38,331 nucleotides of DNA from Clostridia bacterium. GTDB lineage: Bacteria > Bacillota > Clostridia > Christensenellales > CAG-314. The first letter of the stretch is position 1; the number at the start of each line of letters is the position of its first letter. The DNA is taken from positions 1 to 38,331 of the forward strand of contig JAFVYC010000015.1 of NCBI GenBank assembly GCA_017500855.1. Reading direction: 5' to 3'. The notes below the pieces were generated by a model. It did not search any database, had not been told where the DNA came from, and was given only the letters and a program-made list of their open reading frames with translations. The position numbers and the translations under genes are program-made. Positions 1 to 38,331 of this stretch are shown here, piece by piece.

Positions 1-56
1 AAACGGCAATTTTCAGCAAAAAACGACAATGTTTTGCACAATTTTGAAGAAAAGTA

Positions 57-85
57 TTGACATAAACGAAATAAAGTTGTATTAT
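57..85 (+). promoter_or_regulatory. Promoter of prepilin locus 1, reading toward the genes
   Basis: TTGACA at 57-62 and TATTAT at 80-85 are separated by exactly 17 bp, close to the sigma-70/SigA consensus. The promoter lies 38 nt before the palindromic site at 124-141. The same promoter-to-palindrome arrangement recurs at 34,756-34,830 on the opposite strand, including an identical TATTGACATA stretch around the -35 box. I infer that this is the invertible promoter of locus 1 in its ON orientation. Its left boundary would lie outside the window. Confidence 0.75.
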
Positions 86-123
86 ATACTAAAATATAAG
101 ATTAAATTTTTGTATTTTCCACC

Positions 124-141
124 ACATAATGCATATTATGT
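124..141 (+). repeat. Palindromic inverted-repeat site, locus 1 (right boundary)
   Basis: ACATAAT-GCAT-ATTATGT has perfect 7-bp arms around a 4-bp centre. With flanking bases it matches the sites at 34,745-34,762 and 34,935-34,952: TTCCACC on the promoter side is shared with the first of these, and TCAGTTTTT on the gene side with the second. It sits in the 5' leader, about 30 bp before the first start codon. It is either a recombination half-site of an invertible promoter or an operator. Confidence 0.75.
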
Positions 142-173
142 AGTCAGTTTTTTCAAGGAGGTGAAGGTGATTT

Positions 174-653
174 ATGAACATGTACATTTTGTTGGCAATC
201 TATCTTTTGTCATCTGCAATCATTCTTGTGTGCCTAGATCATCTCAAAATGCGCATTGCACGCAACCTTTTCCTTGCGCTGACTGTGGTGCTAATTGCAT
301 TTTTGCCATGTGTCGTTCACGGAAACCAAATCATCTACTTCCGTAGCGACCACCAAATGGACAGCCTTGCCGACAAGTCGCTTGCTTTGATCGAACAAAT
401 CTACCTCACTTCCGGAGACACCCTAATGGCAGTATCTCTGATTTTTTCCGTGCTTGCAGTCATCGTTTCCGTTTCCACGGTAATTTTGATTGTGCACACA
501 GCAAGGGCAATTTGCAAACTTGTTGCCAAAATCAAGGAAAAGCGCCAACACCCCAAGGTTCCACAAAAGCAAACTTTCGAGCGCAAGTTCGCTCAATCAA
601 AAATACAGTACAAACGCATCCTATATTTGCGGTTTTGCAGGTTGAATAGCTAG
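174..653 (+). CDS. Small membrane protein of unknown function, first gene of prepilin locus 1
   Basis: 159 residues with three predicted membrane segments, at about residues 4-20, 30-50 and 84-110, and a strongly basic C-terminal tail (about 115-159) that should lie in the cytoplasm. The start is fixed by a very strong ribosome binding site, AAGGAGGTGA at 155-164, nine bases before ATG. I do not recognise the family. It is the first gene behind the promoter at 57-85 and is followed 156 bp later by a prepilin-like gene on the same strand, so it may be co-transcribed with it. A terminator-like hairpin between the two could reduce read-through. A role in surface display or export of the downstream protein is only a guess from position. 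Confidence 0.7.
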   Translation: MNMYILLAIYLLSSAIILVCLDHLKMRIARNLFLALTVVLIAFLPCVVHGNQIIYFRSDHQMDSLADKSLALIEQIYLTSGDTLMAVSLIFSVLAVIVSVSTVILIVHTARAICKLVAKIKEKRQHPKVPQKQTFERKFAQSKIQYKRILYLRFCRLNS

Positions 654-666
654 AATAATGCCATTT

Positions 667-741
667 TGCATGCTTTTTGGCACAAACCACAGCGGAATTT
701 TCCGTTTGTGATTTTTTGCGTACGCCAAAACAAAGCATGCA
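667..741 (+). promoter_or_regulatory. Nested hairpin with internal terminator-like element between the two locus 1 genes
   Basis: An outer 10-bp perfect stem (TGCATGCTTT at 667-676 with AAAGCATGCA at 732-741) encloses an inner hairpin, CACAAAC (681-687) with GTTTGTG (704-710), capped by CGGAA/TTCCG. The inner hairpin is followed by six Ts (712-717), as in an intrinsic terminator. It could attenuate transcription from the membrane-protein gene into the prepilin gene, with the outer stem as the competing fold. This is read from base pairing only. Confidence 0.5.
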
Positions 742-765
742 TTTTTCAATTTGCACAAACCGAAA

Positions 766-784
766 GTTGGCTCGGCTCGCCAAC
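766..784 (+). promoter_or_regulatory. Leader hairpin just upstream of prepilin 1
   Basis: GTTGGC (766-771) pairs with GCCAAC (779-784) around a 7-nt loop, ending 25 nt before the prepilin start codon. A hairpin with the same arms sits in the same place before the second prepilin (35,041-35,060), and both are followed by an A-rich spacer and a GGAGA ribosome binding site. Conservation between the loci suggests a role in translation or mRNA stability. Confidence 0.5.
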
Positions 785-809
785 AAAAATCATTTATAGG
801 AGAAATATC

Positions 810-2171
810 ATGAAACAAACAAAAAAAGGCTTCACACTTGTTGAACTCTTGGTTGTGATTGCAATTTTGGCAATCTTGGCAACCGTTTCCGTAGTGGGCT
901 ACACAAGCTTCATCACAAGAGCAAACCTTTCCAACGACCAAGCAACAATTGCAATGATCAATCGCAACCTTCAAGCAGAATTCGTAACGGGAAAACCCGA
1001 AAGTGCAGGCGAAGCACTCACAGCGCTTGGTGGATTGGGCTTCACCGACGAAAAACTTGTTCCCTATTCCGCAAACTACCACTATGCTTACCACTTGGAA
1101 AGCAACACGTTCTACTTGGTAGACAACAACGACACAATTGTGTACCCCGAAAATGCATCTGTCGACAAGTCCGAACTTTGGGGCTTGTACCACGATGACT
1201 CCAGCTACATTGCAGGTGTAAACCAATACGTTGCGCTCAACCCTGTAACCAGCCACGAAAAATTTGTTTTGGCTTTTGCTCCCGGTTCGTACTACTTCGA
1301 CCTCAACCAAAACTACATTGCTTTCCACCAACCACAAGGCTACCAAATCAACATTTCCAACGGCTACGTTGCTCAGCTTGAACAAATTGCAGGCTCTACG
1401 TCCTACCCAGCAAGCGAAACAGTTGTTTCCATGCAAGTTGTTGATGGAACAGCAGGAAAGAGCTGGTCTGATATTATTGCTTCTGCAGAGGTTGTAAGTG
1501 GCGAAAAGGTAATCAAAGACAAATTGTTTGTTTGCACAAACGAAAACAAAGCTTTCCGTCCAACCGCTGGAACAAAGGAAAGCGTTCGTTTCCAAAACTG
1601 CGTGTTTGCTTGTGGTGCTGTTGATGATGCAATAAGATTCAATTCCTTCACAAATCTTATAATTGACGGTTGCACATTCCTGGATTCCAGTGCTTCAGCA
1701 ATCCACATTGAGTATTTGTACGGCAAGCTTACTATCACTAACAGCAAGTTTATTGGTTGCGCAAGAGGTATCCACATTGGTGCTTGTGCAGAAGGTTCTT
1801 TGATTCAAGGCAACACCTTCAACATCACAACAACCGACAACAACGACGGCTATGCAATTCGTTTGGATGCTACGTTCCATGACATTGATGACGGAAAAGA
1901 AGATTCCTACATCCACACGCCTGCACAGGGCGCAGCAATTGCCATCAAGGACAACAACTTTGAATACTGCTATGCTCCAATTGTTTTGAGAAAAGGCTTT
2001 GCTGAAGGTCAAAAATACCAGCTCAACACAAGTGACCCCGAGTACAAGCATTTGATTGAATGTTCCAACAACACGTTTGGCACAATTCACAGCAACGAAA
2101 AGGTTGTTTACAGCAAGGAGATGTACAACTGGGACGACGTAAAAGCATACTTCGAAGGCATCATCAAGTAA
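810..2171 (+). CDS. Type IV prepilin-like protein with a parallel beta-helix-like C-terminal region
   Basis: 453 residues. The N-terminus is a textbook class III signal: MKQTKKG followed by FTLVELLVVIAILAILA, so prepilin peptidase should cut between G7 and F8 and leave the conserved Glu at mature position 5. The hydrophobic helix runs to about residue 30. A middle region (about 60-220) is shared in outline with the second prepilin. From about residue 230 to 430 short repeats such as NLIIDGCTFLDSSASAIHIE, KLTITNSKFIGCARGIHI and AAIAIKDNNFEYCYAPIVL have the rung pattern of right-handed parallel beta-helix (pectate-lyase-like) domains. Ordinary pilins are much shorter, so this is probably a surface adhesin or polysaccharide-binding pseudopilin. 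The start is set by TAGGAGA at 797-803 and by the leader motif. No pilus assembly genes are in the window. Confidence 0.85.
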   Translation: MKQTKKGFTLVELLVVIAILAILATVSVVGYTSFITRANLSNDQATIAMINRNLQAEFVTGKPESAGEALTALGGLGFTDEKLVPYSANYHYAYHLESNTFYLVDNNDTIVYPENASVDKSELWGLYHDDSSYIAGVNQYVALNPVTSHEKFVLAFAPGSYYFDLNQNYIAFHQPQGYQINISNGYVAQLEQIAGSTSYPASETVVSMQVVDGTAGKSWSDIIASAEVVSGEKVIKDKLFVCTNENKAFRPTAGTKESVRFQNCVFACGAVDDAIRFNSFTNLIIDGCTFLDSSASAIHIEYLYGKLTITNSKFIGCARGIHIGACAEGSLIQGNTFNITTTDNNDGYAIRLDATFHDIDDGKEDSYIHTPAQGAAIAIKDNNFEYCYAPIVLRKGFAEGQKYQLNTSDPEYKHLIECSNNTFGTIHSNEKVVYSKEMYNWDDVKAYFEGIIK

Positions 2172-2190
2172 GTTTTCAACAACTCAACAC

Positions 2191-2225
2191 AAAAAAGCCG
2201 ATGGATTTCCATCGGCTTTTTTTTT
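2191..2225. terminator. Intrinsic terminator after prepilin 1 (bidirectional)
   Basis: GCCGATGG (2197-2204), loop ATTT, CCATCGGC (2209-2216), followed by nine Ts and preceded by six As. It can stop the prepilin 1 transcript and also the minus-strand ECF S-component transcript. Confidence 0.9.
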
Positions 2226-2304
2226 GCAATTTGGTGTGGTAGTGTGTTTGCAATTTGGCGTTGCAAAGAATTTCTGCCATTGTGTGGCAAATTTTTGTCA
2301 ACGG

Positions 2305-2874
2305 CTACGCCAAACGAATTCTTTTGCGAAGTAGCAGTTCATCCACAAGCACAACGCAAGTGCCACCAATCAACGCTGCAAAAAGTTGCACCCAACTCCA
2401 AGCAACGTTCAACATTTGTAGCATTTGTTCCTTCATGAACAAGGGGAAAATCAACTTCACGCACACAAAGTACATGAATGCAAATTTCACAAGTGCGCCA
2501 AACACAAGGTACACAACCTTGTTCAGCACAACAACGGGGCGTTTGTTTGTGGAAAGCAGGCCTGTGCCCACGCCGTACACAACGCACAGTAGCAAGTTTG
2601 CCACTGCAACAAATGGCGTTTGAGCAAAGTTTTTGCTGATACCAAGCAAAAATGCCACAAACGGTGTGACGCATCCAAGCGTTGCGCCACCAACAATGCC
2701 ACATAGTGTTGTTGCAAACAGCAAAAACATGTTCACAACGGAGCCAACAAGCAACTGATTGCCCGTTTGCGCCAAAAAGTACTGGCAAACAACCGTCAGT
2801 GCACACAACACTGCAACGTAGGCAATGTACAGCGCCTTGTTTTTGTAGTTTCCAAACAAAATTTTTCTAGCCAA
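2305..2874 (-). CDS. ECF transporter substrate-binding (S) component, substrate unknown
   Basis: 189 residues, almost wholly hydrophobic, with five to six membrane helices, the size and layout of S components of energy-coupling-factor vitamin transporters. The N-terminal stretch YKNKALYIAYVAVLCALTVV and the later VGGATLGCVTPFVAFLLG fit this fold. The reading frame runs further upstream, but the upstream part is cysteine-rich noise. A good ribosome binding site, AGGAGG, lies five bases before a TTG codon at 2874-2872, and I take that as the start. S components deliver a vitamin or metal to the shared EcfA1-EcfA2-EcfT module; one such module is at 26.6-29.1 kb. Which ligand it binds cannot be read from the sequence. 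It ends toward the bidirectional terminator after prepilin 1. Confidence 0.65.
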   Translation of the reverse strand: MARKILFGNYKNKALYIAYVAVLCALTVVCQYFLAQTGNQLLVGSVVNMFLLFATTLCGIVGGATLGCVTPFVAFLLGISKNFAQTPFVAVANLLLCVVYGVGTGLLSTNKRPVVVLNKVVYLVFGALVKFAFMYFVCVKLIFPLFMKEQMLQMLNVAWSWVQLFAALIGGTCVVLVDELLLRKRIRLA

Positions 2875-3001
2875 AACAACCTCCTGCGTGTTGCCAAACG
2901 TCCTTGCAACACCGCAAGTATTGTACAACTTTTTTGCCGATTGGTAAAGCAATTTTTGCAAAAAATGTGGCAAAAGCAAGCAAAATCTTTGCCAAAGTTG
3001 T

Positions 3002-3029
3002 TTGCTTGTTGCGCAAAATGGTGTATAAT
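3002..3029 (+). promoter_or_regulatory. Promoter of the SLOG-like gene
   Basis: TTGCTT at 3002-3007 and a perfect TATAAT at 3024-3029, spacer 16 bp, about 30 bp before the ATG at 3060. Confidence 0.6.
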
Positions 3030-3059
3030 AAAACCACCAAGCACGCAAGGAGAGTTTTC

Positions 3060-3617
3060 ATGAGCAAAACAAACGTTGGCAAAAGGGACGTTGTGGTTGC
3101 AGGCATTGGCCACCGTTTTTGCCAAGCACAAAACCACAATGAGGAAATTTTGAAAGTTTTCCGTCAAATTGCCGAACGGTACAACGTTGTGGAAGTGGCA
3201 ACTTGTTGCGCCTTGGGTGCCGATTTGGCAATTGCCGAGTGCGCCATCAGTTTGGGCTACCCAATTTGCGCCATTTTGCCAATGGAACGTCAACTGTACC
3301 TGCAGGAAATTCTACTTGATGCCACCCAAAACGGCAAAACTGCCACGTCCGACTTGCGCCGTGTGGAAAACGTGCTGAACAGGGCGCATCGCACAATTGT
3401 GGCAACACACCCCACGCACCCCTACTTGGGCGCAACGCAAAAATTGGTGGAAGTTGCCGACGTGCTTGTGGCGCTGTGGGATGGCGTGCAAACTCCGTTG
3501 GAGCAAGATGGCAAGCCCATCAACCAAGGTGGCACCTACCACGGCATTTTCATGGCTTTGAACAAGGGTTTGCAACTTGGCACAAGTTTGTTTGTTGTAA
3601 AGGTGGCAAGGAACTAG
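3060..3617 (+). CDS. SLOG-superfamily nucleotide-binding protein
   Basis: 185 residues, soluble, Rossmann-like. The signature is VVVAGIGHR at the first strand, ALGADLAIAECAISLGYPI for the glycine-rich loop and following helix, then AILPMERQLY, and late in the protein VADVLVALWDG and QGGTYHGI. This order matches the SLOG (LOG/DprA/YpsA-like) fold, which binds nucleotides or nucleotide-derived ligands. The start ATG follows AAGGAG closely. It is monocistronic, with its own promoter and a strong terminator, and no effector (TIR, nuclease, transmembrane) gene is adjacent. A role as a lone ligand sensor or a nucleotide-processing enzyme cannot be decided. Family assignment is from motif memory, not a search. 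Confidence 0.65.
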   Translation: MSKTNVGKRDVVVAGIGHRFCQAQNHNEEILKVFRQIAERYNVVEVATCCALGADLAIAECAISLGYPICAILPMERQLYLQEILLDATQNGKTATSDLRRVENVLNRAHRTIVATHPTHPYLGATQKLVEVADVLVALWDGVQTPLEQDGKPINQGGTYHGIFMALNKGLQLGTSLFVVKVARN

Positions 3618-3641
3618 ATTTCAACTGCATATTCAACGCAT

Positions 3642-3669
3642 TGCGCCGAGTTTTCGGCGCATTTTTTTT
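3642..3669 (+). terminator. Intrinsic terminator after the SLOG-like gene
   Basis: TGCGCCGA (3642-3649), loop GTTT, TCGGCGCA (3654-3661), then eight Ts. Confidence 0.92.
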
Positions 3670-3733
3670 GCGCAACAAGCCTTGTTTGGCATAGCCGTGC
3701 AATTTGTTGCGTACAGTAGGCAGGGGGAACAAA

Positions 3734-4483
3734 ATGTTTGTGTGCGTGCTAGACAGCGGAATTGGTGGGCTTGCCATTTGCAAAAGTTTGGAGCAAAACT
3801 TCACTTGCCCATTTGTGTACTTTGCCGACAGCGCATTTTGCCCCTATGGCGATTTGCCCCTGGACGTGTTGGAAAGTCGGTTGCAAACACTTTGCCGTTT
3901 TTGGCACAAACGTGGCGCTGTTGCAATTGTGCTTGCTTGCAACACGGCGTCAGTTTTGCAACCCATGTTGCAACAAGAAACAGACGTTGCCATTTTGCCA
4001 ATTGTTCAACCAACCTGCCAACAAATTGCACGGCAGGGGTGGGCAAAAGTGTGCGTGTTGGCAACAAAAAACACCGTGCAAAGTGGTGTGTACAAAAGTT
4101 GTTTGCAAAGTGTTGGCGTGGAAGCGCAACAAATTGCTTGCCCAAACTTTGTGCCACTTGTGGAAAGTGGTGCAAATTTGCAAAACTGCCTACCCGTGGT
4201 GGCAAAAAGCCTTGCTTTGGTGGAGCAAGATTGCCAAGCAATCGTGCTGGGTTGCACGCATTTTGGATTGCTTCGTGGCGCAATGCAACAAGTTTCCGAC
4301 TTGCCAATTTTGGATTGCAACAATTTGTGCCTTCCAAGTTTGCAAAGTAGCCTGTGTTTGCTTGGCTTGCAAAAAGTGGGGGACGTGGTGCAAAAAACGC
4401 ACCAAACAATGCACTTTTGCTCAGCTAACGGCACCAAACTTTGCCAAACGTCGGGCGTGCAGTTCAAGTTGCTCAACGTATAG
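3734..4483 (+). CDS. murI: Glutamate racemase
   Basis: 249 residues. It interconverts L- and D-glutamate in the cytoplasm without cofactor and supplies D-Glu for peptidoglycan. Diagnostic motifs are present: LDSGIGGL near the N-terminus, the first catalytic cysteine in ACNTAS (C69) and the second in GCTHF (C174). The length is slightly below the usual 260-270, and the protein ends soon after its C-terminal helices. The start is ATG at 3734 behind AGGGGG at 3722-3727; an in-frame upstream extension has no support. The gene stands alone between two terminators. Cysteine and glutamine contents are high, as in other genes here. Confidence 0.93.
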   Translation: MFVCVLDSGIGGLAICKSLEQNFTCPFVYFADSAFCPYGDLPLDVLESRLQTLCRFWHKRGAVAIVLACNTASVLQPMLQQETDVAILPIVQPTCQQIARQGWAKVCVLATKNTVQSGVYKSCLQSVGVEAQQIACPNFVPLVESGANLQNCLPVVAKSLALVEQDCQAIVLGCTHFGLLRGAMQQVSDLPILDCNNLCLPSLQSSLCLLGLQKVGDVVQKTHQTMHFCSANGTKLCQTSGVQFKLLNV

Positions 4484-4488
4484 CAAAA

Positions 4489-4511
4489 GGGGAATGCAAA
4501 CTGCATTCCCC
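4489..4511. terminator. Terminator hairpin shared by murI and folT
   Basis: GGGGAATGCA (4489-4498), loop AAC, TGCATTCCCC (4502-4511). A T-rich stretch follows on the plus strand and TTTT on the minus strand, so it serves the two converging genes. Confidence 0.75.
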
Positions 4512-4516
4512 AATTT

Positions 4517-5212
4517 CTATTTGTTTGTGTAGTAGAATATTGCAAAAACAACTGCGCCCACGGCAACTGCCGTAAGCACCACAAGCAACAGTATTTCCCG
4601 CTTTCCAATGGCAATTTTTCCGTTTTGTTGGGGGACGTACCCCATTTTTGCAAGTGGCACGGCAATGCTTTGCAACAGCACAATCAGCACGATGCACTCG
4701 GCAGGCAACAGCGAAAGGTTTTTGACAAGCCTTGGAATGGTAACAAATTTGTAGATTGCTTCCGTGCCACGCCAAACGTTGAACCAGTAGCCAACAATGG
4801 GGTTCAAAAGCAAATTGCACACAACAACCACGGCAAACCTTGCAAAGATGATTTTGGTTGGGTTGAGTTTCTTCTTGTACAAAAACAAGCCGTACACAAA
4901 CGGACTTGCCATTTCAATGAAGATGTAGGGAAAAAAGTAGGTGTCCACCGGGAACACAAACGCCCCAATTGTGTCGCTTACTGCGCCCCCTGCCATGCCT
5001 AAAAGCGGGCCGTACACCATTGCGCCAACTGCGTTGACAACAAAGTCCAACGAAACGTACAAACTTGGTGGAATGATTGGGATGCGAATTGCCTTGACTG
5101 CAATGCGCAGTGCAGTGATGAGTGCGCACACAACAAGCGAGCGCAGTTTGGTAAATTCCTTGAGGGCGGAAATCCAGTACTGTTTGGAAAACGTGCTGTA
5201 GGTTTCTTGCAT
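4517..5212 (-). CDS. folT: Folate ECF transporter S component (FolT)
   Basis: 231 residues. After about 25 soluble residues there are six membrane helices typical of the FolT family: LRSLVVCALITALRIAVKAI, SLYVSLDFVVNAVGAMVYGP, GMAGGAVSDTIGAFVFP, then FFPYIFIEMASPFVYGLFLY. FolT binds reduced folates outside the cell and couples to the EcfA1-EcfA2-EcfT module. The assignment is reinforced by a THF riboswitch in the 5' leader. The start ATG at 5212 lies seven bases after AAGGAG; the longer frame upstream runs into the riboswitch and is not coding. The GCAAAAGGAG ribosome binding site can pair with a CUUUUGC just upstream, so translation is probably the controlled step. The final helix (about 205-226) is an extra segment for this family. 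Confidence 0.88.
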   Translation of the reverse strand: MQETYSTFSKQYWISALKEFTKLRSLVVCALITALRIAVKAIRIPIIPPSLYVSLDFVVNAVGAMVYGPLLGMAGGAVSDTIGAFVFPVDTYFFPYIFIEMASPFVYGLFLYKKKLNPTKIIFARFAVVVVCNLLLNPIVGYWFNVWRGTEAIYKFVTIPRLVKNLSLLPAECIVLIVLLQSIAVPLAKMGYVPQQNGKIAIGKREILLLVVLTAVAVGAVVFAIFYYTNK

Positions 5213-5222
5213 AAAAAAACTC

Positions 5223-5245
5223 CTTTTGCCAAAAAGTGCAAAAGC
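5223..5245 (-). promoter_or_regulatory. Hairpin that can hide the folT ribosome binding site
   Basis: On the minus strand GCTTTTGC (5245-5238) pairs with GGCAAAAG (5230-5223), which covers the start of the AAGGAG ribosome binding site. It lies between the THF riboswitch and the start codon and is the likely expression platform, acting on translation. Confidence 0.6.
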
Positions 5246-5314
5246 AGTCCGAAGTAGTGTACAAACGTTGTGGTTTGCAAATGGGCAAAACAACAATTTC
5301 TTGCAACGGACCAA

Positions 5315-5388
5315 ACGACACACCGCAGTGCAAATGAGCCCTTTCGTTCACGCCTGTATCCCACGGCGCAACACTTAACGCATGTCGC
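5315..5388 (-). ncRNA. Tetrahydrofolate (THF) riboswitch
   Basis: Reading the minus strand, the stretch contains GCGTTAAGTG (5381-5372), GGGATAC, ACGAAAGG and TGCGGTG, in the order of the conserved THF riboswitch core known from clostridial folT leaders. The closing stem is GCGACA (5388-5383) with TGTCGT (5320-5315), six pairs including one wobble. It sits between a strong promoter and folT. Recognised by eye; a covariance-model match to the THF family would confirm it. Confidence 0.88.
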
Positions 5389-5404
5389 TTTTTTTGCTAC
5401 GTCT

Positions 5405-5433
5405 AGTATACCCAATTTGCGCCTTGTTGTAAA
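5405..5433 (-). promoter_or_regulatory. folT promoter
   Basis: Minus strand TTTACA (5433-5428), 17-bp spacer, TATACT (5410-5405). Transcription would start about 10 bases before the riboswitch closing stem. Confidence 0.8.
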
Positions 5434-5475
5434 GCGTTTGCGCATAACAAACCGACGTTGTGGCAAACTAGAAGT

Positions 5476-6147
5476 ATGATAATCATTTTTATTCGTGCTT
5501 TGGTGCTGTTTTTCGTGCTGTTTTTGTCTATGCGACTTATGGGCAAACGGCAAATTGGCGAAATGGAACCTTTCGAACTTGTGATAACGCTTGTAATTTC
5601 CGAATTGGCGTGCATTCCCATGTCCGACAGATCCATCCCCATCACGTTTGGCGTGGTGGCAATTCTCACAATGTTTTTGGTGCATCAGCTTGTGCTACTG
5701 CTCTCCAAAAACAGCAAAATGCAGTCCGTCATCAACGGCAAACCTGTGATGGTGCTAACAAAAAACGGCGTGGACGTGCAAGCGCTAAAAAAACTCAACA
5801 TGCAAGTTGCCGACATTTTGCAAGCAATGCGTGTTAGCCAAGTTTTTTCGCTGGAGGAAGTTACCTACGGCATCATGGAAACCAACGGCCAACTGACCAT
5901 TGTTGCCAACAAACAAATGCAAAACAAGCAACAAACCTTGCCTGTGTGCTACGTTTTGGATGGGCAATGGCAAACCGACCAACTAAAGGAAGGCAGGTTC
6001 ACCAAACAGCAACTGCAACAAATTTTGAAGCAAAAGAAAGCCAAAGTTGCCGACGTGGTTGTGCTTGCCATCGACGAGAACAATCGGCTTACTTTTCAAA
6101 CGACACACAAGCCCATTGTGTTCGAAAACTTGGGGGACGTGGTATGA
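5476..6147 (+). CDS. DUF421 (YetF-type) membrane protein
   Basis: 223 residues. Three membrane helices occupy residues 1-75 (IIIFIRALVLFFVLFLSMRL, ELVITLVISELACIPM, FGVVAILTMFLVHQLVLLL), followed by the conserved MGKRQIGEMEPFELV loop between helices one and two and a cytoplasmic domain with NGKPVMVLTKNGVD. This is the DUF421/YetF family, widespread in Bacillota and of poorly defined function, linked to the envelope and sporulation. ATG at 5476 is chosen because translation of family members begins right before the first helix; only a weak GAAG precedes it. Its stop overlaps the next start (ATGA), so the two genes are translationally coupled. Confidence 0.88.
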   Translation: MIIIFIRALVLFFVLFLSMRLMGKRQIGEMEPFELVITLVISELACIPMSDRSIPITFGVVAILTMFLVHQLVLLLSKNSKMQSVINGKPVMVLTKNGVDVQALKKLNMQVADILQAMRVSQVFSLEEVTYGIMETNGQLTIVANKQMQNKQQTLPVCYVLDGQWQTDQLKEGRFTKQQLQQILKQKKAKVADVVVLAIDENNRLTFQTTHKPIVFENLGDVV

Positions 6148-6521
6148 TAAAAAACATTGTGACGGCAAGCCTTGTGCTTGTGCTGATTTTGGGTTGTGGC
6201 ATTTGGGAAGTAGTGGCTTTGAAGCAAGACTACCAAGCATTGCAAACAGAAACTTGGGAAGTGATGCAAAAATGCCTTGACCAATCGTTGACGGAAAGCC
6301 AGTACCAACAACTTTGCCAACATTGGGTGGAACTGCGTGAAACTAGCGAACTGTTGTTGCCCCACATCGACGTCTACGAAATAAATTTGCGTTTTGCCGA
6401 GGGCAAGGCGTACTGCAAGCAAGGCGATTTCAATCAACTGTATGCACAACTTTGCGTTGCCCACGATTTGTTGCAGTACGTTCCACATTTGATGGTGCCA
6501 AACTTGCGCCACATTGTGTAG
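6144..6521 (+). CDS. DUF4363-like membrane-anchored partner of the YetF-type protein
   Basis: 125 residues. An N-terminal hydrophobic segment (about 4-24, VTASLVLVLILGCGIW) acts as a signal anchor or lipoprotein-like signal; LILGC resembles a lipobox, so lipidation at that cysteine is possible. The rest is a helical extracytoplasmic domain with regularly spaced Trp, Leu and acidic residues. Genes of the DUF4363 family commonly follow DUF421 genes in Bacillota, as here, where the start overlaps the upstream stop by four bases. The function is unknown but almost certainly shared with its partner. A CCCCGTGG repeat element lies five bases after the stop. Confidence 0.75.
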   Translation: MIKNIVTASLVLVLILGCGIWEVVALKQDYQALQTETWEVMQKCLDQSLTESQYQQLCQHWVELRETSELLLPHIDVYEINLRFAEGKAYCKQGDFNQLYAQLCVAHDLLQYVPHLMVPNLRHIV

Positions 6522-6667
6522 AACTGCCACCCCGTGGTGCAAAAAACGCAACAAAAACACAGGCAAAATTGGTGAAGTTTTGTAACCGGCGCAGTTTGCC
6601 GTGTGCCAAAACGTGGCTGTGAAGGCAGTCTATCAACAGTATATCGTGTGTTAGAGAGCGCAAAAAA

Positions 6668-6691
6668 GCAACCGAAACTCGGTTGCTTTTT
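6668..6691. terminator. Bidirectional terminator between DUF4363 and the GH94-like gene
   Basis: GCAACCGA (6668-6675), loop AAC, TCGGTTGC (6679-6686), five Ts after it and six As before it. Confidence 0.88.
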
Positions 6692-9313
6692 CTAGTAGTT
6701 GACAACAAGCGTGTTGTGTGGCTCCGTCAGTTGCTGTGGGCTAAATGCGCCACATTTGCACCCGTTCAACAGCATTTCTTGTGTGGTGGACTTTGTAAAG
6801 GTGGTGTCAAATTGCTTTCCGCACACGTTCAAGCACAGTTGCTCCAACGGGCTTTCGGTGGCAGGGCAAATGTACAGCCGTTGTTGTGAAATGCTGATGC
6901 CGTACAAGTTTTCCAATTGGCTCACGTAGTACCAACTTTTTGGCACGTTGTGTTTGTGGCAAATTTTGCTCAAGTATTCCTTGGTGGCAATTGCAAGTGG
7001 AAACACGCCCAGCGCTTGGCAAAATTCGTTTGCTCTTGGGTCTTTTTGCAACACGGGTTTGAGTTTTTCCAACATCACAAGGCAACGGACTTTGTCGAAC
7101 TGTGGCAAATTGCACATCTTTTTGAGCAGTAGCGCTTGCAAACAACGGTCAAATCCACACAAAGTTTCGTCGAATGCCACAACACAAATTGCGCCCACGT
7201 AGTCGGAAATGTCCAGGTCGGAAACAAGTGCCAAGTACACGCTTGCAAGTGGCACCACAAACTTGTCGCAAGATTTTTGCCGTTTGCCTGTTTTGTCGTA
7301 GTAGAAGGGCATGCATTTCAAGGCTTTTGCAACGTAGTGCGCTGTGAATTGTGGCGTTGTGAAGCACATTGCAGTCACTTCCAACGCATTTGGCGCACGC
7401 AAGTGGTTTTGCAAACAAAACACAGCCTTGTTGTTTAGGTAGTTCAAGTAGGTGGAAAGCAAACTTTCCTTGATTAGTGGCGTTGGCGCAAAGTGTTGCA
7501 TTTGCGAAACAATTTGCAAACTGCAATGCGTGGATTTTTCAAAGCAAATTGCAAGGCAATCTTGCTGTTCAAGGCTGTTGGAAAGCGCAAACCTCACTTT
7601 TTGACCGTTGCATTCCAAACCGTCGGAAGTGTAACTTTCCACCTTGCTGTTTGTCACAATGCAAAAGTTTCGGCTTCCGCTCACAACAAACACGTTGTTG
7701 CGTTTTTCCACCTTGCACGGCTTTTCGAAGGGCAACACAAACAGTGTTTTTGTGGGGGACGTGTAGCAAATTTCGTAGGTTTTGGAACCGTCGTGGTGCA
7801 GTTTGCAACACACGTTGTTTTTGCCAACGGTTTTGTTGTAGGTTGCGCTGTTGCCGTCCAAACAAAACTTGCCAACGTTGATTTGCTCGGCTTTGTTGCC
7901 TGCCAAGCAAAACACTTTTTCCCCACCCACGCCAAATGCAAACCCTTGCAAAAGCGTGGTGCCACGCCCGTTGTTGTCCAAAAAGGTGGCAACGTTGCCA
8001 TCCCCCAACTGGTAGGAAAACTGCAATCGACTTGCCACTTGCGCCGTTGTTTGCGGTGGCAGGTAGCCGTGTGGCGAAAGGTGCAAGTGCCTTGTGTGCA
8101 TTGTCAGCGTGTTTTTGCTCGGCTGGTCTTCCACATAGGGCGCAAGCGTTGCGCCAAAGTACTGCAAGTTTTCCAGTTGAGTTGCAACGGTGGGCATGTC
8201 CGTTGCAAAAACCGTCACAACGTCGAAGGTAAAGTTTTGTTTTGGTTGCAGTTTGATGCTGTACAAAAGCCCCGTTGTGCTTTGGCTGGGCAAAATTTTG
8301 TTGTCGGCAACAAGTGCAATTGCGCAGTAGAAGGGGTGCTTGCCCTGAACAGCCATGCACACGGCGTTTCCGCTTGAAAAGTAGGCCACGCCCCCATTGT
8401 TTTGGCAAGAAAAGGGCACGGAAATTGTAAGTTTTGTGGCGTTGCTACTGTTGTTTGCAAGGTGAATTTTGCGCACTTCCCCACAGTTGTGCAAAAAGTA
8501 TTTGCTTTCTACAACGTGGTTGCCACTTGCCGAGCGAAACTCGGCAGTTTTTTCGCCAAATTTGCTTTCCACAAAGGTGTCGAAAACGTTGCGCCCGTTG
8601 CTGTACAAAAACAGTTGGCAAGTGGTGTTGGTGGCGTGCCCATTCAACTGCACGGCGCTGTTTCCCATGCAGTCCACAGCAGTTTGAAGGTTTGCCGAGC
8701 GATAGCAACTGTAGCAAAACTTTTTGTTTTGTTCAAAGGGAAATTTTAGCAGTTGCAAGTTTTGCCCTTTGGCAAACAACTGTTGCGCAAGCACGTCCCC
8801 CTCGAAACATTTTTGGGCAATTGCGCAAAAGTGGCGAATTTTGAACAACTCCACAACGTCTTCTAGGTAGTTTTGCTCGCTTTCGGTCAAGTCGAACAGG
8901 TGCGCCAACTGCAACAATTGCTTTTGCTTGTTGCCATTTGGCAAAAAAGCCGTGCACTTTGCGTACAGTTTGGCAATTTGCTCAATTCGTGTAGACGTGC
9001 TGTCGGCAGGGAACGTCAAGTGTGGCTTGTCCAATGTGCGAGCCAATCTAACGTAGGTTTGCCAATGGATTGCAACGCAAGCAAAAACCTGTTTTTGCAC
9101 AGACGTTCTTGGCGTTTTGAGAGCAATGGCGTTCAAACAAAATTCCACACTTTGCGTTTCTACGTTTTTTTGCATGGGGAAGTACCTTTCGGAAAGCCGT
9201 TGCATTTGCGCAAAGTATTGCTCCTCGGTGGTGGGCAAGCACACCAAAGTGCTGTTGTTTGCGCCACGTAGCGCCCATTTTGCATTGCTAAGTAAAAAAC
9301 GTGTCAGTTTCAT
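6692..9313 (-). CDS. Large GH94/GT36-related protein, probably without the usual active site
   Basis: 873 residues, no signal peptide, many cysteines, so cytoplasmic. Around residues 265-310 KYFLHNCGEVRKIHLANNSS looks like the super-sandwich domain of GH94 carbohydrate phosphorylases, where the equivalent reads as ...NGEVQKLILKN.... Near the C-terminus SWYYVSQLENLYGISI followed by RLYICPA and a beta-rich tail resembles the GH94 end, where SWLTGTAAW leads to GLKIDPCIP. Between them the region expected to hold the helical barrel is shortened, and I find no WND or RDxNQD motif, which carry the catalytic Asp and phosphate contacts in active enzymes. It may bind a glucan without cleaving it, or be a divergent enzyme. 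The start ATG follows GAGGTG. Monocistronic. Confidence 0.5.
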   Translation of the reverse strand: MKLTRFLLSNAKWALRGANNSTLVCLPTTEEQYFAQMQRLSERYFPMQKNVETQSVEFCLNAIALKTPRTSVQKQVFACVAIHWQTYVRLARTLDKPHLTFPADSTSTRIEQIAKLYAKCTAFLPNGNKQKQLLQLAHLFDLTESEQNYLEDVVELFKIRHFCAIAQKCFEGDVLAQQLFAKGQNLQLLKFPFEQNKKFCYSCYRSANLQTAVDCMGNSAVQLNGHATNTTCQLFLYSNGRNVFDTFVESKFGEKTAEFRSASGNHVVESKYFLHNCGEVRKIHLANNSSNATKLTISVPFSCQNNGGVAYFSSGNAVCMAVQGKHPFYCAIALVADNKILPSQSTTGLLYSIKLQPKQNFTFDVVTVFATDMPTVATQLENLQYFGATLAPYVEDQPSKNTLTMHTRHLHLSPHGYLPPQTTAQVASRLQFSYQLGDGNVATFLDNNGRGTTLLQGFAFGVGGEKVFCLAGNKAEQINVGKFCLDGNSATYNKTVGKNNVCCKLHHDGSKTYEICYTSPTKTLFVLPFEKPCKVEKRNNVFVVSGSRNFCIVTNSKVESYTSDGLECNGQKVRFALSNSLEQQDCLAICFEKSTHCSLQIVSQMQHFAPTPLIKESLLSTYLNYLNNKAVFCLQNHLRAPNALEVTAMCFTTPQFTAHYVAKALKCMPFYYDKTGKRQKSCDKFVVPLASVYLALVSDLDISDYVGAICVVAFDETLCGFDRCLQALLLKKMCNLPQFDKVRCLVMLEKLKPVLQKDPRANEFCQALGVFPLAIATKEYLSKICHKHNVPKSWYYVSQLENLYGISISQQRLYICPATESPLEQLCLNVCGKQFDTTFTKSTTQEMLLNGCKCGAFSPQQLTEPHNTLVVNY

Positions 9314-9582
9314 GTTTCACCTCACGTGTACATTGTTGACAACTTTGCTTGCAAATAGTCGCATACGCCACGTAGAATTAGCATATTTTGTAGTTTTTTT
9401 GCGCACATAAAAACCTACCAAAATATTACAAAGAAACCGTGCAAGATTTTGTAAAATACAACAGGTAACAGTTGCTTTGGCTTGGATAGTTGTGTTGTTT
9501 GTTGAGTAGGTTATTGGCACAAACAATAATATCCGTTGTAGATGTGGTTGAAACATATAAGTAAGCAAATGGCAACACAAAC
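9314..9582. other. Intergenic stretch without a supported gene
   Basis: AT-rich DNA upstream of the GH94-like gene, presumably carrying its minus-strand promoter, but I could not place one with confidence. A minus-strand open frame here has no ribosome binding site or recognisable protein. Confidence 0.5.
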
Positions 9583-9617
9583 AAAAAACGGTGCATTGCA
9601 TTTTAGTGCATGCACCG
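9583..9617 (-). terminator. Terminator of the radical SAM - membrane - HD operon
   Basis: On the minus strand CGGTGCA (9617-9611) pairs with TGCACCG (9595-9589), with an inner TGCA/TGCA, and is followed by six Ts (9588-9583). Confidence 0.8.
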
Positions 9618-9673
9618 AAGTGTGGTTGTTTTTAGGTGTAGGTTAATGTTGTGTTACTTTTTTGCTTTGCGTG

Positions 9674-10270
9674 CTACTTTATTTCATCTAAGAATTGCAA
9701 GTAGAATTGCTTCATGAACTCATGTCTTTGCAATGCAATTCTTTTTGCTTCGCTTGTGTTCAGTAGGTCGTACAGTTTGAACAGTTTTTCTTCAAAATGC
9801 TCCAACGTGGAGTGTGTTTTCTCGTCTTTGTCGTAGAAAGGGTAGTTTTGGGTGGCTCCGTAGGCGAATGTTCGTGCAACTCCCACTGCACCAATTGCAT
9901 CAATTCTGTCGGCATCCTGAACGATTTTTGCTTCAATGGGCAACGCTTCGTTTTTGGTCGGATTTTTGCTGTAGGATATAAATTCAATGCATTGCATAAT
10001 TTTGCAAGCCGTTTCCGAACTCAATCCAACGTGAGCTAAAAAGTCTTTTACTTTGAAAAACTTTTTCGATCCAAGTTTTCTGTCTTCAACGTCGTGCAAC
10101 AGCGCTACCATTTCCGCAACAAACATATCGCAATCGCTGTGTGTTTTGGCTATTTTTTTAGTCAACGCCACAACTCTTTGAACGTGGAGAAAATCGTGAC
10201 TCAAGTCGTTACAAAGCGAAACATCTTTGACGTACTCGTACGTTTTCAAAATAATGGCTTGGCAGTCCAT
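9674..10270 (-). CDS. HD-domain phosphohydrolase (YedJ-like)
   Basis: 198 residues. It carries the metal-binding signature of the HD superfamily: H29 in SHDFLHVQRV, H59-D60 in VALLHDVED, and Asp near 118-120 in QDADRIDAIGAVGVARTF. The last motif is typical of the YedJ-type subfamily of small metal-dependent phosphohydrolases, whose substrates are mostly nucleotides or phosphorylated metabolites; the actual substrate is unknown. It is the third gene of an operon: its ATG follows the upstream stop by one base and shares the GAGGTG ribosome binding site placed inside the end of that gene. Confidence 0.85.
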   Translation of the reverse strand: MDCQAIILKTYEYVKDVSLCNDLSHDFLHVQRVVALTKKIAKTHSDCDMFVAEMVALLHDVEDRKLGSKKFFKVKDFLAHVGLSSETACKIMQCIEFISYSKNPTKNEALPIEAKIVQDADRIDAIGAVGVARTFAYGATQNYPFYDKDEKTHSTLEHFEEKLFKLYDLLNTSEAKRIALQRHEFMKQFYLQFLDEIK

Positions 10271-10271
10271 A

Positions 10272-11069
10272 CTATTTCACCTCTTTTTGTTGCAGTTCTG
10301 TTTTTACTGTTTCCAAATCTTTCATCATTTTGTCGTTCCAAATTGTTTCAAAGTATTCGGTGTAGTATTTGTAGCCTTTTCCAATTGGCGAAAACCTGTA
10401 GGATATGGTTTGTTGGCTTTCTTTGCCGTACAGGTACGGGCCAACGTACAAGTTGTCGTCTATTTTGCTGTAGAAATCCAAGGGTAATGAATCGTAGAAC
10501 CTGATTTGAACGTTACTGCTCTTTTTTGCAATTTTTTGCAGTTTTTCAATCCAAGCTATCAAATCAACAATGGTTTTTCTTATTTCACCCGGTTGTTTAT
10601 TTTCTATTTTTTCTCTTTCAAGCAAAAATGGAGAATCCGGATGGATGGTGATGAATCGAATCTTCAAACCTTTTTTAACTTTTTCCACAAACAAACTGTC
10701 GTAGGCATCTCTAAGTGATTTCACGCCAAAGGCAATTTGTTGAAATTCTTTTTTCATGCAGGGGTAGGCCTTTGCCGTGTGAGAGTTCATTTGCGATCTC
10801 GTTTGGTAGATTTCGGCAATTCCCCATTCCAAAAACATTTGTTCCCGTTCATCAGCATCTTTGGAGTCAATTGTCATCAGCATCAGTAACGCTACCAAAC
10901 CTGTTGACAAAAAAGACAAGCCAATGCTCACAAGCACAGAAGATGGAATTGTGTCGTTTGGTAGTATAAATCCAACAATAGTCATCAAAACTCCAAGCAA
11001 AATAATAACTATATTCACCAAGTTTTTGTTTCTGGCAAGCAATGCTTGAAACTTTAGTTTGTTGTTCAT
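10272..11069 (-). CDS. Membrane protein with a cytoplasmic alpha/beta domain, middle gene of the operon
   Basis: 265 residues. Two N-terminal membrane helices (about 17-36 and 46-66) form a hairpin and are followed by a cytoplasmic domain. Stretches such as LKIRFITIHPDSPF, VQIRFYDSLPLDFYSKIDDNLYVGPYLYG resemble the strand and loop pattern of phospholipase-D-like or DUF5919-type domains, but no HKD motif is present, so catalysis is doubtful. A ligand- or nucleotide-sensing role is possible. ATG at 11069 is preferred because AGGGGTG precedes it; the frame upstream overlaps the radical SAM gene without support. It begins 11 bases after the radical SAM gene and abuts the HD gene, so the three are surely co-transcribed. 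Confidence 0.72.
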   Translation of the reverse strand: MNNKLKFQALLARNKNLVNIVIILLGVLMTIVGFILPNDTIPSSVLVSIGLSFLSTGLVALLMLMTIDSKDADEREQMFLEWGIAEIYQTRSQMNSHTAKAYPCMKKEFQQIAFGVKSLRDAYDSLFVEKVKKGLKIRFITIHPDSPFLLEREKIENKQPGEIRKTIVDLIAWIEKLQKIAKKSSNVQIRFYDSLPLDFYSKIDDNLYVGPYLYGKESQQTISYRFSPIGKGYKYYTEYFETIWNDKMMKDLETVKTELQQKEVK

Positions 11070-11080
11070 GTTTTCACCCC

Positions 11081-12172
11081 TTATTTGTTTTTTGTAAAAA
11101 TTGTGTCGTAGTACACCTTGAAGCAACCGATGCATCTTGAACTGAAACAACTCGACAACGTTGTTTTGCGCCAAGACTTCAAGTAGGTGTTGCGCATTGA
11201 GGAAATTTGTTCGTACCAATCCCCCTTTGCCGTTGTGATGTCAAATTCAAAGCCGTTGAAGGTTTGCCACATTTCGTTGCTACACGGGTAGATGTATCCC
11301 CATGGGGAAATAAAAAAGTAGTTGTACAGGCTTGGGCAAAAATGCTCAGTCAACTCGTCGTTGTAATACTGATAGATTAGCGACAAGTAGTAGTCGCTCG
11401 GTAGCAAAACTGCAGAATCCTGCTTGATTTTTTGGATGTTTGTTTGCAAGATTGCAACGTCGGTTGCCGATGGTTTTCCTTCGCCGTACATGGGATTCAG
11501 CGAAATGTACTCCACACCAATTTTTGCAACTTCCACGGCGTAGTCGTACAAATTGTTGATTGCATCGCTTGTGAGAACAACTGCAGTTCCCAAAATTGTG
11601 TTGTTGGACTTGTGTTGTTTGATAAATTTCAGTCGTTCCAATACATTGTGTGCCGAGAAAGTTCTTTTGCGGGATTTCAACATTTCGTTTTCCAACGTCG
11701 AGTCCAACGAAACAACCACACCGGTGGGTTCTGCTTCAAGAATTTTCAGCAAAAAGTCATCTCTCACAATGGAGTTTGTGTTCAGCACAACTTCAACGTT
11801 GTTTGCTTTGAAAAATGCAATCAGTTCTGGCAAGAACGAAAGGATGGTGGGTTCCCCACCTGTCAACCAAATTGCATCAGCCTTGAAGGACGACTCAACT
11901 AGTTTTTTTGCAATTTCAAAGTACTGATTTTTTGTCACGGTGGGTATTGGTTGTTTGTAATCTTTCAAATAGCAGTACTCGCACTTGGCGTTGCAGTCGT
12001 ACGTCAATGCCCACATAATAATGTTTTTCGGTTTGTTTTTTGTTTGCACGCCACTCTCTCCCATAGCTAGTTTTTTCTCAAAATCTAGCAGTTGATTTTT
12101 TGTAATTCCACCTGCCCAGCGGTGGTGTTGTACCAATGTAGCATAGTTTTGGTACAAAATGTTATCACACAT
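11081..12172 (-). CDS. Radical SAM protein with SPASM-like C-terminus
   Basis: 363 residues. The CX3CX2C motif that binds the [4Fe-4S] cluster is C60-NAK-C64-EY-C67, followed by the SAM-binding WLTGGEPT. The C-terminus has a SPASM/twitch-like cysteine set: FCPSLYNY, GYIYPCSNEMW and CFSSRCIGCFKV, which would hold one or two more clusters. Such proteins modify peptides (RiPP or quinohemoprotein-type maturation), sugars or enzymes. I found no short precursor peptide gene beside it. GGGAG eight bases before ATG at 12172 decides the start. First gene of a three-gene operon with a membrane protein and an HD hydrolase. The sequence does not match viperin-type enzymes. Confidence 0.88.
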   Translation of the reverse strand: MCDNILYQNYATLVQHHRWAGGITKNQLLDFEKKLAMGESGVQTKNKPKNIIMWALTYDCNAKCEYCYLKDYKQPIPTVTKNQYFEIAKKLVESSFKADAIWLTGGEPTILSFLPELIAFFKANNVEVVLNTNSIVRDDFLLKILEAEPTGVVVSLDSTLENEMLKSRKRTFSAHNVLERLKFIKQHKSNNTILGTAVVLTSDAINNLYDYAVEVAKIGVEYISLNPMYGEGKPSATDVAILQTNIQKIKQDSAVLLPSDYYLSLIYQYYNDELTEHFCPSLYNYFFISPWGYIYPCSNEMWQTFNGFEFDITTAKGDWYEQISSMRNTYLKSWRKTTLSSCFSSRCIGCFKVYYDTIFTKNK

Positions 12173-12174
12173 AA

Positions 12175-12203
12175 ATTGTACTCCCAAACAGTAGTTTTGT
12201 CAA
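12175..12203 (-). promoter_or_regulatory. Promoter-like sequence overlapping the radical SAM ribosome binding site
   Basis: Minus strand TTGACA (12203-12198), 17 bp, TACAAT (12180-12175). Only two bases separate the -10 box from the ATG, so transcription would begin inside or after the start codon. It is either a chance match or a promoter giving a shortened or leaderless product. Confidence 0.35.
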
Positions 12204-12206
12204 GAC

Positions 12207-12237
12207 AAAAAACAGCGGAAGCAAATTCTTCCGCTGT
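12207..12237 (-). terminator. Intrinsic terminator between the membrane-protein operon and the radical SAM operon
   Basis: Minus strand ACAGCGGAAG (12237-12228), loop of six, CTTCCGCTGT (12221-12212), then six Ts. Confidence 0.88.
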
Positions 12238-12295
12238 GAATAGTTCAAGTATTTAGTAATTCAAGCAATTCAGTAAATGGTGTTTTGGCGTTGCG

Positions 12296-12700
12296 CTAGT
12301 AGCCCATTGTTTTCAGGCAATTTTCAATCTCTTTTACTGAGAACACAAGCCCATGTTTTTCCAACAAACATCGTCTGATTTCCAATGGATTGCATGTTGA
12401 CAACGCTTCTTCTTGGATTTTCTGTTTCAGTTGTTGAATGCAATGTTTTTTTGCAAGGGCTTCACAAAGTAGCATAATTATAGTAGCCGAAATGAGGTGT
12501 AATGCCACAATCCAAATCATTGCCGTTTTGGCAACAAACAGCAAAACTACGTTGCAAGCAATGAGCAAAGTTTGAACAACAGTCTCAACACGCACATATG
12601 TTTTGAGTGCCTTGTCGCTTCTAACCAAATGCACGTGACCTGTTGGCATCAACGTTATCAGCAAGAACAGTAATTGAGTAATCAAACAAACGTATTCCAT
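12296..12700 (-). CDS. Small membrane protein of unknown function
   Basis: 134 residues. Three membrane helices at about residues 4-20, 37-57 and 60-80, then a cytoplasmic helical tail with QLKQKIQEE and a C-terminal part (CNPLEIRRCLLEKHGLVFSVKEIENCL) that looks like a small folded helical unit. I do not recognise the family. It lies 28 bp after the 422-residue membrane protein and before a terminator, so it belongs to the same transcript. Confidence 0.7.
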   Translation of the reverse strand: MEYVCLITQLLFLLITLMPTGHVHLVRSDKALKTYVRVETVVQTLLIACNVVLLFVAKTAMIWIVALHLISATIIMLLCEALAKKHCIQQLKQKIQEEALSTCNPLEIRRCLLEKHGLVFSVKEIENCLKTMGY

Positions 12701-12728
12701 TTACTTGTTTTCCACCATATTCAAAATT

Positions 12729-13997
12729 CTACAAACAGTTTTGTTCAAGGTTTTGCGCCATGTTGTCTAGCAATTCTTGCAAACCTTCAACAGGCACGTT
12801 GTTTTTCTTCAAGGAAATAAGCATGGACTTGTCGAAAACAAGGTGGATGTCCCTTTCAATTTCTTCCGGCAAAGCCGTGGTGGATTTGTCGATGTTGCTG
12901 TGAATGCACACAAACACGGGTATTCCGTGCTTTTTGTACAGCGCAACGGCAGAGAATTTCAGTTGGTCGTAGGTCAACTTTGCAACGAAAGTGCCAATTG
13001 GCGCAGGCACGCTGTCGAAAACTTCCGTTTCCACAGGGAATTGGTTGTCTTTGGTAAGCGTCACGCCGTCTTGTTCAAAGGTCACGGCAACGCCGTTGCC
13101 CACGTCGCCAAAGGTGTCGGGGTACATTGCGTATTCCTTGTTCAAACGTTCTTGGTACTGGCGCTTTGTTTCTTCCTTCATGCGGTAGTGGGAAATGTCG
13201 TTTACGTCAAATGGGTAGCCCGTCTTGTAGAATTCCACCATTTGTTGGCGCACCTTTTTGTTGAGCGCCGAAAGCCCAAAGCCCATTGCCACAAACAGCA
13301 CGGCGGAAAGCGCAAACAGCACAATGCCGGCAATTTGGCTTACGTCCACCAAAAACGTTGCAATCATCAAGGTCAGCAACGGCACAATAAACATTGCCAT
13401 GGAAATGCCCGCCATCTTTCGGTAGGAGGGGCAAGGTGGAAACATTTGGCTGTAGTTTCTATACATTTCTTCCACAATGTTGCCTTCAACTTCCTTGGGT
13501 TGCTTTGTGCGTAGCACAACAACCACAACAATTGCAACGACCATTGCCGACAACAGCACAATGCACACAATTTTTTGCACGCCGTTTGCGGAAATTTCCT
13601 TTTGCAACACTTCGTTGTGGTCGATGACTGTGCTTCCGTCAATTTGCAAACCCAAAATCCAACTGTTGTTGGATTGGTAGTGCTTTTCCGGCACAACAAG
13701 CGTCACCGTTTTGCCCTTCAATTCTTCGGCGTTTTGTTGCAACAGTTTTTGCGCCTCGTCGGAGAACATGTAGGGCACGTCGATGTTTTTCAACGTAAGG
13801 TAAATGGCGCCACCGTTTTCTACAACGTTTTCCACGGTGCTCGTCACTTCTTTTGTTTTTCCGTTCAAGTTGTTGTTTGCAATGCCCATGATTGATTGAG
13901 CAACGGAAATTGTCAGCACAACCACAAGCACCAAAATCAATGCAACGGTGCCAAGCAATTGCTTCTTTTTGTTTGGTATAGAAATAGAATTGTTCAT
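12729..13997 (-). CDS. Membrane protein of unknown function with four helices
   Basis: 422 residues. Helix one (about 15-35) is followed by an extracytoplasmic region of about 100 residues whose first part (TSTVENVVENGGAIYLTLKN) resembles the small beta domains of DUF3592-type envelope proteins. Further helices lie at about 142-162, 198-220 and 223-245. The last 170 residues are cytoplasmic, with VGNGVAVTFEQDGVTLTKDN and FVAKLTYDQLKFSAVALYKK. The layout, two membrane regions around a beta domain and a soluble tail, repeats in uncharacterised clostridial proteins. The start is set by AAGGAAG ten bases upstream of ATG. It has its own consensus promoter. Confidence 0.75.
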   Translation of the reverse strand: MNNSISIPNKKKQLLGTVALILVLVVVLTISVAQSIMGIANNNLNGKTKEVTSTVENVVENGGAIYLTLKNIDVPYMFSDEAQKLLQQNAEELKGKTVTLVVPEKHYQSNNSWILGLQIDGSTVIDHNEVLQKEISANGVQKIVCIVLLSAMVVAIVVVVVLRTKQPKEVEGNIVEEMYRNYSQMFPPCPSYRKMAGISMAMFIVPLLTLMIATFLVDVSQIAGIVLFALSAVLFVAMGFGLSALNKKVRQQMVEFYKTGYPFDVNDISHYRMKEETKRQYQERLNKEYAMYPDTFGDVGNGVAVTFEQDGVTLTKDNQFPVETEVFDSVPAPIGTFVAKLTYDQLKFSAVALYKKHGIPVFVCIHSNIDKSTTALPEEIERDIHLVFDKSMLISLKKNNVPVEGLQELLDNMAQNLEQNCL

Positions 13998-14026
13998 AGT
14001 TTTTCTTCCTTTTGTTTTGTGATGCT

Positions 14027-14055
14027 ATTGTAGCACAGCCAAGCAAAACTGTCAA
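14027..14055 (-). promoter_or_regulatory. Promoter of the two-gene membrane-protein operon
   Basis: Minus strand TTGACA (14055-14050), 17 bp, TACAAT (14032-14027), with a TGC extension before the -10 box. Confidence 0.85.
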
Positions 14056-14106
14056 CAAGTAGTGGCGCAAAGTGGTGCAACTGGCAGTTTGGTGTTTTTG
14101 TGTAGC

Positions 14107-14137
14107 AAAAAAGGCAAACGTTTTGCACGCTTGCCTT
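14107..14137 (-). terminator. Terminator of the large surface-protein gene
   Basis: Minus strand AAGGCAAGCG (14137-14128), loop of seven, CGTTTGCCTT (14120-14111), then six Ts. Confidence 0.85.
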
Positions 14138-14164
14138 TTGAAAAACTATTTGCCGGTTGCAGGT

Positions 14165-16621
14165 TTATCTCTTCTTTTTGAAGATTTTAACAACGATAAC
14201 TGCAAGCAATGCAGCAACAAGAATGATGGAGGAAAGTGCTGTGAAGAATACTGCCCAGTCAACTGTTGGAGCAATTGTTTGGTCTTTGTCTTCTTCGTCG
14301 TCTTTCACGTCTTCTTCCTTGTTTGCATCTTCAATGATTTGGTCGTAGTCGGGTTCAACAATTTCAACGTTTCCACTTGTTTCGATGGATGTCTTCAATT
14401 CGTCGAATACCTTGTAGCCTGCTTCATTGTGGAATTCAATTTCGTCGTCGTGAACGTGGTAGGAACCAATTGTGGACAACGTCACTTTGTCGTAGAACAC
14501 TTCGCCTTGTTGAGTTTGTGTTCCGTCCAAACTACCGTTGAACAATGCAATGCGAACTGTCATGCTTTCGTCGCCTGTAACAACAACAAAGTATGCACGG
14601 TTCCAGCCGTTTTCGCTTTCGTCAAGTCTGTTGAACAAACCGTTGTCAACCTTGCTTGCTGTGTTGAGGTTTGCTTCGAAGCTTGCAACAACTGCTTGGT
14701 CACGTTCCTTGCTGTTGTCTACAAGGTATGCGTAGGTGTTGCCTGTGCCCTTTGTGAGGAAGGAAATAACGTACACTTTGTTTGCAGCAAGAGTGATGTT
14801 GTTGGATGCGTAGCCGAAGCTTGTTGCAACGTTGTTGTTGATTCTCAAAACGCTCTTTGTGGAGTCGTCGAATTTTGGTGCTTGGTCGTAGCCTTTCACA
14901 ATTCCGCTACCGCTGATTGCATCGTTGGAGTGAGGTACTGTGATTTGGTCAAGTTTGCCATCCTTGTACAAGTCGTTGTCGCCTGCAAAAACAGGAGCCC
15001 AGTTTTCTGGTTGGAACGTGCCAACTTGTGTGGATGTTGCTGTGTTGGAGAAGGAGCCGTTTGCTACCGTTGTGGAAGCGTAGCTACCAATAAGGTCAAC
15101 TTTCTTGTAGTTACCGCTCACGCTGGAGTTGTAGTCGGATGCGGAAATAACTTCAAGTTCGGGTGCTGTCACGTACAATGCGCCACTTGGAATAGCGTCG
15201 CCTGCGTTGTAGCCGTTTTCAGCGCCAAGTGTGATCACAAGGTTCAAAACGTTTTGAACGTCGGCAGGTTTAACAAAGATTTGGTATTGAGCCCAACCAC
15301 AGTTGTAGTCTGTGTCGATGTCTTGGCTTGTTCTGGACTTTGTAAAGCTTCCTGCATCCACTGTTTGCATTTCACCGTCAACAAGTTGCTTCAACAAAAC
15401 GTTGGCATTTGCAAGTTTGTTTTGGTTTTGGTAAACACGCAACCAGAATGTGATTTTGATGTGGTCTGCTTCTGTAGCGGAAGCAACAACGTTCAAATTG
15501 TTTTCAAGTTGAAGTGCAAGTGGAGTTGTTGTTGTGCCGTCGTTTTCAAGCTTGTAGATGGTGTAGCCGTCTTCCGGTGTGAATGGAGAGTAAACTTTGC
15601 CACCAAACAAAGCAGATTGTTCGTTGAGGTAGCTACCAACTTCGTTGCTTGCAAGTGTGTTCAAAACGGAAACGTTTGTTGTGCCGTTTGCTGCAACAAG
15701 GTTGAGAGTTTCAGTTTGAACTTGGTCTTCTGTTGTTGCTGTGATTGCGTAGCCTGCACGCTTTTGCGCTGTGCCGTCGTTGTACAATTCACGGTAGTCG
15801 TTCAAAGTTACGTCGGATGTTTCAAACTTGATGTCGTCTGCAAAGATAACGCCTTGTGCATTGTCGCCGTTGTAGATGTTACCAATACCAACGTTGCACT
15901 TGATTGTTTGGGAAGACGTTGTGCGGTTGAACACGTAGAATTCGTAGCATTGCCAACCTTCTTGTTGTGTGATTGTAAAGTCGTAGGAGTACCAAAAACT
16001 ATCCAATGCGGAAGAGTTGGAACGTTTGATCATCACAAATGCATTGCCTTCTGTAAGTTGTTCGGTGTTGAGCCAAACTGTGACTTTACCGGAAGCGTTT
16101 GCGCTGAGTGTGAAACTACCGCTTGTCATGATGCCTGCGTTTGTTGCAGTTTTTGTTGCAATCATGTACACGTTGCCTTCTTCGTCGTCGGAAGTGATTT
16201 CTTCGTGTGTTTCTGGGTTGGTTGCTGTGATGCCTTCTTCTGTGAGGTCAGCACTTACTTCGTCCCATTTCAATGTGTCAACAACACCCATAACAACCTT
16301 TTCAGTAGTGTCGATGGATGTGAAGCCTTGCAAGGAACCGGATTTGGGTTGGTGTGTGTACTTGTCCCAATCTTGTGCGCCTTGTGGGAAAGCAGATGCG
16401 CCTTCTACAACGTAGCGGAAGTCACCGTTTTTCAACGCCAAGGTGGAAGAACCCGGGTTGATTGTTGGGTCGTCTGCAGGTTTCTTAACCTTTTGTGGAA
16501 CAAATGTCAAAATTGTCAACACGGCAATGACAATTGCAGCCACAACGCAAATTATTGCAATAATTGTGTTTCTTTGTTTGAGGGAAGAGGAAACGCTCTT
16601 CATTGTTTGTTTTGTGCTCAT
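14165..16621 (-). CDS. Large cell-surface protein with jelly-roll-like modules, membrane-anchored at both ends
   Basis: 818 residues. A signal anchor or uncleaved signal sits at about 19-42 (IIAIICVVAAIVIAVLTILTF), and a C-terminal helix WAVFFTALSSIILVAALLAVIVV ends in IFKKKR, so the protein probably stays in the membrane through its tail. There is no LPXTG motif. The roughly 700 exported residues contain at least two modules that start with a CBM4/9-like pattern: LKNGDFRYVVEG with FPQGAQDWD, and VANGSFSNTAT with FQPENWAPV. The low cysteine and high Thr/Ser/Asn content differs from cytoplasmic neighbours. An acidic, flexible linker (EEDVKDDEEDKDQT) precedes the last helix. Probable role: carbohydrate or host-surface binding. 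ATG at 16621 follows AGGAAAGG at a long spacing, and ATG seven codons in is an alternative. Confidence 0.78.
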   Translation of the reverse strand: MSTKQTMKSVSSSLKQRNTIIAIICVVAAIVIAVLTILTFVPQKVKKPADDPTINPGSSTLALKNGDFRYVVEGASAFPQGAQDWDKYTHQPKSGSLQGFTSIDTTEKVVMGVVDTLKWDEVSADLTEEGITATNPETHEEITSDDEEGNVYMIATKTATNAGIMTSGSFTLSANASGKVTVWLNTEQLTEGNAFVMIKRSNSSALDSFWYSYDFTITQQEGWQCYEFYVFNRTTSSQTIKCNVGIGNIYNGDNAQGVIFADDIKFETSDVTLNDYRELYNDGTAQKRAGYAITATTEDQVQTETLNLVAANGTTNVSVLNTLASNEVGSYLNEQSALFGGKVYSPFTPEDGYTIYKLENDGTTTTPLALQLENNLNVVASATEADHIKITFWLRVYQNQNKLANANVLLKQLVDGEMQTVDAGSFTKSRTSQDIDTDYNCGWAQYQIFVKPADVQNVLNLVITLGAENGYNAGDAIPSGALYVTAPELEVISASDYNSSVSGNYKKVDLIGSYASTTVANGSFSNTATSTQVGTFQPENWAPVFAGDNDLYKDGKLDQITVPHSNDAISGSGIVKGYDQAPKFDDSTKSVLRINNNVATSFGYASNNITLAANKVYVISFLTKGTGNTYAYLVDNSKERDQAVVASFEANLNTASKVDNGLFNRLDESENGWNRAYFVVVTGDESMTVRIALFNGSLDGTQTQQGEVFYDKVTLSTIGSYHVHDDEIEFHNEAGYKVFDELKTSIETSGNVEIVEPDYDQIIEDANKEEDVKDDEEDKDQTIAPTVDWAVFFTALSSIILVAALLAVIVVKIFKKKR

Positions 16622-16764
16622 AGCTTTTCTAATACCTTTCCTATAAACTTAAATATGCAAAACGCATACATGACACTATTTTAATACAAACTAAAATAAA
16701 AAGCAATCAAATGAGCGCAATATATATAAAATAAAACGAATTTTGTACCTGTTGGAGTGAAAAA

Positions 16765-17130
16765 ATGAAACTTGATTTCAAAAAAATTGCAATTTTGGTG
16801 TGTGGTGGGCTGTTTTCCGGCTTTGTCAACGGTTTTTTGGGCGGTGGCGGTGGCGTGCTCATCGTCACTTTGCTGTTGTGGATTTTGCAACTTCAACAAA
16901 AAGAGGCTCAAGCAACGGCGCTTCTCATCGTGCTTCCGCTAACAATTGTTTCGGCAATCGTGTACTTTGTGGAAGGCAACGTCAGTTGGACGGAAACTTT
17001 GCTCACAACGCTTGGCGTGGTTGCCGGTGGCATTGTTGGCGCATTGCTTCTTGGCAAATTGAACGGCAACGTTGTCAAGTTGATTTTTGCCCTTGTGCTT
17101 GTTGCAGGTGGCATCAAAATGTTTTTGTAG
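16765..17130 (+). CDS. TauE/SafE (TSUP) family half-transporter, first half
   Basis: 121 residues with four membrane helices. GLFSGFVNGFLGGGGGVLIVTLLLW is the hallmark glycine-rich re-entrant stretch of TauE/SafE (DUF81) carriers, and EAQATALLIVLPLTIVSAIV the second conserved segment. Normal members have about 250 residues made of two such repeats; this gene encodes just one. A second half-size gene follows 10 bp later, so a heterodimer is expected. The family exports small sulfur-containing anions or organic acids; the substrate is unknown here. Ribosome binding site GGAGTG precedes ATG. Confidence 0.85.
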   Translation: MKLDFKKIAILVCGGLFSGFVNGFLGGGGGVLIVTLLLWILQLQQKEAQATALLIVLPLTIVSAIVYFVEGNVSWTETLLTTLGVVAGGIVGALLLGKLNGNVVKLIFALVLVAGGIKMFL

Positions 17131-17140
17131 GGGGAACAAA

Positions 17141-17542
17141 ATGAACAATTGGCTTTTGGTACTGTTTGGATTTTTGTCCGGAATTATTGGTGGCATGGGC
17201 ATGGGCGGTGGCACGCTTCTCGTGCCGTTGCTGTCCTTTTTGGACATGTCGCAAAAAACCGTGCAAGCAATCAACCTCATCAGTTTTTTGCCAATGTGCA
17301 TCGTTGCACTGTGCTTTCACAGCAAAAACCACCTCGTGCAAAAACAGCACGTGGGGTGGATTATCGTGCCTGCCGTGCTTTCGGCAATTGCAGGCGCATT
17401 GCTCACACAGCACACGGAAAACAAGGTGCTCAAAATTTGCTTTGGCGTGTTTTTGGTTGCAGTGGGCATTTGGCAACTTGTGCTTTCCATCAAGGCAATG
17501 GTGCAAAGCAAGAACAAAGGCTCTTGCCCAACTAAACAATGA
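17141..17542 (+). CDS. TauE/SafE (TSUP) family half-transporter, second half
   Basis: 133 residues, four membrane helices, beginning LLVLFGFLSGIIGGMGMGGGTLLVPLLSFL, the same re-entrant motif as the gene before it, followed by KTVQAINLISFLPMCIVAL. It is the second half of a split two-repeat carrier. GGGGG nine bases upstream supports ATG at 17141. It ends with one of the only two TGA stops seen in this window. A CCCCGTGG element and a bidirectional terminator follow. Confidence 0.85.
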   Translation: MNNWLLVLFGFLSGIIGGMGMGGGTLLVPLLSFLDMSQKTVQAINLISFLPMCIVALCFHSKNHLVQKQHVGWIIVPAVLSAIAGALLTQHTENKVLKICFGVFLVAVGIWQLVLSIKAMVQSKNKGSCPTKQ

Positions 17543-17630
17543 TATTGCGTGTCATGCGCACGTGCGTGGAACAAAAAACGCACACCCCGTGGTGGCAAAT
17601 TTGCCAAAATAATTGCCGTTTTGGCGCAAA

Positions 17631-17665
17631 AAAAGTGCATTTGCAAAAACTGCAAATGCACTTTT
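17631..17665. terminator. Bidirectional terminator, 15-bp perfect stem
   Basis: AAAAGTGCATTTGCA (17631-17645), loop of five, TGCAAATGCACTTTT (17651-17665). It serves the half-transporter operon on the plus strand and the small membrane protein on the minus strand. Confidence 0.92.
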
Positions 17666-17736
17666 GTGTTTCCTGCCCATGCGGTGTGTAGAAATCTGGC
17701 AGATTTTTGCACACGTGTGCCACTTTTTTGCTGTTT

Positions 17737-18042
17737 CTAGGCAACCATACCCAACAACATTTGGTAGGTTTCGGGGAAGAACAAGAACACAACAATAACT
17801 GCAATGGCAAGGTAGAACACAACACGGAAAATGATGTTGCGTTTGGACATTGCTTCCATGCCAACAACGGCAACCAGCGCCAACGATCCGTAGGCTCTCA
17901 CGATGTCCAAAATTTGCAAAACAAGCAGTTGTCTGTCCAAAAATCCCCAAATTGCGTTTGCCAAGGTAAGGATGTAGGCAACAACGCACACAACGGCAAG
18001 CAACTCGCCAAGAATATCGAACACTTTTTCAAATTTTTTCAT
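17737..18042 (-). CDS. Small three-helix membrane protein
   Basis: 101 residues. Helices at about residues 9-32 (ILGELLAVVCVVAYILTLANAIW), 45-63 and 76-96 (IFRVVFYLAIAVIVVFLFF). Family not recognised. The start is unambiguous: ACAGGAGG followed by TACACC and ATG at 18042, behind a consensus promoter. The longer open frame upstream covers the promoter and is not coding. Confidence 0.75.
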   Translation of the reverse strand: MKKFEKVFDILGELLAVVCVVAYILTLANAIWGFLDRQLLVLQILDIVRAYGSLALVAVVGMEAMSKRNIIFRVVFYLAIAVIVVFLFFPETYQMLLGMVA

Positions 18043-18073
18043 GGTGTACCTCCTGTAATCTTCTATTTGTTTT

Positions 18074-18102
18074 ATTATACAAATTTTTTTGGCAAAAGTC
18101 AA
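18074..18102 (-). promoter_or_regulatory. Promoter of the 101-residue membrane protein
   Basis: Minus strand TTGACT (18102-18097), 17 bp, TATAAT (18079-18074). Confidence 0.88.
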
Positions 18103-18319
18103 CAGGCAACTCCAAATTTGTTTGGCTGATATTTTTTTTACAAAAAAAACCAGGCTTTTTTCAAAAACCCCTTGCAATTTTCTTTCAAATTTGATAAAGT
18201 ATAGTAGTTAAATATATGAAAAGATTTTTTGCCCGAGTTTTGCAAACTTGACGTTTGGGTTTGCAAATTTTGTTGCGCATTGCACAATTCAACTTTGGGC
18301 AACTACCGTGGAACAAACT

Positions 18320-20527
18320 ATGCACTTTTTGGCTTTCGACATCGAGGCGGCAAACGGCTACAAACCTTCCAGCATTTGTAGCATAGGAATTGTTGTTGCC
18401 GACGAGCATTTCAACGTAATACACAGGGAAAACGTTTGGATCAACCCCAAAACCAAGTACAACTTGAACGGCACACGCAAAAACGTTGGCATCAATTTGC
18501 ATTTGGACAAAGCCCTGTTGGACGCATCCCCGGATTTTTCCCAAGTGTACGGCAAAATCAGGCAGTTGCTCACCAACGAAAGTTGCGTTGTCATTGGCCA
18601 TGCTGTCGATGCCGACGTTCGCATGCTCAACGCCGCTTGTGCGCTGTACAAACTTCCCTCCATCAATTTCAACTTTGTTTGTTCGCAACTGCTGTACAGG
18701 CTGTACAAAGGGGAGAAGGAAGTCAAGGCGCTCAACAAAATTGCAGGCGAACTTGGCATTTCCTACAACGAGCACAATTCGGAGGACGATGCTTGGATGT
18801 CTTTGATGACGTTGAAGTATCTCACCGAGCAAACGGGGCTGTCGGTACAGCAACTGTTGGAAAAGTACCGAATTCGTGTTGGTAACAACAACAATTTCGA
18901 AATCACACGGTGTGTCACGTTGGATGGGCAAGTTTCCAAGCGCAAATGCACTCAACAAGCGCTTGCCAACCTCAAAGCCTTTGCAAGTGGCATTGCCGTC
19001 ACCTCCCACGAGTGGGAAAACAAGGTGTTTTGCATTGCCCGTTCGTTGGAATTGGAGCAAAGCGACACAACCAAAAGCATTTTGCAAGCCATCGTTTCCC
19101 GTGGTGGCAGGTATTCTTGCAGGTTGCAAAAGTGCAACTGCTACGTTCTTGCCGAACAACCCACCGAGCAGGACGTCAACAGGGAAAAACGGGTTTTGGA
19201 ACTTCAACAGCAAGGTGTTGTAGAATTGTACACGCCACAAGATATATTAACTTTCAGAGGTAACAACATGACAACGGTACAAAAGTTTCTCAGCAAACAC
19301 AACCAAAGTTCGCTCAACATCGACGTTGAACAACTTACACAAGCATTTTTGCAAGAGATGAAAAACGGCTTGGAAGGCAAACCCAGTTCCATGCCCATGA
19401 TTCCCACCTACTTGCAAAACGTCGACAGGTCCAAAATCAAGCCCGGCAAGCGCTTGCTCATCGACGCAGGTGGAACAAACTTTCGTTCTGCAATGGGCCA
19501 CTTCGACGAGGACGGCAAGGTGGTTTTGCAACACATTCGCAAAACAATCATGCCCGCATCCGACGGTTCCACAATGACCAAGGTGGAATTCTACAACAAA
19601 ATTGCCGACAACATTGCCTACTTGGCGGAAGAATGTGGCGACATTGGTTTTTGCTTCTCCTACCAAGTTGACATGGACAAGGACATCGACGGCACTCTCG
19701 TGATGTTCAGCAAGGAAGTGCGTGCGCCGGAAGCAATTGGCACACGTGTTGGCTACGAAACTTTGCAAGCGCTTGGCAAGCATTGCAACAAACCACGCAA
19801 AATTGCCATCCTAAACGACACCGTTGCAACACTTCTTGGCGGTATGGCAAGCACCGACGAGCAATTCTCGGCGTACCTTGGCTACATCTACGGCACAGGC
19901 ACAAACCTTTGCTACGTAGAAAACACCAAAAACATCACCAAAGTGGAAGGTCTTGAAGCAGGCGAAATGCTCATCAACATGGAATGTGGCAATTTCGACA
20001 AGTTTGTTCAAGGCGATTTCGACAAAATTGTGGCAAACAACACAACAATGCCCACCAAGCAACTTTTCGAAAAGGCAACAAGTGGCAGATACCTTGCCGA
20101 CATCATCAAGTGCGCTTTCCAATCTGCGTTGGAAGAAGGTTTGTTCGAAGGCGAAGTAACGCTTGGCGACTTCATTTTGAAGGATATTTCCGACTTCCTT
20201 GCCGGCGACGAAAACATTGTGTACAACATGTTCGATTGCCAAAACGACCACCAAACTGCAAGGGAAATTTGCGAAGACCTCATTGAACGTGCAGCAAAAA
20301 TGGGCGCAACAATCAACGCAGCAGCAGCCGTTGCTTCCTGCAAGGACAAGAGTTTGCCCGTTGCAATTGTTGCCGAAGGCACAACCTTCAACCGCCTCAC
20401 AGGCTATCGCCGTGCTTTCAAAAAGCACCTTTGCGAAATTTTGTCGGCGCAAGGCGTTTCTTTCAAAATTGTTCAAGGGGAAGAACTCAACCTTGTTGGC
20501 ACTTTGATGGCAACAATGGCTTTGTAG
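18320..20527 (+). CDS. Exonuclease-BRCT-hexokinase single reading frame
   Basis: 735 residues in one uninterrupted frame. Residues 1-165 are a DEDD-type (DnaQ-like) 3'-5' exonuclease: FDIEAANG, GHAVDADVRML and HNSEDDAW hold the acidic residues and His. Residues about 224-311 look like a BRCT domain (KSILQAIVSRGGRYSCRLQK ... GVVELYTPQDIL). From M317 onward is a eukaryotic-type hexokinase: LLIDAGGTNFR (phosphate loop), LNDTVATLLGG (catalytic Asp), GYIYGTGTNL, LINMECGNFD and EKATSGRYLADI. AGAGG lies seven bases before the ATG at 19,268 where the hexokinase begins, so it may also be translated alone. The link just before it uses ATA and TTA codons, rare in this region, as expected from former intergenic DNA. 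Weak ribosome binding site for the first ATG. Confidence 0.85.
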   Translation: MHFLAFDIEAANGYKPSSICSIGIVVADEHFNVIHRENVWINPKTKYNLNGTRKNVGINLHLDKALLDASPDFSQVYGKIRQLLTNESCVVIGHAVDADVRMLNAACALYKLPSINFNFVCSQLLYRLYKGEKEVKALNKIAGELGISYNEHNSEDDAWMSLMTLKYLTEQTGLSVQQLLEKYRIRVGNNNNFEITRCVTLDGQVSKRKCTQQALANLKAFASGIAVTSHEWENKVFCIARSLELEQSDTTKSILQAIVSRGGRYSCRLQKCNCYVLAEQPTEQDVNREKRVLELQQQGVVELYTPQDILTFRGNNMTTVQKFLSKHNQSSLNIDVEQLTQAFLQEMKNGLEGKPSSMPMIPTYLQNVDRSKIKPGKRLLIDAGGTNFRSAMGHFDEDGKVVLQHIRKTIMPASDGSTMTKVEFYNKIADNIAYLAEECGDIGFCFSYQVDMDKDIDGTLVMFSKEVRAPEAIGTRVGYETLQALGKHCNKPRKIAILNDTVATLLGGMASTDEQFSAYLGYIYGTGTNLCYVENTKNITKVEGLEAGEMLINMECGNFDKFVQGDFDKIVANNTTMPTKQLFEKATSGRYLADIIKCAFQSALEEGLFEGEVTLGDFILKDISDFLAGDENIVYNMFDCQNDHQTAREICEDLIERAAKMGATINAAAAVASCKDKSLPVAIVAEGTTFNRLTGYRRAFKKHLCEILSAQGVSFKIVQGEELNLVGTLMATMAL

Positions 20528-20557
20528 GCAACAAGCACGCAATCTATTTGCAACCAA

Positions 20558-20585
20558 GGGGACTTTCGAAAGCCGAAACGTCCCC
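20558..20585 (+). terminator. Terminator-like hairpin after the hexokinase
   Basis: GGGGAC (20,558-20,563) with GTCCCC (20,580-20,585) and an inner TTTCG/CGAAA stem. The following TATCATTTT is a poor T-run. Confidence 0.6.
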
Positions 20586-20637
20586 TATCATTTTGAACTA
20601 GCCAACGTTTGGTTGGCGCATCTAACAAAGGACTACA

Positions 20638-22443
20638 ATGACAAAACTTACCGACAGTGTTCAAAAACCCTACCGCTACTTTGGTGGGGAGTACAACACG
20701 CCAGACATGGCAAAACCTTGCGACGTGCGCTTTTGCATGTGCGTTGCCGACAGCTACGAAGTGGGCATGTCTAACTTGGGCGTGCGCATTTTGTACTACC
20801 TGTTCAACAGCATGGACAAGGTTGTGTGCGAGCGTTGCTTTGCACCCTTTGCCGACTACGAGCAGTATCTCAAGCAAAACAACCAACTTTTGTGCAGTTT
20901 GGAAACGCAAACTCCGCTAAAAAACTTCGACTTTGTTGGTTTTTCCATTCAGTTTGAACTGTGCTACTCCAACATTTTCTACATGTTGGAACTAGCCGGC
21001 ATTCCCGTTTGCGCCGAGGACAGGGACGAAAGTTTCCCATTTATCGTTGCAGGTGGCCCATGCACAGTCAACCCCGAGCCCATCTACAAGTTTTTCGATT
21101 TCTTTTTTGTTGGCGAAGGGGAAACCTACTGGCCACAAATTTTGGAAGACTACAAGCGCCTAAAGGGCACAATGAGCAAAAAGCAATTTTTGCAGTACGT
21201 GGACGAGCACTACAGTTGCATCTACGTGCCAAGTTTGCACAACAGCGTGTACCGTGGCGACAAGGTGGAACTTTTGCCCAACACCGTTGTGACAAGGGCA
21301 ATCGAAAGGGACATGAACACAACTTTCACGCCCAACAAACAACTTGTGCCCAACATGGAAATTGTGCACGACAGGGCTGTTGCCGAACTTTTCCGTGGCT
21401 GTTCCAACGGTTGCAGATTTTGCCAAGCAGGCTTTATCTACAGGCCCGTGAGGGAGCGTAGTGTAGACAACGCTTTCGACCTTTGCGCAAGTTTGCTTGC
21501 CAACACAGGCTACGACGAACTGTCCTTGAACAGCCTTTCCACAGGCGACTACAGCGGTTTGATGCCCCTTTTGGACAAACTTCTTCCCTTTGCCGAACAG
21601 CAACACGTGCAACTCAATTTGCCCAGTTTGCGTTTGGACAGTTTCAAGGGGGAAATGGTAAGTGGCAATCGCAAAAGTTCACTAACCTTTGCTCCGGAAG
21701 CAGGCACGCAACGTTTGAGGGACGTCATCAACAAAAACATCACCGAGGAAAACATTTTCAAAACGCTTGCGCAAGCCTTCAGGGAGGGCTACACTTCGGT
21801 AAAACTGTACTTCATGTTGGGCTTGCCAACGGAAACTATGGAGGACGTGGAAGGAATCTACAACATTGCTTGCAAAGTCAAGTCGTTGTACCGTCACGTG
21901 ATGGGACACGGTAAAAACTTGCGTGTTTCCGTTTCTTGCAGCACCTTCATTCCCAAGCCCTTCACGCCATTCCAATGGTGCGCCTTTGCAAGCAGGGAAG
22001 ACATCGACGCAAAGCAAAAGTATCTCTACGAAAATCTCAAAAAGAAAGGCATTGCCTTTTCCTACAACGACTACGAAACTTCCATTGTGGAAGCCATGCT
22101 TGCACGTGGTGGACGTAGCCTTGCCGACAGCCTGTACCAAGCCTACAAAAACGGCGCTCGGTTTTGCGCTTGGAGCGAATTTTTCAACTACGGGTACTAC
22201 AAAAGCGCATTCGATGCCTGTGATGTCGACATGGAGCAAGTGCTTGGCGCCAAGGATTTGAACGAAATTTTGCTTTGGGATTTCATTGACATTGGCGTTT
22301 CCAAAAAGTACCTTCAATTGGAGTACAACCGTGCAATGCAAGGGAAAACAACGCCGTCCTGCACCAATCAATGCAACGGTTGTGGCTTGAAAGCGCAAGG
22401 CTTCTGCACCGAGTGGCAAGGCAACAAAAAATTGGAGGTGTAG
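20638..22443 (+). CDS. B12-binding-like radical SAM protein (TIGR03960 type)
   Basis: 601 residues. A Rossmann-like N-terminal domain (CVADSYEVGMSNLGVRILYY, DFVGFSIQFELCYSNIFYML, FIVAGGPCTVNPEPIYKFFD) resembles a cobalamin-binding fold. The radical SAM core has C255-SNG-C259-RF-C262 in FRGCSNGCRFCQAGFIYRP. The tail ends with CTNQCNGCGLK, another possible metal site. In many Bacillota this family is fused to, or followed by, DUF2344, as here; it usually lies near ribonuclease G and the L21/L27 ribosomal genes, which are absent from this window. The substrate is not established. AAAGGAC precedes the start. Confidence 0.92.
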   Translation: MTKLTDSVQKPYRYFGGEYNTPDMAKPCDVRFCMCVADSYEVGMSNLGVRILYYLFNSMDKVVCERCFAPFADYEQYLKQNNQLLCSLETQTPLKNFDFVGFSIQFELCYSNIFYMLELAGIPVCAEDRDESFPFIVAGGPCTVNPEPIYKFFDFFFVGEGETYWPQILEDYKRLKGTMSKKQFLQYVDEHYSCIYVPSLHNSVYRGDKVELLPNTVVTRAIERDMNTTFTPNKQLVPNMEIVHDRAVAELFRGCSNGCRFCQAGFIYRPVRERSVDNAFDLCASLLANTGYDELSLNSLSTGDYSGLMPLLDKLLPFAEQQHVQLNLPSLRLDSFKGEMVSGNRKSSLTFAPEAGTQRLRDVINKNITEENIFKTLAQAFREGYTSVKLYFMLGLPTETMEDVEGIYNIACKVKSLYRHVMGHGKNLRVSVSCSTFIPKPFTPFQWCAFASREDIDAKQKYLYENLKKKGIAFSYNDYETSIVEAMLARGGRSLADSLYQAYKNGARFCAWSEFFNYGYYKSAFDACDVDMEQVLGAKDLNEILLWDFIDIGVSKKYLQLEYNRAMQGKTTPSCTNQCNGCGLKAQGFCTEWQGNKKLEV

Positions 22444-22445
22444 AC

Positions 22446-23078
22446 ATGGTAGTTTTGAAATTTAGCAAGGTTTCCAATTCTTCGCTCACTGCGCACGTCG
22501 ACATGTTGCGTGCAGTAACCTACATTTTCCGTCGTGCAGGTATCGACGTTGCCTATTCCAAGGGTTTCAACCCCCACATGGAACTTGGTTTTTCCGCCCC
22601 AATTGCACTTGGCGTGGAAAGTACTTGCGAGTACGTGTGCGCAAAAACGGACTTTTCTCCCGACATGGTGGACTGGCTCAACGCCGTTTGCCCACAAGGC
22701 ATTTGCTTCGAAAAGGCATTCAATTGTTCCGTCAACTTGGCTTCCAAGATTGACCGTGCCAAGTACGTTGTTTCAATGCAAGGCATTGGCGACGTGGTGG
22801 AGGAAGTTGCACAGCAGGGGTACACAATTTGCTACTTGGAAAAGGGCAAAACGGTGCAAAAGGACGTTTCGTCCAAGGTGTTTTCGGCAACTAGGGTGGA
22901 TGGCAACACGGCAATTTTGGTGCTTGGTGTTGGCAACAACAATTTGCGCCCGGACAGGGTTGTCAATTATCTTCAACAAAAGCACAATTTGCAAGGCGAC
23001 TACGCCATCACAAAAACACAAGCCTTTGTTGGCGAACAGGATTTTGACGACTACCTTTCCGCCCTCGAACAAGGCTAA
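22446..23078 (+). CDS. DUF2344 / TIGR03936 protein, partner of the radical SAM gene
   Basis: 210 residues, soluble. The family signature is at the start: KFSKVSNSSLTAHVDMLRAV and RRAGIDVAYSKGFNPHMELGFSAPIALGVES. It is found next to or fused to the TIGR03960 radical SAM protein and probably binds the same substrate. ATG at 22,446 lies two bases after the upstream stop, with GGAGGTG in the end of the upstream gene as ribosome binding site, so translation is coupled. A longer in-frame extension overlapping the upstream gene is not supported. A composite repeat begins a few bases after the stop. Confidence 0.9.
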   Translation: MVVLKFSKVSNSSLTAHVDMLRAVTYIFRRAGIDVAYSKGFNPHMELGFSAPIALGVESTCEYVCAKTDFSPDMVDWLNAVCPQGICFEKAFNCSVNLASKIDRAKYVVSMQGIGDVVEEVAQQGYTICYLEKGKTVQKDVSSKVFSATRVDGNTAILVLGVGNNNLRPDRVVNYLQQKHNLQGDYAITKTQAFVGEQDFDDYLSALEQG

Positions 23079-23085
23079 ATCCCCA

Positions 23086-23270
23086 ACACGTGGTGCGAAA
23101 AACAACAAAATAGGGTGTTTGTGGAACACTGTGTTTGATGTCGTGCAATACTTTGATTGTTGTTATCTACTTTGTTTTACTTCTCGGCTGTTCCAACAAA
23201 ACAAACCACAACATATCACTTATCACCCATCACTTCTCACTTTTCCCCACCCGTGGTGCGAAAAACACGT
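23086..23270 (+). repeat. Composite intergenic repeat, copy A
   Basis: GTGGTGCGAAAAAC occurs at 23,090-23,103 and again at 23,253-23,266. Between these direct repeats lies a CTTCTCGGCTGTTCC stretch, then CAACAAAACAAACCACAAC and degenerate tandem heptamers of TTATCAC. The same core is found in copies B, C and D, always on the plus strand. No open frame is supported. Confidence 0.85.
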
Positions 23271-23340
23271 ATTTATCACAAAAACAAAGGACTTGGATTT
23301 TCCAAGCCCTTTTTGCTTTGATTTTTAATTTATGAGCATA

Positions 23341-23461
23341 CGTGGTGGCAATTTTGTGGTGTTGTAACGTTGCTGTCGTGTGTCCTTTACCAACTTTGTA
23401 CTGCTTCTCGGCTGTTCCAACAAAACAAACCACAACTTATCACTTATCACTTCTCACTTTT
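23341..23461 (+). repeat. Composite intergenic repeat, copy B
   Basis: Starts with CGTGGTGGCAA and shares with copy A the segment from CTTCTCGGCTG (about 23,404) through CAACAAAACAAACCACAAC and TTATCACTTATCACTTCTCAC. It ends exactly beside the stop codon of the minus-strand ABC exporter gene. Confidence 0.85.
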
Positions 23462-25186
23462 CTAGGCGTCTTTGAATTGTCTTTCGTACAAATCTGCGTA
23501 GATGCCGTTTTCAATTGCCATCAATTGTTGGTGCGTGCCTTTTTCTTCAATGCCGTTTTTGGTAACTACCATGATTTCATCGGCATTTTTGATTGTGGAA
23601 AGTCTGTGCGCAACAACAATGGTTGTGCGACCTTTGGAAAGTTCGGCAAGCGATTCTTGAATTTGCATTTCCGTCACGTTGTCTAGTGCGCTTGTTGCTT
23701 CGTCCAAAATGAGTATTGGCGGGTTTTTCAAAAAAGCCCTTGCAATGGAAATGCGTTGCTTTTGTCCGCCACTAAGTTTCACGCCTCTTTCGCCAACTTC
23801 CGTGTCGTAGCCGTCCGACAAACTCATCACAAATTCGTGGATGTTTGCACGCTTACTTGCTTGCAAAATTTCTTCATCCGTTGCGTCCACGTTGCCGTAG
23901 GCAATGTTGTCCCGAATGCTTCCGCCAAACAAAAACACGTCTTGTTGCACAATGCCAATGTTTTTGCGCAGGCTAAAACGGGATATTTTTGTGATGTCTA
24001 GTCCGTCGATGGTAATTTTGCCACCTGCAAGTTCGTAGAAACGTGGAATCAAGTGGCACATGGTTGTTTTTCCGCCACCGCTTGGGCCAACCAACGCAAT
24101 TGTTTTGCCCGCATCAACTTGAAAACTTACGTCGTTCAAAACAAGTCCTTTCTTTGCATCGTTGTAGTGGAATGTCACGTGTTCAAACGCAATGTTACCT
24201 TCCAGTTTGTCAACGTCAATGGCGTCCTCGTCGTCCTTTTCGGCAGGCATGTCCATTATTTCAGTAAATCTTGCAAAACCCGTCATGCCGTTTTGTATGC
24301 TTTCAAAAATTGCCGTCAGCGTTCGAATTGGGGAAATGATCATTGTGATGTACAGCACGTAGGTTGTGAACTGACCACCGTCAATTTGTTTGTAGAACAG
24401 GAACACGCCACCTGCGCACAACCCCACCAAGTACAAAATGTCGGCAAACAGCCCCATTCCGGAGTGGAAAATACCCATTTGCTTGTAGGCTTTGCCACGT
24501 GCAGTTTGAAAACGCTTGTTGGCAACTTCAAACTTTTTCAGTTCGTGGTTTGTTGCCGTGTACGCACGGGAAACTCTAATTCCGGACACGCTACTTTCAA
24601 CTTGTGCGTTTATTTCGCCCGTTTCCTTTCTCATGTCGGCAAAGGCCTGTTTTTGACGTCTGCGTTGAATGACGGCAAACCAACACATCAACGGCACAAT
24701 TGCCAAAGTGATGAGTGCAAGCCATGGATTTATCAACGCCACCATCACAAGTGCGCCCACAAGGGAAATGAGCGAAAGGAACAAATCCTCCGGCCCGTGG
24801 TGCGCCAATTCGGAAATTTCAAACAAGTCGTTGATGATGCGAGACATTATCGTGCCCGTTTTGTTTTCGTCGAAGTAGGAAAGTGGCAACCTTTGCAAAT
24901 GGTTGAAGAAATCCCTGCGCATGTCGCCTTGAATGCGAACGCCCATCACGTGGCCCCAGTATTGAATGACGTAGTTGAGCAGTGCTTTCACAACGTAGAT
25001 ACCAAGCAAAACGCCACTCCAAATCAGCACCAAGTCAAGCCTGCCTTCCGGCACGTAGATGTCGATGATGTTGCCTGTAATTTTGGGGTAGAACAAGTTG
25101 CACACAGCCACAATCAGTGCGCACAGCATGTCCAGCGTGAACAACTTCAAGTGTGGCTTGTAGTAGGAAAAAAATCTTTTCAGCAT
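23462..25186 (-). CDS. ABC exporter, fused permease and ATPase (MsbA/LmrA type)
   Basis: 574 residues. The first about 320 form a six-helix type I exporter domain (for example LFTLDMLCALIVAVCNLFYP, LDLVLIWSGVLLGIYVV). The nucleotide-binding domain has Walker A GPSGGGKTT (about 367-375), the Q-loop VQQDVFLFGGSIRDNIAYG, signature LSGGQKQR, Walker B ILILDEATSALD and H-loop VAHRLSTI. All catalytic residues look intact, so homodimers should be active; export of a lipid, peptide or drug is likely but the substrate is unknown. AGAGGT seven bases before ATG sets the start. It is monocistronic, with its own promoter. Confidence 0.93.
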   Translation of the reverse strand: MLKRFFSYYKPHLKLFTLDMLCALIVAVCNLFYPKITGNIIDIYVPEGRLDLVLIWSGVLLGIYVVKALLNYVIQYWGHVMGVRIQGDMRRDFFNHLQRLPLSYFDENKTGTIMSRIINDLFEISELAHHGPEDLFLSLISLVGALVMVALINPWLALITLAIVPLMCWFAVIQRRRQKQAFADMRKETGEINAQVESSVSGIRVSRAYTATNHELKKFEVANKRFQTARGKAYKQMGIFHSGMGLFADILYLVGLCAGGVFLFYKQIDGGQFTTYVLYITMIISPIRTLTAIFESIQNGMTGFARFTEIMDMPAEKDDEDAIDVDKLEGNIAFEHVTFHYNDAKKGLVLNDVSFQVDAGKTIALVGPSGGGKTTMCHLIPRFYELAGGKITIDGLDITKISRFSLRKNIGIVQQDVFLFGGSIRDNIAYGNVDATDEEILQASKRANIHEFVMSLSDGYDTEVGERGVKLSGGQKQRISIARAFLKNPPILILDEATSALDNVTEMQIQESLAELSKGRTTIVVAHRLSTIKNADEIMVVTKNGIEEKGTHQQLMAIENGIYADLYERQFKDA

Positions 25187-25206
25187 AGTTTGTACCTCTT
25201 TGTTGC

Positions 25207-25235
25207 ATTATAGCATTTTTTGCCAAAATTTGCAA
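25207..25235 (-). promoter_or_regulatory. Promoter of the ABC exporter
   Basis: Minus strand TTGCAA (25,235-25,230), 17 bp, TATAAT (25,212-25,207), with a TGC extension. Confidence 0.85.
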
Positions 25236-25239
25236 CTGC

Positions 25240-25780
25240 ATTTGCCGTTTTGCAAAATTCAAATGGAAAGTTCCTTTGTAAACAACAAACAAAGGCTAAA
25301 AACAAAAAGTGTAGAGTACTACTCTTGTTGTCTTTGACGGAGAACACGCAACGAACTGCAACCTTTGAGTTGCGTAAATTGAAAGGCTGGCTTTCGTTCA
25401 TTGCCTGTGGCATGGGTTGCGCCTTGCGTAGCATTGGTTCAATTGGTGGAGCGATGCGAGAAACAATTGCAAAGCCAACCGTGATGCGTAAACATCAATT
25501 CATTGTGTTTGAAACCAACGAGTAACCTTTAGTAAGTGTTTGAAAAGAAAAAATGCTTGTTTTGCGTAAATTCCAACCACGTGTTTGGCAAATACACAAA
25601 AGATGGAAAAATGGGTAACGCAAGCACGCTTGTGCGCAAAAGTGGCACTTTGTCGGACGAACTTGCCAAACTCGACCGAACAACAACGGCATTTGCAAAA
25701 ATTTCAACATCAAACAGCAAAAAGTTGTCGCAAGCAAAATTTCAAAAAATCCCAATGCAAAAATCAATTGCCACGATATT
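25240..25780. other. Intergenic stretch without a supported gene
   Basis: About 540 bp between the divergent ABC exporter and RNase P RNA. Short open frames on both strands lack ribosome binding sites and recognisable motifs. One plus-strand frame ending at 25,525 (around LKGWLSFIACGMGCALRSIG) might be a gene remnant, but I cannot support it. Confidence 0.5.
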
Positions 25781-25782
25781 TG

Positions 25783-25811
25783 TTGACAAAGTCGCCTTGC
25801 AATGCTATAAT
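25783..25811 (+). promoter_or_regulatory. Promoter of RNase P RNA
   Basis: Perfect TTGACA (25,783-25,788), 17 bp, perfect TATAAT (25,806-25,811), with TGC before the -10 box. This is the strongest promoter in the window by consensus. The start is expected near 25,818. Confidence 0.95.
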
Positions 25812-25818
25812 ACCACAC

Positions 25819-26151
25819 GGAAAGAGACAGCCGGACGGTTGCGTGGGGCAACTCACGAGGAAAGTCCGAGCACCACAGAGCAAGAGTGCAGGATAACGTC
25901 CTGTGGAGGCGACTTCAAGGAAAGTGCAACAGAAATATACCGCAACGCATGCGTTGTAAGGGTGGAAATGCAGGGTAAGAGCCTACAAACGTGCTGGTGA
26001 CATCACGTTCATGTAAACCCCACTCGGTGCAAGAAATGAGACCAAATGCCTGCTCGGCATCTCGACACACTCGCTGGAGGCTTTCGGTAACGACTGCCGT
26101 AGATTGATAACCGTTCAAGACAGAACTCGGCTTACAGACTGAACTCTTTTC
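25819..26151 (+). ncRNA. rnpB: RNase P RNA, class A
   Basis: Catalytic RNA that cuts the 5' leaders of tRNA precursors. Conserved blocks appear in the right order: GAGGAAAGTCCGAGCACC near the start, ACAGAAATATACCGC, GGTAAGAGCC, then AGATTGATAACCG and CAAGACAGAACTCGGCTTA near the end. The terminal helix P1 forms from GGAAAGAG (25,819-25,826) and CTCTTTTC (26,144-26,151), eight pairs with one wobble, which fixes both ends. A consensus promoter precedes it and an intrinsic terminator follows. Open reading frames across this region are spurious. Confidence 0.96.
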
Positions 26152-26160
26152 TCAAACATC

Positions 26161-26198
26161 AGGTTCGATGGGTAGTTCCCACCGAGCCTGTTTTTTTT
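26161..26198 (+). terminator. RNase P RNA terminator
   Basis: AGGTTCGATGGG (26,161-26,172) pairs with CCCACCGAGCCT (26,178-26,189), 12 pairs with two wobbles, followed by eight Ts. Confidence 0.92.
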
Positions 26199-26210
26199 GC
26201 AATTGTTTGA

Positions 26211-26330
26211 ACACGTGGTGGGCTTTTTGCCCGCCTACTTTTGCATTACCGTTTCAACAAAACAAACCACAACTTTTCACTTATCACTTTTCACTTATCA
26301 CTTAATCCAACCACGGGTTGCGGTTTTTGC
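26211..26330 (+). repeat. Composite intergenic repeat, copy C
   Basis: Begins ACACGTGGTGGGC, shares 21 identical bases with copy D (26,224-26,244 with 29,264-29,284), then TTTCAACAAAACAAACCACAAC-type core, five degenerate TTATCAC/TTTTCAC heptamers, and ends with CCACGGGTTGCGGTTTTTGC. The remaining 26,331-26,500 shows nothing recognisable. Confidence 0.85.
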
Positions 26331-26503
26331 ATATTCTTTTGGTGTTTCTTTTTTCATCAAACCCAATCCCGACTGCTTGTTTGTGACTTTCACGTGTACC
26401 TAAGCGGTTCTTTGCATGCGCTGGGCTTTTTGCTTTTCGCAAAACTTGCATTTTTGCATTTGTCACTTTTTTTGCTTACGTTTAGCAAAGCACCGCCAAA
26501 AAC

Positions 26504-26532
26504 TTGCAAAAAATTGCTTTTTGATATATACT
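26504..26532 (+). promoter_or_regulatory. Promoter of the ecfA1-ecfA2-ecfT operon
   Basis: TTGCAA (26,504-26,509), 17 bp, TATACT (26,527-26,532), 46 bp before the first ATG. Confidence 0.75.
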
Positions 26533-26577
26533 GTATATTTGTAGAAATATGCACAAAACTCAATTGGAGAAAAACTA

Positions 26578-27432
26578 ATGGATATCATCCAACTCACTAA
26601 CGTAAGTCACTACTACAAAACCTACGACGAGGAAGGCAATTCTTCCAAAGTTGTTGGTGTAGAAAACGTTTCCCTTTCCATCAAGCAAGGGCAATTTGTT
26701 GCGCTTGTTGGCCACAACGGATGTGGAAAATCCACTTTGGCAAAACTGCTCAACGGCCTTTTGTTGCCGGACACAGGCAAAGTGGAAGTTTTCGGCATGG
26801 ACACAGCCGACAGATCCAAAATTTTTGAAATTCGCAAAAACGTCGGCATGGTCTTTCAAAATCCGGACAACCAAATGGTGGAAAGCATCGTGGAAGACGA
26901 CGTGGCTTTTGGCCCGGAAAACTTGGGCATTCCCCAAGCGGAAATTGTTGAACGTGTTCAAACTGCCTTGCAACAAGTTGGCATGGCAGATTTTGCCAAG
27001 CGCACAGCCCACAAACTGAGTGGTGGCCAAAAACAACGCATTGCCATTGCCGGCGCACTTGCCATCAGGCCAAACGTGCTTGTTTTGGACGAATCCACAG
27101 CCATGTTGGACCCACTTGGACGCAAGGAAGTTCTTGGTGTTGCCAAGCAACTCAACCAAAGTGGAATGACGGTGGTGCTCATCACACACTTTATGGAAGA
27201 AGTGTTGGATGCCGACCTTGTTGTTGTGATGAACGAAGGTCACGTTGCCAAAACAGGCACTCCAATGGAAATTTTCAACGACGAGCAATTGCTTGCCGAA
27301 GTTGGCCTTCAAGCGCCACGTGCCGTTCAACTTGCAAAAAAACTGCACAAGGCCGGTTGGGATGTAGACAGCAATTGCACCGATGCCACACAATTGGGAG
27401 GTAAAGTATGTCAATTACTGCGCAAAAACTAA
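26578..27432 (+). CDS. ecfA1: ECF transporter ATPase EcfA1
   Basis: 284 residues. One of two cytoplasmic ATPases that power uptake of vitamins and metals through exchangeable S components. Walker A GHNGCGKST (45-53), Q-loop FQNPDNQMV, signature LSGGQKQR, Walker B VLVLDESTAMLD, H-loop ITHFMEE. FQNPDNQ is typical of the EcfA1 subunit, and STAMLD in place of PTAGLD is usual for it. GGAG precedes the ATG. The end overlaps the start of ecfA2 by 25 bases. First gene of ecfA1-ecfA2-ecfT, followed by truA, rplM and rpsI in the usual Bacillota order. Confidence 0.95.
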   Translation: MDIIQLTNVSHYYKTYDEEGNSSKVVGVENVSLSIKQGQFVALVGHNGCGKSTLAKLLNGLLLPDTGKVEVFGMDTADRSKIFEIRKNVGMVFQNPDNQMVESIVEDDVAFGPENLGIPQAEIVERVQTALQQVGMADFAKRTAHKLSGGQKQRIAIAGALAIRPNVLVLDESTAMLDPLGRKEVLGVAKQLNQSGMTVVLITHFMEEVLDADLVVVMNEGHVAKTGTPMEIFNDEQLLAEVGLQAPRAVQLAKKLHKAGWDVDSNCTDATQLGGKVCQLLRKN

Positions 27433-28262
27433 ATTTTGTGTACAACGCAAAATCTCCCTTTGCCAAGCACGCATTGAAGAACGTCGATTTGCACGTTGAA
27501 AGTGGCGAGTTTGTTGCCATCGTTGGCCACACGGGCAGTGGCAAAACAACCTTTGTTCAACACCTCAATGCGCTCATCCGTGTGCAAAGTGGCAGTTTGG
27601 TTGTGGACAACCACGACCTTTCATCCAAAAAACTCAACCTAAAAGCGCTCCGTGGTAGCGTTGGAATGGTTTTTCAGTACCCCGAGTACCAACTTTTTGC
27701 CGACACGGTGCTTCAAGACGTTTGCTTTGGCCCCAAAAACTTTGGCGTTTCCAAGGAACAAAGCGAGGTGCTTGCCAAGGAGGCGCTTGCCCTTGTTGGC
27801 TTGGGCGAAGATGTGTACAACAAATCCCCGTTTGATTTGTCCGGTGGCGAAAAGCGCCGTGTTGCGCTTGCAGGCGTGCTTGCAATGAAACCCACAACGC
27901 TTGTTTTGGACGAGCCAACTGCAGGGCTTGACCCCCGTGGCAAAAAGGAAATTTTGTCCCTTGTAAAGCGCTTGAACAAAGAGCAAGGCATAACGGTAGT
28001 GATGGTTTCGCACGACATGGACGAAGTTTTCGAAAACGCCGACCGTGTGGTGGTGTTCAAGGATGGCGAAATTGTGTACGATTTGCCACCCAGCCAACTT
28101 TTCCAAAACGAACAAGAACTTGTTGCAATGAATTTGGAATTGCCACAAATGGCACGTGTGTTGAACGTGCTTCGCCAAAACGGCATTGTGCTTCAAGGCG
28201 ATTTGCGCACCGTGGACGACGTTGCCAATGCTTTGCAAAACCTCAAGGGAGGTGACTGCTAG
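27408..28262 (+). CDS. ecfA2: ECF transporter ATPase EcfA2
   Basis: 284 residues. Second ATPase of the heterodimer: Walker A GHTGSGKTT (40-48), Q-loop FQYPEYQLF (characteristic of EcfA2), signature LSGGEKRR, Walker B VLDEPTAGLD, H-loop VSHDMDE. Strong GGGAGG just before ATG at 27,408, inside the end of ecfA1, so translation is coupled. GGGAGGTGAC at its own end serves as ribosome binding site for ecfT. Confidence 0.95.
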   Translation: MSITAQKLNFVYNAKSPFAKHALKNVDLHVESGEFVAIVGHTGSGKTTFVQHLNALIRVQSGSLVVDNHDLSSKKLNLKALRGSVGMVFQYPEYQLFADTVLQDVCFGPKNFGVSKEQSEVLAKEALALVGLGEDVYNKSPFDLSGGEKRRVALAGVLAMKPTTLVLDEPTAGLDPRGKKEILSLVKRLNKEQGITVVMVSHDMDEVFENADRVVVFKDGEIVYDLPPSQLFQNEQELVAMNLELPQMARVLNVLRQNGIVLQGDLRTVDDVANALQNLKGGDC

Positions 28263-28263
28263 T

Positions 28264-29103
28264 ATGTTCAGAGACGTAACTTTCGGTCAGTACTACCCAA
28301 GCAACAGTTTCGTGCACAAAATGGATGCACGTGTCAAACTTTTGCTGTGCATTTTGTTCATGGTGGGCATTTTCTTCGTCACAAGTTTTGTTGGATTTTT
28401 GTGGGTGACGCTGTTTTTGGCGTTGGCAATTGGTTTTTCCAAAGTGCCACTCAAATCCATTTTGAAATCCGTCAAGGGCATCGTGGTGCTGTTGGTGCTA
28501 ACTGCGTTGCTCAACGTGTTCTTCACAAAAACAGGCAACTTGCTTGTTGATTGGTGGATTTTCCAAATCTACGACGACGGCTTGATCTACGCAGGCAAAA
28601 TGTTTTTGCGCCTTGTGTACCTTGTGGTGGGTTCCAGTTTGCTCACTCTCACAACCACCCCTGTGGACTTGACACACGGCATGGAAAGTTTGCTAAAACC
28701 CCTTCGAATCATCAAATTCCCCGCACACGAGTTGGCGCTCATCATGAGTTTGACTTTGTCGTTCATTCCAAGCTTGATTGAGGAAACGGATCGCATCATT
28801 CGTGCGCAAAAGGCTCGTGGCGCCGATTTCGACACAGGCGGTCTTGTGCAACGTGCCAAAGCATTCGTGCCAATTCTGATTCCACTTTTGGTAAGCGGTT
28901 TTCGCCGTGCGGAAGAACTTGCAAACGCAATGAACAGCCGTTGCTACGAAGGTAGCACACACCGCACCAAAATGCGTGTGCAAAAACTCGGTTGGAGAGA
29001 TGCCGTTGGCATTTCCGTTGTGGTTGTGGTGTTCTCGGCAATTTTCGTTGTGCATGCAACAAAAGGCGCTTGGAGTAACCTCGTTCCTTGGTTGTACTTC
29101 TAA
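28264..29103 (+). CDS. ecfT: ECF transporter transmembrane component EcfT
   Basis: 279 residues. Membrane scaffold that joins the ATPases to any S component. Helices at about 22-60, 67-90, 105-130 and 240-262. The two coupling motifs for ATPase contact are visible: RAQKARGADF, and AMNSRCYEG as the less strict second motif (Cys where many have Gly). ATG at 28,264 is chosen for GGAGGTG nine bases upstream and for the family start MFRDVTFGQYYPSNSFVHKMD; upstream extension overlaps ecfA2. FolT and the S component at 2.3 kb are likely clients. A CCCCGTG element lies five bases after the stop. Confidence 0.94.
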   Translation: MFRDVTFGQYYPSNSFVHKMDARVKLLLCILFMVGIFFVTSFVGFLWVTLFLALAIGFSKVPLKSILKSVKGIVVLLVLTALLNVFFTKTGNLLVDWWIFQIYDDGLIYAGKMFLRLVYLVVGSSLLTLTTTPVDLTHGMESLLKPLRIIKFPAHELALIMSLTLSFIPSLIEETDRIIRAQKARGADFDTGGLVQRAKAFVPILIPLLVSGFRRAEELANAMNSRCYEGSTHRTKMRVQKLGWRDAVGISVVVVVFSAIFVVHATKGAWSNLVPWLYF

Positions 29104-29104
29104 A

Positions 29105-29175
29105 ACGCCACCCCGTGTTGTGGTTTTGAGCAATTTTTGGCTGTGTAACAGTTGGAAATTGCAAAGTCAATGGCA
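29105..29175 (+). repeat. CCCCGTG element behind ecfT
   Basis: GCCACCCCGTGTTGTGGTTTTG directly after the ecfT stop. A further element, CAACCCCGTGGTTGC, follows at about 29,183. They match the elements behind the DUF4363, half-transporter and DUF2344 genes. Confidence 0.7.
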
Positions 29176-29245
29176 AAACGGCAACCCCGTGGTTGCAAAA
29201 ACAAAGCAATTCAAATTTCAATGGCAACAACGCCCAACGGCAAAG

Positions 29246-29366
29246 TGCCACCCCGTGTTGCGGTTTTTGCCCGCCTACTTTTGCTTTTTCAACAAAATCA
29301 ACCACAACTTATCACTTCTCACTCATCACTTATCACTTAATCCCAGCCCCGTGTTGTGGTTTTGTT
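29246..29366 (+). repeat. Composite intergenic repeat, copy D
   Basis: Bounded on the left by GCCACCCCGTGTTGCGG and on the right by CAGCCCCGTGTTGTGG. Inside are the 21 bases shared with copy C, CAACAAAATCAACCACAAC and tandem TTATCAC heptamers. A further CCCCGTGGTGCGC sits at about 29,405, behind a run of Cs. No gene is supported from 29,104 to 29,463. Confidence 0.85.
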
Positions 29367-29463
29367 AAGGTTCTAGGTTAGGAATAAGCAAAAAAAAACG
29401 CCCCCCCCCGTGGTGCGCAAAATGCACTTTGTGTGCAATTTTTGGCAAGGTAGCGCAAAAAAT

Positions 29464-30198
29464 ATGGCAAGAGTAAAACTTACAATTTCATATCTGGGCA
29501 CAAACTACTGTGGTTGGCAAAGCCAAACAAACGGCGACGCCATTCAAGACAGGGTTGAGCAAGCGCTTTCCAACTACTTTGGGGGCGAGTTTGTGCGTGT
29601 GTACGGCGCAGGCAGAACGGACGTTGGCGTGCATGCCCAAGGGCAAGTTGCCCACTTCAACGTCGACAAGCCCGTCAACCCATTCAAACTTTGCTTGGGC
29701 GTCAACCTGTCTTTGCCAAGCGACATTGCTGTTGTGGATGCGCAAATTGTTGGCGACGACTTCGACGCTCGCTTTTCCGCACAGCACAAAACCTACGTGT
29801 ACAAACTGTACGTTTCGCCAATTCGCAACCCGTTGTTGGACGTTGACCACACGCAAGTGTACAAGCCGTTGGACGTGGACAAAATGCAACAGTGTGCAAA
29901 CATGCTTGTTGGCACGCACGATTTTTGCGCCTTCCAAAAAACAGGAAGCAATTTGAAGGGCACCGTTCGCACAATCAACAGTTTCAACGTGCAAGTGCAA
30001 CCCAACGGCGCAATTTGGTTGGTTGTGGATGGCAACGCATTTTTGTACAATCAAGTGCGCATCATGGCAGGCTTGCTTGTGCAAGTGGGGCTTGGCAAGT
30101 TTGGGTTGGAGCAAGTTGAGCAAATGTTGAACGGCACCAAACTGACCTTCAAAACATTGCCCGCCAAGGGGCTCACTTTGCAAAAGGTGTTCTACTAG
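29464..30198 (+). CDS. truA: tRNA pseudouridine(38-40) synthase TruA
   Basis: 244 residues. Converts U38, U39 and U40 of the tRNA anticodon stem-loop to pseudouridine. The catalytic Asp is D53 in GAGRTDVGVHA, and other family landmarks are YLGTNYCGWQSQ at the start, FCAFQKTGS, and NAFLYNQVRIMAG near the end. Length is normal. ATG at 29,464 begins MARVKLTISYLGTNYCGW, the family start; AAGGTAG upstream is a modest ribosome binding site. It follows ecfT after a 360-bp repeat-rich gap, which is unusual because these genes are often tightly spaced. Confidence 0.95.
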   Translation: MARVKLTISYLGTNYCGWQSQTNGDAIQDRVEQALSNYFGGEFVRVYGAGRTDVGVHAQGQVAHFNVDKPVNPFKLCLGVNLSLPSDIAVVDAQIVGDDFDARFSAQHKTYVYKLYVSPIRNPLLDVDHTQVYKPLDVDKMQQCANMLVGTHDFCAFQKTGSNLKGTVRTINSFNVQVQPNGAIWLVVDGNAFLYNQVRIMAGLLVQVGLGKFGLEQVEQMLNGTKLTFKTLPAKGLTLQKVFY

Positions 30199-30379
30199 GA
30201 AGGCAAGTTTGCATAAAAATGAGGCGCAAATTCCTCTAAATTTCAACAGCAAAACGCCCACTTTTGTCAACATTTTTCACTGCAAAAATGCAAAAAACCG
30301 TACTTTTTGCAAACGGCAAATTTCTTGCAAAAAATTCAAAAAAAATTGGCAAAACAATGCCATTTTTGTGCAAAATCAG

Positions 30380-30408
30380 TTGACAACAACGCCAACTATA
30401 AGTATAAT
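30380..30408 (+). promoter_or_regulatory. Promoter of rplM-rpsI
   Basis: Perfect TTGACA (30,380-30,385), 17 bp, perfect TATAAT (30,403-30,408). The preceding 30,199-30,379 shows no gene or repeat. Confidence 0.95.
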
Positions 30409-30414
30409 ATTAGG

Positions 30415-30529
30415 GCTGTGAATAATTCGGCGTGGTATTTTAAGCTCTGTCACGTCTAAACTACATTCCACTGGTAGTAATTGTTCAACCGTGAACAGCA
30501 AACAAACTTAAATACTAGGAGAAACAAAA
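30415..30529 (+). promoter_or_regulatory. Structured rplM leader, candidate L13 autoregulatory element
   Basis: The 115-nt leader can form three hairpins: GGCGTG/CACGTC, ACTAC/GTAGT (with loop ATTCCACTG) and TGTTCA/TGAACA (loop ACCG). Ribosomal protein L13 leaders are known in Bacillota, and position and size fit; I cannot confirm the conserved core by eye. Confidence 0.5.
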
Positions 30530-30964
30530 ATGATTAAAACTTTTATGGCTAAAAAAGAAGCCGTTGAAAGAAAATGGTACGTTGTGGATGCTTCCGGCCT
30601 CACACTTGGTCGCCTTGCATCTCAAGTTGCTTCCGTACTTCGCGGAAAGAACAAGCCCACATTCACACCTCACGTAGACACAGGCGATTTCGTTATCGTT
30701 CTCAACTGCGACAAGGTTGTGTTGACAGGTAAAAAATTGGATCAAAAATTGTACGTTCGTCGTTCTCCAAGACCTGGTCACCTCAAGGAAACAAAGTACT
30801 CCAAGCTCATGGCAGAAAGAGCAGACTTTGCTGTTATGAAGGCAGTAAAAGGCATGCTTCCTCACAACAGTCTTGGCAGACAAATGCTCAAAAAACTTCG
30901 CGTTTACAAAGGCGCAGAACACAAGCACGAAGCGCAACAGCCACAAGTGCTGGTGTTGAACTAA
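30530..30964 (+). CDS. rplM: 50S ribosomal protein L13 (uL13)
   Basis: 144 residues, matching the usual 142-145. Landmarks: [43 protein letters not shown] and [14 protein letters not shown] at 30,530 follows TAGGAG. A second ATG five codons in ([12 protein letters not shown]) is a possible start, but the ribosome binding site favours the first. Codon choice is closer to that of highly expressed genes, with CTC/CTT and CGT/AGA. Followed by rpsI 14 bp later. Confidence 0.97.
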
Positions 30965-30978
30965 GGAGGGACTGAACA

Positions 30979-31389
30979 ATGGCTAAAGCAGTAGCAAAGA
31001 AAAAGGTTCAATTTTGGGGAACTGGCAGAAGAAAGAAGTCCATTGCACGTGTAAGACTCATCCCCGGTGGAAACGGCACAATCACAATCAACAAGCGTGA
31101 TATCGACACCTACTTTGGTCTTGACACATTGAAGTACATCGTACGTCAACCATTGAACGCAACAGAAACACTTTCCAAGTACGACGTTGTTGTTAACGTT
31201 TGCGGTGGTGGCTACACAGGTCAAGCAGGCGCAATCCGTCACGGTATCTCTCGTGCGTTGGTAATCGCTGGTGAAGACAAGGCAGTTCTCAAAAAGAACG
31301 GTTTCCTCACTCGTGACCCAAGAATGAAGGAAAGAAAGAAGTACGGCTTGAAGAAAGCACGTAAGGCTCCTCAATTCAGCAAGAGATAA
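30979..31389 (+). CDS. rpsI: 30S ribosomal protein S9 (uS9)
   Basis: 136 residues. Family landmarks: [17 protein letters not shown], the central [19 protein letters not shown] and the C-terminal [25 protein letters not shown], whose last residues reach into the ribosomal P site. AAGGAGGGAC precedes the ATG. Co-transcribed with rplM and ended by an intrinsic terminator. Confidence 0.97.
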
Positions 31390-31422
31390 TTTGGTTTCGT
31401 ACCATCAATTGTTTCAAACAAA

Positions 31423-31453
31423 AATCCCGAAGTTTTGCTTCGGGATTTTTTTT
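31423..31453 (+). terminator. Terminator after rpsI
   Basis: AATCCCGAAG (31,423-31,432), loop TTTTG, CTTCGGGATT (31,438-31,447), with Ts to 31,453. Confidence 0.92.
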
Positions 31454-31480
31454 GCTTTGCCGAATTATACTTTCAAGCGC
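31423..31480 (+). repeat. Direct repeat, left copy, flanking the TSUP-kinase fusion gene
   Basis: The rpsI terminator plus about 30 following bases (ending ACTTTCAAGCGC) recur almost unchanged at 33,407-33,465, on the other side of the fusion gene. The rest of the gap to 31,776 holds no supported gene; a small AACCTTC/GAAGGTT hairpin lies near 31,605. Confidence 0.8.
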
Positions 31481-31776
31481 CACCAAAAATGCAAATGGTG
31501 GCAAACAACACAACGTGTAGGTTTTTTCCAAAATTGCAACGCAAAATTTCCCTCAAAAACACGCTACGGCGTTGTTGCAAAATTGCCAAGCGCAAACGTT
31601 AAAAAAACCTTCACGAAGGTTTGCGTAGCAAATTTACTAAAGCAAAATCAACGGGTAGAAACTACCGAACGCATGCCGTCCTTTTGTCGTATAACATATT
31701 GATTGCAAAAACAAATTGTTTGTATGCCATATTGGTTTCAAATGGACGTGCAAAACCACTTTGTTTTGTTTCTCTA

Positions 31777-31805
31777 TTTACAAGATTTGTGTTTTGTGGT
31801 ACAAT
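31777..31805 (+). promoter_or_regulatory. Promoter of the TSUP-kinase fusion gene
   Basis: TTTACA (31,777-31,782), 17 bp, TACAAT (31,800-31,805). Confidence 0.82.
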
Positions 31806-31876
31806 ATTTATCAAATATACGGGATGGGCAAACGTGTTGTTGCACGTAGCCTTCACCTAGTAACTGGGAGATATCT

Positions 31877-33397
31877 ATGCCATTTGAGTACGTAGTAGTT
31901 GCAATTGCCGCAGCGCTTGCAGGCATTGGCACGGGTTTGGTTGGGCTAAGCGCAGCAACTGCAATGGTTCCGCTTTTGATTGTGTTGTGCCCAACCTTTG
32001 GCGGGCAACACGGCGCCTACATGGCAACGGCAATTGCGCTTGCAAGCGACATTCTTGGCTCCGCCGTAACAACCGTTGTGTACGCCAAAAACAAAAAAAT
32101 AGATCTAAAACACGGGTGGCTTTTGGCAACGTGCATCATTGGTTTGTGCACCGTCGGCTCAATTGCAGCCTATTTCACTCATCAAGCCGTTTTGGGAGGG
32201 TTCTCCCTTGTTTTGTGCGTTGCAATTGGCATACGTTTTCTTGTAAAGCCGGATTCGAAAGAACGTCCCCCTCGTTTGGGCAAGGTGCGCCTAAGCCTCA
32301 AGGAAATTGCCGTTTCGCTGTTTTTTGGCATCACAATAGGTTTTGGCACGGGCTTTTTTGGCACGGGTGGTGGAATGATGATGCTTATTGTGTTGACTGC
32401 AATGCTTGGCTACGACCGTATGACTGCTGTTGGAACGTCAACGTTCATCATGACTTTCACTGCTCTTATTGCGTCCGTCAGCCACATTCTCATTGAACCA
32501 ACCATCATTTTGCAATGTTGGGATTTTTTGCTTATTGCCGTGGTAGTTGCAACGGTGTTTTCTATTGTCAGCGCCAAGTTTGCCAACAAGGTCAAGGGCA
32601 AAGTTGTGGGCATCATCACAGGCGTAGTTTTGTTGGTTTTGGGCTTGTCTATGATTGTGCTCAACAACGTCGACAAAATCAACGTTGCCTACTTGTTGCA
32701 ATTTCTAAAGGTGCTTGGCATCTACGTGGGCTATATTGTTGCTTTTGCAGTGGTGTTGATTGTGGTGCGCTTCACAACCAAAGTTCCCGACTACGTGTTC
32801 AGGAAATTGTTGCATTTCGTGGCGTTCACGTCGATAGTTCCACTGGTGTTGGCGACTCAAACGTGGTGGATTGCCGTGGCGGTAGAGGTGTTTTTCCTTG
32901 TTTTGGTGGTGGCAGTGCTTCTGCTTTGCGAACGATTTGCTTTTTATCAAAAACTTTTTGTAGAAAAGGGCAAGCACGAAGTTGTTTTCAGTTTCGTTGG
33001 GCTTTTCTTGCTGATTTCCGTGTTGTTGGCGGTGTTTTGGGGTGTGTTTGGTGCCGACCGCATCTACGTTGCCATTGGTGCAATCATGGCTTGGGGCCCG
33101 GGCGATGCCGTTGCAGCAATAGTGGGCAAGCGCTTTGGCAAGCACAAGCTTCAAGGCAAGTTTATCGAAGGCACAAAATCTGTCGAAGGTACCGTTGGAA
33201 TGGCCATCACGTCGTTTGTGTGTTTGCTTGCAGTGTTGCTGTTGATGTCCTCCCTGCCGTGGTACGTTTGCGTGATGTTGGCGCTTTCAACTGCGCCCGT
33301 TTCGGCGTTGACCGAGTTGTTCACCAAGGGCGGTTGGGACACGGTAACCGTGCCGTTGGCATCGGCGCTTGTGCTGTGCATTTCCCTCGTTTTGTAA
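31877..33397 (+). CDS. TauE/SafE transporter fused to a polyprenol/phytol-kinase-like domain
   Basis: 506 residues. Residues 1-265 are a complete two-repeat TauE/SafE carrier: AAALAGIGTGLVGLSAATAMVPLL, then FFGITIGFGTGFFGTGGGMMMLIVLTAMLG. From about residue 270 a second membrane domain begins, with RKLLHFVAFTSIVPLVLA, WGPGDAVAAIVGKRFGKHKL and GTKSVEGTVGM, the signature of the SEC59/DGK/phytol kinase (VTE5) family, which phosphorylates lipid alcohols with CTP; phosphatidate cytidylyltransferases are related. Thus one chain joins an anion exporter to a probable lipid-alcohol kinase. GGGAG precedes the ATG, and there is no internal start with a ribosome binding site at the junction. It is monocistronic and flanked by direct repeats. 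Confidence 0.85.
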   Translation: MPFEYVVVAIAAALAGIGTGLVGLSAATAMVPLLIVLCPTFGGQHGAYMATAIALASDILGSAVTTVVYAKNKKIDLKHGWLLATCIIGLCTVGSIAAYFTHQAVLGGFSLVLCVAIGIRFLVKPDSKERPPRLGKVRLSLKEIAVSLFFGITIGFGTGFFGTGGGMMMLIVLTAMLGYDRMTAVGTSTFIMTFTALIASVSHILIEPTIILQCWDFLLIAVVVATVFSIVSAKFANKVKGKVVGIITGVVLLVLGLSMIVLNNVDKINVAYLLQFLKVLGIYVGYIVAFAVVLIVVRFTTKVPDYVFRKLLHFVAFTSIVPLVLATQTWWIAVAVEVFFLVLVVAVLLLCERFAFYQKLFVEKGKHEVVFSFVGLFLLISVLLAVFWGVFGADRIYVAIGAIMAWGPGDAVAAIVGKRFGKHKLQGKFIEGTKSVEGTVGMAITSFVCLLAVLLLMSSLPWYVCVMLALSTAPVSALTELFTKGGWDTVTVPLASALVLCISLVL

Positions 33398-33406
33398 AGT
33401 CAGTTC

Positions 33407-33465
33407 AAATCCCGAAGTTTTCTTCGGGATTTTTTTGTTTTGTGGAGAATTGTACTTTCAAGCGC
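33407..33465 (+). repeat. Direct repeat, right copy
   Basis: Near-identical to 31,423-31,480: the same CCCGAAG hairpin, T-run and GAATTGTACTTTCAAGCGC tail (one base different from the left copy in that tail). Confidence 0.8.
33409..33437 (+). terminator. Terminator after the TSUP-kinase fusion
   Basis: ATCCCGAAG (33,409-33,417), loop TTTT, CTTCGGGAT (33,422-33,430), then seven Ts. Confidence 0.92.
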
Positions 33466-33494
33466 AACACTCTTAATGGCGCAGTTTCATCTTG

Positions 33495-33523
33495 TCTACA
33501 ATTTTTTTTTGGTGTGATATAAT
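33495..33523 (+). promoter_or_regulatory. Promoter of the broken NUDIX gene
   Basis: TCTACA (33,495-33,500), 17 bp, perfect TATAAT (33,518-33,523) with a TGA extension. The leader to the ATG is about 140 nt, unusually long, and I recognise no riboswitch in it. Confidence 0.65.
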
Positions 33524-33670
33524 TTCAAAAAAGTTTAATTCGGCAAATGGACGGCAAAGGCCTCGGATGGATGGTATTTCATTTGTGACAAAACAAGGTG
33601 CAACAACTGCGGTCTACGCTAGGCACAATTGGCAATCAACACCAATAATCTACAGGCAGGGGTGCAAAAA

Positions 33671-34147
33671 ATGGACATTTCTTTCAAATTCAACAGCAAA
33701 AAATTCAACTACAGGGTTTGCGCAATCATTGTTGACAACGGCAAAATCTTGGCAATGAAGGACGACCGTTCGCCCTACTTCTACTTGCCCGGTGGCAGGG
33801 TTTCCATGGGCGAAACTGCCGAACAAGCCGTAGTGCGGGAACTGCAGGAGGAACTTGGCATAACCGCCACAATCCAACGCCCGCTGTGGCTCAACCAAGG
33901 CTTTTTCCACGAAGTTGTGGATGGTTTGCACTACCACGAACTGTGATTGTACTTTTTGATGGACGTTTCCCAAACGGATTTGCTTTGCCGTGGCAACAAG
34001 TTCACCAATGCCGAGGGTGGCAGAACGCATCTGTTTCAATGGCTTGACTTCCAAAGCCTCAAGGACCAGTACTTTTTCCCACTGTTTTTGAAGACGGAAA
34101 TTTTCAACTTGCCAACGCAATTCACACTTCGCACGGAAGTGGAGTAG
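33671..34147 (+). pseudogene. NUDIX hydrolase interrupted by an in-frame TGA
   Basis: The frame MDISFKFNSKKFNYRV... contains a perfect Nudix box, GX5EX7REUXEEXGU, in GGRVSMGETAEQAVVRELQEELGI, the Mg-pyrophosphate site. After LHYHEL a TGA (33,944-33,946) stops translation. The same frame continues without a gap as LYFLMDVSQTDLL... to TAG at 34,147, completing a normal length of about 158 residues. Relatives often have a Cys at that spot (HELC.YF), one base from TGA. So this is either a nonsense-mutated gene, a sequence error or recoding. Promoter, AGGGGTG ribosome binding site and terminator are intact, which argues for a recent event. Confidence 0.8.
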
Positions 34148-34173
34148 GCAACGTCAACGCACACAAAAAAAAC

Positions 34174-34202
34174 AAAGTCCCGAAGCAATTCGGGACTTTT
34201 TT
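34174..34202 (+). terminator. Terminator after the NUDIX gene
   Basis: AAAGTCCCGAA (34,174-34,184), loop GCAA, TTCGGGACTTT (34,189-34,199), with six Ts in all. Confidence 0.9.
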
Positions 34203-34352
34203 GCGCCAAAAAATTGTAGCAATTCGGTTTGCACAGCGTGCGTGTTGCAACGGAACAAAGCGCTTTTGCAGGGCTTGGCAAGAAAATTGCATTCGTGCAT
34301 TCTTGCGCTTTGCGTGTTGGCACTGCCAACTTACGGTTGGCAAAAGCAAAAG

Positions 34353-34556
34353 CTACTCTAGCCCATCAGTCAATTCGTCAAAAGTGGTGTTCAGCACCTT
34401 GATCATTTTCAAAATGTTGTGCAACGACGGTTCCACTTTGTCGCATTCCCACTCGCTCACACGTTGTTGAGTGGTGTTCATTTTGTTTGCAAACTGCACT
34501 TGGCTCATTTTGTTCAGTTCTCGCAATGTTTTCAAATTTTTTCCAAACGATTTCAT
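34353..34556 (-). CDS. XRE-family (Cro/CI-type) transcription regulator
   Basis: 67 residues, only a DNA-binding domain. MKSFGKNLKTLRELNKMSQ leads into the helix-turn-helix QVQFANKMNTTQQRVSEWE (about 19-37), then KVEPSLHNILKMIKVLNTTF. ATG at 34,556 follows AGGAT by seven bases; a GTG five codons earlier is a weaker alternative. It stands divergently to prepilin 2, and the promoter inside the inverted-repeat segment currently points toward it, so it could be expressed when the prepilin is off. Palindromes at 34,569-34,582 and 34,617-34,634 lie just upstream and are candidate operators. Short single-domain XRE proteins act as dimeric repressors. Confidence 0.88.
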   Translation of the reverse strand: MKSFGKNLKTLRELNKMSQVQFANKMNTTQQRVSEWECDKVEPSLHNILKMIKVLNTTFDELTDGLE

Positions 34557-34568
34557 TCTTTCATCCTG

Positions 34569-34582
34569 CACGAAATTTCGTG
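34569..34582. promoter_or_regulatory. Palindrome next to the XRE start, candidate operator
   Basis: CACGAAATTTCGTG, a perfect 14-bp palindrome, 13 bases upstream of the XRE ATG. Its position fits autoregulation. Confidence 0.5.
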
Positions 34583-34616
34583 TTCTTGTTTAACACACAC
34601 CAAGTGTAGTGTCGAA

Positions 34617-34634
34617 ATATTGTTTGAACAATAT
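34617..34634. promoter_or_regulatory. Second palindrome upstream of XRE, candidate operator
   Basis: ATATTGTT-TG-AACAATAT, 8-bp perfect arms around two bases, typical of a site for a dimeric helix-turn-helix protein. Confidence 0.5.
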
Positions 34635-34744
34635 GCTGGGTGCTTTTTTTGTTGTGCAAACACCAATTCTTCCACGCCACAGTTTGCCCTTGCCATCGTG
34701 CAAAATTGTCTTGAAACAAGCCAACCAACACGCATTGTGTAGCA

Positions 34745-34762
34745 ACATAATATGTATTATGT
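34745..34762 (-). repeat. Left inverted repeat of the putative invertible promoter
   Basis: ACATAATATGTATTATGT. On the minus strand it reads TTCCACC followed by ACATAATACATATTATGT, like the locus 1 site. The identical match to the right copy extends over 22 bp, from AACATAAT to ATTATGTGGT on the plus strand. Confidence 0.85.
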
Positions 34763-34934
34763 GGTGGAATTTTTGCCGTAGTTTGATGTTATCTATTCTC
34801 TATATTACTACTTTATACTATATATGTCAATAGTTTTTTCCTTTTTTTTCAAACTTTGTGCATTTTTACTCTTCAATTTTGGAAAAACTAGCTTTTTTTG
34901 CTGTAGTAAACTTTGGGTGTACAGTTTTTTTACC
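34763..34934. promoter_or_regulatory. Putative invertible promoter segment
   Basis: 172 bp between the two inverted repeats, very AT-rich, without an open frame. It holds one near-consensus promoter on the minus strand (34,802-34,830). On inversion that promoter would point toward prepilin 2, giving the same arrangement as locus 1 at 57-141. Confidence 0.75.
34802..34830 (-). promoter_or_regulatory. Promoter inside the segment, now facing XRE
   Basis: Minus strand TTGACA (34,830-34,825), 17 bp, TAATAT (34,807-34,802), 39 nt from the left inverted repeat; the locus 1 promoter is 38 nt from its site. The upstream TGCACAA and A-rich stretch are also shared with locus 1. Confidence 0.82.
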
Positions 34935-34952
34935 ACATAATACATATTATGT
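34935..34952 (+). repeat. Right inverted repeat of the putative invertible promoter
   Basis: ACATAATACATATTATGT preceded by ACC and followed by TATCAGTTTTT; locus 1 has AGTCAGTTTTT outside its copy. It lies 135 bp before the prepilin 2 start. Confidence 0.85.
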
Positions 34953-35040
34953 TATCAGTTTTTATCAAAAAAGCAGTTGTGTGTGGGCAACATTGCCAAA
35001 ATTTGGTGTTGGATGCAACCTAATTTCTACTCTAATCCGT

Positions 35041-35060
35041 GTTGGCACGGAATTGCCAAC
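35041..35060 (+). promoter_or_regulatory. Leader hairpin upstream of prepilin 2
   Basis: GTTGGCA (35,041-35,047), loop CGGAAT, TGCCAAC (35,054-35,060), 27 nt before the ATG; the counterpart of 766-784. Confidence 0.5.
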
Positions 35061-35087
35061 AAAAAATCACAAAAAGGAGAAAAAACA

Positions 35088-36014
35088 ATGAAACAAACAA
35101 AAAAAGGCTTCACGCTTGTTGAATTGCTTGTTGTAATTGCAATTTTGGCAGTGCTTGCAACTGTTTCCATCGTTGGCTACCTAAGTTTCATCAACAAGGC
35201 AAACATTTCTGTAGACGAACATGCTGTAACTCAGTTCAATATTGTGTTGGAAGGCGAAGAAATTTTGGGTAATGTTCCGGAAAACGCTTATGACGTCAAA
35301 GCAATTTTCACAACACACGGCTATAACCAAGAACTTGTTCCAATCACTGCGGGATATACTTTCTATTGGTACAAAACAGATAACATTGTTGTTTTGACAG
35401 ATGGTGACGGAAAAATCACATTCCCTCAAAAGTATGAAGGAACAGTAGTCAGCCAAGGCGATGAAAACTATATTGATTTGTCCGGAATTCCATATGCCAT
35501 TGTTGAAGAAAAACATGATTTAGTTGTCACTCCAGATCAAATGCTATCTGGTTTTGGTGGATTGCCACAAATCAATAATAACGTGACATTTGACAACTAT
35601 CTAAAGTTTTCCGCAACCGAAACTCAACTTCAATCAGCTGATTCACAGTATGCAGATTGGCTTTGTGATTTCCGAATTACTGTAAATAAGCCACTTAGTA
35701 CTCCAGGCTGCACCTACTATATTGGCGGACAATACACCTCTTTCAGCGAAAAATGGGTTGTTCTTGACATCACGAATGTTGAAGAGCTTGAAGGTGGATA
35801 TCCAATGTCTTATCTGCTTTTGGGTATGGCGATGGGAATGGAAATGACTTATGAAGATATTTGTACATCTGTTAAAGATTTCCAATGTGGATTCGGTATC
35901 GATGGGTCAGATCCTGGTTTCGAAATTACGGTAGAACTTGTACTATTTGAAAGTGCTGAAGCGTACTACAATGGTGACTTCCTCGTTGTTTCACATCACA
36001 CTTATAACTATTAG
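35088..36014 (+). CDS. Second type IV prepilin-like protein with a distinct C-terminal region
   Basis: 308 residues. The first 18 residues, MKQTKKGFTLVELLVVIA, are identical to prepilin 1: cleavage after G7, Glu at mature position 5. Helix and following stretch (VSIVGYLSFINKANISVDEH) stay similar to about residue 45, and YTFYWYKTDNIVVLTDGDGKI recalls YHYAYHLESNTFYLVDNNDTI of prepilin 1. The rest is unrelated, without beta-helix rungs, and is an unrecognised globular domain. Codon use shifts after about 35,220 toward AAT, TAT and GGA, unlike neighbouring genes, which suggests an imported or fast-changing segment. AAAAGGAGA precedes the ATG. In the present orientation of the upstream segment no good promoter faces this gene. 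Confidence 0.88.
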   Translation: MKQTKKGFTLVELLVVIAILAVLATVSIVGYLSFINKANISVDEHAVTQFNIVLEGEEILGNVPENAYDVKAIFTTHGYNQELVPITAGYTFYWYKTDNIVVLTDGDGKITFPQKYEGTVVSQGDENYIDLSGIPYAIVEEKHDLVVTPDQMLSGFGGLPQINNNVTFDNYLKFSATETQLQSADSQYADWLCDFRITVNKPLSTPGCTYYIGGQYTSFSEKWVVLDITNVEELEGGYPMSYLLLGMAMGMEMTYEDICTSVKDFQCGFGIDGSDPGFEITVELVLFESAEAYYNGDFLVVSHHTYNY

Positions 36015-36030
36015 AATTATCGACGTTTCA

Positions 36031-36059
36031 AACAGCGCCTTGGTTTCCAAGGCGCTGTT
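36031..36059 (+). terminator. Hairpin after prepilin 2
   Basis: AACAGCGCCTTGG (36,031-36,043), loop TTT, CCAAGGCGCTGTT (36,047-36,059), a 13-bp perfect stem without a T-run. It may protect the mRNA end or terminate weakly. Confidence 0.65.
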
Positions 36060-36134
36060 GTCACGTCAAACCTTGCAAAATGCAGGGGGCGTGGTGCGTT
36101 TTTGCAACAATTTCTAGCAAAAATTGCACAAAAA

Positions 36135-36159
36135 ACACCCACCGTGTGTTGGTGGGTGT
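36135..36159 (-). terminator. Terminator of the DUF4279 gene
   Basis: Minus strand ACACCCACC (36,159-36,151), loop of seven, GGTGGGTGT (36,143-36,135), then Ts. Confidence 0.85.
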
Positions 36160-36252
36160 GCAAAGTGTTTCAAAGTGTGTTTCAAGCGCAAGTCGCTTGA
36201 CAAAATTTGCAAAAACCCCACCCCATGGCAGGTTTTTTGCGCAAAACCGTGG

Positions 36253-36666
36253 CTACTCGTCGTCGCTGTTGTAGGTGTACAAGTCAATGTCCAACTCCGT
36301 GCCCGTTTGCAAACAAAAGTTCATCACTTTGTGGCTTGGCGCAAGGCAGGGCGATGGTTCATCCACGTAGACGTGTGGCACAACGGAAAGCCCCAACTGG
36401 CAGTTGCCTTGTTGGCAAATCATTTGTAGCAATTCTTCCTTGCCAAGCAACGGCTCAATGGTTTTTTCCATTTGGTTGGCAACAATTGGGTCGTAGGTTT
36501 GGCACAGGCAAGCGCACCAAGAGCAAAAGCCAAAGGGTTTGCCATCTCGGCGCAAATTGGTGGAAGTGTGTTGCTTGAATGGCTCAATTTCCAACGCTTT
36601 TGTCAGTTTGTGTGGGTCGAATTGACCTGTGATGATGAAGTAGGTTTTGCAACTGTTTTTGCCCAT
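36253..36666 (-). CDS. DUF4279-like protein
   Basis: 137 residues, soluble. TYFIITGQFDPHKLTKALEIEP near the N-terminus and a final strand pattern ELDIDLYTYNSD match the DUF4279 fold, a small alpha/beta family of unknown function found in many bacteria, sometimes as immunity-type genes. CSWCACLCQ and ICQQGNCQLG are cysteine-rich. ATG at 36,666 follows GGGGTACACC; the longer upstream frame is not supported. Monocistronic. Confidence 0.7.
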   Translation of the reverse strand: MGKNSCKTYFIITGQFDPHKLTKALEIEPFKQHTSTNLRRDGKPFGFCSWCACLCQTYDPIVANQMEKTIEPLLGKEELLQMICQQGNCQLGLSVVPHVYVDEPSPCLAPSHKVMNFCLQTGTELDIDLYTYNSDDE

Positions 36667-36755
36667 GGTGTACCCCGCAAATTTTTGTGCTTCTATTGTA
36701 CTGCACAAAGGGCAGTTTGTCAACAAAGTTCCGTTGGCTTTTGGCGCAAAAAATG

Positions 36756-36784
36756 TGGACTTCCACACGTATTTGTGCTACAAT
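36756..36784 (+). promoter_or_regulatory. Promoter of the DUF308-like gene
   Basis: TGGACT (36,756-36,761), 17 bp, TACAAT (36,779-36,784), with TGC before the -10 box. Confidence 0.7.
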
Positions 36785-36811
36785 GTTGGCAAATGTTTTT
36801 AGGAGTGACAA

Positions 36812-37270
36812 ATGAGCAAACGTAAACTTGACCGTGAAAACCTTGTTGCAGGCGTAACTGCCATTGCATTGGGCTTGCTTGTTGCTTTTTTGGGCAACAA
36901 AATTTTGAACATTCTACTAACGTTGTTTGGTGTCTACGTGCTGTTGTTCGGCATTGTTCGCACCTACAACAAAAACTACAAAATTGGCATCCCTGCCATC
37001 GTTTGCGGAACATTCATTGTTGTGTGCAGTTGGCTTGTGTTGGACATTGTGTTGCTTGCAATTGGCATTTTGCTTGTTGCCAAGGGCGTGCAAGACCTTG
37101 TTGTTTCCGTCAAGCACAAGGACACTACCAACGTTGTTTCCGCTTGCGTAACGTTGCTTTGTGGCGTGACGTTTGTTGTGAGCAAATGGGCGCTTGTGGA
37201 TGCCATGTTTTTTGTGTTCGGAGCAATGCTTGTTGCAAAAGGCGTGCTTCTGCTAATCAAAACAAAGTAA
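36812..37270 (+). CDS. HdeD/DUF308-like membrane protein
   Basis: 152 residues, six short membrane helices in pairs (for example AGVTAIALGLLVAFLG, ILLTLFGVYVLLFGIV, LDIVLLAIGILLVAKG, DAMFFVFGAMLVAKGVLLL). The pattern of repeated GxxxVAxG pairs fits the DUF308/HdeD family, membrane proteins of unclear function, some acid-stress linked. TTAGGAG precedes the ATG. First gene of a compact group with the next two. Confidence 0.75.
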   Translation: MSKRKLDRENLVAGVTAIALGLLVAFLGNKILNILLTLFGVYVLLFGIVRTYNKNYKIGIPAIVCGTFIVVCSWLVLDIVLLAIGILLVAKGVQDLVVSVKHKDTTNVVSACVTLLCGVTFVVSKWALVDAMFFVFGAMLVAKGVLLLIKTK

Positions 37271-37282
37271 AAGGAGAAAAAA

Positions 37283-37528
37283 ATGGAAAAACAAAAACGC
37301 ATTGAACAACTAAAAAGTCGTAGCACCAAAACAATGGTGGCGCTGTTTGCTTGCCTCATGATTTTGTTGCTTGTTTCCTTGATGTTGGCAATTTGGCAAC
37401 AATTCGTTGTTGGCGCAATCATCACAATTGCTGTGAGCACTTTGTTGGATGTTGGCGCAATTCTGCTTGTGCATTTCCACACAAAAAAGCAAATTCAAGC
37501 AATAATGGACGAAACTCAACAGTTGTAA
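37283..37528 (+). CDS. Small two-helix membrane protein
   Basis: 81 residues. A charged N-terminal tail (MEKQKRIEQLKSRSTK) is followed by helices at about 17-39 and 42-64 and a charged end. Family not recognised. AAAGGAGA precedes the ATG, 12 bases after the previous stop, so it is co-transcribed. Confidence 0.72.
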   Translation: MEKQKRIEQLKSRSTKTMVALFACLMILLLVSLMLAIWQQFVVGAIITIAVSTLLDVGAILLVHFHTKKQIQAIMDETQQL

Positions 37529-37540
37529 TTTCACCCCACT

Positions 37541-37987
37541 ATGAATGCAAAAATCTCAAACCCAAACAGCCCACAACCACAGGCAGAAACGTGCGCAATG
37601 GCTGTTGTGATGTGCCAAGGCAAAATTCTTGCCACGGTGGAAGATATCTACGGCAAGCAAACGCTTTCTTTGCCCAAGGGGCACCAAGAACCGGGCGAAA
37701 CGTTGCTTCAAACTGCCACAAGGGAGTGCTTCGAGGAAACAAACGTTGCCATTTCCCCGTTGGAAGTGGTGCGTCAACTTCCGCCCTATACCTACTGTTT
37801 TTCCACTCCGCAAGGCATTTTTGTGGAAAAAACCGTTGTGCCGTTTCTTTTTGAAATTGGCAGTTTTGGGCATCCACTACCCAAAGAAAAACGCATGCTT
37901 TCCGTGCAATGGATGGACGTGCAACAGTTTTTGCAACAATGCACCCACCAAAACGTGAGGCAAGTTGTTTTGCAAGTGGTGCAGTAG
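37541..37987 (+). CDS. NUDIX hydrolase
   Basis: 148 residues. The Nudix box GHQEPGETLLQTATRECFEETN keeps the REXXEE glutamates and the upstream Glu, with Asn where Gly is usual near its end. MAVVMCQGKILATVEDIYGKQTLSLPKGHQEPGET shows the preceding strands, typical of enzymes that hydrolyse nucleoside diphosphate derivatives or diadenosine polyphosphates. Ribosome binding is poor (TTCACCCC), so it is probably translated by coupling, 12 bases after the preceding gene. Confidence 0.85.
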   Translation: MNAKISNPNSPQPQAETCAMAVVMCQGKILATVEDIYGKQTLSLPKGHQEPGETLLQTATRECFEETNVAISPLEVVRQLPPYTYCFSTPQGIFVEKTVVPFLFEIGSFGHPLPKEKRMLSVQWMDVQQFLQQCTHQNVRQVVLQVVQ

Positions 37988-38061
37988 AGCCACTATTCTT
38001 CTAGCGCCAATGGCGCTTGCAAGAAATTTCAAAAAAAATTTCAAAAATTGCTCAAAAAGCA

Positions 38062-38090
38062 TTGACAAAAATCCCTTCAAGTGGTAGTAT
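38062..38090 (+). promoter_or_regulatory. Promoter of tRNA-Asn
   Basis: TTGACA (38,062-38,067), 17 bp, TAGTAT (38,085-38,090). Confidence 0.82.
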
Positions 38091-38118
38091 AGTAGGGCAA
38101 TTTGATTGCAAGCAATAT

Positions 38119-38194
38119 TCCTCTATAGCTCAGTCGGTAGAGCATGCGGCTGTTAACCGCAGGGTCGTTGGTTCGAGTCCAACTGGGGGAGCCA
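38119..38194 (+). tRNA. tRNA-Asn (GTT)
   Basis: Full cloverleaf with encoded CCA: acceptor TCCTCTA with TGGGGGA, D-arm GCTCAGTCGGTAGAGC, anticodon stem GCGGC with loop reading TGTTAAC (anticodon GTT, Asn), T-arm GTTGG-TTCGAGT-CCAAC, discriminator G, CCA at 38,192-38,194. Confidence 0.97.
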
Positions 38195-38200
38195 GAAAAA

Positions 38201-38238
38201 AGCACACATTTGTCTACCAAGACAATGTGTGCTTTTTT
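38201..38238 (+). terminator. tRNA-Asn terminator
   Basis: AGCACACATTTGTCT (38,201-38,215) pairs with AGACAATGTGTGCT (38,219-38,232) with one bulged base, then six Ts. Confidence 0.92.
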
Positions 38239-38247
38239 CAACGAAAT

Positions 38248-38331
38248 TTGCCCTTGCGGGCAAGTGAAATAGCTACGCTGTGAAATATTTGCTTCGCAAA
38301 TGTGAAATATTCGCTGACGCGAATGTGGGCA
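38248..38331 (+). repeat. Array of short hairpins separated by GTGAAATA, cut by the window end
   Basis: Four small palindromes with different stems, TTGCCC/GGGCAA, AGC/GCT, ATTTGC/GCAAAT and ATTCGC/GCGAAT, are joined by the constant linker GTGAAAT(A), at about 38,264, 38,280 and 38,302, with a variant GTGGGCA at the end. Stem sequence varies while linker stays fixed. The array continues past the window. Confidence 0.8.

Follow-up and report, generated by a model that had tools for sequence, protein, structure and literature searches.

A multi-locus system of predicted invertible promoters at prepilin genes in a Clostridia genome

Results and Discussion

Within the window, i.e. the whole stretch of 38,331 nucleotides analysed here, the segment 34763-34934 is very probably an invertible promoter that is flipped in trans by the tyrosine recombinase R29, turns a prepilin gene ON or OFF, and represents one of twelve such loci in the genome. 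The multi-locus invertible-promoter system for prepilins is real and larger than first noted, with flipping as a prediction from sequence. R29, which is encoded on another contig, would act in trans and flip the segment between its paired sites. In the present orientation transcription would run toward an XRE-like ORF (34353-34571), and after inversion the prepilin gene (35088-36014) would be ON. With one enzyme acting on twelve loci, each cell would carry its own combination of pilin-like proteins.

The switch upstream of the prepilin gene

The segment is bounded by two arms of 22 nt. The left arm (34744-34765, plus strand) contains an 18-nt core at 34745-34762 with the sequence ACATAAT-ATGT-ATTATGT, and the right arm (34932-34953, minus strand, core at 34935-34952) is its exact reverse complement, with 100% complementarity over 22 nt. 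Between the 18-nt cores lie 172 bp with an A+T content of 72%, in agreement with the preliminary description of an AT-rich 172-bp segment and 22-bp inverted repeats. Among repeats spaced by 40-500 nt this is the longest perfect inverted repeat in the entire window. The 60 first-order Markov resamples of the window that served as chance control reached no more than 15 nt, and the repeat at 34744-34953 is beyond chance.

The enclosed promoter, TTGACA-17-TAATAT, lies on the minus strand (34802-34830, read from 34830 to 34802) and matches the consensus at 10/12 positions, while the best promoter on the opposite strand of the segment reaches 7/12 only. It points away from the prepilin gene, so that the switch is OFF as assembled, and 39 nt separate the end of its -10 box from the left core; near-consensus match, leftward direction and 39-nt spacing all agree with the preliminary description. 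Taken alone the promoter is weak evidence, because three promoter-like sites were found in 1.5 kb and 3.1 were expected from shuffles. The evidence becomes strong because the promoter recurs with the same spacing to the arm at each of the 11 loci of the genome that can be scored. The locus shows the anatomy of an inverton, in which inverted repeats enclose a promoter close to the start of a gene, and the assembly contains the segment 34763-34934 in one orientation only. After inversion, the -10 box would sit 192 nt upstream of the prepilin start at 35088.

In its present orientation the promoter faces a helix-turn-helix ORF of 72 aa (34353-34571, minus strand), which we read as XRE-like by motif. 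This ORF may be transcribed in the OFF state, and the switch might alternate between the putative regulator and the prepilin. A perfect palindrome (34568-34583) was observed at the start of the helix-turn-helix ORF. We also noted a NUDIX-like frame at 33650-34147 (plus strand), which in our reading is apparently broken by a stop codon into the ORFs 33629-33946 and 33947-34147.

Twelve loci in the genome

The window lies on contig C4 of a genome (G000) of 1.52 Mb in 41 contigs, which is 92% complete. A search of this genome for the site core with up to two mismatches returned 22 forward matches vs 2 for the reversed control pattern, and 14 of the sites were exact. Nine complete inverted pairs are located on contigs C4 (34745/34935), C11, C16 (two, a and b), C31 (three, a to c), C35 and C39. 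Three further loci are cut by contig ends (C1, the C2/C4 start and C40), with contig C40 ending inside the recombination site; a lone site match at C29:19444 was left out of the locus count. All 11 scorable loci possess an exact TTGACA box within a promoter of 10-11/12 matches whose -10 box ends 37-39 nt from one arm core. The best match on the opposite strand was 7-9/12 at these loci, but 10/12 at C35. Central bases of the sites are identical within the pair in 9/9 pairs of G000.

One central sequence (ATAC/GTAT) is common to six complete pairs (C11, C16a, C31a, C31b, C35, C39) and to the C1 site, so that loci could recombine with one another and cause large rearrangements. The 11 promoters also have spacer letters in common beyond both boxes, most of them with AAAGTTG at the spacer end before the -10 box, which is perhaps the site of a regulator.

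The window itself holds part of a second switch. Its bases 1-141 match the beginning of contig C2 without a difference, and bases 1-123 (plus strand) form the promoter-bearing end of another predicted invertible segment. The promoter of this switch, TTGACA-17-TATTAT (57-85, plus strand), points to the adjacent operon and is thus ON as assembled, and the site-core search placed the recombination site, ACATAAT-GCAT-ATTATGT, at 124-141 (plus strand). The analysis extends the preliminary description in that the locus at 34744-34953 is one of twelve, the likely enzyme is encoded elsewhere and bases 1-141 belong to another switch.

Genes behind the switches

The predicted target of the switch at 34744-34953 is a prepilin-like gene of 308 aa (35088-36014, plus strand). 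A class III signal peptide (GFTLVE) with matches to PF07963 and TIGR02532 above cut-off places it in the prepilin family and confirms the prepilin that had been proposed at 35,088. The structure model (mean pLDDT 80.7, alignment of 9 sequences) predicts a long N-terminal helix of the pilin type at residues 10-59 and a beta-rich head; in a fold search against solved structures, nothing matched this model at an E value of 0.001 or lower. The operon behind the second switch begins with a small hydrophobic protein of 159 aa (174-653, plus strand) that has no Pfam or NCBIfam match and also contains a second prepilin of 453 aa (810-2171, plus strand), whose C-terminal part appears to be a beta helix according to a profile match to right-handed beta helix.

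A prepilin ORF is found behind one arm at 12/12 loci, with 14 prepilin genes in total; C31a has two consecutive prepilins, and at C31c the segment is flanked on either side by one of two divergent prepilins. The prepilins of the twelve loci have near identical N-termini and are widely divergent in the remainder. At nine of the twelve loci, the one at 34744-34953 not being among them, the prepilin is preceded by a small hydrophobic (membrane) protein of about 159 aa, which has 9 relatives among 5.8 billion proteins, itself included. At C31:109297-110794 the switch lies between the two divergent prepilins, where flipping would swap one pilin for the other.

Overall, a search at E 1e-12 returned 21 prepilin matches from G000 and none from 24 further genomes of the genus. 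Seven prepilins lie outside the twelve loci. No site pair was present at the six that were examined (the seventh is at a contig edge), and at four of these six an ordinary promoter (10-12/12) faces the gene. The genome further encodes pilus machinery, namely a prepilin peptidase (PF01478, C27:65705) and assembly ATPases (PF00437, e.g. at C27:62711), and the switched proteins are presumably displayed on the cell surface.

Orientation of the segments

Both orientations occur among the loci of the assembly. The promoter points toward the prepilin at C1, the C4 start, C11, C16a, C16b, C31a, C39 and for the left gene of C31c, and away from it at C4 (34763-34934), C31b and C35. Signs of both orientations within a single locus were found twice. 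Contigs C2 and C4 share their first 141 bp, consisting of promoter end and site, and diverge exactly at the last base of the site, past which the operon follows on C4 and a different gene lies ahead on C2. Contig C16 extends beyond its second arm and ends in 67 bp that perfectly repeat, in reverse, the flank of its own operon, which means that this flank is connected to the segment at either end. Reads holding both junctions are, in our assessment, the sole way in which an assembler yields the C2/C4 and C16 signatures. With default settings, the assembler MEGAHIT works with words of up to 141.

The shared start of C2 and C4 also fits two loci with a common promoter end. The first gene of C2 encodes pyruvate phosphate dikinase, which is present in 19/19 genomes searched. 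When synteny of the C2 and C4 flanks was compared in stretches from 8 relatives, a gene of C4 was near pyruvate phosphate dikinase only in genome G004, at a distance of about 7 kb. The expected junctions of the other end of the C2/C4-start segment were not seen in the assembly. The preliminary description had held that a single orientation without any recombinase in the genome would speak against inversion; so far, recombinases are present, and the assembly shows signs of both orientations at two sister loci.

In the related genome G026 a 227-bp segment with perfect sites occurs in two copies (C9:64231-64493 and C18:2370-2632 of that genome), and no close R29 relative is found there. These perfect pairs were considered as one segment in two orientations, a reading that was rejected because both copies represent one locus and share their orientation; the pairs are not counted as evidence for inversion.

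Recombinases of the genome

A search of G000 for serine recombinases gave no PF00239 match, while the control matched in 10/14 genomes, and a serine-invertase system of the Hin or Mpi type was rejected on this ground. The genome encodes two tyrosine recombinases, R29 and a XerS-like enzyme. Searching for repeat copies and recombinases had been suggested at the outset, and yielded the twelve loci and these two enzymes, one of which belongs to a family tied to this type of site.

R29 is a Xer-like protein of 282 aa (C29:105761-106606) with a PF00589 match. Its residues R138, K160/K162, H224, R227, H250 and Y259 are invariant across 4 sequences and are, in our reading, the putative catalytic residues. 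Among the NCBI equivalogs the best score was 120.3 bits (XerA), below the cut-off of 220, and R29 was therefore rejected as XerC, XerD, XerS or XerA proper. The XerS-like enzyme is intact with 359 aa (C30:47588-48664), and its gene was found in 29/31 genomes searched with 47-100% identity.

Close inverted pairs (up to one mismatch) were detected in only 3/31 genomes, i.e. in G000 itself, G012 and G026, and close relatives of R29 in only 4/30 relatives (G012, G027, G029, G018). Just 3' of the R29 relative, G012, G027 and G029 carry an inverted pair of ACATAA-type sites, some of which have 1-2 mismatches, and in G018 the R29 relative is broken and has one site directly next to it. Around R29 itself, no sites were found within 98000-112000 of contig C29, and R29 is unlinked to any proposed target. 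This lack of linkage, together with G026, where perfect site pairs occur without a close R29 relative, weakens the link between R29 and the switches.

Site linkage of the R29 family across Clostridia

Four members of the R29 family were compared to the contigs of 84,980 species, which gave at least 80 loci, from Clostridia and related Bacillota by record titles. An inverted pair was located within 2 kb of the R29-family gene in 57/80 listed loci, and in 56/64 of those listed loci with at least 600 bp downstream. Among the remaining 8 of these 64, six had an inverted repeat of 13-27 nt with variant arms at the same place and two were without. By comparison, 0/20 XerS-like loci had an inverted site pair. 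As a further control, 19 of 20 shuffled-arm patterns gave 0 matches across the listed 80 loci; one pattern matched 41/80 because it differs by one base per arm from the true arm, within the two-mismatch limit.

The centres of the sites are particularly informative. The centre played no part in the choice of 58 family pairs from the listed loci; in 57 of them the two sites agreed in their central 4 and 6 bp, and random partners agreed in a mean of 2 and a maximum of 8. There were 37 different centres among the 58 pairs, and 0/58 were palindromic. Matched variable centres are a requirement of strand exchange by a tyrosine recombinase and none for operators. In addition, 14/29 contig ends 3' of R29-family genes in the listed loci were no more than 262 nt away from the gene, in the region of the pair (a limit chosen after viewing the list), and 0/15 on the 5' side were, as if assemblies broke at the switch in many species.

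In 39 genomes with family members, the number of exact sites per genome was 0-9, with 2 as the commonest value, mostly one linked pair, and 0 control matches in each, compared to 14 exact sites in G000; these counts cover 40 of the 80 listed loci, mostly picked for having a pair, and describe such genomes only. No prepilin motif was found in the flanks fetched for the listed 80 loci, which extended over at most 4 kb to either side. Ten downstream proteins were identified in the family, covering signal peptidase, leucine-rich, dockerin, SPFH, helicase, camelysin-type and trypsin-FHA proteins and a TetR regulator. In the 57 listed family segments the stronger promoter pointed toward the recombinase in 24 and toward the downstream gene in 8, with 2 ties, and 23/57 had no promoter of 10/12 or better.

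Alternative explanations

An invertible promoter before the prepilin, as originally proposed, is the best reading of the locus, given 11 scorable loci with the same layout and a site-linked recombinase family. The near-palindromic sites could instead be operators of a dimeric repressor that never recombine, e.g. a looping pair around the promoter. This would suit the near-palindromic form of each site, the bracketing of a promoter by the pair and the XRE-like gene adjoining the 34744-34953 locus. Operators would have no reason, however, to carry inverted copies of a centre that is not conserved elsewhere (57/58), to adjoin a tyrosine recombinase gene (56/64 listed loci), to coincide with contig ends or to enclose a promoter that faces either way at sister loci, and we consider this explanation highly improbable. 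It is also very unlikely that the repeats are the vestige of a switch at 34744-34953 that once worked and is now locked: the single orientation of 34763-34934 in the assembly would agree with this, but the arms, the centre, the promoter and the reading frame of the prepilin have all stayed intact, and sister loci show signs of both orientations.

Inversion could also be real and be carried out by the housekeeping XerS-like recombinase (C30:47588-48664) or by one that the assembly lacks. The gene of the XerS-like enzyme is undamaged, action at a distance is common among tyrosine recombinases, and the site presumably resembles the Xer recombination site dif; moreover, another recombinase could be missing from G000, since the assembly is 92% complete. 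The distribution of the XerS-like gene (29/31 genomes) is nevertheless at odds with that of close inverted pairs (3/31), and a pair was found at 0/20 XerS-like loci vs 56/64 of the listed R29-family loci, which leaves this explanation unlikely. For R29 we somewhat favor a scenario in which a single orphan Xer-like invertase, of a family that is normally encoded beside its own switch, has been cut loose in this species and acts in trans on twelve dispersed promoters, including one whose inversion toggles between two divergent prepilins. Thousands of pilin combinations could thereby arise per clonal population.

Comparison to known systems

Promoter inversion, multi-locus recombinases and a recombinase-linked inverton group of Clostridia are already in print. 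To our knowledge, the target (prepilins), the scale and the pairing of site and enzyme in this lineage are new. The preliminary description knew of no promoter inversion described for this pilin family, and searches of the open PMC literature likewise listed no account of prepilin genes under such invertible promoters.

The nearest parallel in logic is the mpl (P35) family of Mycoplasma penetrans, a large family of surface lipoproteins in which most genes are thought to own an independently flipped invertible promoter and tyrosine-type recombinases were suggested (PMC2268961). The two systems share a large surface-protein family with a promoter per gene; they differ in that mpl encodes mycoplasma lipoproteins, while our targets are prepilins of an uncultured Clostridia bacterium, with a recombinase family usually found beside its own switch. 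RecV of Clostridioides difficile, a tyrosine recombinase, was reported to act on up to six of seven switches, whose repeats are for the most part unrelated and whose genes are unrelated as well (PMC5903667). As in our genome, one tyrosine recombinase serves several dispersed segments of a Clostridia genome, whereas here all sites follow one motif and all twelve loci carry one gene family; the two are set apart by description and not by sequence. The same source presents Mpi of Bacteroides fragilis as a master invertase of at least thirteen dispersed regions. One enzyme for many dispersed regions is what we propose as well, but Mpi is a serine recombinase acting on capsule and other loci (PMC5903667), and no serine recombinase was found in G000. 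Phase variation of type IV pilin governed by DNA inversion, a further point of likeness, is cited there for Moraxella bovis (PMC5903667). Inverton group 139 comprises 33 invertons, 32 of them from Clostridia and nearly all beside a tyrosine-type recombinase (invertase group 35), and orientation shifts of the invertons were measured (PMC11892184). Likened by description only, this group and its invertase are possibly the R29 family, and the words pilin and pili are absent from the main text of that study (PMC11892184).

If the proposed mechanism is true, a gut commensal whose genus is known here from assemblies alone would diversify its pilin-like surface proteins by the logic of Bacteroides capsules, and one enzyme with one site motif would suffice for the whole pilin-like repertoire. 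The motif ACATAAY-N4-RTTATGT beside a tyrosine recombinase could serve as a sequence-only detector of recombinase-linked switches across Clostridia, and the matched yet freely varying centre as a rule for which sites can recombine together.

Elsewhere in the window we noted a Gut-1 RNA adjoining a tRNA gene (38239-38313 and 38119-38191, both on the plus strand) and a THF riboswitch (5302-5398, minus strand).
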